DNA of 64,000 nucleotides from Dryococelus australis (Eukaryota > Arthropoda > Insecta > Phasmatodea > Phasmatidae). Numbering within the stretch: position 1 is the stretch's first letter; the number at the start of each line of letters is the position of its first letter. Where the stretch lies: positions 139,646,457-139,710,456 of the forward strand of contig CM056994.1 in the NCBI GenBank assembly GCA_029891345.1, given 5' to 3'. The position numbers and the translations under genes were made by a program. A model generated the notes under the pieces. The model made no database searches. It saw only the letters and a program-made list of their open reading frames with translations, and was not told the DNA's origin. Shown piece by piece: positions 1-64,000 of the stretch.

Positions 1-3000
1 AACACTTCATAATCTCTGCATAACTACCTTAAAAATTTCTACTGCCTTTATGGTACGTAAAGGAAAAAATAAACAAAATTTGCTGAAACTATCTCTGACA
101 ACAAAGCTATACCTAACCAGAGGTATTCTAGGGCAAAGTACCCATTACCTATAAATAAATGCGCTCCCACGGATACGGTGTCAGAGTACCCGCATATTGC
201 CCTTCCGGTTTTTTGTTTTTAAGCTTTGCATGCTGGCACGCATCGCAACACTTGACCCAATTTTCTAAATCGGTGCGTATTCCGGCCATGTAAACAGTTC
301 TAACACATGGGTTATTGTCTTATTCCATCCTACGTGTTCTCTGCAAAACGATTCATGGTAATATTTGAAAACTACTGCCCCAAGTTTTTCAGGTACAAAA
401 ACTCTGAACTTTCCTCTTTATGTCCAGTCTCCTAGAAATCCTTTAAGACTACATAACAACAATTTACGTCTTTAATTTCAGTCAATATCTATCTGTTTAC
501 ATTTCGTATCTGAATTTTGGTGATCTTTTGTATCAAGAAAATTACTGGGAAACTTTTGCAAATTATTTAATTATAAAACATTTATGCCAGCAGAAGAGAA
601 TCAGACAGCGGATTACACACCCACGGGTGTCCAATTTTCAACCGCAGCAAACTCGTCCTCACAATACATGCGTGACAGCAACAGAATTATCGATTCCTTT
701 TTTGTGATGTACAGTGAATTTAAAACGACCTAGCTGTAATAGCTAACGCACCAATCTACCAGCTTGCTTTTGTGCTTTTTTGCCTGGTTGTCCGTAAACC
801 AAGTAAACGGAGCATAATCCAAATAATTTGCAAACTTTTCCATTGCCTACTTTAACACTCTTTTTCATCAATTGTATATTTCCGTTTTGAATGAGTTAAT
901 AGTTTACTGGCGTGTGCTATCGGCACAAAATAACCGACTTTATTTTGGTTCAAACACGCCCTGACAGCTACGAAACTGGTATCACAGTGCAAAAGAAATT
1001 CTTTGGAAAAGTTTGGTAAATGCGAGACAGGAGGATTTGCTAATATTTCTTTAAATTTTCGAAAAGCGGCGTTGTTCCGCGTTCTACACCAAAAGTACAG
1101 TTTTTCTTTTCAACTGATTTAATGGGTCTGCACTGTCAGAAATATTTGGAATAAATTTACTGTGAAAGGCAACTAATCCAAAAAATATTTTTACACCTCT
1201 TAAATTTTTAGGTTGTGGAAAATTAAAAACAGATTTCTTTTTCTCCGGATCAGTGCGTAAATAACCCTCGAAAATAACAAACCACAGATATCCCACATGT
1301 TGTTCTGCCCAACTGATTTTTTCTGGGTCCACCGTCAAAAACTAACCTTTCTTAACGCGTCTTACACAATTCACAAATGTTGGAGGTTGTTCCTCAAACG
1401 TGTTACTATATACACACACACACGTCATTAATGTACGTAAAGACGAACTCATATAAGTACCGTCTTAACACGTGATTCAACACTCGGGACATATATTGGT
1501 TTACTGAATTTCCCCCCATGCGCAAACGTGTCCACTAGTACAACCCTAAGGTGAACAAAATGCTAACAGCGCTCCACTTTCTAGATGTAAACCATACTGA
1601 AGAAAAGCTGAATTCGGATACAAAATAGTAGAATATTTTGCTCTTTCTAATGCCGGAAAAAAAAATCCATAACTGCTACCGGAAATGAATCTACATGCAA
1701 TTTTTTGTTAACTTTTCTGTAATCACATATTAACCGATATTATCGTGGTGTTTTATTCGGTAATAGAAAAGAGAGGCTGGCAAACGGACTAGTGGATTCC
1801 TCCACAATCTTGTTCCCTTAAATAATTAAGTAAATGCTTGAAAACTGGCATTTTGGTAGCAGACACACGGTATGGCACTAACGTTACCTGTTCATTATCT
1901 CTTAATTTAAAAAACACAGGGATATCTTTACGATGCCCTAACTCTGACGTAACATATAGCTATATTCTGATTTTCGCTGATCTAATGCCTGTGCTAACTG
2001 TAGAGCATGTTTTACCAACTGAATTTTCCTACATAGGGAAGGTTTATATTGCAAAGCTATAACAGTCTCGGGGAAAAGCTTTATTTTATCATTGTTCTGC
2101 TACTCCAACACATTCATGAGTGCTACAAAGAAAATCAATACCCAGTATCACGTCATGTGACAGATTTTCAAAAAACGGAACTGCACACTCCATGAAAACT
2201 GTTCAATCTTTATTTTTATCACTGCTAATATATTTGAATTAATCAATTCTCCGTCTGCTAAGAAAAATAAAGCAGACTCTCCCCTTTTCATTTGCACGGT
2301 ACCAACCAGTATTTCGCATATTATTTTATTACAAGTTTCTTGTTTCACGATAGATGCAGAAGCTTCCGAATCTACCAATGCGGACATATGTAGTTAAATG
2401 TGCAATTATTAACTAAACATGCAACAAGCCTTTCCTATATAAAAAAAAATTGTGAATGAAATAGCACCTATTCCCGCAGGTTTGCTTCACAACGGACATT
2501 TGAATTGCATGTGACCAGGATTATCGCATCTATAAAAAATTATATCTTTTACCGGTTTCTTACCATCGGACTTTTCTTTTACATCTGACTGGTCCCTGTT
2601 CCCTCGCGGCATTTCTTTCCTTCACACTCGCCTTATATAAAATCATTTTTCCTTTGTGTGATTTACCCGAAAACTAATAAAAACATTTTTCTGCTTTACC
2701 TGCACGAAACTTTGTTCTCCCTTTTGGGTTTTATAAAAATATTTTGCAGTTGGATGGTTTGACCGAAAACAAATTTGACAGTGCCTTTTCGGTGTTACAT
2801 CCTTATTGCTTACAATTGCCGACGGTTAATTCTACTTGAATTACCAATGCTAACAATTCTTGAAACGTTTGTGGCTTTCAGACAAATGTAAAACCTCACT
2901 ATTTTTAGGCAATAAATTGAAAAACATAATTTCTACTAAATTGCATGGCAACCCCAAAACTTCTATCAATCAAATTGTTTATTTTACACATTGTCGCATT

Positions 3001-3520
3001 GATTCTCCCAGACGTTGAATATATTCTAAAATGTCCATATGCTTGTGAGCAATTGCTACTGGAATACCTGTTTGGCGCAAGATAGCCTGACAAAATTCAC
3101 TAAAGGACATACTCTCAATTATAGTTTCCTACCACCCTTTACAGGATTCAGGTATTTTGAACATTATGGCCGCATATAAAACTGTTCCTTCACAGATGTT
3201 AAGTGAGACTACTTAGGCCATTTGAACAAATAATTTTACTATCGCACCCAGATCTTAACTACGCTCTACCTGGAACCCATCACTCAGACTACGTCGTAGA
3301 TGTTTTAAATGTTTGTAGACGCTGACTGCAGCAGACTCACCCTCTTGTAGACCGGCAAATCCTCCTTTCTTCACCCGCTTCCACATCAGGTGGCGCAAAA
3401 CTTCTATTACGTCCTCCGGCTTATAGGTTACACCCGCATGTGAGGACTTTCTGCAGGGATTACTTGTTTAATGACTGAATACAGCCAGTACGAACGGTTC
3501 CTGTAGAAGTCATTTTGTCG
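1..3520 (-). mobile_element. Gypsy-type LTR retrotransposon fossil, gag-pol remnant, cut by window edge
   Basis: Reading the minus strand from about 3520 down to 1 gives the Gypsy order of parts. First is a gag-like stretch with zinc-knuckle-like segments near 2755-2810 and 2490-2550. A retropepsin-like segment follows near 2300-2390, then reverse transcriptase. A peptide at 1084-1338 matches the end of Gypsy reverse transcriptase (key words FPQPKNLRG and FIPNIS). RNase H-like sequence (FTDNQA) lies near 750-1000, and the zinc-binding start of an integrase near 200-360. The element continues beyond base 1. It is clearly broken, with many breaks, and looks old. No LTR could be delimited at the right end, so the boundary near 3520 is where gag-like sequence stops. 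The family call is confident; subfamily and exact ends are not. Confidence 0.85.
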
Positions 3521-4680
3521 ATTAGTTTAACGTACCACGACCTTTGGCTACTGTAGCAAACCCTAATAAAATTCTAAAAATTTTCAAACTTCATAAATTG
3601 TCTACCCCTTCCAACTGATCGTACTGAGGTAGCAGAGTGACACATTTTATCTATCTACATGTGACGGATTCTGCCAACACATGTAAATAGGTCTCCGTCA
3701 CTGTTTCGTAAGGAAAAAGGTTAGATTGAAAGAAAAAGAGATCCTTCACAGTATGTCATTAAGGGTTTGGCTTTGCACAGGAAAACATTTTGATTTTACT
3801 AAAATAGTACTCTATATAGCATTTTCCTTCAGTACAAAAAATATTCCCAAATTGGGCTGATAAATTATATCTTTACAAATTTACTAAAATCCCATTATTT
3901 CACTTTCCCCACATTAATTTGTAATTGCATTATTAGATAATACAATTTCATACATATTACTTAAATATTAATGTTAAATCACTTTTCTAAATCAGGGGAT
4001 AAACTCGCCCTTCCTTAAATTAGGCTCGAAAATCCCCTTTTCCCTTTAAAATTTCCCTTTTTTCCTTAAGAATTTCATGTTTATCTCCCAAGGCATGCCC
4101 TATAAAATGCAGTAGGATACCCCAAAATAAGTTTCTTGATAAATTTGAAATTTTTGAAATATTTGGAAGTCTGCCAATATTTGTAGGCTATCATTCCGTC
4201 TGTTTTTCTCATGGTATATAATTCAGTGTTGTTTTTTTTATGATTTATCAACCACGTGGGAGGTGGTTACCTTGGAGCCCTCCCGGTCTTTTTTATTTTC
4301 TCATTCCTTTCTACCGAATGTGACCACTTCATGGTCTTGCATTCCGTGTGTGGGGAGGTTTCTTCCGAGCTATCACACCCGCGTCCACACACTCTCTAAT
4401 TCCATATATTTCTCTCTTGTTTCTCTTTTCGCCTTCTTGGTAGGCTGTTTATCTCATGCAATCGACCCCGCCATCTTCGTTTTTCATTTGTCATTTGTTT
4501 TACCCCAAAAATCCTTTCAGTAATCAATTAATTGTAAGTGTAACGAGAATGTTACTCAAAGTGTTGATTGGCTGCAGTTGGTGTGAAGTGTGTTTCTGAT
4601 GCCTGGACATGCCAATTTTCTTAAGTGACTGAAATAATGCTATATATGTAGGACATTGATTAGTATAATTTTTTTTCTGG
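3521..4680. other. Non-coding stretch right of the Gypsy fossil
   Basis: No supported gene. It may contain the LTR or leader of the neighbouring Gypsy fossil, but no matching repeat or clear terminal TG/CA pair was found. A pyrimidine-rich patch lies at about 3995-4080. An open frame at 4263-4523 is compositionally ordinary and resembles no protein I know. Confidence 0.4.
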
Positions 4681-4795
4681 ACTATGGTAGGCTAGGTTAT
4701 GATAGGTTATTTCTGATCTGGCCTTTGGCAGGATAAGTTATGTTAGGTTTGGGTTTTTATGGTCTTTATTAGGTTAAGTTATGATAGTTTGACAG
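4681..4795. repeat. Degenerate TAGGTTA-type simple repeat
   Basis: Variants of TAGGTTA, TAGGTTATG and TTAGGTT recur irregularly here. Such patches are common in arthropod genomes and resemble, but are not, the insect telomere repeat TTAGG. They are interspersed with unrelated bases, so this is an interstitial decayed tract and not a telomere. Confidence 0.5.
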
Positions 4796-4855
4796 ATGGC
4801 AGGGATGTTTGCGTTTCGCATGGTCTGAGCTCTAAAGTTTCTGTAAATTTGAGTT

Positions 4856-5463
4856 ATGATGGGTGAGGACATTGAATGGCAAGGTACCTGCTTGCGTATA
4901 TATAAGGAGCTCGGTTCCAGAAGACACTATGCCTCAGTTCGTGTAAACAACTGGAATATATTATGGAGTGAAATGTTGCTGATCCATCAACGCCTGAGTT
5001 TGACACAATGCTATCGACTTCTTCAGATTGGGCACCTGTGGCGGCAGCACCGTATCGAACGGATTCTACCAGTAACAATCAAATTTCAAGGTAATTTAAA
5101 AGATAATGTATTTGGAAATGACTTTGTAGATAAGAAATACTTATGTACATACCTGCACCACATAAGGCAAAGCATAATAAATCAGTTAGAAGAAGTTGAG
5201 GAAGATCCCTTAAATTATAATGTTTGGCTGGAGTATACCTACGAAAAACCTCAGCCTTTGGATGAAGCCATTTGTCGTCGAGCATTCAAGACTGCGAATT
5301 AAGCACTGTACAATATTGATAGTATCTCAGAGGCTGTAGAGGACTTGAAAGAATATCTTTGTCGCGAAGAAGAATATATGGCCAAGGGTTCTGGTTGGAC
5401 GCTTCGTAGTGTAGACAGTCTTGAGCTGCGTACAAGCAGATTATACTCACTACATGAAAAATG
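4856..5463 (+). mobile_element. Polinton/Maverick-like fossil piece (N-terminal region of the polymerase-type ORF)
   Basis: The plus strand encodes a 148-residue open stretch (4856-5302) followed by further related coding sequence to about 5463. Near its end, the words KGSGWTLRSVDSLELR resemble the conserved motif seen in front of the family B DNA polymerase of many Polinton-like or adintovirus-like genes. A second, diverged copy of the same motif occurs at about 21,590-21,700, which supports a multicopy element origin. No capsid, integrase or terminal repeat is linked to this piece. It is a broken fragment with few visible breaks, of uncertain age. A host gene of unknown function is the alternative. 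Confidence 0.5.
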
Positions 5464-5538
5464 AACATGCTACTGTAAAGACACTACGTAAATAGCGTGG
5501 AAAATTTTAAGATTCTGATTTTATGTTTTTAGTTTGAA

Positions 5539-5539
<1 letters not shown>

Positions 5540-5607
<68 letters not shown>
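5540..5607. repeat. (AT)n microsatellite
   Basis: An almost perfect alternating AT run of about 68 bases lies just after the Polinton-like piece. Confidence 0.95.
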
Positions 5608-5609
<2 letters not shown>

Positions 5610-6610
5610 ATGTTGTATCCTGCCTACTTTGTGTGATATAAAATATATGATGGTACTTGGTTTTGTCACATTAACATACATATAAGAAAAGCAAATTACC
5701 ATACACTAATTCCTACAAAACATTCAAGATAATGAATATTTAACAGACACCGACATCGTGTAATAATTAGACTTCAAGGGAGGAGACCGCAAATGAAGTT
5801 GAGAACTGTTTGCATTATTCCACTCTACTCTGCATATAATTTAAGTCAACTTAAAACAATTAAATTAATGTTGAAATCGAATAATAAATATATATTTATA
5901 TTTGACGTAACCTATGCCTATAAAAAATAGAATGGTTATCAGAAACAAATGCAAAGGCAACAGTAACATCAGCAGGTATATAAGTAGCTGGGTTCATTTT
6001 GAGTGTTTGTGCTAATATATTACGGTAAATTTTAAATATATAAAAATTGAATGTTTTTCGTATTAAAACTATATCGTAACCAGTCTGTTATAAACTGTTT
6101 TCGTTAAAAACATCACTATGAAGTAAATATATATATAGGCTAACCACAATTGATAATAAAGGGATTGAACATACATTCCTGGAGATAGAAATGATACTTG
6201 CAAAATGAATTATACTAGCCTGCGTCCTACGAGTTTGCAAATTATATTTGCATATGCATGTAGATATTCCCATGCGTACAAGCCGAGTTGCAAATAAACG
6301 TGGTTGGCTGCATAATTATTTAAAATGCATATATAAAAACAATCAGTGTGAGCACAGGCACATATGATTCTGAAAATATCAAACTGTTTTTACATTTGTC
6401 TTTAAAAAGTTTTTAAAATGGTTAATACGATGAATTTAGAATGAAATATGCTCTTCAATGAGTGTACTCAAGTGCCATTTATGCAGTGGTTGAAAAAATG
6501 TATAGCATAATAGTGTTATATATAAATATAATTTTACAAGGAAATGGTAGTTATTGTAGCTAATGTACAAGCTTAAAGAAACCTCTATATCATTGTATAA
6601 GTGGTACAAA
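5608..6610. other. AT-rich non-coding stretch
   Basis: No supported gene, RNA or repeat. Short chance open frames only. Confidence 0.5.
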
Positions 6611-6615
6611 GCCCT

Positions 6616-6690
6616 GCCCTCTTAGCTCAGGGGTAGGGTGGCCGACATGTAGTCGGAGAGTCGAGGGTTCGCGCCCCGCTGCCTCCGACG
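6616..6690 (+). repeat. tRNA-like segment, probably a SINE head or decayed tRNA
   Basis: A box A-like sequence (TTAGCTCAGGGGTAGGGTG) begins near 6622, and a box B-like sequence (GGGTTCGCGCC) lies near 6666. They are about 40 bases apart, as in tRNA genes. Between them, CCGA and TCGG can pair around a seven-base loop like an anticodon arm. The loop lacks the usual T before the anticodon, the T stem has a mismatch, and the acceptor ends do not pair. It is therefore more likely the Pol III promoter head of a SINE, or a tRNA pseudogene, than a working tRNA. A possible SINE body follows to about 6800. Confidence 0.5.
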
Positions 6691-7270
6691 TGGCGAATGC
6701 TCAGCTCGATTGCCATACTGGGAATTCGTCAACAAGTCAGTCTCACTAGAGCTTCCAACCCCTATTTAAGTGTCAGTCCCTCTCCCTCCTTGACAAATTT
6801 TTATGTTTTTGAATCGGTAAACATACTTCTTTGTTTATACGGTGAAGGTAGCACGTTGAGTATCTCTGTTCCTCCATGGTTGCCGCCCTGCCGAAATATT
6901 TTGGCACATAGACTGCGTACGATGTTGTAAACTTGAGTTCTGTCGTCTTTAGGAATCGCCGATAAGCGCAGGAAAGATGACCAAAAGAAAGTTGCACAAA
7001 TGTCTCACTTCAAATCCAAATCCAGTTGTGCTCGATTTTTCAGTGTTTTGAATTCCTGAAAATTAAAAAGATTCTTTTACAGTAAGAACAGGCATTATTT
7101 ATATTTGCATAGGAGAGAAATCTTAAATAAACACAGAACAAATCCCACTAGTATGGCGTGTGAGATCATGGCTTAAGCTGAAAATGCATATATTATCCCT
7201 CCTGCTACATAACAAATATACATTATGTCTTACCTCACTGTCACTGGTAAGTGGTGCATAATGGGATTTT
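6691..7270. other. Non-coding, possible SINE body then unassigned
   Basis: Follows the tRNA-like head. No poly-A or short tandem tail was clear enough to end a SINE. Open frames at 6697-6930 (+) and 6773-6997 (-) overlap on opposite strands and resemble nothing known. Confidence 0.3.
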
Positions 7271-7274
7271 AATT

Positions 7275-8330
7275 TGTATAATCATAGAAACAGCAACGGA
7301 AGGGTTGGTTCCTTTTGCCTTTCCAGGATCTCTGCAGCTGCTTCGAACAACCCGAGGAAGCATGGCAACTCAGTAACATCTCCATCAATATAACCTTCAA
7401 GTTTGTCTGATGTGCCAACATCACGCAGACTCTGACATATATAATCTATCTGCTAATGAATTGACTCAAGCATTACGTACTTGCTTTTCCGTCGTGTTCT
7501 CACATCTTGAAGATTATTCCAGGCTAATTTGTTCACATGTCCATATCTTCTGATATACGTGACAATATGCTTAGCTGCATTTATAGATAACAAGCATGGA
7601 ATGGATTTTATCTTGCTGCGACTTGTCATCCAGTGTGTGCCGCAAGACTGTGTTGATGCGGTGAGCTGCACACGGTAACCTCGTGTAGAATTCCAGCTCC
7701 TTTTATATGTTTTGTTCTTGGTCTGTTACAAATGTCCCATTCTGCAACACTTCTGCAGCGATCCCAAGTTCCATCGAATTGCTATGAAATTCGCGCGGAT
7801 GTTGTCTCCACTCATCCGAACATCTGGGAACTTCTGTCATCATCAGTGCGTTGTTTATCAGTCGCCATCCGTTATCAATGTAATGGGCAGTAACCATCAA
7901 TCAATGCATTTTCTTAAAAACCATCGGTATACAAATCCATTGTCATTGCACAAACCCCCTGTTCTGCATCAGAATATATATGCTGTGCGACAGTGCTGCG
8001 ATGGGGCAACACTTCTGCTGCAGAAACGTGTCCATTTTGCCCCTTCACTAATAAATTCCTGTGATAGTTCCATAAATCCGTCATCATCAATAATGAAATT
8101 GTCGTAGATATTTTTCATACATCATGGCACATTTCTCAGTTATACAGCATTTCACAGAAACAGTTACACGAGCTGATTCATCTCTTGCTGCATTTTGTTC
8201 ACAACATAATTGACGTCTTAAATCTGTTGTCCCAAAACCCGCTTTGAATCGACGCACAGCCTTAAAATTGTGGCAGTGAACTAAACCAACAAGGTATTTT
8301 TATATAGCATCTATAATTAATGCAAATTTA
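7275..8330 (-). mobile_element. hAT-family DNA transposon, decayed transposase
   Basis: The minus strand encodes characteristic hAT transposase pieces in the right order. An HYIDNGWRLINNALM-type segment and FVTDQ lie at about 7900-7705. The hallmark CAAHRINTVLRHTL block sits at about 7675-7625, followed by weaker C-terminal similarity to about 7275. N-terminal pieces (cysteine/histidine-poor, helical) extend up to about 8330. Reading through the region requires several frame changes and meets several stops, including one between the VTDQ segment and the CAAHRIN block. The copy is dead. Terminal inverted repeats and an 8-bp target duplication were not found. A hAT transposase cuts and pastes DNA using a DDE catalytic domain. 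I see no sign of domestication. Confidence 0.75.
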
Positions 8331-8935
8331 TCACACACGTCATGTCATCCCCTTTTTCTGGTCAAGCCTAATTTATACATCCCTTACTTATCTTCCAGAC
8401 AATGATGTCATTATTCTCGGAAGCCATTGTGTACAGTCATGTTAACACGCAAGAACCTATCCACTTACGACTGCAGTGAATACACAGTACTTACGTGCAT
8501 TTACTGTGTAGTTGTGGTGTCGATGATGTGCGCAAAACCGCCGCAGTCAGGGGGAGCTTGAGAGCGGTCGAACCGAACAGTCTGCTCGTTCGCTGCTCAA
8601 AGTACTTCGGGTGGTCCATGTTTTCGAGTACTCGAATAACCACATGTAGTTTGAGCGATCAAAGTGCACTTTATGAGCGAGTTTTTGTGTACTCGCTTAA
8701 TATTACCACCCATTTGTGTCCACATCACGATATGGTACAAATTAGGTTATTTAACTCGCTCAATGCACATTTCTATGGAACACGATTTCAGCCTTCAACT
8801 ATCGTCGAAAGAGAGACTCGAAACACTAATGCAGGGGATTGAGCAGGTGGACAGCAGTACATCTCACCCGCCCCCATTGCTGTGACGTCAGTAGGCTCTA
8901 CCTGAGAGCATATGGTTTCAAACTACGTATTTTGT
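8331..8935. other. Unassigned stretch upstream of the hAT transposase
   Basis: Contains GAGCGA/ACTCG-type words and a moderately GC-rich patch at 8520-8660. It may hold the 5' end of the hAT element. Open frames at 8495-8842 and 8664-8885 overlap in different frames and have no recognisable product. Confidence 0.3.
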
Positions 8936-8938
8936 TAC

Positions 8939-9475
8939 GATGTGATCAAGCTTTAAGCAGACAGCCAACCTAATCAAACCTTTATGCATTAAACCAGGAT
9001 GCGAGTGGGATTGCAACAACTTATTATTAAAAAAGCCCGCAGCAGAAATCCTCCCCACCGGCCCGCAATCGGGGACAACTAAGCCAAACAACGCGTCGAT
9101 ATAGGCCAGCGTCGTGCTGGGCGCGTCGTCTTTCCTCATCAGGCCATCAACGAGAGAAGGTCGCAGAAATGGGTGTGTCCGATAGTCGATAGCCACCTAC
9201 CAAAACAGCCTCCGGAACCATGAATAAGGTAGGGACATTCCAGTTAGTTTGTCATAGTAGTGGCTGGGGTAACTATTTCATAACATTAATTGTATACTAA
9301 ATTCAATATAAGCTCCCCCGAGTAATTTATATTAACATAATATGTTATTGTGTGTTCACCATATTAATAAACCCCATCGTTCACAGTAGCGCTCTACCAT
9401 AATATATATGTATTATTCAGTTACGCCCATAATTCTCCATGTATAATTATGACTAATAAAATAATATTCATAACG
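8939..9475 (+). repeat. Dispersed repeat, copy A
   Basis: About 530 bases that align along their length with 15,215-15,728 in the same orientation. Shared words include AGGCCATCAACGAGAGAAG, CCGGAACCATGAATAAGGT and GACATTCCAGTTAGTT. The copies differ by many substitutions and small gaps. There is no coding potential. The ends do not show TG...CA, and no short target duplication was recognised, so the element class (MITE, SINE-like or solo LTR) is open. Confidence 0.75.
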
Positions 9476-12150
9476 TTTGGTGGAGGCTTGGTTCCTTCCC
9501 ACCCTCTTGCTGCCTTGCAGAGGCGTTTTCTCTAATACCCACCCCCTAATTTCAATAATGCCTTCCCCCCAACCCACATTCTCGCTAATTTAAGGAGTAA
9601 CACTAATAAAAGTTCCAGTTTCATCCACTTTCAACATTAATTATTCTAGATTTTCAGTAGTACTATAATTAAGATGATGTCTAAATATTTACTTTTAATA
9701 CTTATTAGGTTTAAATAATAATTGCGTTTTACAACCCAGTATCTGAACTTACAAGCTATGATTTGAATTCTAATTTACAAATGGTAGTAAACTTTGGAGA
9801 ATTTCAATATGAACCGCGACTCCCTAGTAGCATAACCCCTACTAGCATATATATATATATAGAGTTGTGACGAAGTTAACTTAAAAATTATATTCTAGTA
9901 ATTTAACTTAAGATATATACTACCCGCGAATGCTGCCTTTAGTTATTCGAATTAAAATTATTACTGTGGTATTAAGTAATAATCCATGACAATTTCCATT
10001 AGTTATTACTCAAGTAAAACTAATTTAATAAATGCCATATAGCACCTATTAATGTTGTAACATATTACTATGCAGGGATAACAACGCAGGATTTCATTAC
10101 ACCCTACAACAAATAACATATATTTAAGAAGGGTGTGTTAATGATATAAGAATTTTATACGGTAAACTTAAATGGTATTATGTTCTTAGTGACCATAGGG
10201 AACGTCACACAGTGTGCAACCCAATTCCAGAGAAGTAGCATGACTTGCCCCCCTCTCTATCTTCCCCCATCCCAAACGCGTGCCGCTTTCTCTTCCTGTC
10301 AGCATTCTTTCGGTGGCGAGCGGGCCGAGAATCTCCCTCCCACCCACTTCTAGAGTACAAATTCGTCACTCCACATTCAGCACATCCTTGCAGCACGACG
10401 TGCCATGATTGCGAAAGCTTGCCTGCACACGCCCAGCAAAAATAACACTTCACCCCTGCTTTAACTTAAGCTTGCAATTCTAGATTTCATTGCACAGTAT
10501 ACTGAATATACTCATACACTTTCTACAATCTATTGACCTACGGACACGGGGCAGAACGAAGTCCTCTGGGTTCATGCAGTTCTGCGATCTCTTCCTTTAT
10601 TTAATGCGCAGAATGCTGAATCCGACATGGCTAAGGAATGTTACGAGATGGGAGTTATGCTCGAGACAAACCCATTTCGACTGTAACAGTGAGTATGCAG
10701 ATTATCTACATTTCACGCAGTTGATACGAGTTTTTACTAATCCAGAAGGTTACAATGTTTTCGTTTTGCATGAGGCGCGGAACAGCTCTCGCTAGGCCCT
10801 GCAGGAGGTGACCCGAGCAGGTGGGCCTCTTGCTCCTGTGCTATACTGACCATGACAAAGTTCAGGCAGTAGGGGGCGCATCCCTGGGGTTGTACACGAG
10901 TACACATGCCAATTTCCCTACCTCTCTGGTGTACGCCATTAGTGCAGATTTTCACCAACTCCTGTACACTAATATTTGTGTGGAAGTACTATTTTAATTA
11001 ATAATTATTTATATTTCCTTACTTCTCTTATAATCTATTTTACTATCGTATGAGCTATTACTCTATTCATTTATCTGTGCCATTAAATATTATCAATGCA
11101 CATTGTAGTTTATAGTAATAAGTTATTAATTAAAATTTCAGCAGCGAGTACACACGTTACTACTATTAATTATTTTTAAAAGAATAGGAAATTTTGTATA
11201 CAAATAGTTCACTGTATAACAGTTTCCACTTATAGATACTGCTTAAGGAATGAATTTAAACATTAACATATGTTATTGCCCTAGAGAATTTACAAAGACC
11301 TTGCAGAGATAAATTAATTCTATGCAAGCCTTATTATATAAACCATATCAGGTAGGAAACACGTCCATAAATTAAAAAAGAATAGAACGATAACCCATAA
11401 ATATAACACACGCAGAAATATAACCCATATGTATATATAACATAAGTAATTCAGAAGTTCATTTAAATAAACAACCCCATATAAACAATAAATACCGGCT
11501 CATTTAGTTAAAATAAGGTGAACACAAATTATAAATGCCTTTTTGTTACTGAAAGCTGTTATAAGTTTCAGAACTGCAGTAACCACTGTGACGTCACACC
11601 TCAACCGAAGTCTCTCCGGAGGGCGGTCGCACAAACGACGTCAGCGCAGCTACACCCATCTGATGTCACACAAATGCCAATCTCATGAAGCACATTTTAC
11701 TATAGCATCAGCACTCCCGTTCAAACCGGCTCACGATTAGAAAACTCTGTATTCAGGTAACCTGCGGTAATAGTGTTTGTTGGAACACACTTGTAAAAAA
11801 ACAAAATAAATTAATGTGTTACTTAGGAAGGTTATTATATGTTACGTGGTAATGACAACTGGAAATCATTTGCATTAGAACATTAATTTTTTTGGTTTTG
11901 TTTTGTTTTTATTTACACTCCTTTGGTGTACTGCTAGTATCTAGAACTCTGTAAAAGACCTGCGCTACTCAGGCGTGCATAAGTCATTAATGACATATTG
12001 AAGAAATGATAGAAACTATACATAGAATATTTTAATGAGAAAGTTTTCTCTGAATAACACCATTTAAAGGATAAAATCTGGCTTAAATCTTTTACTATGT
12101 GAAATCAGATTAATTTGAACTTTGAGGTTAGGTAAAATTAATTCGATAAA
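9476..12150. other. AT-rich non-coding stretch
   Basis: No supported gene. A GC-richer island at 10,200-10,960 carries short open frames on both strands (for example 10,490-10,795) that match nothing I recognise. A ~35-bp sequence around 11,128-11,163 (CAGCAGCGAGTACAC core) recurs at about 13,140-13,175 beside the Helitron-like element. Confidence 0.4.
10867..10879 (+). promoter_or_regulatory. CTCF-like motif
   Basis: CAGTAGGGGGCGC matches the core of the conserved animal CTCF insulator motif (AGRKGGCGC type). Motif only; occupancy cannot be judged from sequence. Confidence 0.3.
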
Positions 12151-12240
12151 TAAATCTAACAAATCTAACATCTAACAACTATCTAAATCTAACAACTAAA
12201 TCTAAATCTAAATCTAACTTAATCTAAAATCTAACAACTA
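12151..12240. repeat. Degenerate AATCTA/TCTAAC simple repeat
   Basis: Six- to ten-base units of the AAATCTAAC kind repeat about ten times with variation. Confidence 0.8.
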
Positions 12241-13180
12241 CTACCATCCGAACCAAACATAGATTACTGAAATTTATATAAATTTATATATTTAAATATT
12301 AGATAAATAAAAAAAATGAGATATTACTGCTGCTGAAACTGGATTAAATCAAGGCTAAAATGAAATTAGATTGCAGGTTGCATTGCAGGTTGCGAGATCC
12401 ATGATTAAAATAATGCAAACATTAATTTCACTTTTTCACATAGCAATTAAATTTATACTGTAATTAGAACTTAATTTTTTCCTTGAGATGAGTGTTAAAA
12501 ATGCAATTATACTATTCACCACAAAAGATACTTGAATGATTTGTTAAATTAAAGTTATTTTGCTCCGCAACTAACTCAATTGGGTCAAGCTGAACCTCTG
12601 AGTCACTTCCGCAAAATATCATTTAAAACACTTATTATTCCTTTATAATTACTGCCACCTAAGGCACAAACATCTTAGAGAATGCAAAGGTAGGAATTTA
12701 TGACGAATGATTTAAATTCAAATGCCTTAAAACTTGATGGCATTACCTTATGCTGTGCTCCAAGCACTAGCCTGCATAATGTCGTCTCTGCGTACCTGTA
12801 GGTCCTCATAGGCTACTTCCACTAAGAATTTACCTACATAATTTCTGAAACTCAGCCGTCTTCATACTTGGCTGGTTCAGACCTAACTTTCACTTACTTC
12901 AGGGGAATAAATGAACTTAATAAATTATGATGAAGCCAAGGTTTTTCAACTAAAAATTCCGGCAAAAATTACACAGTTTGGACCCGCAAAGGTCCTTCCC
13001 CTAGAATCCCTTACTTCCGGCCACTCCTCAGTAACTCGCTTAATGGAGCACAACTACTTTTTGTCGAAATATACGTAACTGAATAAAATATTTAATACAA
13101 TTCAAAATCATAAAAAAAAAAATAATCAGGGTTTAAAATTAAAATAATCTCAGCAGCGAGTACACAGGGTACTATTAGCC
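12241..13180. other. AT-rich non-coding stretch
   Basis: Nothing supported beyond general AT-richness. Confidence 0.4.
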
Positions 13181-13196
13181 ACTGAGCTACTTTTGA

Positions 13197-13697
13197 CAAT
13201 ATATTGGGTGCTCTAGCCCCTGACCAGCTGCGGCCCAACTATTGGGTGCTCTAGCCACTGGGGTACTGAGGCCCTACTATTGGATTCTCTACCCACTGAG
13301 TTTCTGTGGCCCCACTATTGGGTTCTCTACTCATTGAGCAACTGCGGCCCCAATATTGGGTGCTCTAGCCCCTGACCAGCTGCGGCCCAACTATTGGGTG
13401 CTCTAGCCACTGCGCTACTGCAGCCCCACTATTGGGTTTTCTACCCACTGCGTTTCTGTGGCCCCACTATTGGGTCCTCTAGCCACTAAGCTACTGCGGC
13501 CCCCTTATTGGGTGCTCTAGCCACTGAGATAATGCGGCCCCACTATTTGGTGCTCTAGTCCCTGACCAGCTGCGGCCCTACTATTGGATTATCTAGTCCC
13601 TGAGCCTGTGTGGCACCCTTATTGGGTTCTCTAGCCATTGAGCTTCTGCGGCCCCCTTATTGGGTGCTCTACTCACTGGGCTACAGCCGCCCCACTG

Positions 13698-13756
<59 letters not shown>

Positions 13757-13800
13757 ACTGGGTCACTGCAGCCCCACTTTGAATAACTCTAGCCACTGGG
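13197..13800. repeat. 38-bp tandem array inside the Helitron-like element
   Basis: The unit reads roughly ATTGGGTGCTCTAGCCACTG followed by AGCTACTGCGGCCCCACT. Starts at 13,203, 13,241, 13,279 and 13,317 show the exact 38-bp period. About 13 units precede a TA run (about 13,700-13,755) and two more diverged units follow it. The second Helitron-like copy keeps only about three such units. Confidence 0.9.
13700..13755. repeat. (TA)n microsatellite within the 38-bp array
   Basis: Perfect alternating TA run. The position corresponds to a short ATATAT in the unit of the other Helitron-like copy, from which it probably expanded. Confidence 0.95.
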
Positions 13801-14150
13801 CCACTACGACTTTTTTGAAGGAAAGGTTTATTTCCCATAGACAAAAATGAAAGGAGAAATTACAGAATTTTTTTAACAGTCTTTTTTTTATTCAGTAATC
13901 ATAGGAAATGCTTTATCCAGTACCTATTTACATCCCTGATCATCATTTTTTCCGAAACCATTTGAGATGTATCGATGAAACAAAGACTAAGTTGGTCGTG
14001 GGATTTTTGAGTAAAATCCGTTCAGACAGACACAAAAAAAATTAACACAAGATTTGGCTTAGCTATCAATTATACTATATGAAAAAATAATGAAAAGTGA
14101 AACTTTCGAAAATCATAGACAGACACTTCTATTTTATTTAGTAGTTTAGA

Positions 14151-15214
14151 TATTGTAATAAGAACAAACAGAATAACTTGTTCATATGGAACAATAATTT
14201 CGAATTGATTTCATAACGTGTCAATATTATGGAAACAAATATTTTCTACCAATTTAAATATTTACTGGATATTATTCACTGGCATTGAAACATATAAATT
14301 CTAAAATTAATTCAGTAGTTATACTTTTTCTTTTAAGATAAATGTGCATGTGTGACTTCAAGTACCCTTTCCATTTCGCGCTCAAAATATCTAAATGTAG
14401 ACATAACAAAGCCGGCAACATTTTATTTTCTTTGAACATTTTATGAAAGTTAATTAGGTAATTTAATAATCTGCTACGTTTCGATATCGTATCATCTCCA
14501 GCCTACCACCATGACATTACATCCCTTATTAGTATTAATATTTTCTGATTACTTCATAGCCTGAATATTTTAATAACAAGTAACTCATAATTAACCACCG
14601 TGATAAACATGTAATTGTTTTGCACTTATTATGTGTAATTCTTTTCCAGATTCTCATAATAATTTTGTAAATACAATAATCATTTTACAGGGAGATCAGC
14701 TAAATTTACATTCAATTATACAGATAACTTAATGTTAATTATTATTACACGTGTTTTCATACAGTCTATTTCATTATAAATAATTGCTATTTCATTTTTA
14801 AAGTATTAATATAATCAAAAGATCCACACCAAATAGCGTTAGGAACTCAACATCGAGATAGGCTGTCACGTTAGGAAAACCGCCTGCGAGGCGTCGGCCA
14901 CGCTCACATGGAAGAAACCTTACACACCTAGGAGAATTGAAGTTCAGGGGCCCCACGATCACATAAATAACAAACCACAGCATTTCGTTGGGCCAATTTG
15001 CCGGAGGACTGAATTGCAGTTCCTTATACCTCAATTACACATATGTTATTGTTATTTCCTGTCAAACTTTCCTTCTATAGTGAAGAGGTCGTCAACCTAA
15101 TCCATCTTCCTACTGCCAAAACAAGAGCTCTGCGACTACTAGACAACTACAAAAATTCATCCAGACTCCAGGGAGAGATGGTGGAAACCTCGCTAATGAA
15201 AGCTGGGGGAGATG
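14151..15214. other. Non-coding stretch
   Basis: AT-rich to about 14,830, then a mixed-composition patch at 14,830-15,210 with short open frames on both strands (14,798-15,034 minus; 15,043-15,225 plus) and no recognisable product. Part of it may belong to the dispersed repeat copy that starts at 15,215. Confidence 0.35.
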
Positions 15215-15728
15215 TTGTGATGTGATGAGGACTTAAGCTAACAACCTGCCTGATCAAACGTTGAAGCATACGTTTTATTGCGAAAAAAAAAGCAAGCTGC
15301 AGATATCCCTCCATCCCCGTCGGCCCACAATCGATATAGGCCAATAGAGGCCAGCGTCATGGTAGCCATGCGTCGTCTTTCCTCATTAGGCCATCAACGA
15401 GAGAAGAGCGCAGAAATAGGTGTGTCCGATCGTTGATAGCCGCCTACCAGAACAGCTTCCGGAACCATGAATAAGGTTGTGACATTCCAGTTAGTTAGTC
15501 GCAGTAGTGGCAATGGTAATTACAGTATTTCATAACTGGTTAATAGCGTGTTAAATTTAATATAAGCTTATCCGAGTATTTTATATTAAAGTAATAAGTT
15601 ATTGTGTATTTATCATTTTAACAAACTTTATCATGCACAGTAGTGCTCTACCATATCATCTCTTATTATTGAGTCACACCTCTAACCATTTCATGTATGA
15701 GTATGACCAATAATATATCCTTCATAAG
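15215..15728 (+). repeat. Dispersed repeat, copy B
   Basis: Direct-orientation partner of 8,939-9,475, about 6.3 kb away, diverged but alignable end to end. Non-coding. Confidence 0.75.
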
Positions 15729-15965
15729 AGGCTGTTTGAACTGCTGGCAGTGGGGGGCAGCTCGCAGCCCGGCACGGACCAACTCATTGGTAGCGGCACG
15801 GGACGGCCGTACATGACGCACGAAGCGCCTTTTGGAGGAGCAACAAGTATGCGTCGCGACGCCGCGGAGTCCCGTGTGGGCCCACGGCCAACAAGCGGCT
15901 CCTCTCATTCCCCTCCACCCCCCCCCCGCCTTCGAGGCAGGGTGGCGTGGATCACACGAGAGGTG
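15729..15965. other. GC- and CpG-rich island
   Basis: Strikingly GC-rich against its surroundings, with CpG retained and a C-run near 15,918. Open frames exist on both strands (15,666-15,908 minus; 15,750-15,971 plus), but their residue content is typical of random GC-rich DNA. It could be a promoter island or part of a mobile element. There is no direct evidence for either. Confidence 0.35.
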
Positions 15966-15999
15966 GCATGATTATTTACCTTATTCATAGTAAGTTGAT

Positions 16000-16345
16000 C
16001 AAGTAAAAACATTAATTTACCTAAGCAATGTTGAATATAGTAGAGATGGTTAAATAATCTACCTCCTTCGTATGAAATAAACAAATGCATTCATATACCT
16101 TCTGCAATTGGGTTAATTTATTTTCCTCGTATAAATCAGGTAAATGCATCAATATTCCGGATTCATATGGATTAATAAATTGCGATAAATTGCCTTCATA
16201 TTACGATGCAGGAAAATGCATTAGGCCTGACTTGTACTGTTCTTATGAATGAGATAAATGCATTAATTTACTTTCTTCGTATGAAACAGTAAAATGTTTT
16301 AATTTCCCTTCAGCGTGTGAAGTAGGTTAATGCATGTATCCCCAA
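16000..16345. repeat. Degenerate ~37-bp tandem array
   Basis: Units of the form TAAATGCATTAATTTACCTT, then CTTCGTATGAAA plus a linker, recur near 16,004, 16,082, 16,139, 16,212, 16,255, 16,291 and 16,328. Spacing is one or two multiples of about 37 bases with some drift. Non-coding. Confidence 0.65.
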
Positions 16346-18100
16346 GCGCTCGCTGTCGCGTATCAGATTTGCTTCTAATCACTTTCCTGGAGCAGATTGT
16401 TTTAGCACAGTGCAAGGAGGCTGTAGGGTAAACACTATTTCTATATGTTCTATATGTGTGAATGTGGTTTCCAAACGGTTAAATTCTCGTACTTGGTTTG
16501 ATTACTTTTTATATTTGCCGCTACTAAATTTTCTTATTTAGTTATTTCATACACATTAATGATGAAGTTATCATTTGTAGTCCTGAGTGACACCCCTGTC
16601 CTCATCGGAGGCTAAGAGGCGGCGTATTCAACTGTCGGGAAAGACACTGTATCACTCCAAGAAAAGCCACCGGCCAGGGATGCCATCCGATGTATTAGGA
16701 CCGCCAGGCTTCGAGGCGCCTGAAATCTAACTTTGATCTACGTGGTAAGAGGCCGGCGTGGTAAATGCGTCATTCCTTCTTCTTAAAGGTTATGTAAAAA
16801 TCACTCAGTTCGGGAATCCCCTAAAACAAAAATCACAAACATAGTTTGTATACTTAACATATTTAGTTGGGATTGGTTTTATTCATATGATATTTGAATA
16901 CAATTAACTATCATATACAAAAATGGTTGTTACAGTCAATGGTTTTCAATTAAAACATTGACTTTTTTTGCGAAACTTTATCGATATTAATTATTGAATC
17001 AGTAAATGTATCTAAATAGTTGTCTTAAATAAAAAAAATACATTATCAAGAACTCTATAATATAAATATTTATTTTTAAATAGAATTTCTAACAGAATCG
17101 TTCAAGAAGTTAATTTACCATTAGAAATTGAAGAATTTGGTTTTAAAGTTTTGCTACTATATATATAGTTCTGCATATACATTTTATAAATTTTAAAATA
17201 ATTAGTTTTGCATATGTACTGACTTTGTGGTTCACATAAGTTATATGACAAAAAAACAATGATTTTAGTCGAAAAATGTGCATTGTATGAATTACTTCTG
17301 TGTGCAGTTGTTTTGTCAGTTATAATATACAGACAATAAAGCAAATCACATTGAAATATATTAAGAAATTAAACTTCTGACCTTGATTTTATGATTAGGG
17401 AATTTCCGGCACTGTAAGAGCTTTTCATTCTTATAAGTACTGAGGAGTCAGCGTAGTGTCGCGTTCTACAGGAGAGTTCGAAAAACATACGTCACGGTGA
17501 TTTGTATAGTTTTATATTTGTGTTTTCATTTTAGACAGCGAAGTATACGTAAATAAATGGAAGATCCTTAATACAATTTAAGAAAACCATTTATATGCTA
17601 TCCTTCATGAAAACTTTCAGGTTAGTGATATTTACAGTAAATAAGTAATTTGTTAATCGATTTGGTTGAAAAATACTAAACTAATAAAGAATGCGCACAA
17701 AATATTTCAGTAAGGAATGCTGTATATAACAAAATACCTATATGCAAACAAATATAACAACATGCAGTCAATATATAGAAACTTAATATAAGTGACACAG
17801 CATATTTCAAACTTCCCATGAAGAAACAAAATAAGTTACCGATAACTAATGACCGTAGTGAAGTTTTTAAAAGCTTAGATGGAAGCTACGCATTGGCGTC
17901 TCATTGACAGAAATATAATTAGAGATGAAACCAGAAACATGTGAAACTGTAACAAGACAATTAAAATACACGAGTGATTTCCCCTGAATTCGAATAAAAA
18001 AAACATGTAATATTAAGCTACCTTGCAATCAACTGCATCACGAAGTTAGAATTCGGAGCATCAGCTTCGGATTTAATCAGTCTAATGTTTTGAATGATAG
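16346..18100. other. AT-rich non-coding stretch
   Basis: A mixed-composition patch at 16,560-16,780 is followed by strongly AT-rich DNA. No supported gene. Confidence 0.4.
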
Positions 18101-18109
18101 GGTTCACTA

Positions 18110-20330
18110 ATATGTATTTACAAGGCTATCATTTTGAAATTAAGTGTCTAAGCCACTAAAAACACTTACGTTTACATAGCCTACCATATTGCTAATGGGA
18201 ACTGTCTTACAACACTGCCTAAAAAGTTTTCTTATCAGTATCTAATAGATACTGCCAACACAAAAAGTTTGGTTAAATTTGGTTAAGCAGTTAAATAGAT
18301 ATGCCAAATAAATCATAATATTTATATGGCTGTCATTATGAAAACCAGAGTCTGATACCATTTGAGTCATTTTAATCGCCTTCTGTAAGCGCGAAAATTT
18401 TGTGAAAAACAGTTAAATTTTTCCGGAAATTTTGCAAAATGTTCGTTTCACGCAATTCACTACTTTGCAAAAAAATCCGGCAAAAGAGGATATCTGTATG
18501 CATATATATTAAATAATACTTCTAATCGATTCTGTTTGATACAAAATTTTGTTGAATTTTGTTGAAATATATCATATATATATATATTTATAGCATGTTA
18601 ATTTAAAATATTTGTACAGACCCTTTAAAACATGCTTTCCGCACATAACACATGTTAATTTACATACCTGACCGTAGTAATACTTGCTTGAATTTTCGGT
18701 ATCAATCGATTTATACATATTCGAGATAAGGCATAAAAGCTTAATTGTTCATATGAAAATCTTCATAAATGGAGGGCAGAAAGTTTATATATAAGCACGT
18801 TCGGTTATTATCATAGATACAATACACAGACTTGTATTTAAATCTGTTATATAGTTTCGCAGATATAGCACACAAAGCTAAAATGTTTGTATGCGCGCCA
18901 TTCTGAAAATAAGAAACTGACATACTTAAAACAAGCCTACCACAGTACAACAGCTTCGCCAAATTTTAAATAAACCGGTGTATTGTTTCCGAGATAAGGA
19001 AAGATATCTATATTATTTAATGTGGGGCTATCTTATAAAATGGTGGAGAAATGAGACTTTGCATATATGATTTAGATGGATATAACTGATTGTGTCAGCT
19101 TACGAAGTAAGGATTACATTTGTTTTGCAGTTTTATAGATAAAAAATTTGGAGCTGAAATGTTTATATAGCCAACATTTTAAAAATATGTGAGTCTGACC
19201 ACCTCAAAATGTATTAATTACACATCCTGCCATAGTGATATTGTTTGACAAATTCAGTTGCAAATCTGTTGTTTTTTTCGGGGACATTTTAAATTCGACA
19301 AGTGACATTTTTACAATATCGAGTACAAATATTTTGTGCGTACTTGTTTAATTGTTGTAATGTATACAGCCATCACACAAAGTAATATTGGAACTAATTG
19401 CATGGTTTTGACGATTTAACAAATAAAACCAAAAACTCTATATGGCCGCCATTCGGAAAATAAGTGTTTGACATACCTAAAACATGTCAGTTAACATTAC
19501 CTACTGCAGGACTATTGTTTGCCATACTTGGTAGAAATCGGTCAATTGTTTTTCAAGGTATAAGAAAATTATTCTTGTGGCACTATCTCACAGAATGGAG
19601 GACAAAAGAGGCTCCATGTAGACACATTTGATGTTTTTGTATATATACCTTCAGCATACAAAGTTAAGTTGGAATTGATCAAATGGTTTTGAAGTTATAG
19701 TATACTATACTTAAATAGCTTGATGGCCACCGTTTTGAAAATAAGTGCTTGACATAATTAAAACCTATTTATATATAAAGTATCAGAGTACAACTTGTTT
19801 GCCAATTTGCGGAGAATTGTTTGCGGAGATATTACGCAAAAAGTATACTAATTCATGTAGCGCTATCATACAAAATGGCCGACAACAGTGGTTGTTTGGC
19901 ATATGTGATGCTTGTAATAGATAGTGTCAGCGTACAAAATAATGTTGATATTGGGTAAACGGAATGATAGTTTTAGTAAATAAGTCTAAGATACTTAAAT
20001 AGCAACCATTCTAAAAATAAATGCCTATTAAAAATTATTTTTTTTAATATTTACCTGGCCTATAATAGCATTACTTGCGTGCTTAATTTGGGGAAAATTG
20101 CCTGAGTAGTATTTGAGAGATAACGTAAATTTTATTTATTCATGTGGCACTATCTTCCAAAACGGCTGACCATCAACAATATTCACCACAGAATTAAATG
20201 CTTTCACCTTGCGATGTTTTCATACAGAATTTGGTTTAAATCGATCGAATGTATTAATGGAACAATGCGATTGTTTCAAAATAAATATGAGGTCATAGTG
20301 CTTCAATACTCGTACATTATAAGCAGTAGG
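18110..20330. repeat. Highly diverged ~275-bp satellite array
   Basis: A box like ATGGCCGCCATTCTGAAAAT followed by AAGTGTTTGACATAC recurs near 18,124, 18,327, 18,590, 18,893, 19,169, 19,443, 19,723, 20,000 and 20,275. Steps in the right half are 274-280 bases. A second box (GGCACTATCTCACAGAATGG type) recurs in phase near 19,025, 19,581, 19,857 and 20,144. The monomers are strongly diverged, so the array is old. It ends about 100 bases before the zinc-finger remnant. Confidence 0.75.
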
Positions 20331-20432
20331 GAGGTCAGCTGAGAGACTTAGTTTGACAGCAGCTCCTGTGAAAGGCGGATCGTCTCGGTTATCTTCTGCA
20401 ACTTTTCTCAAAGTCTTATTCTGCATCAGCAA

Positions 20433-21710
20433 ATGTCTTCGGTTACTTCAGAGTTAATGGTAGCTACAGCAGTGCCATCAACGACTTCTTCGGGAGTGGT
20501 TGCATCAGTGCCATCGACATTTTCACATTTGTCGCCGACAACACCATCGACTTCTACGGGTCGGTCACCTACAGCAGTGCAGCCATCGATGGCTTCAGGT
20601 ATGACGTCGACAGCGCCATCGCGACCCAAGCCACCAGTGTCAAGACATCGATGCATGTACTGCGATGAAGCCTTTGCTAATAGCAGCAATGTTAGACGAC
20701 ATGAAAAGCATCCATACAATATGGACCCTTTCCACATGACATATAAGTGTGAGAAATGTCTTTATCTGTTTGCTCGTACTGACACACTATACATACATTC
20801 GAAAATATGTACAAGACCGGCTTCTCCACCAGCAAAACAAAGAGGTGTATTGCTGTCGCCATAAACATGCAATGGACTTACAAGTACTGCTGTGTACAAT
20901 TATGATGTCAAATATGCCCTCGCTACCTTGTACAGTAAGTGATGCAATGATGCTACCATCGGTGAGTGGGGATATGCTTGTGGACGGTATGGACAATTCA
21001 CTGTTGATATCGGCATGATCGTGTCGCTACTGTAGAAAAATCTTCAGAAAAAGCTGTCATACGCGTAGGCATAAGAAATGTAGTAAATGCAAGAGGAAGA
21101 CAAAATGGCCTAATTTTACTCTTGGCTGTCACATGTGTGGTCGTAAGTTCATGTGTTATGGAGTAAAAGGTATTCCAAACAAAGTGCGACTTGAAGTACA
21201 TAACCGTCAGAGAAGACAATGTCATGAGTAATATAACAACTATGATGAACAGTGTGAACCTTATACTCGAAAACCTGTCCATGTTCTAGGCAAAACTTAT
21301 GCCAGTGGATTTTTACTGAAGCAATCTGCAATCAGGGGCATGCTGAAATATCACGTTGCTCCTAATCTAACAGCTCGTTCCTGTCAAGTATGAAACAAAA
21401 TTTAATAAACCAACTTACAGAAGAGATTGAAGGGCATGGGCCTGTAAAATATAATACATTTCTGAAATGTATCTACACTAAATCAGAACAAATCAGGACG
21501 AACAATTCCGAATGACTTTCAAAACCCATAATGTACCACTCTGTAATGTATATGACATCGAATAGTATGTAGATGATAATATACAACTGTTATGTTTGCG
21601 AGGAAGAAGAAATGATGATGAAGGGTTCCAGCTGGAAACTCGATTCTGTAAATCATCTGCAGTTAAGATCTAGTGCAAACCAACCTCTTACGAAGTAATG
21701 TGATACCCTC
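20433..21710 (+). mobile_element. Polinton-like fossil gene with two zinc fingers
   Basis: The open stretch at 20,433-20,864 (143 residues) has a Ser/Thr/Pro-rich first half. A C2H2-type finger follows (C74, C77, H90, H93), then a C2HC-type finger (C106, C109, H122, C126). Further coding-like sequence follows, including another cysteine/histidine-rich patch near 21,020-21,150. At about 21,590-21,700 is a motif of the KGSSWKLDSV kind, matching the one at 5.4 kb. Zinc fingers ahead of this motif and a family B polymerase are typical of Polinton-like and adintovirus-like ORFs. Polymerase sequence itself was not found. The copy is broken, with several breaks, and looks old. A host zinc-finger gene is a less likely alternative. 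Confidence 0.5.
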
Positions 21711-21719
21711 TTATTGCCT

Positions 21720-23040
21720 TTGAAATAGTTATTGTAAATAAATGATTGTATGAAAATTTTGTAAATATAGTATATATTAAAGATGTTGCATTTTATTTAT
21801 TTTATAGAAAAACCTTTCCGCTTTATATACAAATTATTAAAATAAAAATCATAACTAAATAAAATACTTGCAATTAAAAATAAAATAAATAAAATATTAA
21901 ACACGCTAGTTTTAGTACTTTGCAGGAATGTTCAATGTCACCACTCGATACAGGCCGATAGCAGGCGGCATAATAGATACTAACTCTGTGTTAAAAAATA
22001 TAACCTAACATGGAGGGTATGGAACGAATACATCTAATTAGCGCAACCTATACGTTAAACACATAAACTAAAGTGGCTACCTCCTGGTCGTACATAGTTG
22101 ATGAAATCATATGAAATTTAATATGATACACGAAGGAATGCGAGAGGCAAACTCTGAAACAAATGATGCATACCAACATAGAGGACTCGACCTAGCAAAA
22201 TGACGGATGCCTACCAAGATGGTAGATTACACCGACCAGCATGGCTGTCTCTAGTAACATACAAATGACTTCAACCAACATGGCAGCCTTCAGTAACATA
22301 GCCTATATAAAGAAATAACAAACGAGAAAACAAATATCTCGGTCTCCAGTAACGGATTTAAAAAGAATGGACGGAAAACAGATATGGTGGCATACGATAG
22401 AATGAGTATAGGTGGGTGGAGTTGGGGTGGGGGAATTGAAGCCTACAGACTAAACAGCCAATAGCAATTGGCTAAAGTTGTCTGCTGGGGAGGGAGCGAA
22501 TGTGACTAATTGGCGGAGCTGGGGGAACCACTGGAAATGTAAGTTTAAAAAAAAAAAATTAAGTCTTATGATAACTTTTAGGAATAAATACTTTATAAAT
22601 AGACCTACATTTTCTATAAATTTTTTTAAGATTTTTGGAATTCTTAGGGAAATATTTTTGTGGGTATTTTGGGTTCATCGTCATTCAAAGTCATGCAGTC
22701 AAGGGCAAGGTTACCTGCATATAATATGGCGGTAGTAGTTTGCATTGTAATGTGCTTGTTGACTAGCTATGGGCGAGGGGATGGAGGCATGTCGAATAAT
22801 TGGTTTGGTGAGGTTGGTGAGGGAGGGAACTTAGAAAGTTTAATTTTTTAATAAATTTCTTAATAATTTTTAAATAATATTTTCTAAAACATTTTTTATA
22901 CATTTCTCGGATTTTTTATTATTATATATGGATTTTGTTTGGATTTTTTAGGTCAAATGTCAATTTCAAAGGTCCTGACCGGTCCGCTTGCCCTGACCCA
23001 TGGTCACATGGATCGCTGATCCACCTTCCTTTTCTAACCT
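21720..23040. other. Non-coding stretch with short ATGGC-bearing repeats
   Basis: Between 22,160 and 22,310, words like ACCAACATGGCAGCC and CAGTAACATA repeat two to three times, 37-40 bases apart. The rest is AT-rich. Open frames at 22,478-22,735 and 22,660-22,851 are unconvincing. Confidence 0.4.
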
Positions 23041-26000
23041 TATGTTGCTGATCCGCCTCTACTGCTCAGGAAAAAATTGGAATTTTCAAGGAAAAGATGG
23101 AAATTCGTAAGGCAAAAGGGAATATTTTAGGGAAACTCCGTTGATTCTGAGGGAAAAGGGGAAATTTTGAGGGGATAATGCAAAAAAAGTGGCTGAAGGG
23201 GACGTAACAACATGGAGGTTGGCCGTATCCGAATCCGAGCCCCCAACCGCTTGGCCGTCAACCAACAATTCCCTACCACTAACGACTTGTTTAATCAGTT
23301 GTTTCAGACATAAATTAAAATTCAAGTACTATTAATGCAGTATCGCATGGTATTCAATTAGCATATAGAAAAATAATAACCATATTAAAGCGATTAGTCA
23401 GTTGGAAGTTACGTGTCATTAAAATCAGTGTAAAAGTGAAAATATGTTTCTTTACATAGTTCAGTTCCAAATACTAGGTCACACAAACATGATTTAAAAA
23501 CTCTTCACTGGCTTAGCTCAATATATTACAATAGCATCACTGAAAACTTTAACTGAGGGTTACGAGAGATTGTTACAAGAAGTCTGATTACATAATTATT
23601 GCAGGGTTAGCTGTCACTGCAACACTTTCGAAACATACGGGGACTAGAAAAATAGCATAAACCATATTATTTGCAGTATAAAAGCAGAAAATACTTACTG
23701 GCCCTCTTCATTTGCTCTCTTGTGCACTTGGTCTGCCAGAATTCAACAAATGAATACATTTCCACACGTTAATGTAACCAAATTTCCACATATTTACTCT
23801 ATTTAAAACTCTGGGCCAGTGACCCTTGCTGCCCAGCTTAATAGATTATGACATTCAATATGTTATTCAGGTTCGTTCTCAATAATGAATTATATTGTGA
23901 AAATTCCAAATTTAAAGAAAAAACACACCTATATGGCTTACCTCTAAAGCACATTCATAAAACCCTCTCAGATAGTGACGTCACCCTCAGCTGCCAACTT
24001 ACGTAAATATAAACATGACTGGAATTCAACAAAACCTTCAAAATATCGAATAAAATATGCTGCTTTTCAAAATTACATTTGGAATAAATTAAGTAACATA
24101 CAAGACAATCTTTTAATTAAAAATACCGTGATATTAATACTATATAATTAATGCACTTTACCAAAGCAAGCATGCAATTATATAAACAGAGACCACTGCA
24201 GAAATGACTGTCAATTAGGTCAAAAACAGTACGTCACGGCCTTAAAAGTGCTCACTTTACCGTGAACAGCCTATACTGTGGAGTTACAGCACAACAAACT
24301 GTTTTCAAATTAGCCAACACCAGCGCCTGAAAGGTAGTAATTGAACTGTATTTTTCAATTAATAATGCGATGATGGTTACGATTTTTCCAGAAAAGCTAA
24401 GAAACAATCGTCTTGACACTTTATGGGTAGCTTTGTGTACAATTTAAATAATCTTAATTTACGCTTTATGTGTTTGCCGTCTGGCTGAAAGCGGTGTGGT
24501 AAATCACACTAAACTAATAATTACTCCTCAAAAGATGATGTAATCGCCTTAAAGCTCTCCAGACATATGCTTGTTACGAGAGTGGTCCGGCTACGAGACG
24601 CAAAATAAGTCATAAGGATAAGTAGGCCTAGTAGTGTTTTCACGTATGTAGTACTTTTGTTAAGGTCAGTATTTTCAGGATTGAAAACTCATTTTTAAAA
24701 TAATTGTTTAATTAATATCATTATTTGATTTTCCAACATTTGTAATTTGCCTTAGCGTTTTTTTTCCACTAGAAATCTAATTCAAAATGCAGGTGTGGGA
24801 TAGATAAAATGATTGTATATTTTTGTATTTTAATTAAGACCAGCCTTAAAAAACATACTTGTTAATTAGTAACAGCATCCTGCGTTTTTGCTGAATAACG
24901 TTGATACAAATCGATCTGTAAATTACTAATGAGATTTATGTCAGAGCTAAGTAAATAAAATAACACGTTCTTTCTTTTGTTACTGTAATTTAAATAAGCG
25001 AATAAAACCAAAACTGGAATTGTCGAAAGCCAAAACATCATATTATTTAAAATTAAAAATAATACATTTTTCATCGCTTGAACAAAACTTGAATAATTTG
25101 AATTTACATATTTGATTATCAATTATTGTCGAAAATACCTGCTGTAGTATTAAGAGTAAAAATTGCACTGAAAATTATATTCATTATATAAACATGTGTT
25201 ACCATAAGAGAATCTAACTGTATTCAATTGAAATATGCTTCTGTTTACTAATTCATGTTCAGAAGCTGTGGTTATCAATGATAACCTTTTTTTAAATATT
25301 TATCAGGAGCAGTTATGGAGAACCAGGTTGTTATAAGAAAATGGACTTTTCCAAGATGCATATATGCAATATAAAGTAATTTGTAGGGGACATTAATAAT
25401 TGGTACTGAAATAATATGCTGTAATTAATGTTGGTATTAACACAAATTTATTTGAACCTAATAACACCAGTTCCTGTACACATCCAGAATGCAGTTACAG
25501 TCATATTTCAATACAAATATTTTTGGCAGTGAACAGGCAAATGTTTGGTTAAATTTATAATTCAGACGCCACATCAAATTTGTTGAAGTATAGTAACAGT
25601 AGTGATTGTTTTTTATTCTTCAAACTAAATTCTATTTATTTAATTTGAACAGTTAACACGAATACCAACATTCTAACTTGTTAACATTATTAACTTTTTA
25701 TATCTTATGAACAGGCGCCACAAAAATAATGATTATAAATATGAACTTTAATGAAAACAATCTGAATTGCAATCGTACCAATCCATGCTATTGACTATAT
25801 ATTCACATTGAATAAGAATGACCAATCACGAACTATCTCTTCCGTTTCCTGCAACTGAATTCTGGAACATTACCCTTTAAAGTTAATATCCTTCTTTGAA
25901 TAATGTCAAAATAAGTTCTTTTTTCTCCTCACATGGCCAATGTCACTATCAACCGAAAGGTATTTGAACAAACATTCTACTTCGTGCCATTTCATTACTT

Positions 26001-26329
26001 TACTTTTGTAATATTTATTGCAAAAAATCAACATAAAAAATAACCAGTGTGGACCAAATCCATTGCCAAGGAAAAATGTTACAAGAACAATTCTTTCATA
26101 ATAATTAATTTACCGCTGAAAATCATTACTCTAATAAAATATGCAATCTTATTGAAACCACCGACATTATCAATGAATTCCTTCCATGGATTTGTTTTAT
26201 TCCTCAAACATATATAATAATCAGGGTTACTTATGCTACAAAAGTAAGCACACAGACACCACTTATGTGTGTTGGTACAGTCATGTGGTTGAATGGCATA
26301 ATGATTGGATGCAGTGTGGCTATATTCAT
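23041..26329. other. Long AT-rich non-coding stretch
   Basis: A purine-rich patch (GGGAAAA/GGAAATT words) lies at 23,060-23,190. An 86-residue minus frame at 24,862-25,122 has a hydrophobic middle that could span a membrane, but it has no known relative and no supporting context. Nothing else was recognised. Confidence 0.4.
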
Positions 26330-27032
26330 AAAAAGGAAACAATTATTTTAGTGGGGTTCATCGAGTGTCGGTAAGACAAGTAGTTGTAATCGCATTTTAC
26401 AAGGAGCACGGATTTTTTATCCCGATGTTGGTAAACTTGCGTTCCAAGACCTTGACGAACGATATTATTATGTTATAGTGTATGAAGAGTATAGCCACGA
26501 ATACCACTGCTGTAGTTTTATAAAAAGATTATGCGAAGGTATGTCTGTTCGACTCCCAGTTAAAGGTGGTTTGGGTAATGTGATCAATTGGAAGAAACCT
26601 ATTTGGTTAATTTCCAATGACCTTCCACCTCAAAAGGATTGGTCTTTAAATCATGTAGTTGTAGTTGAAGCTAATAGAAGATACTGGGAGTATGAAAGGA
26701 GTCATGTGGTGAAGTCAGAACGCTTTGATGAGCCTGAGACTATAAGTGTGTCCTCTGATAGTTCTAATTCAACAATGAGTATAAGTGATGTGTTTGAAGG
26801 TTCTGCAGCTTTGGTTTTCGAAGAACATGTTGCAGGTCCATCCAATATTTCGCCAAAGTTAGATTCAGTGGTTCAAAATCGCAGTCCTACTCCTTGTTGG
26901 TCTGAATATGCAGATAAACATCCGGAAATAAATTTCCTTTTATTCAATAATATAAATAACATTTTAGTAGACACGAATTTTAAAATTATGTTTCTTCATT
27001 ATTTCGTTTCTATAAAACTATTGTTCTTTTAG
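26330..27032 (+). mobile_element. Rep-like SF3 helicase remnant (endogenous virus-like fossil)
   Basis: The 184-residue frame at 26,478-27,032, with related sequence just upstream, shows the SF3 helicase core of replication-initiator (Rep) proteins. A P-loop-like segment lies near 26,350-26,385. The 184-residue frame starts with an acidic Walker B-like YEEYS (hydrophobic residues precede it just upstream). A VKGG element follows, then the motif C-type strand IWLISNDLPP. The spacing and KGG element look most like Rep proteins of small circular single-stranded DNA (CRESS) viruses; parvovirus NS1 is the next-best guess. The Rep nuclease half was not recognised. After the helicase comes a Ser-rich tail. 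The copy is broken, with at least one break, and its age is uncertain. Confidence 0.6.
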
Positions 27033-29218
27033 AAAATCGTTCTTTTTTTTTGTTTTGGGAATAACTCTTAAAACACTGCATCCTTTTTGACAGAAGTTGT
27101 CAAAAACAAAGTGAAAATATTTCTGCGATTCACAAATAATTTGTGAGATAAGAGCGGGACTTCATTTATTTCCCCAGTTTTTGCACCTTGACACAATTTT
27201 AGGTAAATGCTACTTCATATATTTATGTCACATCTACTTGTGAAGCAGACGTTTTACTGGATTCAGACATCTTTCCCAAAAAGTCGTAATTTTTTCCATA
27301 TTTAAATTTAGCTAAAATAGTTCACACAACATGTACATAAATTAAAAAATTTAGAACAAAACTTTCTTGAAAAGCATTTCTCCTCCACCGGTATTTCCCG
27401 GACTTAAGGAGGACGTATCCTTGCTATCTGGGATTTCCGTATTTTTCTCTGTGACTTTATTTTCGGAGTCAATATTGAAAAACCCAGGTAGTCAAGTCAT
27501 AAGGAACATTTTAACAGTAATTTTGAAATCCAAATTATTTTTCTTGCATGATAAATTTCACATCTGTAGCTGTAATAAAATATTAGCTAATTATTTAATA
27601 CTTTCAATCCCACATTGAAAAATACATATATAATTGAAACCGTATACATTAAAAAAAATCCTTCAATTAGTCCTTTATGTCATGTCTAGATTAGATTTTT
27701 TATCTACGGTCATAAATTTCCTTTACGAAGATTCGTAAGAAAAATCGAAGATGAAATGGATACTATCCCCTTAAGAAGGTTAGACTAGTGCGAAAATACC
27801 TATCACTAGGTAAATAAAAATATTGTTGGCGATCTGTTGTCAGCACTGTCATGCTGTCGTCATGTTGCAATTTTTCTAAGGATACGATTGTAAAACTTTT
27901 TAAAATATATACTCTGTGAAAGTACATTTCTAATGTCATCCCCTTCTACAACAGTTGGTGTCTTATTGTCAAAAATATGTTTGCATTTAGTAGGTTTCAG
28001 TGAAATATCAGTCCACCATCACTTTTGCGGACAGAAGAGATCATGGCTGCAGCGGAACCCCGTCCCCTCTTCAATGTGTAACAGGCGCAGTGTAGTTGTT
28101 CCTTTTACTCGCTGCAAGCTCGTATTTCTCCTACGTCATTATACTTCCAGTATATCTTGCGCGTCAATTGGACGGGGCTCGTCACATTGACACGAATAAT
28201 TGGAGGTAACGTGCCGACTGTTATATTATGGAGCTGAATGATCTTCTGGCGTGGCGTTAGTTAATGTAGATTGTAGATGTGCTTATATATATATATCATG
28301 CATCGTTGTTGTTATTTATTAAAACTTGTTATGAAAATTTAAAAAATCTGGGTTTAATGAAACATAAAATTTTTAAATATGCGATTATCGTGTATCGTAC
28401 TGTGTAATCCCAAATGTAAATTAATCATACATCGAGGCGATAAGGAGAATAAATTATTTTGGCGTGTACACGACCTCTGAGATAGCGATGTATCAATGTA
28501 TTGCTTTCACTATCTTCTCCAGCGAAATTATAAATTAATTATCAACATGAAATCGTCAACAGAATAAAAATTTTCAATGCAATTTTACCTAAAAATGATC
28601 CTAGTGACACTTTTACTCTAAGACACAAATAAATAGGATCCGAGGTGTTCCTTAAAAATTGTTCGTCACTTTCCACCTAAATAAGTAGCTGCATTGTTTC
28701 ATTACACCACTCGCGCAGTTCCTGCTTTAACCCATGCGTCGTGTATCGTTCGGAGTAGATTCCATCAGGTGAGTCAATTTGCCAGCGAAAAGGTTAATTC
28801 TTTATTTGCAATTACTAGTCCTTTCCCGCGTGTCCCGTTTGCCAACTGCCCGGGCCATGTTTATCCCGGAATTTTAAAAAGGGTAAAAAACAACCAATCG
28901 AAAGAATTTAACTTTCCTTTTCCCCTACCAACGCTTGAGTGACAAATCCGGACACCATTATCTACCTGCGGAGAAATAGTGCATTAACATATAACCGCCA
29001 TAATATCTCCTGTGAAGTAAAGTGTTCTGAAGACAGTTTCGAAGAGTTGCAGTTACTGAGGACAGTTTATAGGTTGACACTCGCACTTGCATAGAAAACA
29101 CTATAACTATTACTACCACCTACCATTCTAGGAAAGACTAACAATGAGGTGATTATGATAATAGACTACAGAAGAATATATAGAACGGAATTTCCCGTCC
29201 TCAAATAAAAAGCTGATT

Positions 29219-29235
29219 GCAGCGCCCCTAGCGGA
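29219..29235 (-). promoter_or_regulatory. CTCF-like motif
   Basis: Read on the minus strand, TCCGCTAGGGGCGCTGC resembles the conserved animal CTCF motif core. It lies about 330 bases left of the Polinton-like element. Motif evidence only. Confidence 0.3.
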
Positions 29236-29469
29236 TGTGAACACTTACTAACCATTTAAGGCGCGTGCTTTGAATCGCTCTGCAGAGAGGAACTTCAAAC
29301 GGAGACTGTTCATTGTATCGTGCATATTAGATGGGAATATTACTTCTAAAAATAAATTACTTCATAATAATGGAACTATTTCATACACAAACAGAAGTCA
29401 AATAAATATCATGCCAAATTTATCTTTTTAAAACCAAACCTAAATAATAGATGAAACTTTAAAATTGTT

Positions 29470-29559
29470 TAATGCCTGTGTGTATATATACGTACATCCA
29501 TGTTTATATACACACAGTCATATATATACTCATATATATATATATATACACACACACAT
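29470..29559. repeat. TA/TG-rich simple repeat, left half of an interrupted microsatellite
   Basis: Mixed TATA, TGTG/CACA and CATG words run right up to the left end of the Polinton-like element. The same kind of sequence resumes directly after its right end (43,715-43,910). Confidence 0.7.
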
Positions 29560-29565
29560 GTATAC
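29560..29565. repeat. Candidate 6-bp target-site duplication, left
   Basis: GTATAC, compared with GTATAA at 43,709-43,714 (five of six match). Six bases is the duplication length known for Polintons. Confidence 0.5.
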
Positions 29566-32345
29566 AAGATGTTCGGATATTACACGCCCAAAATACGGGA
29601 AGTAACTCTTAATGAAAAATAAATTCGATAAAAAAAAGGACATCATATAACTAAACGGAATATGAAAGAAGATATGAGACAGTAAATATTGGGTTTTGAA
29701 AATGTATTTTCGCCGAATACTTTGTACAACGCCTACAAAGTCCGCAACAGAAAGGAGATAGTAGTAGGGGTGTAGAGGTTCTGGACCAAATGGGATTAAT
29801 AATTAATATCCTATGGATTATCGGGTTAATTGTTTGAATTATCGCACGTGGATTAAATTGCGGCAAATTCGAGGGAACGGTTTGAGTGTATGAAGGGTTA
29901 ATCCATAATTCCTTTAGTTTTTTATTGTTAATTGTTTAATTGGTGTTGAAAGGATTAAGTGCCATCACGACTATTTTAAGGAAGTAGCATATGACTTTAC
30001 CCTTGGATGTATGGCAGGTGACTGAGCTCTGTCGTTTGCAGGCAGCAGTATATATGTGTTGAACTTGGTGCAAGAGTGGCATAAGGATAATTTGTGGCAC
30101 AAGTGGCATATAAGTAAATTTATGTCCATCGTCGGCAGAGTTAGAGCATGTACTGGGGTAGGTTGCTGGGCGAAAGGAAGTAGGGGATGTCGAGAGCATC
30201 AGAAGAGCACCAAGACACGTCCGTTCTGTTCAGAGGTTAGTGGAGGAATGATCTGGGATGTAGGAAGAGGGGAGGCAGGGGCCGTCGGGAATACTAAGAC
30301 AAAACTGTTTGCTGTCATACTGAGCTCTACATAAGTGAAATGGCGAGCGACTGAGGTCATAAATTCACAATTGCAGAAATGTAATAAATCAGTGTTTTAA
30401 AATATCCAAATATAACACCTATCACAGAAACAGGAAATAATTACAAATCCAACAACATAAAATTATTACCAAATGAGTGATATTAAATTTTTGAGTTGTA
30501 GAAAACCAAATAAACTAAGAAACAAATTATCAATAAATGACAAACATGACACATTTACTAACCACATGTAACAAACTAAAAACGAAACCTATTCACACGC
30601 AACAAGATGCAAAATTTCACTGCACAGCTACAGAACCAATTTAATAAATGAAATATATGACTAGAAAAACATTAACCAAGCAAAAAGACAGTTTTCAGCC
30701 CCACCTTCTATAGCTGTTTCCCAGCAATATGAACGTCATAATAACATTTACTAATCACACGCAACAAATGCTGACTGAATTAACACAATAAAAATACTAA
30801 TTACACTCAAAGAAATATAATTTATCACAAACAACAGGTCAAATCAATTAAAACATAGAAATGTACAACCAGCCATAAAGAAATACCACTTAAAAATGAT
30901 TTTTACCAGAAACATGAAATATAATTACTAACTAAACACAAAGAGACTTAAAATTACACAAAACAAGTACTAACCACAAGTAACGAGATGATTTCCATTT
31001 AAACACAAGCAAGGAACAAAACATATAAAATCTTACCCTAAAATGTGATTACACTAAACACCTGTGATGCACAGGCAACGAGATGTAGAATTTCAAGTTA
31101 CAACTATGAACCATATGTAAAGAATGAATTATATTACTAGAAAAATACTAAGCATGCACAAAGTTAGTTTACTGTCCCATCCTGTTTCCCTATCAATATA
31201 TAAATGTCATAACAACATATTTACTAATCACATGCAAATTACGTTTAAGCCTAGCACATCCAGGTCCTCCTCCTTCATAGTCTCTCACTAATGCATCACG
31301 TGCCAACCCGGCTTGCAGCAACTCGAGTCAGACTTCTTCGCTTCAGCTTATCCACTCTAACTTCAGCACTATGTCACACATTTCCCGCTAGTACACATTT
31401 TGCTTAATAAATGTACAAACTTAATTACCTATCGTGCAAGTATGACTGTAATGTGTTGAAAGGAGCAAAGAGGGCCTGCCTTATGTGCTCTGTACAGGCC
31501 ATCCAGTGTCTGCATTGGCCATGCGTGCATATCTAAACTGAACCATTACAGCTGCTTGTGTTAGAGAGTGCTGCCTCTATCTCTCTCCAGCTCCCTCTCT
31601 CGCTCTCTCTCTCTCTCCCACCATCTGCATCAGGGTGTTGGCTAGCAGCATGTTGAATATTCCAATGACATATCCCAACTGATATTAAAAATTGAATTAT
31701 GTTCCCACTAACTTTAACCACCACAACTTCAAGAAATATATCATTACAAGTAAAGAAATATAATGTATAAAATATAGCAATGAACTAAACAAATATCATT
31801 AATTGCACATTATTTTTAAATATCAGAGCATATACTCCACGATTGAATATTGTGCAATTCGCTGACCACCCTCAAAACACCATTGCCCTCACCTACACAC
31901 TGTGTTTCAAAATAAATAAATGCCTTTGTTACAGTGTAAGTGTGTGTTAACTATTTAAAATATTTAAGTACTTAAAGAATATTTTAAAGTAAAATATGCT
32001 GAATTTTTTTATGAAACTATTTCCTACTGCCAGAGCATGGGGTGTTAAGCATCGTTTTCACATAGAGCAATCATTTAAGTCCCATTAAAAATATATGTAT
32101 CTGCTAACATAAATACATATGAAATTTATTAAATATATGAGACGTCACACATTGTGCTACATAACTCGTAGATTTAAGTTATCCAACAGACATTATTAAA
32201 CAAGTAATTTTATCACAGCATTTTCTAAGTATGCTACACAAAATCTTGGTACTTTGCAAGATTTGTATTTGTCAAAAATATATTTTATCGAAAATCCACA
32301 AGTTTTTAGCATCACATGTCAACACCTAGACTGTGAATATTAATT
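29566..32345 (+). repeat. Left inverted terminal repeat of the Polinton-like element
   Basis: Aligns in inverted orientation with 40,815-43,708. Anchors: 29,587-29,602 with 43,668-43,690; 30,205-30,350 with 42,750-42,920; 31,140-31,260 with 41,845-41,965; 31,470-31,520 with 41,630-41,680; 31,940-32,340 with 40,820-41,215. Similarity stops at about 32,345. The repeat is non-coding and contains an internal ~475-bp duplication and a CT-rich tract near 31,580-31,620. Confidence 0.8.
30595..31260. repeat. ~475-bp internal duplication within the left TIR
   Basis: The stretch from 30,595 (CACACGCAACAAGATG, then AAATTTCA, ACTAGAAAAACATTAA and the GTTTCCCAGCAATATGAACG region) recurs from about 31,069 (CACAGGCAACGAGATG, and so on). 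The right TIR shows the corresponding doubled pattern, near 41,870-42,005 and 42,345-42,490. Confidence 0.6.
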
Positions 32346-34529
32346 TGTAAAAGCAAACATTTCCACACAGGTATAAAATGTATTTGGAAACTGAATCATA
32401 CAATAATTTTTATCTGAATAAAGATTGTACGCCACTGGTTTAAATTGTGTGTAAATCTATATGTTATAGTACAAACATTAAAGGGCAAGCAGGACAAAAG
32501 TCATCGCATGGCATCAGTAGACATTCATTCCTCCGTGCAGCTATTGTAAGTTTACCATTGGTCCACGGACCCACAAACCGACATCTGAGCAGTTGAAGCA
32601 TCCTCCAGCCAACTTTCTCTCCCTCACTCTGTTTCTCTCACTCCTACCACAGCCGCCGCTATACAGGAATGCATGCATTTCCGTTAAGAAATTTTATAGT
32701 TAAGAAACCATATATATGCAACTACTACCAAATTAGTTTCCTGAGTGGGATAAAAAATTTTATTTTATTTTGAAAAACATCAGACAAGCCTAAGTTTTGG
32801 AAATTCTAATGTAAGATTGGCATATGCACTCGGCTTCGAGTTCTGGTTCGATTATGTGGGTGACTACTTACAGATGTGAGCTCGCTAATGTCTGTCACTC
32901 AACTGATGTGTTAGAGTTAGGCTGGTATGCCGGTACACCAAAGCATAAATGTAAGCATAAATGGAAGCATTAGTCTACACATAAGCAGCAATTCACTAAG
33001 TCCATATGTACAGCAACCACGATGGTCACTCGTCAACTAAACACCAACAAAGAGAATAACATATATGTAATTATTATTGCAGTAAACAGACACCAACAAC
33101 TCCATACCTAACCCATATGCATATAAATGTAAGAATGAAACACAAATTGTTGTGATTTCAACTATACTTGCTTACAGAAAATCCAAATCTTTACTCTTAT
33201 TACACATTGCAGAGGAACCAAAGGATGTTGCAGTGCACGAACTTAAATACCAATGCATTTAAGATATTTTTAGATAGAACCCCCTTGCATTAATGAATGT
33301 TAGGTTCGCCCATCCAAAGGGAATGCTAATGGCAAAACAATGCAACAAATAATTACACAGAGAAGATTCTGACTAACAGAACAAGTAAGTTAGGGTACAA
33401 AATTGTAAACATATTTCAATATTACAATGTATATTATAAATGCAGGTGTAACATTCTTATATGTGTATGTAAAAGAATTAACCATTACATAAATAGTTCA
33501 TTCACTGCATCATTCGTTCACTACATCGACCATTCACTGCATCATTCATTCACTGTAACATGATATATTTAAAAGAGGTGGAACTCACTTAAACAACATA
33601 GTACTGAAATGATACACAGAGGGGGATTTAAATTATTAAACCTAATAATTAAAATTGCAAACCATTATATTTATTACTTACTTTTTCAAGTACATTTACA
33701 GATTTCACAAAAAACCTTATTCAACAGATTTTTTTAAAGATCATGTAAAGTAGGTTTGGTATTTAACACATTTCTACTATGTTGATGAGACTCATAAGCT
33801 TTTAAATAACACAGATTGGAACCATAATTTAGTTTTACTCTCTCAGCTGTTAAGTTGTTGAAAAAAGGATGATGGCTTGGAAGGCAAAACACCCCTCGCA
33901 TACAAACAGTTGTTGTTAATGATGTAGATGCGAGATGCAGATCGCTGTTAGGAAAATAGGGAAGTGCACCATGCGGTCCAGCAGATAGGAATGAAATATC
34001 CAGTGGAAACAGGTTCGTTGTTTGGTATAAGTGCTTATGCTGCAGAACCTTGTAGAGTAACTATATGCTTTCGTATCAGTTATGTTTACCAAATATTGAC
34101 AAATGATGTAGTTAGTGATGAAGACAAGACCTCGAATAATGAATGGCAAACCAGAGATTTTATACAGTGTAACCTTAAACCTAATAGTTCACCTACACTA
34201 TGCATGGTACATCTAGGCAAACAAGAAAACAAACTTTAATATATATCTGAATAGAGCTTGTAAAAAATAATATCACATAGTTGCGCAAGGACTATATCTT
34301 ATGGGCATTGGTGAGGGAGGGCTAGGAAAAGTTTTGGTGAAGCAGGAGACATAGGACTGTAGCTTATGGAGATGTGTGAAGGTACGAATGGAGGAGGGAG
34401 CAGGAATCATAATACCGAAGAATTTTAAAGTTTAAAAATGGTGCCAACCTGATCTGGATTACCATCCCCATACTCTTAGACCTTACCTTCGGAATGGTAA
34501 GGTATAAGGTCTTAAACTTTGTGCTAACA
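32346..34529. other. Inner part of the Polinton-like element, left, no recognised gene
   Basis: Mostly AT-rich, with a mixed-composition patch at 32,480-32,670 and a short CATTCACTGCAT repeat at 33,485-33,555. An open frame at 33,964-34,239 has no recognisable relative. Confidence 0.4.
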
Positions 34530-34594
34530 CTATTCAATACCAACCATTGTTAAATCAAGAGGCATATCTTGTTCTATTAACGCTACCTGAACCA

Positions 34595-34865
34595 TCTCAA
34601 CCATCTCCTCTAAAGCAGGCATCGTCTCCTCCAAGACAGGCATTGTCTCCTCCAAAGAAGGTGTTGTCTCCTCCACAGCAGGTGTCGTCTCCTCCACAGC
34701 AGAATTCGTCTTCTCCATGGCAGGCATCATCTCGAAGGCAGGTGTCATCTCCTCCATGGCAGGCGGTGTCTCCTCCAAGTCAGGCATTGTCTCCTCCATG
34801 GCAGGCATCGTCTCCTCCAAAGCAGGTGTCGTCTCCTCCAAGGCAGGCATCATCGCCTCGACAAG
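34595..34865. repeat. 21-bp minisatellite, open on both strands
   Basis: About 13 units of TCTCCTCCAAGGCAGGCATCG-like sequence with an exact 21-bp step. Because 21 is a multiple of three, both strands stay open. The minus frame at 34,530-34,967 reads a 7-residue repeat (EETMPAL type), and the plus frame reads an SSPPxQA-type repeat. The minus frame has flanking unique sequence at both ends and could be a low-complexity protein of the surrounding element. Nothing shows that it is expressed. Confidence 0.85.
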
Positions 34866-34869
34866 AAGC

Positions 34870-37800
34870 GCATGGTTCGTCTCAAAGAAACCCAATCCAA
34901 TAACCCCATCAGTGCTCCATGAAAGGATCTGGAGATGGCATATTAGCACGAAAAGTATCCCAGTCAAAACTCTTAATCTCCTGCTCGAAAGCCTGCGACA
35001 AGCCTATGTAATACTCCTCATAGGACGACATAGTAACTGTAACACACGTGCAAGTGAAATACTATGCTATGGTATACATTAAATAAGGTAGACAGATACG
35101 AAGACTATACCCCCATTTATAAGAATTTTCAAAACTACCAGTGAAATGGTTATGAACATTCATGCATTAGCCAACCCCTCTTCATGTCCATAGCTTCAAA
35201 TGTTCGATCCCTACCCAATGAGAAGTCAAATGTTTTCCATGGCATATAAATTTCTTAAACATACATGTTAAATTATTAACTAAATGATCTAGATAGTAAC
35301 CATCATAAACACATTTTCATAAACCCTTAAATTCGATATTCTTGTTTATAATCATTAAAAAAATATGCAGTGTGGAGATACATAAAATTTATAATCAGTA
35401 GACCCTTACAAATTAATTAAACAAAAAACAACAGTTATTGTCTAAAAATTATAATTACAAAAATATTTACTGTAACAAATGGATTTGCGTATAGTAGTTA
35501 AACTGTTACACAGATTCAGACCTCCTTCATGGTTTCAGTACTACAACTCAATGATTTTATAATAATATTATTAAATTTTTAAAGGAAACCATGTGTTTTA
35601 TTGTGAGACATTCCATATTCCCTTTGAAGAGTTTCAGATAGTCAGTCTTTAATGTTGTGTACACTAACAATAAAATTTAGTATCACAGATTATGATTCAC
35701 CAGTTTTCCATATCCATTAAAACATGTGAAACCCAACATATTGTTCACGAAATTTTAATAATTTTCCCTGTTATAGCTAAAAGAAACTTTTTATCTGCCA
35801 CAAACTAACCTTAAAAAATTTTAAATAAGTAATTGGAACACAAACCTCCCCGTTTCTAACTTAACACTTTAAAATAATTTTCACGGGTTTAATTGTATTA
35901 CCTTAAACATCTAAATTTAACTTCAGTTAATATGTATTCGAGACAAGGATCTACCATCATGTTTACACTAAAGATTAAATAAGTGTGTTGCAGCTATATT
36001 CCAACAAGGAGGGATTCATCTCTGAGTAAGCCAAAAGTCATATTGTTTAGTTGAAGTATAGTATCCATAAAGTAATTTAGTGTTATAATGTATAAAACAA
36101 TATGCTTTCTGGTAAGCAATATGTGTTAAACACATTATAAGTCATTACTACTAAACAGCTAGGATGTGAAGTCTACATAGAAACCATTACGAGACATACA
36201 GCTCAACCCTCTTACCTTAACACTATTTCATTTCTACCTGCTAAGTTACCTGTAAGTGTCACATCACATTGATGTAATTATTGTATGTCTTTCTCTCGTA
36301 AGACATTATATCTCATGTAAGATCGTTAGCATTGTTAACACATTTTTTACTCAAACAAGTAGGGAACATGTATATATAATTATGAATCATTAGGTGTAGT
36401 AAATTAAAATATGTTTTTGTTTAATAACTCAATGAGTGCACATTACAGGATGCAAGTCGGTTGACTGTGCTTAGCAGCGGTAGGGAATGCGCGAGTGGTA
36501 CAATGCCTTCGGCGGCGACAACAATTTATTTTGGGTGCTGCTGTAGTGTCCAGTCTGCCTGTCCAAATAAGGTCTCCGACACTAGTATGCTTGCTCCAGT
36601 ATGTATTTGTAGATATCGACTTCAACGGTATTGACAGCACCATTGAGAATACGCACTCTACTACGAAACTCACACTGACTGCAAGCTAGCTATAAAGCTA
36701 GTAATGTTATGTTCGAAATATATCAAAATTATGTTGGGAGTTGGATTCAATGTTACTTATGACCAGACATTTCATAATACTAATTTTGTACGCAAACTCA
36801 TTGTTTCCTCTTTGAAACAATATGTAATGTAGCAATATTATGTGTTTTAATGCAATTTGTTTTAGGATTACATTATATATATATATATACTCTGTAATAC
36901 ATAATTTTGTAAATCAGTTTTTGGTATATATTCAAGTTATTGTCAAATGTATAACTGTAATAGGATTGTTTAACCGTTATTCAGTGGCATGTAGTTACTT
37001 TTATTTAACAGGGTAAACAATTTATACTAGAGATGCAAATTCCAACATTGCTTACCCTCCACATGGACTTACTGTTTTATAGTATATAACATTAGTTATA
37101 AAAACAGAAACAAAATTAATGTAATAATAATTAAATTGAACATTATTTAGATAGCATATTGCAAATTATAAGAAAACTCCCATTTTCCTGAACACTTTCA
37201 TCCACTTTCCAAAGAAAAAAAGTAGGACTGGAGAATGCAAACAGAACGACTGCTTAGCCTGCAGAATGAACGGTGTCGAGTGTGTGGTGTGTTGTTCTTG
37301 CGAGTTCGATTCATTGCTAGTCACTCCCATTTGTGGAAATAAATACTAGATAGAACCATTGTGTGAATACAGTACAGGAGTTAGAAAACTCTTGTTTTTT
37401 AAATATAAAATGGAGAACTCAGTATTAAATGTGTTTAAAGTTAAGGCAAAAATTATAAAGGGTCAAACATTTTCAATATGTATGGGGTAAGCATTGCTTA
37501 CCTTGTGTCTATGGAATAAACACCACTGCCATTAATGAATCTGTTCAGAGATTTTACTTTGACAAATATTAGTGGTTAATTTGCTTGCTTCCTTGGCCAT
37601 TTATTATCTTAAAAACAATATGTTGCCCTGTGTTAAACTCATGGGGTTCTTAATTGAAGTGATTGTTTTATGGTTCCATTTACATATTTTAAAGATATTT
37701 TCTTAGAAATGTAGATTTTAACTTAACTGCCTACTTTATATCTGTATTTACTATTATGCAAAATACACATTTCTTATTTTAATGTGCATGGAATGCAAAG

Positions 37801-39120
37801 GCTTATATATATTTTCGTTAAATATAATAGCACAGTAATTTATTCATTCTAAAATTAATAAGTTTACTGTTTCGATCGACCATCATAATGACGTTTCTCA
37901 ATATGATTATCTGTTACTGGAAAATAGATCAAAGTACTCTGTTTATCAATTATAATTATTATCCTGGAGCCACCGCACACATGAGTTCATGTATTGTGTT
38001 TGTTGGTTTTCCATTCAAATATGAACCACCTACAATATTTACATTTACATGGCACATATTAACTGACCAAATGTAAATCTGTTTTGATGGTTCATCCAAA
38101 TGATTAACGGAATATATTCTCTGTTCATAACCTAACATAATTAGAATTGAATTGTTTTTTTGAAATTGATATTGATGTTACTGTTTTTATATGAGTTTAA
38201 GTACTTAGATATCCACATAATCAGTTATGTACATTTTCAGTTAATGCTGCCTTCATGAATGTTTCCAAATTGTCTAGTTCATATTTTAGTTTTGCAGACA
38301 TTTAAATGTTGACTGTTATTATTTGTCCCAGAGTTACAAATATATTCCAAAACATAATTTGTGCAATAATGCAAATATATTAATCATATTTCAAATGGAC
38401 AATTTGAATCCACAGCATATTTTTAATGATCATATAATGGCCGATATGTCAGTTGCAAAATTCAAAGATATATATGTTTACTATTGGAAAGAGAGGTATG
38501 GTTTTCTGGTAATCATGCCTGCACTTCCCCTAATAAACTGAGATATAATTGTGGATTTCATTATTTTATATTTCCTGACAAAGAATTATGAGTATTTCAA
38601 AGTTAGACATAGCGTATGTATGTATAAAAAGATGGATTAATGCATTAGTAACGGTTAGTATTGCAGGTCAACTTGTATCATAGTTGGAAGAAATGTTACA
38701 ATATATGAGTGTTGAACTAATGAATTAAACATTGTGTTTGATTAGACAAACAGAACTTGGGAAAGCACAAAATGACTGTTTGCAAAACTGAATAATGCTT
38801 GTTAATTATTACTTGAGAAGTAGAATTAGAAGTAAATTAGTTGCAGTATTGAGTATAGTCGATAATATTGAAAAAGGCCCAAACTACTCAACCTATTGTT
38901 ACAACCTAGAAAACCCATTACTTAGTTCATATAAATACTGGAATGTTGTATAAACTTATCAAAAATATCTAAATCTGCTTCGGAATTACATAATGTTATA
39001 TCTTCTGTAAAGGAGAAATATTTGTAAGCTAAATGGGCAGGAATAGAGCAGATGCTTTAAATTAAGTAATATTTAAAAATGTTACAATTAGAATGGATAC
39101 AATACTTTCTGCATTAACTA
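34870..39120. other. Inner part of the Polinton-like element, no recognised gene
   Basis: AT-rich and largely without credible coding sequence. A GC-richer pocket at 36,445-36,690 has opposing short frames. Short plus-strand frames at 37,888-38,076 and 38,323-38,541 sit upstream of the integrase region on the same strand and may be decayed element genes, but I cannot assign them. Confidence 0.4.
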
Positions 39121-39121
39121 T

Positions 39122-40555
39122 GTATATTTAACACCACTGGGAATTAAATCAGAAGAACCTTTAAAGAAGATGAACATGCAAGTCCTTTCTCAGTTAAAAC
39201 AACATTATTTATCTTTGAAACATTCTTTGCCTGCATACAATACAACATTTGACATATATCAACTTGGTAACATAAGGTTCCTGGGAGAGTCTGTCATTAA
39301 GTTCTTACCTGAAAATATAATTCAAGTAAGGGATTATAGAACTGATGTGAGTGAAGGATTGATTAAATTATTGTTTTAAAACTTTCTTAATGGTTAGTTA
39401 CTCTGACACCAATATGGAAAAATATAGGGAATTTGTAAAAAATGCAAATGCAAATAATTGTTCAAGTGACAAACATCACCCAAAACTATATTTATTAGGC
39501 AGTATTATTAGTGGATTACACAAAGATGAAGGTGGCGATCGGTCTTCTCCTATTTACTGGAACAAACCTAATGATTTGGTGAACATATTAAAACTTCCCA
39601 TTGCTTCTAAACAATCTCGGAAAAATTTACATACAAACAAAATTGTGTCTTTTATTGAAGAGCTGACTGAAAAATATATACTTGTTATGAAGTTCAGTAA
39701 GATTGCTAAAGAGCAGCATGCTGCTGCAAGAATAAGGTTTACTAGAAGAAGGATTATTGCTCTGGGAATGAACAATTTGTTTGAAGCAGATTTGTGTGAA
39801 ATGACATTGATTCGAAATACAAATGTTTATTTTAACCATGATAGAGATATATTCAAAATATGCATGGGATGTACCTGTGAAGAACATGATTGGAAAACAA
39901 GTCACTGCTACAATGAAAACCATTTTAGAATAAAGAATACCAAAACTACTCCACACCAACAATAGAATGAAGTTTTTTAATTGTTCTTTCTAGAAACTAA
40001 TGACACAGTATGGGATTAATAATTATGTAAAATTTTCTGAAATAAAAGTGACCATAGTAGAACATTTCAACAAAAGTTTATAACATCTAATATAAAAAAT
40101 TTCACTTCACATGGAACTTATAAGTGGGTGGACATTTTGCTTGAAATACTGAAATTTTATAATTCAAGATATTATAAGAATATCAAGATGGCACCCGAAA
40201 AGGTTATGGACAATATAATGATGAAAACAGTATATAATAATCCTAAGGTAGTCGAAAGGAGAAAAAAAAAATGTATGTTGGATAATATATGTGTATTTCC
40301 TTTGTTAAAGGTGTTTTTCAGAATACATATACTGTTGGTTGGTTGTATGAAATATATAAAATTATTTCAGTTATACGGTTATTTCCTAGAACATATAACT
40401 TTGTAAGCTATAATGGTGAATCCATAAAAGGTGGTTTTTATAAATTTGAATTACAGAAAGTTAATTTTCCAAATGAATATTTAGTTGATAAAGTCCTTAA
40501 GAGCAGAAAGCAGAGAGCATTGTTTCGTCGGAAAGGTTTTGACAAAAGCTCATGA
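39122..40555 (+). mobile_element. Integrase region of the Polinton-like fossil
   Basis: Plus-strand coding remnants occur in family order. The piece at 39,170-39,379 carries LPAYNTTFDIYQL, FLGE and LPENIIQVRDY. The piece at 39,390-39,965 carries YWNKPNDLVNILKLPIASKQ, an IEEL segment, then RFTRRRIIALGMNNLFEADL, the entry into the retrovirus-like integrase core. The piece at 40,289-40,555 carries GGFYKFELQKVNFP and VLKSRKQRALFR, a C-terminal chromodomain-like tail. Together these are the hallmarks of Polinton/adintovirus-type integrase ORFs in animal genomes. The gene is broken, with a handful of breaks. It ends about 260 bases before the right TIR, matching the usual terminal position of the integrase. 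Confidence 0.75.
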
Positions 40556-40814
40556 TTTGTGCATGAAATTCAAGATCTTCAGAGATTATACAACAATATT
40601 TGTAAAGATTTTTTGCAATAAAGCATTTTGATATAATGTATGTGTTTTCATTAAGTGTATTAATATGTTACATTCTTTATTAAGATGCAACAATATGGTA
40701 TACTGATCATTGCTTGTATTGCCCTTACTTGCCTCTCCTTCTGTATGCTATTATAAATCTTTAATATTAGAGGATATATTATACTTTGGCATGGCTAAGA
40801 CTTTATGGTGTAAC

Positions 40815-43708
40815 AGGACTGCCTGTTCAGTTAGGTGTTGACATACTACATTAAAATATTTTGGTTTTTTATATAACTTTGACAAATATAAATCTTGTTA
40901 TGTGCCAATATTTGGTGTTGCATACTTTGAAACTGCCATGATAGAATAACACATTTTAGTAATGTATGTTGTGCATCTTAAATCTACTAGTTATGTAATA
41001 CAATGTGACACTTAATATATATAATAAATTTTAAATGTATGTTAGTTAGCAGATACATATATTTTTTAATGAGATTTAAAGGATATCTAACGACACATGC
41101 TATGGTGGTTGGAAAACAGTTCTGAATATAATTCAGCATATATTACATCGAAATATTTTTTAATTGTTACAGTACTTGAACCTTTTTAAATAGTTAACAC
41201 ACACTTACATTATAACAAAGGTATGTACATATTTTATAACACAATGTGTAGGTGATGGCAGTGGGGTGATCAGAGTGACCAGTGAGTGGTGCAATATTTA
41301 ATTTACCATCAGTAGCTAGGGATACATTGTGGAGTAATTGCCCTGAGATATGGTATATTGTTCGATTAATGAAAATTGTATAGTTCATTGCTATATTTCA
41401 TAAATAATAAATTTCTTTACCTATAAAGTTATCCTTCTGGAATTGTGGTGGTGAATGTTATTTGGCATGTAATTCCATATTTAGTATCAGTTGGGAAGTA
41501 ACATTTGAACATTCAACTACTTGCTAGCCAATGACCTGATGGGTAAGGTGAGAGAGAGGGGGATTGAGAGAGAGGAAGTGTGCTCTACCACAATCAGCAT
41601 TAATAGTTAAGTTCAGATATTCATGCATGGCCAATGCAAACACTGGATGGCCTATACAGAGCACACAAGGCAGGCCCTCTTAGCTCATTTCCACACATCC
41701 CAGTCATACTTGCACAATAGGAAGTTAAGTTCTTACATTTATTAAGCAAAATGTGTATTTGTGGGAAACATGTAACATAGTGCCAAAGTGAGAGCAGATA
41801 ATGTGAAGTGAAGAGGACCGGCCCTAGTCACTGCAAACAGGATGAGCATGTAATGTAAGTTGCATTTGATAAGTAAATTTGTTGATATGGCATTTATATA
41901 CTGATAGGTATACAAGGGGGCAGTTAACTAACTTTGTGCGTGCTTAGTATTATCTAGACATAATAATTCATTCGTAACATGTGGTTCGTAGTTGTGTAAT
42001 GAAATGTTATGCTAAATTGCCTGTGCATTGAAAGTGTTAAGTGTATTTGTATTTGAGGGTAAGTTGTTTTTATGTTGATTTTTCCTTGCTTGTGTTTACA
42101 TGGAAGTTGTCTCATTGCTTGTGGTTAGTACTTGTTTTGTGTAATTTTACATCTCTTTGTGTTTTGTTAGTAATTATATTTAATGTTTCTGGTAAATTGT
42201 ATTTAAGTACTAATTCCTTGTATCTGGTTATACATTTCTAGGTTTTAATTTATTTTTCCTGTTGTTTGTTATAATTTATATTTATTTGTGCATAATTAGT
42301 AATTTTTGAAGGGTTGTAATTCTATCAGTATTTGTTGCATGTGATTAGTAAATATTGTTATGACATATATATTGCTGGGAAACAGGTGTATTGGATGGGG
42401 CTCTAAACTGACTTTGTGCTTGGTGAATATTTTTTCATCAAATATTTTATTTGATATTTTTGGTTCATAGTTGTGTCATTAAATTTTTTTTCTCCTTGTG
42501 TGTGTATAGATTCGTTTTTATTTTGTGGCATGTGGTTAGTAAATGTGTCGTGTTTGTCATTTATTAATTTGCTACTTAGTTTCTGTAGAGCATGTAGAAC
42601 ACAAAAAATTAAATTTTGTGTGTTTGGTAATAATTGGATGTTGCTGGATTTATAATTATATTATGTTTCGGTGCTAGTTGCTATATTTGGATATTTTAAA
42701 ACACTGGTTTTTTACATTTCTCTAAATGCACATTTCCGATCACATTCACTCGCCATTTCACATATGTATAGCTCAGTACAAAAGCAAAAAATTCTGTATT
42801 GGTGCTTCGTCACATAATCTTACGTCCCAGCTCATTCCTCTACTGACATCCGAACTGAAAAGACATGTCTTGGTGCTCCTCTGATGATCTCGACATACCC
42901 ACGAGCCCCTCTCCAGCAACCGAAATAAAGTACACACACTAAACCTGCCAATTATGGAATTAAATTTACTCTTATGACAATCTTACTGCAAATTACCCCA
43001 ATGCAACTCTCCGCCAAGGTTAACACACACATGCTGCTGCTCATACACCTCAGAGCTAAGTCGCCTGCAGACATCCAAGGTGAAGATCTGTGCTGCTCCC
43101 CCAGAATATCCATTTGACATTTAATAATTCCAACATCAATTAAACACTTAATGCTATAAAAATATATGTTAAAGGATTAACCTTTCATGCACTTAATCCG
43201 TTGCCTCAGATTAACCACAATTTAATCCGCATGCGATAATCCAATCTTATTAATCCGATATCTAAACAATTAATTCGATAATCTATTAATTAACCCCAAT
43301 TAATCTCAGGTGGCCCAGAACGTACATGCTCCCACTACTGGTGACTTTTTATTCCAAATTGCATAGATACATGCGTAATGCTGACCGTCCTCGGTCTGTG
43401 CCCACGCTTCTATTTGAGGAATCAGTACGTCAGCATATCAACGACAAGTCCTCCACTAGTACATGCTCACAGAGTGCTAAATGGTTGTGTCCTTTGTGTG
43501 GGACGTGCTGCGGGCATATCGCCGCCATCCCTACCGCTGGCAGAAAAAACAAGGCATTTAGTGAAAATAAGTTTTTAATAACCATTTTCCACAGGATCAT
43601 ATCTCTATTAACATTCTTTTTAGGTAAACGGAGTCCTGTATATTTTCGAATTTATTTTTCATAAGCAATGACATCCCGTATTTTGGGCGTTTAATTTCTG
43701 AACAGCCT
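40815..43708 (-). repeat. Right inverted terminal repeat of the Polinton-like element
   Basis: Inverted partner of 29,566-32,345 (anchors listed there). The outermost bases read inward are AGGCTGTTC. Polinton termini commonly begin with AG. Non-coding. Confidence 0.8.
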
Positions 43709-43714
43709 GTATAA
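43709..43714. repeat. Candidate 6-bp target-site duplication, right
   Basis: GTATAA, directly after the element end and one base different from GTATAC at 29,560-29,565. Confidence 0.5.
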
Positions 43715-43865
43715 ACACACTTGTATATGAACATATATACATGTATGTGCATATCAGTGTGTCAAAACATGTATGTGTCAATATTTATATGTAAAATACC
43801 TACTTTTATATGTACATATTTACATATATATGCATATAAATGCATAAATACATGTCTGTGTAAAT

Positions 43866-43907
<42 letters not shown>

Positions 43908-43910
43908 GGT
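43715..43910. repeat. TA/TG-rich simple repeat, right half of an interrupted microsatellite
   Basis: Words like ACATATATACATGTATGTG, ATGTACATATTTACATAT and a terminal TA run (about 43,871-43,907). Together with 29,470-29,559 this was probably one tract before the insertion. Confidence 0.75.
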
Positions 43911-44099
43911 CCATGATAATGAGGACTCTTTTGAGATCACAGTTACATTTTCCTTTCAGTCATATTTAATCATTTAACCACATTTCATATAAATTATGCC
44001 ATATAAGTAATAAACAATGTGTTTATATTCCACAGCAGTCGGTGTTAAAGTCTAAAACTAAAATAATTTTCAAAAGCGATAACTTTACAGTTAATATCC

Positions 44100-44101
<2 letters not shown>

Positions 44102-44140
<39 letters not shown>

Positions 44141-44161
44141 TATATATATATATATATATAT
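44102..44161. repeat. Compound (TG)n(TA)n microsatellite
   Basis: About ten TG units are followed by a TA run with one interruption. Confidence 0.95.
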
Positions 44162-47100
44162 ACGTGCACGTTAACATCCAGAATTATGTTAATGTGTGAA
44201 TGAGCATTTACCATAAATATCATCCCATTTGAAAAGAATGTGAAATGTTTAATTATTGTCATTTATTGTGTTTGCTTTACTGAAAAACGGCAATAAAAAT
44301 GTAGTGCAATGGGCAGATTTAAAAAAAAACGTCATTTCCGTCAAATTGTTTTTGTAAATAACTTAAAACACGTAAAACTTAAAACTGTTAAATGAATAAG
44401 TTGACACAACTATATACCCTTAACAACGTAGGCCTACATATCTGTACAGCTTTCCAAACTAAGACTGATAAAGCAAGCTAGATAATACACAGATGAACCA
44501 CATGCTTAATTGTATAGTGCAGGTAATTTGTGACACATTAAAATTCCTAGGTTTTAAAGGGTTGGAAGAAATGTTAGATAGCCGGCCATAAAAGTGTTCT
44601 CATTGATGTTACAAAGACTAATGCCGGACTACCAATATTCGTCTCAAATTATTTAAACACTGGGTGAAATGTTTGTGACGAGTACATTATCTGATGCAAA
44701 TGTTTAAATTCTATACTTGTGCTCTAAAAAATGCAGACCTAGAACATTATAGTTGTAGCCCAGGACAGCAACCAATAGGGTATATATTTATAATTTTGGG
44801 AGTAAATTTTCTAAAGTTATAGCTTCCAAATGAAAAGATAGTTTGAAAATGACTGGCATGGGCCATAGTGAAGACCTACAGACTGAAAGTTGAGTTAAGC
44901 CATTTTACTGCAAAATTCTAAAAATGTTTTAAACAACAAAGTGAGAGTTACTTTATTAATAAATAATGAAAGCATTCAAATACATTTTTGTCTCATCACT
45001 TGAAAATCTGTGTGTTACAGACAGTATAAAGCCCTCATAACTCGTACCAGTATTTCCGAAATCCGCAAAAAGTTGTATTGGCTCAGCTCTTTACTGCACT
45101 TATGTCGAATCAGTGGCCGTTGAAGGGTTGTCACCGACTGTACAAACCATCATAATCAAACAATACAGCACGTAATACTGTGTGAACTGCGCATACGTGT
45201 ATTAATTAGCTGTGCAGCTTCTGGTAGTCACGTACTACTATACTCAAACGACGTGTACAACATGGCGCTTACAAATTTACGTTACCGCACTTATAACGCT
45301 AAGCAGTACAACTCCTTACAAATGTGAAGCAGTGTAATATTTGCATATTCACGTGCAGTGAACAGGACTTCATGATATTTTTTACGCATGTAAAACGAAA
45401 TACACACAGATAATTAGCGCACAGATAATATGGAGTTTACATTAGTTACATTGCTAGACTAACCTGTTTGCGGTGAATTGTTTCCATGGTTTTGTCAAAA
45501 ATTTGTCTGATTAGTTTTTAATGTCTTTGAATAATTCAAGTGATACAAACTGTTCACTAACAACAAATTTTTTGCCTCAATTTAATCACATGTTAGTCAT
45601 GTATCAACGTGTTATTTTATTGGCGACCATAATGCAAGTCTGACATCTAGTTCTTGATACATGTAATAGAAATTGTATCTAAATTAGACAAACTTCGGCT
45701 GTAGGTCAATCACGAAAAAAGAAATTGATAACTATATATAGGGCAACTTATGGTCTAAAGTAAATCATAAGTACCTTTGAAGTCGGACGTGAAGCACAAG
45801 TGTATTACAAATACTGGAGATGGAGTCTCTAGATAATTGTGCACATTCGATTGTGACGTGCTGGTTAATAGTCCATTTTTCAAAACCCTATTATGTTACG
45901 GCATCATCGAGTTTAAGTCGAAATAAGTGTAGTCGCTATTGTTATTTGCATTAGAGAGACATAGGTGTTGAGAGATTTACAGATCCTCTTTTCGTTACAT
46001 ATTGTCCAGACAGTCAGTGTTTATCTTATATTTTATCCAATATTTGTAACAAACAAGGGTTTTAGGTCCATCTTCGAAAGATGTTTACCGTCCTTAGGAT
46101 TCCGTTCAGAACATACGACGTATGTAAAATCTGTTCACCTTCTTTTTCGTGGTAAATCTGCAATCGAAGTTTGTTGGTCTAATTAAGATACGGTATATCA
46201 CATTAAAATAACAATTTGAACTATGTTTATAAAGCGATGCTATACGTGTATAGCATGATTCGTAAATATAGTAAACTCAAAAATAGGTAAGTTATCATAA
46301 AACAAAAACATTTCAGAAATTAAATGTAAACAAAGAATGATATATGTTGGCAAATGCTCCAGTTAAAATACAGATAATTATTTCAATATTATTCGTTGCT
46401 AATTTGACAATAACAGTTTATGACTATAGGCTAAACTGAATTATTTTTGCAATAGTGTTTACAAAATTAGAGATATTGATAATTTTTTAGTAACAAACAA
46501 GGTACAAGCAAAAAGAATTTATCTTCAGAATCATCTAAGTACCTTGAACGTGTTAATTATTGTTTACCCTTTAAAACACGAATTTGCAGACATATAGTTA
46601 ATATATTAGGTTTTTCGATATATTAATTATAGCTGCTAAAACTTTTAATCATTACTGAATTATATAATATATTTATTCTTTACATTTCTTTACAATCTCC
46701 TGTATATTTCTTCTTTATAAACCGATATGACTATCTTTTGTGTGTGAAATAATAGCCAATTTATTCTGTTTATCGTCCACTGATGCCACTAGTCTAGCTT
46801 CATATAAGAGTTTTGCATTACCAGATACCAAAAATGCCGTGGTTACGACCTATACTGCCCCTTCATAATCTGCAATATTGGTTTCAAATATTTATGTTTG
46901 ACAAGATAATCAAACATTTTACATCACATACATAACACACTACACACTGGCATCTACTCAGAGAAACATAAATATACCTTCCACTGCCTACAGTCAATTT
47001 CTTTAACCAGTTTTTTTTACTGTGGAACACGACACGTATTCAATATTTTATTTTGCAATTTCGTCAAGTATTTCTTTTGCAATGTCGTGAATAGTCAGAT
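44162..47100. other. Non-coding stretch
   Basis: AT-rich throughout. A mixed-composition patch lies at 45,040-45,310. An open frame at 45,965-46,186 has no recognisable product. Confidence 0.4.
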
Positions 47101-47103
47101 TGA

Positions 47104-47806
47104 GCTATACTACTAAATAAAATAGAAATGTCTGTCTGCGATTTTCGAATTATTCACTTTTAATTATTTTTTCATTTAGTATAATTGATAACAAAGCCAT
47201 ATCTGATGTTAATTTTTTTCGTGTCTATCTGTCTGTCCGAACGGATTTAACTCAAAAACCACTGAACGTATTGACATCAAATTTACACAATCTATAGATA
47301 ATAACACCAGGACCAACATAGTCTTCGTTTCATTCACATATTTCAAACAGTTCCCGAAAAAAATGATCAGGGATGTAAATATATACTGGATTAAAGTATT
47401 CTTAGGATTGATTACTGTATTAAAAAAGCATTGTTAAAGAAGAAATTTGTTATTTCGCCTTTCTTTTTTGTATATGGCCTGTAAACCTTTCCTTCCAAAA
47501 AGCCGTAGTGGCCCAGTGGCTAGAGTTATTCCAAATGGGGCCGCAGTGACCCAGTAGTGACCCAGTGGATAGATATATATCAAGTGGGGCCGCAGTATCT
47601 CAGTGGCTAGAGAACCCAAAATAAAAAGTTCCTAGATCAATTCAAAGTCGTAAATATCATGCTTACATAAAACATGTGCGAAGCGATGGCAGGATGCAAT
47701 TTAATAACTCCATTAAATGTGAAAGAAGAAATATTAGTATTTTAAACATACAAACTTTATTAAATTACAAAAATATCATGCGAACGACGTCGCACGGGTC
47801 AGCTAG
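47104..47806 (+). mobile_element. Helitron-like non-autonomous element, copy 2
   Basis: Starts near CTATACTACTAAATAAAAT; the canonical 5' TC appears altered. It ends with GTCAGCTAG followed by T, the CTRR|T signature. A short GC-rich palindrome-like stretch (GCGAACGACGTCGC) lies about 10 bases before the end, as in Helitron 3' hairpins. Opening words (GAAATGTCTGTCTGCG, AACGGATTTAACTCAAAAAC) are typical of a widespread arthropod Helitron group. Inside, at 47,500-47,625, are about three units of the 38-bp repeat found expanded in copy 1. Non-coding; it would depend on a Rep/helicase supplied elsewhere. Confidence 0.7.
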
Positions 47807-47807
47807 T

Positions 47808-50800
47808 ACTACATAAATTCAGGAACTACGAAACAAACACAGCATAACAAAATCAGTTAGCGCAGTAATATTTTGTTTCAATTTTGTATTATCTGCGATA
47901 ATATTGCTTACCAAAACACCAGTACAGATTAATTACTATGGCCACTAGAACTAATACAAATATTATTATTTACGTATCCCTATTCCAAAATTTGAAATAC
48001 AAATTTTGCTGCGATTACAACTCTACGATTTTCTCATAATATCAAGCTATTAATATTTATGTAGGGAAATATATCGCTGCTCTGTAATATTTTCAGCTGT
48101 TGCAGTAGTACATTGCTAAGTGTTTATTTAATACGAAAAAAGTATAGTTTGGCATACTTAAAACTGTTTAATAATACCAAATTTGAGTAAGGTATCCTGA
48201 GTTCTCAATCGTTTTGGCCAAGGAATTCTCGTGAACCGCAAAATAACGTGGAAAAATGAGAAATTTCGTTTATTTACAAAATTCTCTAATAATTCCCGTT
48301 TTCATGAAAAGTAACAAAATTGCCCATTAAAATGTTTGCAAAAACCACAATGATAAATTGTTTTACTATCAAAACTCTTAGGACAGTAATTCTTTTGTTT
48401 TGAACGTATTAAACAGTATTATTAGTAAATTGAATTATTTATTTATTGTTCTGTAGAGCCCAATCCGTAGCGAAGTAACAGAGTTATCAAATATGCCATA
48501 ATAACCTAAATTATACATAAAAAGGTACAATTAATTATTACAACAAATTAAAATTACACAGGTACATACAATAAAATAAAATAAAACTCATTTATACCAT
48601 ATTCGTGCTGAAAACAGTTAAAAATATTTGCAGAATTGAAGCTGATGGCTCCACAAAAAAAAGTTTTACTACTATTCATAAATCGATTGGAAGGCAAGCG
48701 ACAAGATCACTGGGGCATGTACAATTAAATACATTGACCCAAGTCGCTAAGCGCTCTTTCACAGGCATAATTCCAACCAACATAATTTTAATTTTTTTTA
48801 AACGGGAATTTCAAACAAAATACTGTCGTGACATTACGAAATTATACGTGGATACAACACCGATTAATATTCTATTTTCAGATGAATAAAATAATTACGC
48901 ACTTAACATTCGCTCTGCATTTATAAAAATTCTCGACTTTACTTGTCTTCTCTTCTGTGATCTGTAATTAGGTTTGTGATGACGAGTGAGGGTGGCAACT
49001 GATTTGAGATTGCTACTTATGTTGTGAAATCGGTTAATAATGTCAATCATTGGTACCGTTCGTTTTATCGCTGAAGGGAGTTTTAAAGTAAAATCGTCTT
49101 CGTGTTTGATAAACTAAACATAATACTGCTAGCTGGCGTGAAGATACATATGCGAAAATTGCAGTGTGGCTGTCCTGTGCGCAAAACGAACAGTGATAGC
49201 ATAGTGCATAAAAAATTTAACTACGTTGGAAGCAACGTTGTGTATAAATGCACTATCTGTTAGCAGCAATCTTCATATTGCCAAGAAAACAAAAAAATAA
49301 TAATATTCTACCACTTTCCTCTAGAAACTCTGTGGAAATATTTGTACAATGTAAGGCGTATTGTTATTATTATTTTTATTATTTTTATCTATAGTAAAAT
49401 ATTTACTAGCTTTCTTGGTTAGGATGTGAATTTTGTTGGGGTTATGTTTAACATAGAACAGTCATTTGCCAGTGTTTACTGATATTTAAATTTTACCTCA
49501 GTTTTATTATTTCCTTTCCCTCATTGGTGCCATTCTTAGTAAGTGGAGGTCAACTGCCTTGTGGATAACTCTAAGGGAGTCGTATACACACAATACACTA
49601 AGAGTGAAAAAAAAATTTAAATACTTTGTCTTAGGTCAAGTTAAGGTGATTCTGTGGGGTGTGACGACTGTGTGTTTCCATTAAAATATTATTTCATACG
49701 AATAAATAGAAGCTGTATGTGGATAGTGTAAAATTCTCTGAAAATCCTAATGCAAGTGAGTGTTCTTAGTTTAACGTATTGTTTTTGACCTAATTGACAG
49801 TCATATTGGCAATGGTCTATTTTACATAAATACGTGTATGCTTTTATAACGTGCATATATTAGGCAGTATTATTATATTTGCAGGGCAAAGCACAAATAA
49901 TCTAATAATGAACATTGAAACAACAACTTTAATGCTTCCATCCTCAGCAAGTACTATATTCAAATACACATCAATTGTTTCTACAACAACATAGCATACG
50001 AAATAACTCAGACACATATAGCAACAGTTATATCTCCAAGTCAATAAAACCTACAGTTATGGCCTGTATTGTTAATATCAATGAGCATTTACACTGCAAT
50101 CCAAAACCAGCATTAATTCACACCGTTTTACTCTTGACAATTTTGCTCATAAAGCAATACCACCTCAAAGCAGGAATCTGTTAATTTCAGGCACAGTTTA
50201 ACAGGATCCTCAAAATAACAACTTGTAAAGGCATATACAATATGAAAATAGTTAATTGCGCTACATTGCGCCGATCAATAAAATCTTGTTTAACCATTTT
50301 CTCATGATAATTTTACTCGTGAAACAACACCAAATCAGTATAGGATTCTATCAACTTCAGGTAGAGTAATCACGAACTTCCATTTAATTGCTCGCAAATA
50401 TCTTGACAATATTAGAATTAGGTAATGTGCCAACTAGTTATATTAAACTACAATAAACTTATCAATTCATTCTTGTTTTCAAACTCTTAGTACAAGTCCT
50501 TGAGAAAAATAAATATTTATAAAATGTACAAAGTCTAAACAAATATTGCCTAATAATTAAAACGTATGTATTCTTCATACACAGGAACATTTACAAACCT
50601 TTTCATGACTAGAGTTTAACTCGCCAACTATGACATTAGACTCGACTGTATTCAGCCCCAGTATATTTTTAACCTCAGTAATTAACCAGACATTTAAGTA
50701 TAAAGTAAAATAAAATATTAAAACTTCATATCTGGATAAGGAACATAGTCTCAAAAGCAGTAAATTAAAGCATAATTATTTCAGGTACCCAATCTCAAGA

Positions 50801-51290
50801 AACGATCGACGGCGGCAGGTGTGCTCAATAAATAGCCTCGATCGTATAAATATGACCTACGTTAAAAAGAATCTAAAATAGTATGACAACTTTATATCAC
50901 AGCGAAGGCAGCGAGTAGCTCCTTAAACCCTTGCCGGAAAAAATTAACAATTACAAAGTCTCACAATCAGTTAACCATCAGCCCATGCGTGAGTCGTGGC
51001 CCCTAGCTGATACTCCATTTGACTCGCAATAATTACTGCAAAACACGTAAACCGACACGAATAACAAGGGGCACAATAAAAACATTTAATTTAATAGTAT
51101 CTACAAATATCTCCAACTATTGCTAACAGTCAAACCAACTAGAAACTTTTATAAGTTTATGAGAAAATCAATGCAGAAGCTTATGCCTTTTTGCACGAAG
51201 TACATTAGCCCAGGACGCCACGACTCACTGTTTTACTCGTTGCAACACATTTCTGGTTTTCATTAAATTGCCGCATATCAAATGTGCCCA
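47808..51290. other. Non-coding stretch
   Basis: AT-rich. At 48,440-48,560 is sequence beginning TTATTTATTTATTGTTC and including CCGTAGCGAAGTAACAGAG, reminiscent of a retroelement 3' end but not assignable. Open frames at 48,605-48,889 and 49,844-50,184 are unconvincing. Confidence 0.4.
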
Positions 51291-52079
51291 AGTCCCCATC
51301 AGTTACTCACAAATTATCATGAAGGTAAAGGGCAGACATCCCAAATCATGGTGGGAGAGTAGAAGTTCGTAATGTGGCGAGGGCGATGAGTAAAATAAAG
51401 GGTTAATCAACTTCACAGAGCTCCTCCTGGGCTTGACTGGTGGAAGTGGGAGGGTGAAGAAAGGAGGGTAAAGAGGGAAATTCCGTGGAGGGGGAACCAA
51501 GAGGGCCACTGATCTGATACACAAGCCAAAACTCAAGTCATAACTGTGCTCACAAAAGTGCGCCGTCACAACCCCCATCCCTAAATGGTCTGTACCCTGG
51601 CAAACACAGTCTGCAACCAAAAATCTCAACACTGTACACAGAAGAAGAAAGTGCAGTACAAACACACTGTAGAATCACACAACAGTACGGATGTAGCACA
51701 GACAACGAGATAAGTTCCACTGAAGGTTCCATGAAAGGAGAAACAATATCCCCATGACTGTGTGTAACCAGCTAAGTATTACCTAGCCTCAGTGCAATGT
51801 GGTTTCTTCTAGGGTCACCAAACGTCAATGGTCCAATATACATGGGATGTATTGGAGGGGGGCGGGGTTCCGACATAGAAAAGAAACGATGCCAACGGCC
51901 AGACCAAGGCACTGTCACTCAAGAAGTCTGCAGCAGATACGACTCGAATCGGGGAGGAGAGCGGCGTATGTGCGAACAAAACAACGAAACTTCACATAAA
52001 AAGGAAGGGATAAGGAAAGGCAGGCATAACCAAAAACATAAGTATTAAATCCTATTAAACAACAGTCAAAGTCATCTCT
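51291..52079 (-). other. Possible 3' untranslated/LTR region of the second Gypsy fossil
   Basis: Mixed composition and downstream of the integrase region in the element's minus-strand direction, where the 3' LTR would be expected. No second LTR copy is visible in the window, so this is positional inference. Overlapping frames at 51,303-51,732 (minus) and 51,797-52,048 (plus) have no recognised product. Confidence 0.3.
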
Positions 52080-53200
52080 GCTACTATGGCTTCACGTGTG
52101 AAACATGACACTTCCAAAACAAATTATTGGAATTTACAGAAACCAGGTTAACAATATTAGGCTTAAGGAACTTATATATTCTATACGGCCATTTGTACTT
52201 AGTATATAACTTGCTAATGATATAGTTTTCCAAATCAGCCAGAACAAATTTTTTACAGAGGAAAAGGTTGCCTATCCTGATCTTTATGGCACTCCTATTC
52301 TTGTAAAATCTCGGTGTAACCTGTAGCTTCTCTGTGGTGGACTTCCTCCAGCAAGCGGTCTTGGTCAGCGCTACTAAGAGAAGTGGAAAGAGAGGGGATA
52401 GTCCAAATATTCAAAAGGGGGTGGGTAAGAGGACGACCAAGAGACGTAAGGAAGGAGAAACCCCAGTGAATCATGAACAGTTCCTTAAAATACCACACTA
52501 ATCCAAGTCTTGGTACCATACGAGCGATATAGGTTGTAAAATATTGTCAAGCAAGCCTCCAAGTTCTTATTGAATCGCACAACTTGATTGCCTTTGGGAT
52601 AATAGGGACTTGAAGGAAGTGGAATGTTTGACTACCCAATGGAAACATATTTTTAAAAAACCTTGAAAAAATATTTGCCCTTGTCAGTAACAATTTCTGT
52701 AGGAGCTCTGAACCACTTCCGCAATTGATCAGTAAGTGCTCTGACTACTGACGATGCCTTCGTAATTCTTAAGGACATGAAAATAACTAATTTGCTAAGT
52801 TGTCCAGTTATATCAGAATACATACATCTCTTCTTGGATCTGATGAGGACCAAAAATGTCAAGATGGACCAAAGCCCAGGTTGCCTGAGGTATCTGAACA
52901 ACTGCCTGGCCAACATTCGCGCCTTGACCCTGCTTACACATCTGGCACAGGTCACAGGTGGGTACATACTCTGAGACATTTCTTCTTAGAGATGGCCAGC
53001 AAAAGTCGAAGCTATGCTATTAGAGGTCTTATGAATTTCCAGGTGTCCTCCAAACACTGAATCATGATAGTGGGATAAAGTCATACGTCTCAACACAGTG
53101 GGTACTAAAATCATTCTAGCTCAGCTACATTTTCCCGCGAAGTACAATATCCCGTCTTCCACTACGTTAGGGAGAACACTTCCCCCAGTAACATAACTGC
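52080..53200 (-). mobile_element. Gypsy-type LTR retrotransposon fossil, integrase region
   Basis: Minus strand, from about 53,200 downward. First is an integrase zinc-binding region with HYHDSVFGGHLEIHKT-like sequence near 53,040-53,090. Then the 108-residue frame at 52,653-52,979 carries CARC, an ALTDQLRKWF segment and EIVTDKG, typical of the integrase core. C-terminal integrase sequence and a short tail continue to about 52,080. Reverse transcriptase is not present upstream, so this is a partial copy. It is broken, with several breaks, and looks old. It is distinct from the Gypsy fossil at 1-3,520, which shows a different integrase portion. Confidence 0.75.
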
Positions 53201-53942
53201 TGGCCGAAGAAAAATTGTGGGCCTACACAACTGACCTTACTATGGTTAACTTCAGGCACCAACACACTTGGCATGTCATTCATGACCCACTGATGGAATG
53301 TTGATGGAAACGATATTGACGGTTGAGAATGGATGACCTTTTAATGGTCCATAAATGGCTTACCAACTGTATTCCAGCAATGGCCGCATACAACCTATAC
53401 TTATTGCTGGTAACAGTGTGGATAGCCATCTATAATAGGTCATTTTATGGATGTGAAGTGGAATATCAATCGACCATTGTTGGTGCGTTTTGGCTTATTA
53501 AAGGAATTTTTGTGGCTACCACTCTTCGCAGATAGCGTATTCAAACTACACACACATATGTATATATGCGTGTCTAATATAATATGCTGTATATACAGTA
53601 TTAGTTGTGACTTCATGATTGGTATTGAATAATTTGACATATATAATGTTTTACATGTATAACGGTATGTAATTAAAATGATAAGTTAACAAAACAATAT
53701 ATTACCGCCTTTAGAAAATTAACATTGAAGGGCTTTTGTTGTTACACTTCACTAAAATATTCATCTCTGGCGACTGCATTTCAAAACAGATAAATAGCAT
53801 CCAGGTGTCATACATACGGCGAAAGATATCTTACAAAGTTTTTGGGTTAATATCGCGATTCATGTTGGAATATTCCTCTCGACGACAGTGTTTTTTTCTA
53901 TCTGTATCTTTTTAAAAAACTGATTTGTTCACATGGTAAATT
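53201..53942. other. Non-coding stretch
   Basis: No supported feature. Open frames at 53,323-53,640 overlap on both strands and look like chance. Confidence 0.4.
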
Positions 53943-53946
53943 TTAA

Positions 53947-54338
53947 GGCCAGACTTTACCATGCATGGGCGGATGGGGCATCAAAGGCTAAATTCAGACA
54001 AAGATCTGTGTCTTTTTTTTTGTGGTAAAATTTTCAACTAAAGGTTTTTTGTTGGAAAATGAACTCATCTAGATTTGTAAACCTTCCAAATTTTATTTTT
54101 AAAATTTAAAATGTATGTTTTTATAAATTATACAATTGTAACATTTTATAAATAATTAAAAAGAGCATTTAAAATTTGAAAATTAAAATTTGAATTGTTT
54201 ACAAATGTAGATGCGTTCAATCTTAAACTAAAAAAAAAGCTTAGTTGAAAGTTCCATCACAAAAACTGACTGAGAGATATTTGTCCAAATTTAGCCTTTG
54301 ATTCCCTATACGCCCATGCATGATGATGATGCGTGGCC
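53947..54338. mobile_element. Foldback MITE with TTAA target duplication
   Basis: The arms at about 53,947-54,100 and 54,185-54,338 are inverted copies. Shared words read inward are GGCCA/GGCCAC, CATGCATGGGCG, TCAAAGGCTAAATT, TTTCAACTAA and TCTAGATTTGTAAAC/TCTACATTTGTAAAC. TTAA flanks both ends exactly (53,943-53,946 and 54,339-54,342). TTAA is the target of piggyBac-type transposases, so this is probably a piggyBac-mobilised MITE. The ~80-bp AT-rich centre encodes nothing. Confidence 0.75.
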
Positions 54339-54342
54339 TTAA

Positions 54343-55050
54343 GATTACAGAATAACTGCTGTAGCGTATATTATTTTAGTGTTTATTAATAATTAAAGTA
54401 AGAATATATTCTAAATAAATTCATCAAATATAATAATACACATTTGAGTAATTGTTAGCATGCTGGGCTGTCAATGTAAGGGCTCCTCCGGTAAGCATAA
54501 GATTTCCATGTCGTATAATATAAAAAGTGTTATATATATATATATATGCAAAAAAATTTTTATTTTTAACTATTTTATTCATATATGGCTTGTTATTTGG
54601 TTATTATATATGTTTGACTTGATAGCCCATGGCATTTCTTTACTTTGAATTTTTTTTAGTTTGTACAACCATCTGACATATATATAAAATGAACAAAAAC
54701 TATTTTGTTTGCAAGCCTCAGAATAAATTAATGTTAAATAATCCATGTTTTAAAATTTTTTTGTTATATTTTCATGAAATTAATACATTCCTTTATAATT
54801 ATTTGTGTCATAGTATATTCGAAATTACTTGATGGCATCAGAAACATTCTCTGTTGAGTATAGGTTATCATGGTTGACTGTCAACTTAATGTTCTTAGGT
54901 TCGATTAACGCACTTGGTAAGCAACATATTTTCTTATCGTATAATATGTTGAAAAGGTAATGAATTGAATATTTTTAAATATGAAACAACCATTACTAAA
55001 ATTTTAAATCCAATAAATTAAAGGCATTTGTATGATCATACTGCTTCTTT
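54343..55050. other. AT-rich non-coding stretch
   Basis: Contains a short TA run at 54,532-54,547. Nothing else was recognised. Confidence 0.4.
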
Positions 55051-55053
55051 TCT

Positions 55054-55252
55054 GAACATCATGCTGCCAAACACCTGGTACAATTGCGACATCAAGCCGC
55101 CAAACCACCGGCATCGAGGCAACATCCAGCAATTGCATACCCGGCATCGTAGCGACATCCAACCGTCGCAGACTCGGCATCGTGGGGACATCCATTTATC
55201 GCAGGTCCAGCATTTTGGCGATATCCAGTGGTCACAGGCCTGTCAACAGATA
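55054..55252. repeat. 33-bp minisatellite, six units, open on both strands
   Basis: GACATCC-type starts at about 55,054, 55,088, 55,121, 55,154, 55,187 and 55,220 give a 33-bp step. The minus frame (55,004-55,195) reads an 11-residue repeat of the LDVATMPGMQL kind. The plus frame (55,028-55,282) is also open. It could be a fragment of a repeat-bearing protein, but there is no supporting context. Confidence 0.8.
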
Positions 55253-55259
55253 GGAATCC

Positions 55260-58200
55260 AATTAGTGTCTTATCAGTTCTAATCCAAAATATTTATGACA
55301 CTGTCGGCAAACAGTTAATCCACAGTCCATATTTATATTGGCGCGCTTCCGGTATATGACAGCGGGCCAGAATTAGCTGGCCATAGTTAGTCGGCTATCT
55401 TTCACTGGCCGGATTCTGGCCAGTACATTGTGTGTTTTCTGGGCTGCCAAGAAAGGAAGGAAAAAGTCTGTTAGTTAACGTTAGATGATTGAAATGCAAG
55501 TAATAATATATTAATATGTTTTTTCATCATAATTATTTGTGGATGATTTGAATATGTATATACAGAGATAATTGCAAGACTTCAGTAAAATCTCAAATGT
55601 TATCCACCTCCAGTAGCAATCGCTTTGACAGTGGTTATGGCATACGAGATGGTGTCTGTTTGAAAATGATGCATATCTCTGTTGGTGTGAAATCGAATGC
55701 TGAGCATATTTCTACATGCACAACTTATTCGATTATCCTAGCATTAGACAGAAACAAAATAACAGTGGAGTTTTTATTATAATTATTTTAGTAATAACCG
55801 ATGGTGAGTATAGAGTGAATGTTTGAAAGTAGAATTAACATCAGAACTTCTATTATTTGATGGAGTTGGTGTGCGATTTGATAGAAGAAAGTATCTTGTA
55901 TGATATGACGATATAGTTCTCAAGGATTTCCATTTAAAATTTTTCACAGGCGTGTTTGTAAGGAATGCTCTAATAGTATGAGAGGTGGGTATACCATCAG
56001 ATTGATTAATCAGCTTATATGTTGTGTTGGTAATGCTAGTCGTAATGAATGGCGCTATGGATATATTTCTTGTCTGTATGGTATGTTAGTTTTGCTGGTA
56101 ATGTTTGATGGTAAGGAATTTTCGAATGGATGGTATGTTTGTGCAAATGAGTTTTGGCGTGTGATACGTATTGCAAGTGTTGATGGTTATGAAGTTTTCG
56201 TTTGGAACATTTCAATTTCAAGGTGTTATGATCTAATTGAATGCGATATAGTTTAAGTTGACCTGTTAACTATGTTATATTCTGTGGTTGATAGTATTAT
56301 TAGAATGTGTGTTTTACTATTACATAAAGATGATGAAATGGTTTATCAGAGTACTACGCTGGAATATTTCATAGGAATTATTTTATGATTGCTTTCTTGT
56401 CTTGTTAGGTACGAAGTAAGGTATTTACTATAGTTAATATTGTGTAGGTAATGATTGTTATTTTTATGGATTGTTGATGTAATTGGAATAACATATGAGA
56501 GATTATTTTGCTTAGAAGAATACGTAAAAATAGGTGTTTGGGCTGGTTTTTTAACAGCGAGTATGGTATATCATGAAAATATTGTGAAAAAGCTGGAAAA
56601 TAGCAAGGGAAAAAAGGAGGAATACAGGGGGGTAGGTTGGGGCGTAACGAAAGAAAAAGAGGAAAGAAGGAAAAGGAAAAAGTGGAGTAGGGTAAAAGGT
56701 GGAGAAGGGTAAGTTGGTGTTTGGGAAAAATAACCATTATATTTATTAGTCACTTATAACTCTTTCTATTTTAAATAATCGATCGATCATTCAATATTAA
56801 CTTTCTATTGGTTTATTCTGTAGTTAATTCTTTAACAAATCGTTCAAAAACTAAGATAAGTGAAACAGCATCTGAAATCTTGACGACTCGTTGCGGCGGG
56901 AGATGTAGGGAACTCATATACTCTCTTAAAAACTACTAAACCCCTAAACTCTCTTCCTAGGGGTAAACATCTTAAGTTGAGGCACTCTCACTAAACTCTA
57001 CAAGTACCTGTACACCTCAGCTTCTCTTGAGCTGCTCCTTATAGTCTATAAAAACACTGCATTAAATCGAAGTTCACCATTCTACATCTCCTCCCTAACC
57101 ACATCTAAAACTTCTGCATTATCATATGTTTCAACTGCTGTGTGCGTTCCACCGCAAGGGACTTCCTACTGGGGCAACCTTGAAGCCCAAAACTTTTAAT
57201 TTATGTTCATCATTTCTATTTTAATCTTTGGTAGAGCTCAAACACACTTCTACTGCCTGCAAGGAGTAGTGTGCGATCTTAGACAGGTAATCACTGACTG
57301 AATGAGAAGTAATTTAATGAAAAGTTAGGTTAGTTAAATAAAGAATTTCATTAAAAATTATTAATAAAATAGTTTTTTTTTCCCCCAGCCAGATTCCTAA
57401 AAACGGAGGGTTGAATTAACAATTTAGAAATAAAAGATAATGTTTTCCAAACATGTTAAAATTTAATAAAAACAAATAAATAAAAGCAATTGTTATAAAA
57501 ATACATTTTTATGGACATTGGTGGAATACACAAATAATTGATAGGAATCTATTCTTCAACAACAAATTGAAAATTCATTAATAATTCATTAAAAACATTT
57601 AAAATTTTACTGATTGTTCTTACTTAGTCATTTACAGTTATCATACTGGGTCACAATTGCTTAAAGAAGCTATTTCATGTTTTACCATCACGATAAACAG
57701 CTATTTCTCATTTTAGTCTAACATTCCGCCGTCATAAGCTTTTCTTTAACCTCGATGTTACGGCAGCTGGACACAAATTTACGACGGGAGGAAGAGGTCT
57801 AGTCACACTACTAAAATTAATTCTCGATACTGTTTAAGTGTCATTACTGATAACAACGGCCTGACCCACCAACTCGTCTGAAATACTCCCTCTCGTCGGA
57901 GTCGCCTTAGAAAATTAATCACTTACCAAAAAGAAAACTCATTAGTCCTACTCTCCAACAATTATTTCTTATTCAACCTTAGACTTATTTGGCTTTTAGA
58001 CCTTACTGTAATTAAAAATTAAATTTTCACACTATGCCGCCTAACTTGAGACCCTACTACTTAAACTGTAACTACATGTTCCTGGGTACTTATCTTTTTA
58101 ACGGCTGCATGATTGTCTGGTCCTCAAGGCTCCTCCGGGACTGCTTCGAACTCTCGACGACTCCTTACTGATCGACTGTCCTCTCCTGACTGACCGCATG

Positions 58201-59445
58201 TCTCCGATCGATCTAAAACTGCCCTCGCCCCACTGTACTACGTCTCTTTAAAACTTGACCTCCCACCACAGCTAGTCTTCAACCACAAAACAGCGCCTTG
58301 TGTCACCGCACACGTCACCTGGTATCCCATCCATTCACGTCCCTCCTAGGACACGTGTGGCCGTCCACAAACAAAAGCTCAGAAAGAGGCCACTCCCTTG
58401 TCCCCTTGGCTGTCAACACTCTGTTCGCAGCCCGCAGCACTACTTCCCCCTTTTCCCAACTGAGCCCAACAAACACACAGCTGTCCACTCGAAACATCGA
58501 CATTGGTTTATCACTCCAGCAACTTTTCTGCACACGTGCAGCTTTGAAAACAGTTCCGAATCACTGCGGGACGACTCAAAACAATTCGGGATAATGATGA
58601 CTACGACTTTCCCGGCGCAGCGGCAAAAACACCAAGTGGTACACACCTGCCCGATTACCCAGAGTGCAGTGGCTGACTTATCTCTGCACTCAGATAAACA
58701 GTTCCAGTAACAGCTCTGAAACCGTCGATTGCAAGGCTAAAGAATCATCCCGGGATGACAGTGTAAACGACCTAACTATTCAGACATCCCAAATCCCTTT
58801 TAAAATAATTAAATCCCATCCTAAACATGACCAACTTACTAGACCGAAATTTTCGCAAAACTTAAAAGAATTAAACGAATTATAAACAGCTTCCAATAAA
58901 AACCAATTAAAGACCCTGACTAGAAAAATTAATAAAGATATTTTATCAAGGGGGTAGCGCTAATTAAAAATTCAAACCAACCACAGCTACTAAGTTAAGA
59001 CAAAAATACTCTAGACACCAAAATAGAAGCAAATTGACTTTTCAAAATTTATAACCAAAATATCAAAATTAAAATTATTAAATAATTAGATTAACTACCA
59101 AAACAATAAAAAGGAAGAATTCGCATATGGACAAATAAAAAGAGGGCAAGCCTAACCCAATGATGACAACAACTAAACCATGCCTAGGAATGCTAGGAAA
59201 AATTCCTAACCAAAACGCTATAATTTAAAATTCCTAATATCCTACGACAATTACTAAAATTATCTAATGAATGATAACGAAAAATAAAACACATCTCTGA
59301 ATAATTAAGGGGATCATAACAAATAATATGGATCTTAACAAAAAATCAAGACCACTCAAAAATTGTGAAAATACCGTTCTAACAATATTCTAAGTTATTT
59401 TTCAGTAATTTTCTTTAGATATTTTCGGATTCAGGTTTATAGGTG
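55260..59445. other. Long stretch without a recognised gene
   Basis: A GGCC-rich inverted motif (GCCAGAATTAGCTGGCC, GGCCGGATTCTGGCC) lies at 55,365-55,425. A plus-strand frame at 55,978-56,256 (92 residues, Trp/Cys-containing) is the most protein-like here but has no known relative. A purine-rich tract runs over 56,585-56,710. A mixed-composition region at 58,090-58,720 has three overlapping frames (58,298-58,710 plus; 58,315-58,646 minus), none convincing. Confidence 0.35.
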
Positions 59446-59449
59446 GTTG

Positions 59450-59466
59450 ATATATATATGTATATG

Positions 59467-59528
<62 letters not shown>
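59450..59528. repeat. (TA)n microsatellite
   Basis: TATATGTATATGTATA leads into a long uninterrupted TA run. Confidence 0.95.
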
Positions 59529-59530
<2 letters not shown>

Positions 59531-60299
59531 TGATTTGGCATTGGGGAAAGCTGGTCGATTTATTTAATTAATAATATTGTGATAAGGGTGACGTCTCTGT
59601 TTATGTAATTCAACCATTCACATATCGGGATCTTGTAAAAAAAAATTATCATATATAAGACCGAAAAATAAATGAATGAACCATACAATTACATGATATC
59701 GTGCATTTTAAAATGAAGTTTATAATGAATAATATTTAGGTGGTCATTAGAGTACAGTGGTTACGCAAAATAATACATAAATGCCTTATCCGGGAATAGA
59801 ACTCATTACCAAACCATCCACCGGTCGTTAGAGCGCAGAGGTAGGATAAAATATTAAACAAACTTTTAAATGTTTTGTCTGGAAATCGTACTTCGCATAA
59901 ATCCACTCACAGGTCGTCACAGCTATCTATTCTGGCATACCTCCAAGCCATGAGGCCCACCAACACAACTTTTGCAATATCCAGTAGTTTCTCAGGATGT
60001 GTGTTGACAGGGGGGGAGGAAGGGTGGATAGGAAAACGTACATGTGTGTGCGTGCAAGGGGATTTCCCGCTTTGCACGAGCTCAGTTGTTATGCAGCTGT
60101 CAATGGTCCAATAAGTCAGTCTTTCTGCAACTATCGAAGCATCAACTTGTGAGATTGTGCAACAGATCACACTCTCTCCGACCTTCGAAGAGTCTACATT
60201 CGTTATTGCATATGTAAATGCAACTGACATTTCCCAGAAATACTCGGGAATTCCCAAAATCATCTAAATTTAAAAAAATATTATAAATTATCCGAAATT

Positions 60300-60530
60300 A
60301 CCCTGTCTGGGGCACGAACCGTTATTCCAAGAACCAATCCCAATAGTAATCTAAATTTTTCAAAATTGCACTTTCGGGAATCAAACTAAAATTTCTCCAA
60401 GTATAAAAATAAAAACATCTTAATTGCCCTGTCTTGAAGTCGAACTCAAAACCAAAATTTCTCGAGTACAACAAATAAAAATTAATGATGTGTCTTGCCT
60501 GGGAATGGAACTCAAAACCTAAATATCCAA

Positions 60531-60597
<67 letters not shown>

Positions 60598-61090
60598 TGT
60601 CCGGCAATTGAACCCGGTACTCCAAAAATTGAAATCTTGCAAGAATTACCTACACTTTTCCAAAACTACCCTGTCCGGGAATCGAACTCGGTAGTCCGAA
60701 ACGAAAATAAAAAATATAAGTTGCCCTCAGTGGGAACCAAGCCAGGTAGTCCAAAATAAAATTATATATGTATATGTGTATATATTATATACATATATAT
60801 ATATGAATTGCTCTCAGGGGGAATCGAACTCAAACATTCCCAAATACAAAAATCCGTAAAAATATTTAACATTTACCAAAATTTCCCTCACGGGGAATCG
60901 AACATAAAACCAAAAATTTCCCAAATCCATAAAATAAAAATATGTTAAGTACCTTGCCTGGGAATCTAATAGAAAATTTCCCAAGTTCAAAAATTAAAAT
61001 TAACTTAATTGCGTTGCCCGTAAATCGAACCAGGTACTCCGAACTCCCGAAATTCCAAGAACTGCACTCACTGGGAATCTAACTGGAATT
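60300..61090 (-). repeat. Degenerate tandem array of tRNA T-arm/box B-like units
   Basis: About twelve units, mostly 53-86 bases apart, each contain a form of CCGGGAATCGAACTCGGTA. Centres lie near 60,316, 60,383, 60,443, 60,508, 60,609, 60,682, 60,738, 60,824, 60,899, 60,967, 61,027 and 61,080. On the minus strand these read like GAGTTCGATTCCCGG, which fits the tRNA box B consensus GGTTCGANTCC closely. An outlying unit lies at about 59,788. The linkers are A-rich (CCAAAAATAAAAA). No box A accompanies the units. A TA run (60,539-60,596) and a shorter TA/TG patch (60,762-60,804) interrupt the array. Confidence 0.75.
60539..60596. repeat. (TA)n microsatellite inside the T-arm-like array
   Basis: Uninterrupted TA run between two array units. 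Confidence 0.95.
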
Positions 61091-61139
61091 GTATTGCACT
61101 GGAAGTACAAAAAGCGCAACTGGAAGTGCATAGTGAAAA

Positions 61140-61730
61140 TAGGTCACCACGTGCGCTAAAATTGAAAGATGGTTAAAAGTGCATTCAATAGTAGGTCAAA
61201 TACTCAAAAATAGGTTAAAAGTGCTTTCAAAATTAGTCCACGAGATCGAAAGGGCATCTCAAAAGTAGGTCGTGGGTCAAAGATCAAAGGTCATGGTAAA
61301 AAAAATATCCAGGAGTCCTGTGATCCCACTACTAATATTGACCATTAAGATAGAATCAGATTTATGCCTAAGGTCATCTCCAAGGTCGAGGATATACAAT
61401 TTGAGGCCATGGTAGATAATATATTAACTCGATTATGTTACGATTTTTTAGTTTAATGTCATTCGAAGGTCATTGCTAATCAAGGTCATGCTAATTTAAG
61501 GTGGCGTTTGGGATAAATAATGTAATTTTCCCCAATAATGTCACAAAATTTCTCCGATTTTTCTATATTTAGATTTTTCTGCTTCAAGGTTATCCAGAGT
61601 GACTAGATAGCAGTCTTTGTCGGCAGTGTAATATTTGCAGATGTTTTCCCGAAATTTCGTGATTTTTTCTTGATTTTTAGTCTTCAAAGTTATGACGAAG
61701 TCATCCTGGGTCAAGGTGATAGAAATCTAC
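61140..61730. repeat. Degenerate repeat rich in AAGGTCA/AGGTCA words
   Basis: AGGTCA or AAGGTCA-like words recur many times on the plus strand (for example near 61,141, 61,193, 61,282, 61,371, 61,470, 61,484 and 61,701). The first part has units such as AGTAGGTCA and AAAAGTGC about 50 bases apart. It probably derives from a tandem repeat. AAGGTCA is also the monomer half-site of several nuclear receptors. Confidence 0.5.
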
Positions 61731-64000
61731 AATGTTAGTCAGGGTATTAAATGCAAACAAACATGGCCGCCGCACAGTGTGACGTCACAACTATCCACAT
61801 ACCACATTCAATATCCATTATCGCGGATACGCCATAATGTTAATAAGATAATTCGAAAACTGGGTTCCTGGATGCACTATTACGATCCTGGAGTAGTTTC
61901 GGAAACACAAATGCTCTGCGTCGCATAAGTCAGTCCGTATTAACCCGCTTAGTCGAGATACAGCCGCACTGGCTGGCATGCAGACTGCTCTGCTACTCAC
62001 GAGCGCCACGTCCAATGACAGACACAAGTACGAGCCAGTATCTCTCCGCCAGGCGGTACAGCACAGAAGGAGCTCTCGAAACTCACACGCAACGCACCAG
62101 GATCCGGCGTCGACTTTCGCAGTAGCGGTGGAGTCCCGATGTGGCTCTCGTGGTATCCGCGTTCCTCCTCCTATCAGTGGCGGGCACAGAAAATGTTTTC
62201 TGGTAAAGGTGAATACAAACTACTTGCGTGTATGAGCAGACAAGAATGGTCAGCTTTACATGAAAGGCGTCTGTGCTAGTACGTAAATGGAAATATTAAC
62301 AATGTACAAAAAATTTTTATCCCATAAATGCTTCCCCGACAGAAGCTAATGTTCACAATTAGAAGAGTAAAGGAGTCGCTCGATTACTAATTTATATTTC
62401 GCAAAACGCTAATATAAGGGAAAACCAAAACACTTCGTACCACAATTTCGGGTAGACCTACTGCCCTTTATATGCGTTAATTATGCGACTGCCAGCGGCG
62501 GTGCCGGAATTCTTGCAAACAGTCTAAACACGCACACACAGGTAAGGCACACAGGTACATAAGGGAGAGACAAGAGGAGAAATAAGACAACAGTAGGCAG
62601 GTGTGAATGACTAGGCAGGAATTAAAGTTGGCAGACGTCAAAGTGGTTTGTGGAATATCAGCCAGACCACACTGCATCACTCTATGGCTAGAGACCTGCA
62701 AAGTTCGCGTTATTGTTTGAAAAAACGTTGAACTTTAAACACGTGTGTCTTTGCATTACAGTTGTCATTGGACCATACTTAATTTGGCAAACCCTGGTTA
62801 ACTCTGTGCAAATAAATGAACACTTCACAACTGTGTGCGCCAATCTAGTGCAGTTCAGTTAGAACGGGCGTGGCTTCTCGTGTATTCAGGAGCCAATGGA
62901 AAAACGATGCCGGCTCCAGTACAGACAGTACTGTTAAGTTAAGCCTGATGCTGAATAATAACGCGAATTTTGCATATCTCTATCTATTTCATATGCTGGA
63001 ATGGACAGAAATGACTTTGTGATACGAACAAAGGAATGCAATTTCATTGCTTTTATGCGTAGTAAATTGTATTTAGAGCACGAAACTAATTTTTATAATA
63101 TCTTTTAGAACACACACACAAATATATATATATATATGTTTGTATAAATATAAATATTAATTGATCAAATAAATTGAAAATAATTTTATTTATTTACATA
63201 CTTAAAAAAAATTATGCATAAAGTATATTGAAAATAATATAACATTTGCTAAATAATATACCTGTATCTACATATAATTAACTATAAACGTAAATGGAAA
63301 AGGAATACATATAGATAGTTAATTATTTAAAATGTATTTACATATATAGGCCTACTTATACATAATTAAATATAAAATTACAAATAATTTTATTATTATG
63401 TATATAATTATGTTGAAAATAAATTAAAAATAATTTTGTATTTAAATTTTATACCTAGATACAAGTATATAATTATGAATAAAATTAATTTAAAATTTAA
63501 AATTATTTTATATTTCTAATTAAATGTATACATAATTATATTCATGTTTTCTTGTATGGCGAACGAGAATGTGGATTTTTTCAGAGCGCTCGCTTTCTTT
63601 CCATATAAATTGAATGGTGGAAATTATTTTTTAAGTGCAAGCTATACTCTTTATGTAAAAAATATGACTGAATTTATATCGAAAAAAATGACAATTGGTG
63701 TTTGAACATCGCGAGGTGAATATCGATTTTGGGAGCACTCTCTCGTCATTCCACCAAGGCCTACGCTTGACTTCGACGACCATGGATCCACGACCTGCAT
63801 GATCGCTAACTGGTTGTTGCCAGTGCCGATTCTACAATCGAATTTTCACTTTCGGTCAAAATGCTAGCCGGTACGAGAGAACGGCCTGTATGAGGAGTCC
63901 TTGCCTCGCGGTGAAGCATTACGACAATGACCGCATGCTGTTTGTGCAAGGCAATATATTAAAAGAACATTCCGAGATCCCCAGGATTCATATACTGGGA
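61731..64000. other. Mixed then AT-rich stretch to the window end
   Basis: 61,760-62,240 is relatively GC- and CpG-rich with an 85-residue plus frame (61,978-62,235) and no recognised domain. It could be a promoter or untranslated exon. 62,980-63,560 is extremely AT-rich. The last 250 bases (63,720-63,970) are again mixed in composition, but I could not assign a product in any frame. Confidence 0.35.

Follow-up and report, generated by a model that had tools for sequence, protein, structure and literature searches.

Among the described systems closest to the locus treated here, the intact Mavericks of vertebrates have terminal inverted repeats (TIRs) of 46–1,447 bp with a mean of 402 bp, and (AGT)2//(ACT)2 is one of their two end motifs, according to the accessible part of the report (PMC8097293). 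The Polinton-like viruses of protists are described, in the accessible parts of two reports, as having "hundred-to-thousands base pair" TIRs and, in some cases, 6-bp duplications (PMC4642659, PMC12220804). The adintoviruses of insects, possible viruses obtained from fly sequencing, are 13.3–14.6 kb in size and contain PolB, integrase and capsid genes, as far as the accessible part of their description goes (PMC8363768). A literature search of partial coverage found no TIRs of at least 2 kb for animal Polintons.

The locus lies in a stretch of 64,000 nucleotides of the stick insect Dryococelus australis (contig CM056994.1, positions 139,646,457–139,710,456), hereafter called the window, to which all coordinates refer. 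We are confident that it contains a decayed Polinton/Maverick that integrated into a pre-existing MITE and that belongs to a multi-copy family, the fuller copies of which carry a capsid and probably PolB. The copy in the window is probably a decayed and internally deleted member of this family, whose TIRs are kilobases long. The Polinton/Maverick identity, already proposed in the initial annotation and upheld here, is based on the AGTAGT...ACTACT ends, the 6-bp duplication and the rve integrase; polymerase and capsid count at the level of the family only.

The two arms match each other in inverted orientation far above chance. Local alignment of 29402–32475 with 43871–40627 gave 2,883 aligned columns, 78.9% identity and a score of 2,560, against 124–184 for ten 3-mer shuffles, 178 for the reversed arm and 113 for the direct orientation. 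The lack of an inverted match beyond chance had been set beforehand as the finding that would speak against the element, and the match is plainly there. BLAST divided it into the arms (72.9% over 2,565 columns, 29819–32333 / 43260–40828) and a second inverted pair outside them (29524–29725 / 43754–43549, 71.8%), a split that first pointed to the presence of two elements. The inverted match is indeed two things placed end to end, an outer part belonging to a MITE and the arms proper; the inverted arms of about 2.8 kb originally reported are real as a long inverted match, but the arms themselves measure ~2.59 and ~2.51 kb. The features that define the borders are as follows:

29565–29759, no strand assigned: left part of the MITE, preceded by TA at 29563–29564; located by the joined-flank search and the alignment of five copies
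29754–29759, plus strand: GGAGAT, the left-hand copy of the duplicated 6-bp target, from the empty-site comparison
29760–32350, plus strand: left TIR, ~2.59 kb, starting with AGTAGT; the outer end is common to other copies, and the inner end lies where other copies stop
40827–43339, minus strand: right TIR, ~2.51 kb, ending with ACTACT; the inner end lies ~230 bp past the integrase, an adjacency shared with copies L035 and L036
43340–43345, plus strand: GGTGAC, the right-hand copy of the duplicated 6-bp target, from comparison with five empty MITE sites
43340–43709, no strand assigned: right part of the MITE, followed by TA at 43710–43711; located by the same search and alignment

The query for the empty site consisted of the two outer flanks joined with one 6-mer omitted (567 bp), and it was searched against the genome (3.4 Gb, 646 contigs). 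Forty of 1,624 loose candidates were scored; one of these is the window's right half, and all 39 others cross the join, starting at 1–75 and ending at 510–567 of the 567 positions, with identities of 76–79%. Five aligned copies have TA at their ends; at the join, three of them show the 6-mer GGTGAC, one GGTGAT and one TGTGAC. The empty site thus holds GGTGAC once, whereas in the window GGAGAT precedes AGTAGT and GGTGAC follows ACTACT, the left copy differing from GGTGAC at two of six positions. The outer element is short (567 bp, ~0.57 kb), the ends of its copies match each other inverted over ~165 bp, it has a TA site, and it recurs in the 39 other places scored among the 1,624 loose candidates, all of which identify it as a MITE; from its TA sites, we take it to be of the Tc1/mariner type and to have been moved by a Tc1/mariner transposase. 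The block 29760–43339 (13,580 bp) entered this MITE with a 6-bp duplication. Because the joined flanks cross the join in 39 of 39 places and the duplication is apparent against the empty sites, the ends reported earlier, 29566 and 43708, are ruled out: they are those of the surrounding MITE, as is the duplication reported with them, and the element's own 6-bp duplication is GGAGAT / GGTGAC. Copies with quite different boundaries, named in advance as evidence against the annotation, were indeed found; the coordinates fall and the biology stands. With a MITE serving as the empty site, a badly decayed Polinton can be delimited, and its target duplication placed, to the base. It should be kept in mind that inverted similarity extending outward of one TIR may be the TIR of another element.

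A search of the genome with 1 kb of the left arm gave at least 51 matches (40 scored of 1,634 loose candidates). In ten other copies compared with their flanks, similarity to the window extends outward no further than 29760 in left-arm coordinates; in right-arm coordinates, the furthest-reaching of them end at 43339–43355. AGTAGT is exact at the outer end of nine of 13 other arms, namely six of the ten fetched copies together with L035, L036 and L042, an indel lying between AGTAGT and the first BLAST match in L035. The other four comprise three near matches (AGTAGA at C17:61.7 Mb, and the TAGTGGG part alone at C5:187.2 Mb and on C11) and one arm, on C13, with none. On the inner side, the longest other copies of the left TIR stop at 32272–32347, and BLAST reveals sub-repeats within it (30591–30764 / 31067–31237). 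The unusual length claimed for the TIRs is borne out, with related arms in many genomic copies.

Between the arms, the following features were recognised:

33100–33750, plus strand: left interior, part of the family; pieces occur just inside the left arm at four loci and in L018
34476–35003, no strand assigned: short tandem repeat stretch, part of the family; tandem copies by BLAST, with a counterpart in the sister copy L037
36982–37529, no strand assigned: later inserted, very abundant repeat of ~548 bp; same ends in other places, and flanks in L011
37596–37600, no strand assigned: probable deletion point, from the alignment with L037
39092–40590, plus strand: broken rve-type integrase with a chromo-like C-terminus; stops and shifts interrupt its frames, and it was traced by tblastn from unbroken frames of the sister copy L039

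The integrase region of the initial annotation was recovered by way of L039, whose integrase core, an unbroken frame of 125 aa, matches PF00665 (rve) at 2.6e-14; the chromo-like end of the integrase is weak (0.014). Single unbroken frames of this sister match the window by tblastn at 61.8% over 89 aa (39826–40092), 46% (40047–40424) and 50% (40292–40588), and the window's own integrase pieces reach 0.12 for rve, short of the Pfam cut-offs. The region recurs at 72–79% in 39 other scored places (40 scored of 3,788 loose candidates), and two copies, L035 and L036, have the end of the integrase adjoining the inner end of the arm, with extra sequence inside the arm. Judged through L039, the predicted protein is the retrovirus-type (rve) integrase characteristic of Polintons/Mavericks.

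The other core genes have to be considered separately for this copy and for the family. The sister copy on C4 (L037), which has an ACTACT left end, an integrase and a right arm that is recognisable only in part, contains two capsid (double-jelly-roll) pieces (PF21738, 1.1e-17 and 3.2e-12) placed between the integrase and the left end, and through it a predicted double-jelly-roll capsid is present in the family. The PolB frames of another locus, L038 (PF03175, 2.7e-21), match a frame at C17:61725623–61727887, some 3 kb inward of an arm, with 30% identity over 366 columns (E 8e-42), and tblastn with the same frames finds short PolB fragments near arms in L023 and L011. Since much PolB and capsid-like sequence is spread across the genome (at least 54 matches, with 91 scored of 6,288 loose candidates, and at least 126 matches, with 126 scored of 18,148 loose candidates, respectively), it is only probable, on that one frame and the two short fragments, that PolB belongs to the family. 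The stretch common to L018 and L028 was also considered as a polymerase gene and rejected, the alignment giving no such reading. Within the window, tblastn gave no match to the capsid pieces of L037 or, at 1e-3, to the PolB frames of L038, a Pfam search of ten window pieces gave sub-threshold matches only, and an Rfam search of the window at gathering thresholds gave no match. The earlier statement that no other core gene is recognisable therefore holds for PolB and capsid in this copy, as compared by tblastn with the sister pieces, but not for the family, which has capsid pieces. A distinct, integrase-only lineage is not supported: with capsid pieces in the sister and a PolB frame 3 kb inward of another arm, the copy in the window looks like a defective member of a more complete family.

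At four loci (C1:279.35, C17:237.17, C17:255.42 and C5:161.61 Mb), pieces of 33100–33750 lie just inside the left arm, and they occur also in L018; the reading of 33.1–33.6 kb as a later insertion was withdrawn because other copies have this stretch next to their left arm. The tandem repeat stretch at 34476–35003 shows chance-like open frames on both strands. The 548-bp repeat is found at 81–85% in 39 other scored places (among 4,258 loose candidates), and in L011 the sequences corresponding to its flanks at 36975 and 37534 almost adjoin; a tRNA-like motif seen by eye leads us to guess that it is a SINE. In the alignment with L037, ~2.9 kb including the capsid pieces stands against 955 bp in the window (36645–37599), 548 bp of which are the later repeat, and a deletion in the window appears likelier than an insertion in L037.

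It could be argued that the family multiplied as a non-autonomous lineage, consisting of TIRs and a decayed integrase without polymerase or capsid, rather than losing genes after insertion. A pair of about equal span (13.5 kb) at C7:8.6 Mb and the many copies of the integrase region would agree with this, but the sister with the capsid pieces has much of the same interior, the other outward pairs span 12.7–33.7 kb as far as their matches extend, and the interior at 33.1–34.3 kb yields 57 loose candidates in the genome, with patchy matches; we consider this explanation unlikely.

The layout of the family bears on whether the window holds a single element at all. We used the first 40 matches of each of three arm searches and of the integrase search; 40 candidates were scored of 1,634 for the left arm, 3,788 for the integrase, and 369 and 290 for the two further arm searches, and the later smaller pieces (11, 8, 27 and 13, respectively) were omitted. 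Among the arm matches listed, clustering gives 75 distinct arms, most of them without a partner, and the pairs within 40 kb are seven outward (the window and C17:180.79, C17:255.41, C2:123.83, C5:161.59, C6:72.18 and C7:8.62 Mb), none inward and none in the same direction. Both arms at C17:180.79–180.81 Mb are at least 2.0 kb long, and 2.2–2.5 kb when smaller pieces are included. All nine arm-integrase neighbours within 20 kb, among the matches listed for the 40 integrase places, have the expected side and direction, two being the window's own and seven coming from six other integrases. In gap-tolerant alignments, the window's arms are 0.80–0.805 identical, arms of different copies 0.76–0.84 and the C7:8.6 Mb pair 0.823, values that are inflated, and K2P values unusable as ages, because a shuffled-arm control with the same aligner reached 0.728 over 879 columns, against ~1,500. 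By these values, arms of one pair are not clearly more alike than arms of different copies, which would fit an old burst of insertions. Against this, by BLAST, counting gaps, the C7 arms are closer to each other (77.7%) than to the window (63–66%), so that a burst is only weakly indicated. The many arms without a partner, and the fact that the window's two arms are no more similar than arms of different copies, are what would be seen if two copies of a dispersed 2.6-kb repeat had come to lie inverted by chance around an integrase fossil. Against this, close pairs are outward only, integrases adjoin the right arm, and both outer ends lie at one 6-bp duplicated site within one MITE, which makes such a coincidence very unlikely.

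A single element of 14.1 kb that spans 29566–43708, bears TIRs of 2.8 kb and is flanked there by its duplication is hardly credible: inverted similarity does reach both positions at 71–72%, and TGTATA stands at both (29559–29564, 43708–43713), but the outer parts form one 567-bp family that is uninterrupted in the 39 other places, they do not adjoin AGTAGT in the other arms of the ten copies compared, and the MITE copies repeat TA alone there.

Under the preferred reading, a Polinton/Maverick went into a MITE that was already in place; a retrovirus-type integrase, presumably that of its own family, joined the AGTAGT termini to target DNA at a staggered cut, so that 6 bp (GGTGAC) were doubled. 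The family order is left TIR (~2.5 kb), interior, integrase and right TIR, with the capsid and probably PolB in the interior of fuller copies, and its replication may have been protein-primed, as in other Polintons. The window copy, which would once have carried the missing genes, then decayed: its integrase is broken, it contains a later repeat, and the capsid and polymerase regions are missing, probably by deletion.

Based on the accessible part of the vertebrate report, the window element and vertebrate Mavericks have in common the (AGT)2//(ACT)2 ends, the 6-bp duplication and an rve integrase beside one TIR, and the size of the element (13,580 bp) falls within their range of 12.7–24.6 kb; they differ in that the window's TIRs are ~2.5 kb long, against 46–1,447 bp, and in that it has no recognisable PolB or capsid (PMC8097293). 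Insect adintoviruses resemble the family in their size of 13.3–14.6 kb, in their integrase and capsid genes and, probably, in PolB, by description only and from the accessible part of the source (PMC8363768). Long TIRs are shared with the Polinton-like viruses, whose hosts are protists and which are likewise compared by description only, from the accessible parts of the sources (PMC4642659, PMC12220804). Since kilobase-scale TIRs have been published for these viruses, the TIR length is unusual for animal Polintons in the literature covered, and not new as a biological kind. Somewhat tentatively, the family may represent a separate animal Polinton lineage, all members of which have kilobase-long, non-coding and internally repetitive TIRs, their length being a clade trait with a function, and most of which stem from one old burst; we regard this as possible rather than probable. 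If true, the TIRs would have a function, for example as a replication origin or regulatory sequence. As it stands, the window adds an animal Polinton family with TIRs above the range given for intact vertebrate Mavericks in the accessible part of that report (PMC8097293).

Polinton-like elements seem to populate the source genome heavily: all 126 of the places scored for a double-jelly-roll capsid-like product, among 18,148 loose candidates, exceed the Pfam cut-off, and PolB has at least 54 matches in the genome (91 candidates scored). A MITE-like piece was seen at L017:2626-2876, in a locus at C5:187.24 Mb that carries another arm of the same Polinton family, ~2.7 kb downstream of the start of that arm. 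Outside the main element, the window contains the following features:

13176-13696, tandem array
13755-14149 with 47557-47105, inverted pair of ~0.4-kb repeats
53939-54346, 0.4-kb palindrome
20352-20864, + strand, C2H2-type zinc-finger frame (PF00096 1.1e-4, below the cut-off)
26352-27032, + strand, 226-aa open frame with a Walker-A-like start, GSSSVGKTS

The array, the inverted pair and the palindrome are probably other repeats. The zinc-finger frame, which is 44% identical over 63 aa to a frame adjoining PolB at another genomic locus (L038), is perhaps a remnant of another Polinton. The 226-aa frame has no match in Pfam at 0.1; judged by eye, we take it to resemble the superfamily-3 helicase of small DNA viruses.
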